From: Candidatus Altarchaeum sp.
GTDB taxonomy: Archaea > Altiarchaeota > Altiarchaeia > Altiarchaeales > Altiarchaeaceae
Direction of reading: 5' to 3'
Length of the DNA stretch: 8,350 nucleotides
Assembly (NCBI GenBank): GCA_018260755.1
Contig: JAGTWP010000057.1
Location: 1-8,350 of the forward strand
The translations under genes and the position numbers were made by a program. Numbering within the stretch: the stretch's first letter is position 1; the number at the start of each line of letters is the position of its first letter. Below are positions 1 to 8,350 of this stretch, one piece after another. The notes beneath the pieces are model-generated. The model had not been told where the DNA came from, did no database searches, and saw only the letters and a program-made list of their open reading frames with translations.

Positions 1-96
1 TTCAATTCCTTCTTTTTGGTTTTCTTTGGTCTTTTCTTATTCAATTCCTTCTTTTTCTTCAATTCCTTCTTTTTGGTTTTCTTTGGTCTTTTCTTC
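1..96. repeat. 57-bp-period repeat encoding the Cdc6 tail
   Basis: Bases 1-38 are identical to 58-95. The start of the unit is repeated again at 40-56, and a degenerate copy follows from 97. On the minus strand the long unit reads EKTKENQKEGIE. The copies differ at 39 versus 96 (a versus c), and this single difference creates the TAA stop of cdc6. The reading frame beyond the stop stays open to base 1. Confidence 0.9.
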
Positions 97-1557
97 TTCA
101 ATTCCCTCTTTTTGTTTTTCTTCTATTTTTTCTTCCTTTTCCTTTTGTATCTCATCACCGAATAACAATTTCTCAATCTTTTCAACAACCTCTTTCGGAG
201 TGTAATATTTTCCGACACCTATTATAGTTGTATTTCCTCTGATACCTTTTCCTGATTCCGAAAGTGCTAAAAGCTCACACTTTTGTAAATCATTCAAATA
301 TTCCCTGAACCATCGCATCGTTTTTGGCTTTTCTCCGATGATTTTACATTTTTCTTCATACGACTCGTATGCCTCTCCCGAAAGAATCGCATCCGGCTGA
401 ATATCAATTAACCGCTTATATTTTTTCTTAAAAATTGCATCCGCCACTGCATAAAGCACTATCATCTGGTGCCTGTAAAGTCGTTTTATCCATTCATTTA
501 AAGTATCTACATTTAAAACATCGCACCCTTTTTTAACTTCGTCATAAGTTACCTTTGGTTTTCCTTCTTTTTCTGCAATTTCACCAGAAATTTGAAGCAA
601 ATTCAAAGCATATCTTACATCTCCATCATACGTCTTTTTTACATATCCCGCAGCAAAACTTATTGCTGATTTTTCAACAACTCCCTCATAAAATGCCAAC
701 TTTACCCTTTCTTCTAAAATTTTTTCAAGCTGCGGGACATCATATTTTTCAAAAAACATCCCTTTTTTTGATAAACTGCTCCTTGTTCGCGGATCAAGTT
801 TTTCTTTAAATTTCATATCATTTGTTGTGCTTATTATAGTTATTCCAGCATTAAAATTATATTCTTCCCTATTTTCCGAATTATCATTCAGATCGCCATT
901 CATCCTAACAAGGTTATAAAATATACTATCTTTATTGGAATTTTTTTTAATCGCATCAACTTCGTCTAATGCAAGCATCAGGGCAATTTTTCCTCTTTTT
1001 AAGACCTTTTCAAGAAACTCGTAAAGTTTTTCCACAGCAAGCCCGTCAAGTTTATCGCCGTAAATTTTATTGTTTTGAGCATTCGGATTGCTGCTATCGC
1101 CCAAAGATATATTTTTAAGCCGTTCATCTTCTAATATTCTAAGTACAACCTGATATTCGGATGTTGCTTTTTCTCTGCAATTTATATATTTTGTGATTAC
1201 CTCTACATTACTTTTTTTATTATTCCTTTGAAATTTCTCCATGTCGTCAAAGACCCTCTTGATTACGGATGTTTTTCCTGTTCCTGGTGTCCCGTATATA
1301 AATATATTCATAGGTATACATCCCCGGAATGCATCACTTAAAACAGATGCCAGGTCCTTACACTCATTTTCTCTGCCCGGAAGTTTTGAAGGAATATAAT
1401 CGGGTGTTGTTTTTTTCTTATCTTTAAAAATTTTGTTATTGTTAAGCTCGTTATGACGGATGTTAAGAATATCTTTAAATAAATTTCCATCTGTTTCTTT
1501 GCTTTCTTCCTGTGTTTCTTTTACGCCGGCATCTCCAGTTACATCTGTTACCTCCAT
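37..1557 (-). CDS. cdc6: Orc1/Cdc6 replication initiator (AAA+ ATPase)
   Basis: Origin-binding initiator that marks archaeal replication origins and helps load the MCM helicase. The 506-residue protein shows the AAA+ order expected of the family: Walker A GTPGTGKT at 89-96, Walker B with DEVD at 198-201, sensor 1 STTND at 243-247, the DPRTRSSL segment at 255-262 and a sensor 2-like GDVRYALNLL at 312-321. A winged-helix DNA-binding region follows at about 365-450. Two parts are unusual: a polar, acidic N-terminal leader of about 45 residues, and a Lys/Glu-rich tail from about 470 to the end, encoded by DNA repeats. Archaeal Cdc6 is usually near 400 residues, so both ends are extensions. The ATG at 1557 has no Shine-Dalgarno sequence but has a TATA-like box about 22 bp upstream. 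The gene faces away from sepF across a long AT-rich region, a common place for an archaeal origin. Confidence 0.95.
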   Translation of the reverse strand: MEVTDVTGDAGVKETQEESKETDGNLFKDILNIRHNELNNNKIFKDKKKTTPDYIPSKLPGRENECKDLASVLSDAFRGCIPMNIFIYGTPGTGKTSVIKRVFDDMEKFQRNNKKSNVEVITKYINCREKATSEYQVVLRILEDERLKNISLGDSSNPNAQNNKIYGDKLDGLAVEKLYEFLEKVLKRGKIALMLALDEVDAIKKNSNKDSIFYNLVRMNGDLNDNSENREEYNFNAGITIISTTNDMKFKEKLDPRTRSSLSKKGMFFEKYDVPQLEKILEERVKLAFYEGVVEKSAISFAAGYVKKTYDGDVRYALNLLQISGEIAEKEGKPKVTYDEVKKGCDVLNVDTLNEWIKRLYRHQMIVLYAVADAIFKKKYKRLIDIQPDAILSGEAYESYEEKCKIIGEKPKTMRWFREYLNDLQKCELLALSESGKGIRGNTTIIGVGKYYTPKEVVEKIEKLLFGDEIQKEKEEKIEEKQKEGIEEEKTKENQKEGIEEKEGIE

Positions 1558-1574
1558 TTTAAATTTAGTAATAT

Positions 1575-1584
1575 TAATATAAAA
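1575..1584 (-). promoter_or_regulatory. TATA-like box of cdc6
   Basis: On the minus strand this reads TTTTATATTA, centred about 22 bp upstream of the ATG. No ribosome-binding site lies between, which fits a leaderless or very short-leader mRNA. An identical box lies at 1934-1943 in the duplicate. In DNA this AT-rich the call is tentative. Confidence 0.4.
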
Positions 1585-1630
1585 CTTATTAAATTTATTT
1601 GATAAAATAGCTAATTATTAAATTTATAGT

Positions 1631-1691
1631 GTTAATTTGATAATTTATAAACTTTAATTTATAAATTTATAATGTCACAATGTTAATTTGA
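1631..1691. other. Candidate origin/initiator-binding element (repeated at 1990-2050)
   Basis: A perfect inverted repeat, AATTTATAAA and TTTATAAATT with a 6-nt loop (1642-1667), is flanked by two direct copies of GTTAATTTGA (1631-1640 and 1682-1691). The whole block recurs at 1990-2050. Archaeal origins often sit beside cdc6 and contain iterated boxes next to an easily melted AT-rich stretch. No canonical origin recognition box was recognised, so the assignment rests on context. Confidence 0.3.
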
Positions 1692-1781
1692 AAAGGTATA
1701 AAAATTAAAATCAAATAAAATGTCAAACATAATTAAACTTTTAATCGAAATTTTTGGTGGGGCAGTAATCATAATCGTATT

Positions 1782-1916
1782 TTTAAAAATTTTGTTATTG
1801 TTAAGCTCGTTATGACGGATGTTAAGAATATCTTTAAATAAATTTCCATCTGTTTCTTTGCTTTCTTCCTGTGTTTCTTTTACGCCGGCATCTCCAGTTA
1901 CATCTGTTACCTCCAT
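1782..1916 (-). pseudogene. Truncated duplicate of the cdc6 5' end
   Basis: The minus strand encodes the first 45 residues of Cdc6 exactly (MEVTDVTGDA to NNNKIFK), then leaves the repeat and continues for about 32 unrelated residues to a stop near 1683. No AAA+ motif is present, so it cannot be an initiator. It has a full copy of the cdc6 promoter region, so it could be transcribed and read through into the intact gene. It is best seen as a by-product of the duplication. A short regulatory peptide is possible but nothing supports it. Confidence 0.75.
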
Positions 1917-2080
1917 TTTAAATTTAGTAATATTAATATAAAACTTATTAAATTTATTTGATAAAATAGCTAATTATTAAATTTATAGTGTTAATTTGAT
2001 AATTTATAAACTTTAATTTATAAATTTATAATGTCACAATGTTAATTTGAAAAGGTATAAAAATTAAAATCAAATAAAAT
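1782..2080. repeat. 299-bp direct repeat, copy 2
   Basis: Perfect second copy of 1423-1721. It carries the cdc6 start codon, its first 45 codons (1782-1916) and the same 164 bp of upstream DNA. It ends 33 bp before the sepF start, so part of the sepF promoter region may lie in it. Confidence 0.95.
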
Positions 2081-2113
2081 TAAATCATAAATAAAAATTT
2101 ATCAAAACATAAA

Positions 2114-2506
2114 ATGGGCTTTTTTGACTGGTTATTCGGAAAAAAGGAAGAAAAGAAGGTAACTACACCGCAACCTGCAGTGGGAAATGTAAATCTGAAT
2201 GAAGCAATGACTACTGCAACAAAAGAGGAAGAAACTATCAGAAGATATGTCAAAGTGACTGATTTGAATTCAATTGATAAAATTGATAAAATAAGGAGAG
2301 ATTTGTTAGCAGGAAATGTTATAGTAGCTGATGTCGGAGAAATTTCAAAGAGCAGCACAGATAAGTCTTCATTGCAAATGATTTTAAAAGAGCTAAAGAA
2401 CAAAGTAGAAGATGTTCACGGAGAGATTGCCAGATTATCAGAGGAAAGGTTAATTCTTATTCCGTCTGATATGAGATTTGTCAGAGTTGCCGGAAAAGAA
2501 GAATAA
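2114..2506 (+). CDS. sepF: Archaeal SepF, FtsZ membrane anchor
   Basis: Cell division protein expected to tether the FtsZ ring to the membrane. The 130-residue protein begins with a short amphipathic segment, MGFFDWLFGKKEEKK, typical of SepF membrane-targeting helices. A polar linker follows (about 16-40), then the SepF core (about 41-125). The core holds the family-like stretches DVGEI (73-77) and VHGEIARLSEERLILIP (101-117), followed by the MRFVRV strand (120-125). Length fits archaeal SepF. The ATG at 2114 has no Shine-Dalgarno sequence. The AT-rich sequence about 27 bp upstream straddles the end of the 299-bp duplication, so that event may have altered its promoter. It is divergent from cdc6 and followed by ahaH after 93 bp. 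FtsZ itself is not in the window. Confidence 0.9.
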   Translation: MGFFDWLFGKKEEKKVTTPQPAVGNVNLNEAMTTATKEEETIRRYVKVTDLNSIDKIDKIRRDLLAGNVIVADVGEISKSSTDKSSLQMILKELKNKVEDVHGEIARLSEERLILIPSDMRFVRVAGKEE

Positions 2507-2599
2507 ATAGTTTTGTTTGTATTTTTGAATCGGCACCATATTTTTATTTTGAGAAGTATGAAATTTAATTGGGAAATTTAAAAATTTTAACTAAAAAAG

Positions 2600-2908
2600 A
2601 TGGAGGAAATTAAACAAATCCGGGAGGCAGAAAATAAAGCAGAAAATCAGATAAAGGAGGCAAAAAATAACGGCGAATTGAAAATAAAAGATGCATATAG
2701 CAAAAGAGATATAATTTCAGGCGAAAAACAAAAGAAAATTTTGGCGGAAATAGAAGACAAAAAGAAACGGGTTATTGATGATGCAAAATCAGAAAGAGAA
2801 AAAATTCTTAAAAATAATTTAGATGATATTAAAGCGCTAAATGAAAAGGCAAGTAAAAATTTTGACATTGCCGTGAACTCAATACTCAAGATATTCAAAG
2901 ATATGTAA
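2600..2908 (+). CDS. ahaH: A-type ATP synthase subunit H (peripheral stalk coiled coil)
   Basis: Likely subunit H of the archaeal A1A0 ATP synthase, which pairs with subunit E to form the peripheral stalk joining the catalytic head to the membrane part. The 102 residues are almost entirely a charged coiled coil without Pro, Cys or Trp. Typical features are the opening IKQIREAENKAENQIKEAK (4-22), alternating Lys/Glu/Ala heptads, and a C-terminal hydrophobic helix, AVNSILKIFKDM (91-102), like the end of AhaH proteins. Length matches the family (about 100-105). The start overlaps no SD; ATGGAGG lies after the ATG. The gene is not followed by the other ATPase genes, which it usually leads, but by csl4 50 bp downstream. 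A generic coiled-coil protein is the main alternative. Confidence 0.7.
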   Translation: MEEIKQIREAENKAENQIKEAKNNGELKIKDAYSKRDIISGEKQKKILAEIEDKKKRVIDDAKSEREKILKNNLDDIKALNEKASKNFDIAVNSILKIFKDM

Positions 2909-2958
2909 AAATAACCTTGATTATTTTTAATATTCTTTTAGATTTTATTCAATTTATA

Positions 2959-3534
2959 ATGGTATTTATTGGTGATTATATTGGCACGATAGAAGAATTT
3001 ATTCCCGAAGACGGAACTTATGTTGAAGACGGGAAAATTTATGCCGCAGTCATGGGTGATTTAAAGCAAAATGATGAGAGAAAAATTGTCTTTAATATGA
3101 AACTTCCGCGGCTCAGGGTTGGAAGCATAGTATTGGCAGAGATTACAGATGTGAGAAATAACAGTGCGACCGCAAAAATAATTAAATTTTTAGGATACAA
3201 ACAAAATGTCTTTGTTTCTGCTGGTATTTTTGTCTCGCAAATTTCCGATGAGTATGCCGATAAGGTAAGCAGTTTTTTGGGTGTCGGAGATATAGTTAAA
3301 GCAAAAATTGTCAGAAATGAGAAAAATTTAATAGACCTTTCAACAAAGGGAAATTTCGGAGTTGTTAAAGCGTTTTGTAAGGTATGCAGACACGAATTGA
3401 TATTAAACAAAGAGAAAATCGGTTCTAAGTCCTTAATATGTCCTAACTGTAAGGGAGCGGAAACAAGAAAGATAGCAAGTGATTACGGAGATGTTAAAGA
3501 TGTTTTTTACAGCCACCCCAAAAATCACATGTAA
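2959..3534 (+). CDS. csl4: Exosome RNA-binding subunit Csl4
   Basis: Cap subunit of the archaeal exosome, which binds RNA and helps feed it into the Rrp41/Rrp42 ring for 3'-5' degradation or tailing. From the ATG at 2959 the protein has 191 residues, in line with archaeal Csl4. The N-terminal domain has the family-like GDYIGTIEEFIPEDGTY (5-21). An S1 RNA-binding domain spans about 55-130, with VGSIVLAEITDV and VGDIVKAKIV strands. A C-terminal zinc ribbon uses C140, C143, C161 and C164 (two CxxC pairs). The frame can be extended to a TTG at 2917, but the extra 14 residues are hydrophobic and unlike the family, and they start 9 bp after the ahaH stop, so the ATG is preferred. It ends just before the hairpin array. 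Confidence 0.92.
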   Translation: MVFIGDYIGTIEEFIPEDGTYVEDGKIYAAVMGDLKQNDERKIVFNMKLPRLRVGSIVLAEITDVRNNSATAKIIKFLGYKQNVFVSAGIFVSQISDEYADKVSSFLGVGDIVKAKIVRNEKNLIDLSTKGNFGVVKAFCKVCRHELILNKEKIGSKSLICPNCKGAETRKIASDYGDVKDVFYSHPKNHM

Positions 3535-3547
3535 TTTAAAAATTTTT

Positions 3548-3819
3548 AGATTTTTAAAGATTGAAAATCTTGCGTATTTTCAGTAATTTTTTGAAAATTT
3601 CGTATGTATTAAAAAATATTTGAAATATTTTTTAAGATTGAATATTTATTTATAAATTTTCAGTAAAATTTTGTCACCTCACTTCGTTCGGAGATTTACA
3701 AAATGCTTTGCATTTTGTAAGATTGAAATCAAAAGATTTCAGTATTACAAAATGTTCCAAACATTTTGTAAGATTGAAATCAAAAGATTTCAGTATTTCA
3801 AAATTCCATTTTGAAAATA
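3548..3819. repeat. Ordered stem-loop array between convergent genes
   Basis: Four modules share the frame AAGAT, stem-loop, GTA. Their stems are TGAAAAT/ATTTTCA (3562-3582), TGAA.ATTTAT/ATAAAT.TTCA (3639-3662) and TGAAATC/GATTTCA (3724-3741 and again 3775-3792). Between and after them lie other hairpins: AATTTT/AAAATT (3585-3599), AAAAAATATTT/AAATATTTTTT (3611-3633), TTACAAAATGC/GCATTTTGTAA (3696-3720), TTACAAAATGTT/AACATTTTGTAA (3745-3771) and TTTCAAAAT/ATTTTGAAA (3796-3816). Stem sequences differ but pairing is kept. The array sits between the ends of csl4 and the CBS gene, so it may act as a two-way transcript end, a 3'-UTR structure or a REP-like element. Confidence 0.8.
3711..3797. repeat. 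36-bp perfect direct repeat within the hairpin array
   Basis: Bases 3711-3746 are identical to 3762-3797, a 51-bp period. Each copy spans the 3' arm of one hairpin, the AAGAT linker, the TGAAATC/GATTTCA stem-loop and the AGTATT linker. It looks like the most recent duplication of a module in the array. Confidence 0.9.
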
Positions 3820-3821
3820 CT

Positions 3822-3913
3822 CTCTGAATAGTTTGTATATTAATAACCACAATGTATTAATATATACTAATAATAATAATGTATTAATATAGATTTAATA
3901 CCTCTGAATAGTT
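3822..3913. repeat. 12-bp direct repeats flanking an AT-rich segment
   Basis: CTCTGAATAGTT occurs at 3822-3833 and 3902-3913, 80 bp apart. Inside, AATGTATTAATATA occurs twice (3851-3864 and 3878-3891), and TATATTAATA at 3836-3845 is inverted at 3882-3891. This fills the gap between the hairpin array and the end of the CBS gene. No gene is seen here. Confidence 0.6.
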
Positions 3914-3920
3914 ACAAAAT

Positions 3921-4286
3921 TTATCTTAGTAGTGCTTTGACAATATCTTTCATTGTGATTATACCTATACATGCTCCGTTGCTTATTACAGGCAATCTTC
4001 TTATATCTTTTTCAATCATAATTTTTGCCGCCTTTTCAACAGAAACATAAGGATCTACCTGAATGATTTCCTCATGCAGTATCTTTTTCACGGATGAATT
4101 TAAAGGAATATTTTTCTGGATTGCTCTTAAAATATCCTTTTCAGTTAAAATACCTCTTATTATGTCTTCTTTCATAACTAAAACCGCCCCTATATTTTCC
4201 TTTGTCATTAAGTCCGATGCTTCCTGTATGGTTGATTCTGGCTTTACCGAATGAATTTTCCTGTTCACTATTGATATTACTTCCAT
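3921..4286 (-). CDS. CBS-domain pair protein
   Basis: A stand-alone tandem CBS (Bateman) module of 121 residues. Such modules bind adenosine nucleotides or related ligands and regulate partner proteins. CBS1 spans about 1-57 and contains TIQEASDLMTKENIGAVLV, followed by GILTEKDILRAI (45-56). CBS2 spans about 64-121 with VEKAAKIMIEKDIRRLPVI (83-101) and GIITMKDIVKAL (108-119). There is no extra catalytic, DNA-binding or membrane domain, so the partner cannot be read from the sequence. The ATG at 4286 has a TATA-like ATTTAATAAA (minus strand) about 29 bp upstream and no Shine-Dalgarno sequence, consistent with a leaderless mRNA. It is divergent from pyrH across 151 bp and convergent with csl4. 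Joint control with pyrH is possible but not shown. Confidence 0.9.
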   Translation of the reverse strand: MEVISIVNRKIHSVKPESTIQEASDLMTKENIGAVLVMKEDIIRGILTEKDILRAIQKNIPLNSSVKKILHEEIIQVDPYVSVEKAAKIMIEKDIRRLPVISNGACIGIITMKDIVKALLR

Positions 4287-4310
4287 TTTAAAATCTATTT
4301 GATTGTTAAA

Positions 4311-4320
4311 TTTATTAAAT
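4311..4320 (-). promoter_or_regulatory. TATA-like box of the CBS gene
   Basis: ATTTAATAAA on the minus strand, centred about 29 bp before the ATG, a spacing that fits leaderless transcription. The surrounding DNA is nearly all A and T, so the call is modest. Confidence 0.35.
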
Positions 4321-4328
4321 TTTGGATT

Positions 4329-4403
4329 GTTAAAATTTAGAGTCGTTAAAATTTAGAGTTGTTTGTTGTTTATTTATTATTTTTATATTATTATTTTTAT
4401 ATT
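4329..4403. repeat. Short tandem repeats in the CBS/pyrH divergent promoter region
   Basis: GTTAAAATTTAGAGT occurs at 4329-4343 and 4345-4359 (16-bp period). ATTATTTTTATATT occurs at 4376-4389 and 4390-4403 (14-bp period). Both pairs lie between two divergent genes. They could be iterated regulator sites or plain slippage products. Confidence 0.6.
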
Positions 4404-4437
4404 ATTAATTACTATTTCTAAATTAAATTAATCAAAT

Positions 4438-5106
4438 ATGAAAGTTGTCTTTTCGTTAGGGGGTTCAATGGTGTGCCCAGATGATATAGATAAAAACTAC
4501 ATCAATAAATTTTCAAAATTTTTGAAGGAAATTTCAGAAAAATGTAAGGTTTATGTCGTTGTTGGCGGAGGAAAAACAGCGAGAAAATATGTTGATGTGG
4601 CAAGGAAATTTCATGCAAACGAATTCTTTTGTGATGTTATAGGAATATATGCAACCCGGCTAAATGCCTGTTTGCTTATGGCATCCTTAAATTCAGACCA
4701 TTTCTCTCCGTTTGAAAGTATAGAAGATGCATCAAAAAGTCCTGAAAAAATTGTTGTTATGGGCGGAACACATCCGATGCACACGACAGACGGAGTTGCG
4801 GCAATGTTAGCCGAAAATGTCAGGGCTGATTTGTTTATAAATTTAACAAATGTTGAGTATGTATATGACAAAGACCCGAAAAAATACAAAGATGCAAAGA
4901 AATATGAAAAGATAGGTTATGATGAGTTGATAGAAATTTTAAATAAAGGAGAGATGTCTGCTTCTGCAAATAACATATTGGACTTGGTTGCCGCAAAAAC
5001 AATAAAAAGGAGCAAAATAAAAACATTAATCATGAACGGGAGAAATTTTGAAAATTTAAAGAATGCAATAGAAAGAAAGAAATTTATTGGAACAAGCGTT
5101 GAATGA
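4438..5106 (+). CDS. pyrH: UMP kinase, archaeal type
   Basis: Phosphorylates UMP to UDP with ATP in pyrimidine nucleotide synthesis; a cytosolic enzyme of the amino acid kinase fold. The 222 residues match archaeal PyrH in length. The N-terminal phosphate loop is SLGGS (6-10). VVGGGKTARKY (41-51) is the glycine-rich UMP/phosphate segment, GGTHPMHTTDGVAAMLAE (109-126) is the conserved acceptor-site block, and NVEYVYDKDPKK (138-149) is the nucleotide-binding motif shared by the family. The C-terminus has the DLVAAKTIKRSKIKTLIMNG block (182-201). The ATG at 4438 is preceded only by A/T sequence, with no Shine-Dalgarno sequence. It is divergent from the CBS gene and convergent with the radical-SAM gene, whose stop codon lies 30 bp away. 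Confidence 0.95.
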   Translation: MKVVFSLGGSMVCPDDIDKNYINKFSKFLKEISEKCKVYVVVGGGKTARKYVDVARKFHANEFFCDVIGIYATRLNACLLMASLNSDHFSPFESIEDASKSPEKIVVMGGTHPMHTTDGVAAMLAENVRADLFINLTNVEYVYDKDPKKYKDAKKYEKIGYDELIEILNKGEMSASANNILDLVAAKTIKRSKIKTLIMNGRNFENLKNAIERKKFIGTSVE

Positions 5107-5151
5107 AAAATGAAAAATTAATAAAAAATTATAATTTTAAATTTCTTTTAT
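5107..5151. terminator. Probable two-way terminator between pyrH and the radical-SAM gene
   Basis: The two genes converge across 30 bp. A-runs at 5107-5127 give T-runs on the minus strand after the radical-SAM stop, and T-runs at about 5133-5151 follow pyrH on the plus strand. Archaeal transcription commonly ends at such T tracts without a hairpin. Confidence 0.45.
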
Positions 5152-6453
5152 TCTTTCTCTCAAATCATTTAATGCATCCTCACACACAATTGATGTTATT
5201 CCTTCTTTTTTCATCTTTTTGTATGTTTCCTTCCTTAATAAATTTTTAAAATTTAAATTTAACTCTTCACATGCTAATTTTAACGCTTCATAACTCTCGG
5301 TATATTTCAAAAAACAAAAAATTTTATTGTACTTTTGCGACAGCAGATATTTCTTTATTCGTTCCTTTGTTACTTCAATATACCTTTTCTTTATAAATTC
5401 ATTCTCTAATTTTTCGTCCCAGTTGTAAGCATTAAGCGGCTCAAAATTTTCAAACTCTCTCGGAATAACTCCTGGATTTGAAATCATAACCTGATGAACA
5501 GATTTATATTTCTCTTTGTCTAAATCGCTTAATATATTTAAAATTTTTTTGTGCGTTTCCGATTCGGAATACGGTTTCTTTGCGGAACACGGAAGAAATA
5601 AAACAATATCCTTGCCTGTTTGTTTTTTGTACCATCTCTGCAAATAGTCCTGCCATACCTCAAAATAAGGATGTGTTAAAAATTCCTCTCCGACACCATC
5701 TAAAATTTTTGGAGCCCTAAATCTCGGAACAAATTTAAATGTCTCAACATCAAGTTCAATTTTTGGGTTGCCATTCCACTTGCTTGTAATATCAAAAAAT
5801 TCTTCTTTACTTAAAAAATTCCATTCTCCTTTAATCCATAAATCAAAAATTTCGGAATTTTCGTGAGGCAGCAAATTGAGCAAAACAATACTATCCGCAT
5901 AATTCAAAGCAAAATTTACTGATTTTTCTAATTCTGCCTTCCAATTCTTTAGAGGTAAATTTACAAGCAGATAAACCCTTACTTTACATCCTAATGAGCG
6001 AATTAAATTTGCAACATTCTCAAAATCCTTAACCTTAAAGCCCTTGTTTATTGTCTTTAAAATTTTATCGCTTGCTGACTCAAGCCCGATTGCTATATTT
6101 ATTTTTGCATTTGTTTCTTTCAGACATAAAATTTTCTCCTTTGTTATGAATTCAGGTCTGCTTTCAAGATAAATTTCCGAAATTTTGTTTTCCTTAGTTT
6201 TTTCAATAAAGTATTCAAAAATTTCCTTTGGGATTTGCTTTTCATCAAAAAAACTTCCGCTTCCGAAAATTTTTACAACAGAATCGTCTTTGAGGTTTGC
6301 AAAAAAATCATCTAAAATTGCTACCAAGTCCTTGTTTGTTCTCTTTTTGTAAATTTTTCCATATCCGCAAAAGATACATTTTCCCCAGGCACACCGCCCC
6401 GAATTTAAGATTAAAGTAGCCATTCCTATAAATGCGTTATTGTAAAGGAACAT
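5137..6453 (-). CDS. raSEA-arcS: Radical-SAM/ArcS fusion, probable archaeosine synthase (RaSEA-ArcS)
   Basis: Probably makes archaeosine at position 15 of tRNA. In the known pathway ArcS attaches lysine to the preQ0 base and the radical-SAM enzyme RaSEA cleaves the adduct to archaeosine. Here one 438-residue chain seems to carry both. Residues about 10-250 form a radical-SAM domain with C21, C26 and C29 (CX4CX2C, followed by GYG), then GSGSFFD (64-70), YLESRPEF (95-102) and IGLESASDKIL (122-132). Residues about 281-400 match the ArcS core, with PCSAKKPYSESETH (288-301) fitting the ArcS signature PCX3KPYX2SX2H. The TGT-like and PUA domains of full ArcS are not seen. The ATG at 6453 was chosen because TATAAAC is centred about 27 bp upstream; Met11 (6423) is an alternative. 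A related tRNA-modifying role cannot be excluded. Confidence 0.82.
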   Translation of the reverse strand: MFLYNNAFIGMATLILNSGRCAWGKCIFCGYGKIYKKRTNKDLVAILDDFFANLKDDSVVKIFGSGSFFDEKQIPKEIFEYFIEKTKENKISEIYLESRPEFITKEKILCLKETNAKINIAIGLESASDKILKTINKGFKVKDFENVANLIRSLGCKVRVYLLVNLPLKNWKAELEKSVNFALNYADSIVLLNLLPHENSEIFDLWIKGEWNFLSKEEFFDITSKWNGNPKIELDVETFKFVPRFRAPKILDGVGEEFLTHPYFEVWQDYLQRWYKKQTGKDIVLFLPCSAKKPYSESETHKKILNILSDLDKEKYKSVHQVMISNPGVIPREFENFEPLNAYNWDEKLENEFIKKRYIEVTKERIKKYLLSQKYNKIFCFLKYTESYEALKLACEELNLNFKNLLRKETYKKMKKEGITSIVCEDALNDLRERIKEI

Positions 6454-6467
6454 ATATTAAAGTTCGC

Positions 6468-6497
6468 ATCGGTAAGTTTATACCAAAAGTTACCGAT
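6468..6497 (-). promoter_or_regulatory. TATA box inside a palindrome: promoter and candidate operator
   Basis: A perfect 8-bp inverted repeat, ATCGGTAA (6468-6475) and TTACCGAT (6490-6497), flanks 14 bp that contain a minus-strand TATAAAC (6476-6482). The TATA box is centred about 27 bp before the ATG of the radical-SAM/ArcS gene. A palindrome spanning a TATA box is a typical archaeal repressor site layout. It is also more GC-containing than the surrounding sequence. Confidence 0.5.
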
Positions 6498-6852
6498 TTA
6501 ACCTGTAATAATTAAGCGGTTTATAAATTATGTGCGGTCTGAAATTTTATTTATCAACTTCTCTAACAGTTTCAATTGTAAGCATCCATTCCAATAAAGG
6601 AATAAATTTTGGTGGTGATAAACAGGTAATGCTGAATATTAACACATTTTTATCACAGTCGTTTAAATTGAGCAAAAATTTAAAATTTTACTGTATAAGC
6701 AATGTGATTTATTTTTGATAAGCATTACTTATTAGCCACTACTAAAAGAATGAGCATACTTTGTATAAAAATAAAAATTTCAAATTCAAAAAAAATAAGA
6801 ATTCAAAAAAAAAAATTCAAACCATAATCTTTTGTTCTGTGCAAGAAATCAA
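6498..6852. other. Gene-poor intergenic stretch
   Basis: No convincing gene. A 62-codon plus-strand frame (6530-6718) has no recognisable motif and no promoter evidence. Structure seen: an 8-bp inverted repeat GTGATAAA/TTTATCAC (6615-6622 and 6649-6656) and an imperfect one, TAAGCAATG/CATTACTTA (6696-6704 and 6723-6731). The right part is A-rich and acts as the probable terminator of the eS1 gene. A small RNA is possible, but no tRNA or known RNA family was recognised. Confidence 0.5.
6764..6815 (-). terminator. T-tract terminator of the eS1 gene
   Basis: Read on the minus strand, runs of 11 T (6805-6815) and 8 T (6788-6795) and further T-rich sequence follow 38 bp after the eS1 stop codon. 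There is no strong hairpin. This fits the oligo-T termination usual in archaea. Confidence 0.55.
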
Positions 6853-7659
6853 TTAGGCTGTTCCGGTAGGTTGTTGCTCGGAAGGTGTCCGTGTTGATTG
6901 CTCTGCTGATTGTTGATTATTGGATGGATGAGGTGTTTCTGAAGGTAAATTTTCCTGTACGGGGGTTGTAGAGGTTGTTTCTGTTGCAGGTGTTTCGGGA
7001 GTACTTGTTTCTGTTGCAGGTGTTTCGGGAGTACTTGTTTCTGTTGCAGGTGTTTCGGGAGTACTTGTTTCTGTTGTTCCAGTAATAGGTATTAATTGCA
7101 GGACCTTCATGTTTCTTATTTCAACCCTTCTTACAGGTGCAATTGTCTTTAAATTTTTAAAAATTTCAACATTTGTCCTTCCGGAAATAACAAGTTCCAA
7201 AAAATTGTGCATCCCTTCGTTCTTATAATAATCTAAAACCACAGGTATTCTTTTTATCATATCTCCTTTTTGAGATGCATGAATTTTATATGCGGTAAGT
7301 ACATTCACCGCAAGCTTTATATCAGCATCCTTTAATTTAACAATGTATGGCTGATCTATTACAGTATGTCCAGGGATAATCCTGCTCATTAAATATTTTC
7401 TATCTACTTTCAATGTATCAAACATAGTCAATGCCCTGTCTCCTTTTACTTCGTATATCTTAAATATTACATTCACATGCTGCTTTTGTTTATCCTGGGT
7501 AATATCTCTGATAGAGTACTTAATTTTTCTGTTAATTAAATTTCCCGGATCTGATGAGATAACCAATCCCATCTCCTTGGATCCAAAATTTTCCGGAAGT
7601 ATAATTTTATACTTTTTCTTTAATTTCCACTTATCTTTTTTTCCAAATGCTTTTGCCAT
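6853..7659 (-). CDS. rps3ae: Ribosomal protein eS1 (S3Ae) with a Thr/Pro/Glu repeat tail
   Basis: Small-subunit ribosomal protein eS1, present in archaea and eukaryotes and located near the mRNA exit region. Residues 1-190 are the family core: the basic start MAKAFGKKDKWKLKKKYKI, LPENFGSKEMG (21-31), DITQDKQKQHVNVIFKIYEV (52-71), GDRALTMF (73-80) and PVRRVEIRNMKVLQL (175-189). Archaeal eS1 normally ends near here. This protein continues for about 75 residues of disordered sequence (193-268) containing three perfect TSTPETPATE repeats, then a Gln/Ser/Thr/Pro-rich end. The tail has no lysine and is acidic, unlike a typical ribosomal protein tail. The ATG at 7659 has a TATA-like TTTAAAATATAAG about 26 bp upstream and no Shine-Dalgarno sequence. 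It is divergent from the gene at 7777. Confidence 0.93.
   Translation of the reverse strand: MAKAFGKKDKWKLKKKYKIILPENFGSKEMGLVISSDPGNLINRKIKYSIRDITQDKQKQHVNVIFKIYEVKGDRALTMFDTLKVDRKYLMSRIIPGHTVIDQPYIVKLKDADIKLAVNVLTAYKIHASQKGDMIKRIPVVLDYYKNEGMHNFLELVISGRTNVEIFKNLKTIAPVRRVEIRNMKVLQLIPITGTTETSTPETPATETSTPETPATETSTPETPATETTSTTPVQENLPSETPHPSNNQQSAEQSTRTPSEQQPTGTA
6975..7076. repeat. 30-bp tandem repeat, 3.4 copies, in the eS1 gene
   Basis: Three identical 30-bp units (6975-7004, 7005-7034, 7035-7064) and 12 bp of a fourth. The period is a multiple of three, so each unit adds ten residues (TSTPETPATE in one phase) without shifting frame. Perfect identity suggests recent slippage expansion. Confidence 0.97.
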
Positions 7660-7674
7660 TTTAAAATTATCTTT

Positions 7675-7710
7675 AAACTTATATTTTAAATTAAACTTAT
7701 CTTTTAAATT
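7675..7710. repeat. 18-bp tandem repeat in the eS1 promoter
   Basis: AAACTTATATTTTAAATT (7675-7692) and AAACTTATCTTTTAAATT (7693-7710) are adjacent and differ at one base. The proximal copy contains the TATA-like box of the eS1 gene (7679-7691, minus strand), so the gene may have two TATA-like elements. Confidence 0.6.
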
Positions 7711-7776
7711 AGTATTTTAAGATTAATAATTTATAAAGTAAATTAACATTAATAATTCACAAAGCAAAATTAAAAA

Positions 7777-8350
7777 ATGTATGTCCTCTTTTGTGCATCT
7801 GCGGACTTAAAGGATGCAAAATATATTAGAAAAGGTAGTAAAAATTTATTGCAGATGAAATTTGGAATCTGCGATACATTAGCAATGTGCGGAAATGTTG
7901 TTGATTGCAAGAGAACAAAATTCGGAGTTATGCTAACCTTAAATGACGGTGAAATTTTTGTGATTACAGCAGGAACATTTAATAAAAATGCCCTGCAGGA
8001 TGCGGATAATGTTTTACAAAAATTTTCTGGAGGAAATAAAGAAATTTATTTATTGCTCTATGTAAATCCTTTTTACAGAGGGGCAATTTATTTAAACGCA
8101 AATCAGGATTACAGCGTAATTGAAGTTACAAAACAAATTTATGAAAAATTTCATGAAATAAGAAAAAAAGGACTTACATATTTGATGGAAAAATTTAACA
8201 AAAATATGGTGTCTGAAAAAGAAAAAGCAAAAAAAGAGAAGGAAGAAAGAGAGACAAAAGAAGAGAAGAAAGAAAGAGAGACAAAAGAAGAGAAGAAAGA
8301 AAGAGAGACAAAAGAAGAGAAGGAAGAAGGAGAGACAAAAGAAGAGAAGA
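7777..8350 (+). CDS. Unrecognised protein, possible OB fold, with Lys/Glu repeat tail (partial)
   Basis: The frame opens at ATG 7777 and runs without a stop to the window edge (191 codons, 3' end missing). Residues about 25-118 alternate short hydrophobic strands with glycines and turns: ICDTLAMCGNVVDC, FGVMLTLNDGEIFVITAG, KEIYLLLYVN and GAIYLNANQDYSVIEVT. This looks like a small five-strand OB-type barrel and loosely resembles RPA-associated OB proteins of archaea, but no diagnostic motif is present. A helix follows (about 117-140), then a highly charged tail of 9-residue repeats, ETKEEKKER, probably a long single helix or coiled coil. Cysteines at 6, 32, 38 and 44 are not spaced like a zinc finger. 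No Shine-Dalgarno sequence precedes the ATG. It is divergent from the eS1 gene. Function is unknown; single-stranded DNA or RNA binding is a guess. Confidence 0.75.
   Translation, partial: MYVLFCASADLKDAKYIRKGSKNLLQMKFGICDTLAMCGNVVDCKRTKFGVMLTLNDGEIFVITAGTFNKNALQDADNVLQKFSGGNKEIYLLLYVNPFYRGAIYLNANQDYSVIEVTKQIYEKFHEIRKKGLTYLMEKFNKNMVSEKEKAKKEKEERETKEEKKERETKEEKKERETKEEKEEGETKEEK
8251..8350. repeat. 27-bp tandem repeat at the right edge
   Basis: Units start at 8251, 8278, 8305 and 8332; the first two are identical, the third differs at its 3' part, and the fourth is cut by the window edge. Each unit encodes nine residues (ETKEEKKER or ETKEEKEEG). The period is a multiple of three and keeps the frame open. 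Confidence 0.95.

Follow-up and report, generated by a model that had tools for sequence, protein, structure and literature searches.

The ordered array of alternating hairpins that fills the gap 3′ of csl4 in the window (the whole 8,350-nt stretch of Candidatus Altarchaeum sp. DNA analysed here) very probably consists of three levels of nested mobile DNA, a reading that leaves aside the enzymology by which the smallest units move. At the first level, a transposase-less MITE of the IS66 family (TIR GTAACTATTCAG..., 8-bp duplication) would have integrated at the 3′ end of csl4, displacing the stop codon of that gene. At the second level, pairs of hairpins that we designate doublets would already have entered the MITE at short target motifs (GTA or GTAA here; CTCA and ACAA elsewhere), and further doublets would next have inserted tandemly behind the GTA end of a preceding doublet to generate the ordered alternation of stems. 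At the third level, doublets would insert into one another's loops. Because the doublets are present about 100 times per genome and insert at precise points, we attribute the pairing of their stems to selfish mobile DNA and not to a conserved RNA belonging to the neighboring genes.

The array and the csl4 locus

The gap that contains the array is flanked by csl4 (+ strand, stop at 3532–3534), whose product matches Pfam ECR1_N, and by a CBS-domain gene on the − strand (stop at 3921). Four B hairpins (3559–3585, 3636–3665, 3721–3744, and 3772–3795) with three distinct stem sequences share the frame (A)AGAT-TGAAnn...nnTTCA-GTA. The palindromes that precede them (3535–3558, 3609–3635, 3696–3720, and 3745–3771) and the final palindrome of the array (3796–3817) differ in sequence, yet their pairing is intact. 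An earlier note on this DNA had described a four-module AAGAT-stem-GTA frame, differing stems and intervening hairpins that all remain paired, and a position between two convergent genes, each of which is borne out by the sequence and its fold. It had also located the array correctly, although its limits of 3548–3819 are slightly short of the full unit, which extends from 3510 to 3915. Folding of both strands, a check proposed in that note, gave RNA structures over 3535–3920 that are far better than those of shuffled sequences (z = −9.1 for the + strand and −7.3 for the − strand; none of 100 shuffles equals it). Folded doublet by doublet as single-stranded DNA, the array yields z values from −3.8 to −8.8. 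The interval 3535–3915 contains no ORF of at least 60 amino acids.

Elsewhere in the window, a 300-nt direct repeat (1416–1715 and 1775–2074; 99% identity) duplicates the region upstream of cdc6/orc1 together with its first ~46 codons, and ORF 1683–1916 is the truncated copy. Short repeats at 1–153, 6957–7080, and 8221–8350 lie at the C-termini of Cdc6, S3Ae, and the protein encoded at 7777–8349; two of them coincide with contig ends.

The csl4 gene matches, among named genomes, only Candidatus Altarchaeum sp. HURL_140 (90% identity). The array is absent from the homologous csl4 position in two relatives, L112 (90% csl4 identity) and L197 (74%). In L112, csl4 ends with ...GATGTTTTTTAA, and the sequence beyond it is unrelated; the csl4 stop of L112 corresponds to the point of MITE insertion. 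In the second relative, L197 of genome G002, csl4 ends at a nearly matching point and a co-directional gene lies close behind. By eye, we take this gene to be ornithine carbamoyltransferase. The MITE, which begins at 3510, removes the original csl4 stop and adds eight codons (YSHPKNHM) in the window, so that the C-terminus of an exosome gene is here supplied by the end of a mobile element. From the comparison with L112 and G002, the array is therefore an insertion at the locus and does not belong to the conserved sequence of csl4.

The very strong fold on both strands and the position between convergent genes would suit a functional RNA at the locus, and the earlier note had offered a two-way transcription end, a stabilizing 3′-UTR of csl4, and a structured RNA among its candidates. 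We consider this extremely unlikely. The array is missing 3′ of csl4 in L112 and L197, a terminator scan with a bacterial consensus found no terminator-like site, and no Rfam 15 model matched the window; a scan for tRNA and tmRNA gave no match. Furthermore, only 7 of the complete MITE copies could be placed relative to genes, too few for orientation statistics; all 7 lie in tandem or divergent gaps and none in a convergent one.

An IS66-type MITE as carrier

Judged by its sequence, the carrier of the array is a transposase-less, degenerate, and non-autonomous MITE of an IS66-family element. Copies of this MITE are bounded by GTAACTATTCAG and CTGAATAGTTAC. The 12-mer GTAACTATTCAG of the TIR occurs about 97 times without mismatch in the 1.32 Mb of the window's own genome assembly (85% complete) and 120 times with at most one mismatch, compared with 8 occurrences of a reversed control pattern. 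Intact copies recur at lengths of about 101, 158, 203, 244, 288, and 374 bp. The smallest of these MITEs (93–101 bp) are devoid of the array, and the longer forms differ by exact insertions. Perfect 8-bp TSDs flank 10 of 25 complete copies versus 5 of 600 cross-paired controls; with at least 7 of 8 positions matching, the count rises to 13 of 25 (3 with 7/8) versus 18 of 600.

The sister genome G001 contains a full-length IS66 relative of about 1.73 kb (G001:C134:3594–5318) that encodes DDE_Tnp_IS66 (E = 2.6e-22), albeit with in-frame stops in the transposase. Two 361-bp copies in the window's own genome resemble internal-deletion derivatives, and both of their ends match both ends of the G001 element. 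A TIR starting with GTAA is common to the MITE and the IS66-family element. No IS66 transposase was found in the window's own assembly (85% complete). The TIR, the TSD, and the longer relative in G001 point to transposition of the IS66 type. Having lost its left TIR and lacking a TSD, the window copy is assigned to this family by homology, and it is probably immobile.

A second MITE family (TIR GTATTTGTTTAGCT) also carries hairpins of the array type; its 8-bp duplications are perfect in 6 of 21 copies versus 0 of 420 controls. At L050 and L029 (G000:C71 near 64500–64700), the second family is nested within the first.

Exact comparisons of filled and empty sites allow the window array to be read from left to right on the + strand, and its parts are therefore as follows. 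The left end of the MITE (3510–3534, CAGCCACCCCAAAAATCACATGTAA) has lost the outer 9 nt of the TIR and also supplies csl4 with its final codons and stop; in L080, an intact TIR precedes sequence that matches 3510–3534 (GTAACTATTCAGCCACCCCAAAAATCACAGGTAA). Doublet 1 (3535–3585), composed of palindrome A (3535–3558) and GAT-hairpin B-GTA (3559–3585), follows the GTAA of MITE site 1, which is empty in L049 and L062. The MITE core between sites 1 and 2 (3586–3608) matches L062, a minimal MITE of 101 bp. Doublet 2 (3609–3665; 57 nt) follows the GTA of site 2, which is found empty as GAAATTTTCGTAGGTA^AATTTTTGTACCCTCT in L017 with 0 mismatches to the flanks in L056. The C segment (3674–3695, TCACCTCACTTCGTTCGGAGAT), which forms a weak stem, opens a block that interrupts the MITE core between TTTTG and TACCC, as indicated by L069 versus L073. 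The C segment is followed by doublet 3 (3696–3744; 49 nt; covariance-model score 69.4 bits), doublet 4 in tandem to it (3745–3795; 51 nt; 65.1 bits), and the closing palindrome (3796–3817, TTTCAAAATTCCATTTTGAAAA). An inner right TIR (3824–3833, CTGAATAGTT) shares its end with L003, L009, and L077. Finally, a remnant of an IS66 right end (3834–3915, strand not assigned) carries an intact outer TIR (CTGAATAGTTAC) at 3904–3915; its last part, 3876–3915, matches at 88% positions 322–361 of L066, an IS66 deletion derivative, with the TIR exact.

Hairpin doublets as inserted units

A doublet consists of palindrome A joined directly to GAT-hairpin B-GTA and is 47–58 nt long. Alignment of 53 doublets revealed palindromes near both ends and no TIR. 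At MITE site 2, the empty sequence GTAGGTA^AATTTTTGTACCC of L017 is interrupted in L056 by a 57-nt insert (TTAAAAAATATTTGAAATATTTTTTAAGATTGAAAATTTATTTATAAATTTTCAGTA) between identical flanks with 0 mismatches. Similar filled and empty pairs were obtained for MITE site 1 (L084 versus L049), for the second MITE family (L002 versus L034), after the C segment (L107 versus L123 and L006 versus L076), and within the loop of another B hairpin (L110 versus L033 and L005 versus L098), the empty sites being located mostly within other repeats rather than in unique orthologous DNA. The left neighbors of doublets are mostly AGTA (the end of a preceding doublet), GTAA, CTCA, AGAT, GGTA, or ACAA. Target duplication is absent at CTCA sites (L110 versus L033, L005 versus L098), and GTA sites cannot decide the matter because the end of the element is identical to its target there. 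A related 48-nt C-A doublet is inserted in frame in one tnpB gene (L209 at about 1690, − strand, G003:C42), 5 intact paralogues of which have an empty site. This insert ends with TAAAT, like its target, and may have generated a short target duplication.

Host elements of a third kind are formed by a repeat that contains CTCTGTGACTTTGTGGCT / GCTCACACAAAGCCACAAAGTC and into which doublets have inserted (L152, L153, and L146 in G003; L178 in G001). Another dispersed repeat (CGCTCTTATGTTGATTTTCACTGATGGAG...) lies within doublet arrays at L011, L013, L051, and L064 (G000:C2, C63, and C7) and is partly masked as N.

A covariance model of the kind called for by the earlier note detected 88, 91, at least 99, and at least 99 doublets in the four genomes from the genus, whereas 57 other archaeal genomes yielded none. 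The doublet hairpins are a dispersed, genus-specific mobile family. BLAST of 3690–3810 against the window's own genome returned 91 matches, many at contig ends, a clustering that is the sign of a dispersed, assembly-breaking repeat. Two viral contigs with doublet cores turned out to be chance matches in unrelated sequence. The earlier note had staked its reading on further copies in this or related genomes and on paired stems in the homologous gaps of close relatives; copies abound in both, but the homologous gaps are without stems. With about a hundred ~50-nt doublets each and exact empty sites, the four Altarchaeum genomes offer a system for studying the movement of short elements.

Pairing in the doublets is compensated. 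Over the 53 distinct copies, 95.2% of cells are paired versus 83.8% in shuffles, and both sides have changed in 115 cells versus 42. The covariation score, whose observed value is biased upward by sequence relatedness and a hand-given structure, is 0.297 versus 0.102 in shuffles (sd 0.009; 0 of 500 shuffles as high) and at most 0.040 in slid controls. At one position of stem A, all four Watson-Crick pairs are seen. The compensated pairing that led the earlier note to propose selection for structure rather than sequence is therefore real, but selection on RNA need not follow, because DNA hairpins required for transposition, or template-switch repair between the arms of a palindrome, would give an equal pattern. 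This is a warning for covariation-based discovery of RNAs: mobile hairpins can yield true compensatory pairing.

Two other explanations bear on how these features arose. Template switching between arms during replication could convert imperfect into perfect palindromes and thereby maintain the pairing, an account that is compatible with nested mobile DNA. Near-perfect pairing in both palindrome A and hairpin B, while the inner bases of their stems vary freely, fits such a process. We regard it as somewhat doubtful, since the fixed outer frame GAT-TGAAA...TTTCA-GTA around a free inner stem suggests a recognized structure, and template switching alone would not preserve that frame. Alternatively, the doublets may not be independently mobile: after one or a few entries into MITEs, they would have multiplied through transposition of those MITEs, through recombination of one MITE with another, and through slippage within arrays. 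Near-identical doublets occur at matching MITE sites, tandem arrays such as L005 are consistent with slippage, and a search for a doublet transposase found none. However, the unit appears with exact junctions at unrelated places (two MITE sites, the other MITE family, a B loop, and other repeats), and a C-A doublet lies within the protein gene tnpB, all of which makes this explanation unlikely. We favor doublets that insert as units, with their pairing presumably kept because the hairpins act as recognition sites or through template switching between arms.

Candidate movers and known systems

The Y1 transposase PF01797 was not found in G000, G001, G002, G003, or G061 (G003 and G061 are apparently one genome); because these assemblies are 65–87% complete, a missing Y1 or RAYT is no proof of absence. 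TnpB (PF07282), present in G003 and G001, was considered as a source of the doublets and rejected, as its ends (AGTGATTTCGCTTT...) are unlike those of doublets. The lack of TIRs, the two end hairpins, the identity of the element's end with its GTA target, the folding of single-stranded DNA, and insertion into loops suggest a single-strand mechanism of the HUH type, like that of IS200/IS605, PATEs (PMC3119063), and REPINs (PMC3116915). It is tempting to speculate that doublets move as single-stranded DNA hairpins through an HUH (Y1-like) enzyme acting in trans, as do terminal-only derivatives of IS200/IS605; we put this forward tentatively, at less than an even chance. Their target motifs (GTAA, CTCA, ACAA, and AGAT) are looser than is usual for IS200/IS605. 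There is a smaller chance that A-sharing hairpin pairs of about 50 nt, in which the second segment (B, C, or another) is exchangeable, form a superfamily that moves without Y1, through an unrecognized enzyme or host replication. If true, its members would rank with the smallest known mobile units.

Several described systems resemble the array in part. Palindrome-associated transposable elements (PATEs) of Haloquadratum walsbyi include a 52-bp terminal-only form of ISHwa23 (PMC3119063). Like doublets, PATEs lack TIRs and target duplications, have palindromes at their ends, measure about 50 bp, are too short for a transposase, and host further nested insertions (PMC3119063). PATE ends are related to those of a host IS605-type (Y1/TnpB) transposon, whereas here no IS200/IS605 transposase relative was found (PF01797 not found in G000–G003) and TnpB ends differ. 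The doublets also differ in that their palindromes abut without a core, use several target motifs, and form tandem arrays within IS66 MITEs. At the level of titles and abstracts, the literature consulted on Altiarchaeum repeats and archaeal IS66 MITEs contained no description of the doublet family.

The earlier note had also suggested a REP/BIME-like family, which pointed in the right direction insofar as these are dispersed mobile hairpins. REPINs and BIMEs moved by RAYTs (PMC3116915) share with doublets the hairpin pair as replicative unit, high copy number, tandem clusters, and compensatory stem changes. However, REPINs combine two inverted REP hairpins, whereas A and B are unlike in both sequence and stem frame and are not inverted copies, and no cognate RAYT (Y1) was found in these genomes, which are 65–87% complete. 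The M1/M2 repeats of pithoviruses (PMC10664404) are MITE-like palindromic units that alternate in ordered (M1-M2)n-M1 arrays; they differ in their unrelated sequence, larger units, and viral host. The carrier itself resembles IS66-family MITEs in its GTAA-type ends, 8-bp target duplication, internally deleted transposase, and longer homologue in a sister genome, but the window element is made up mostly of hairpin doublets that were inserted later.
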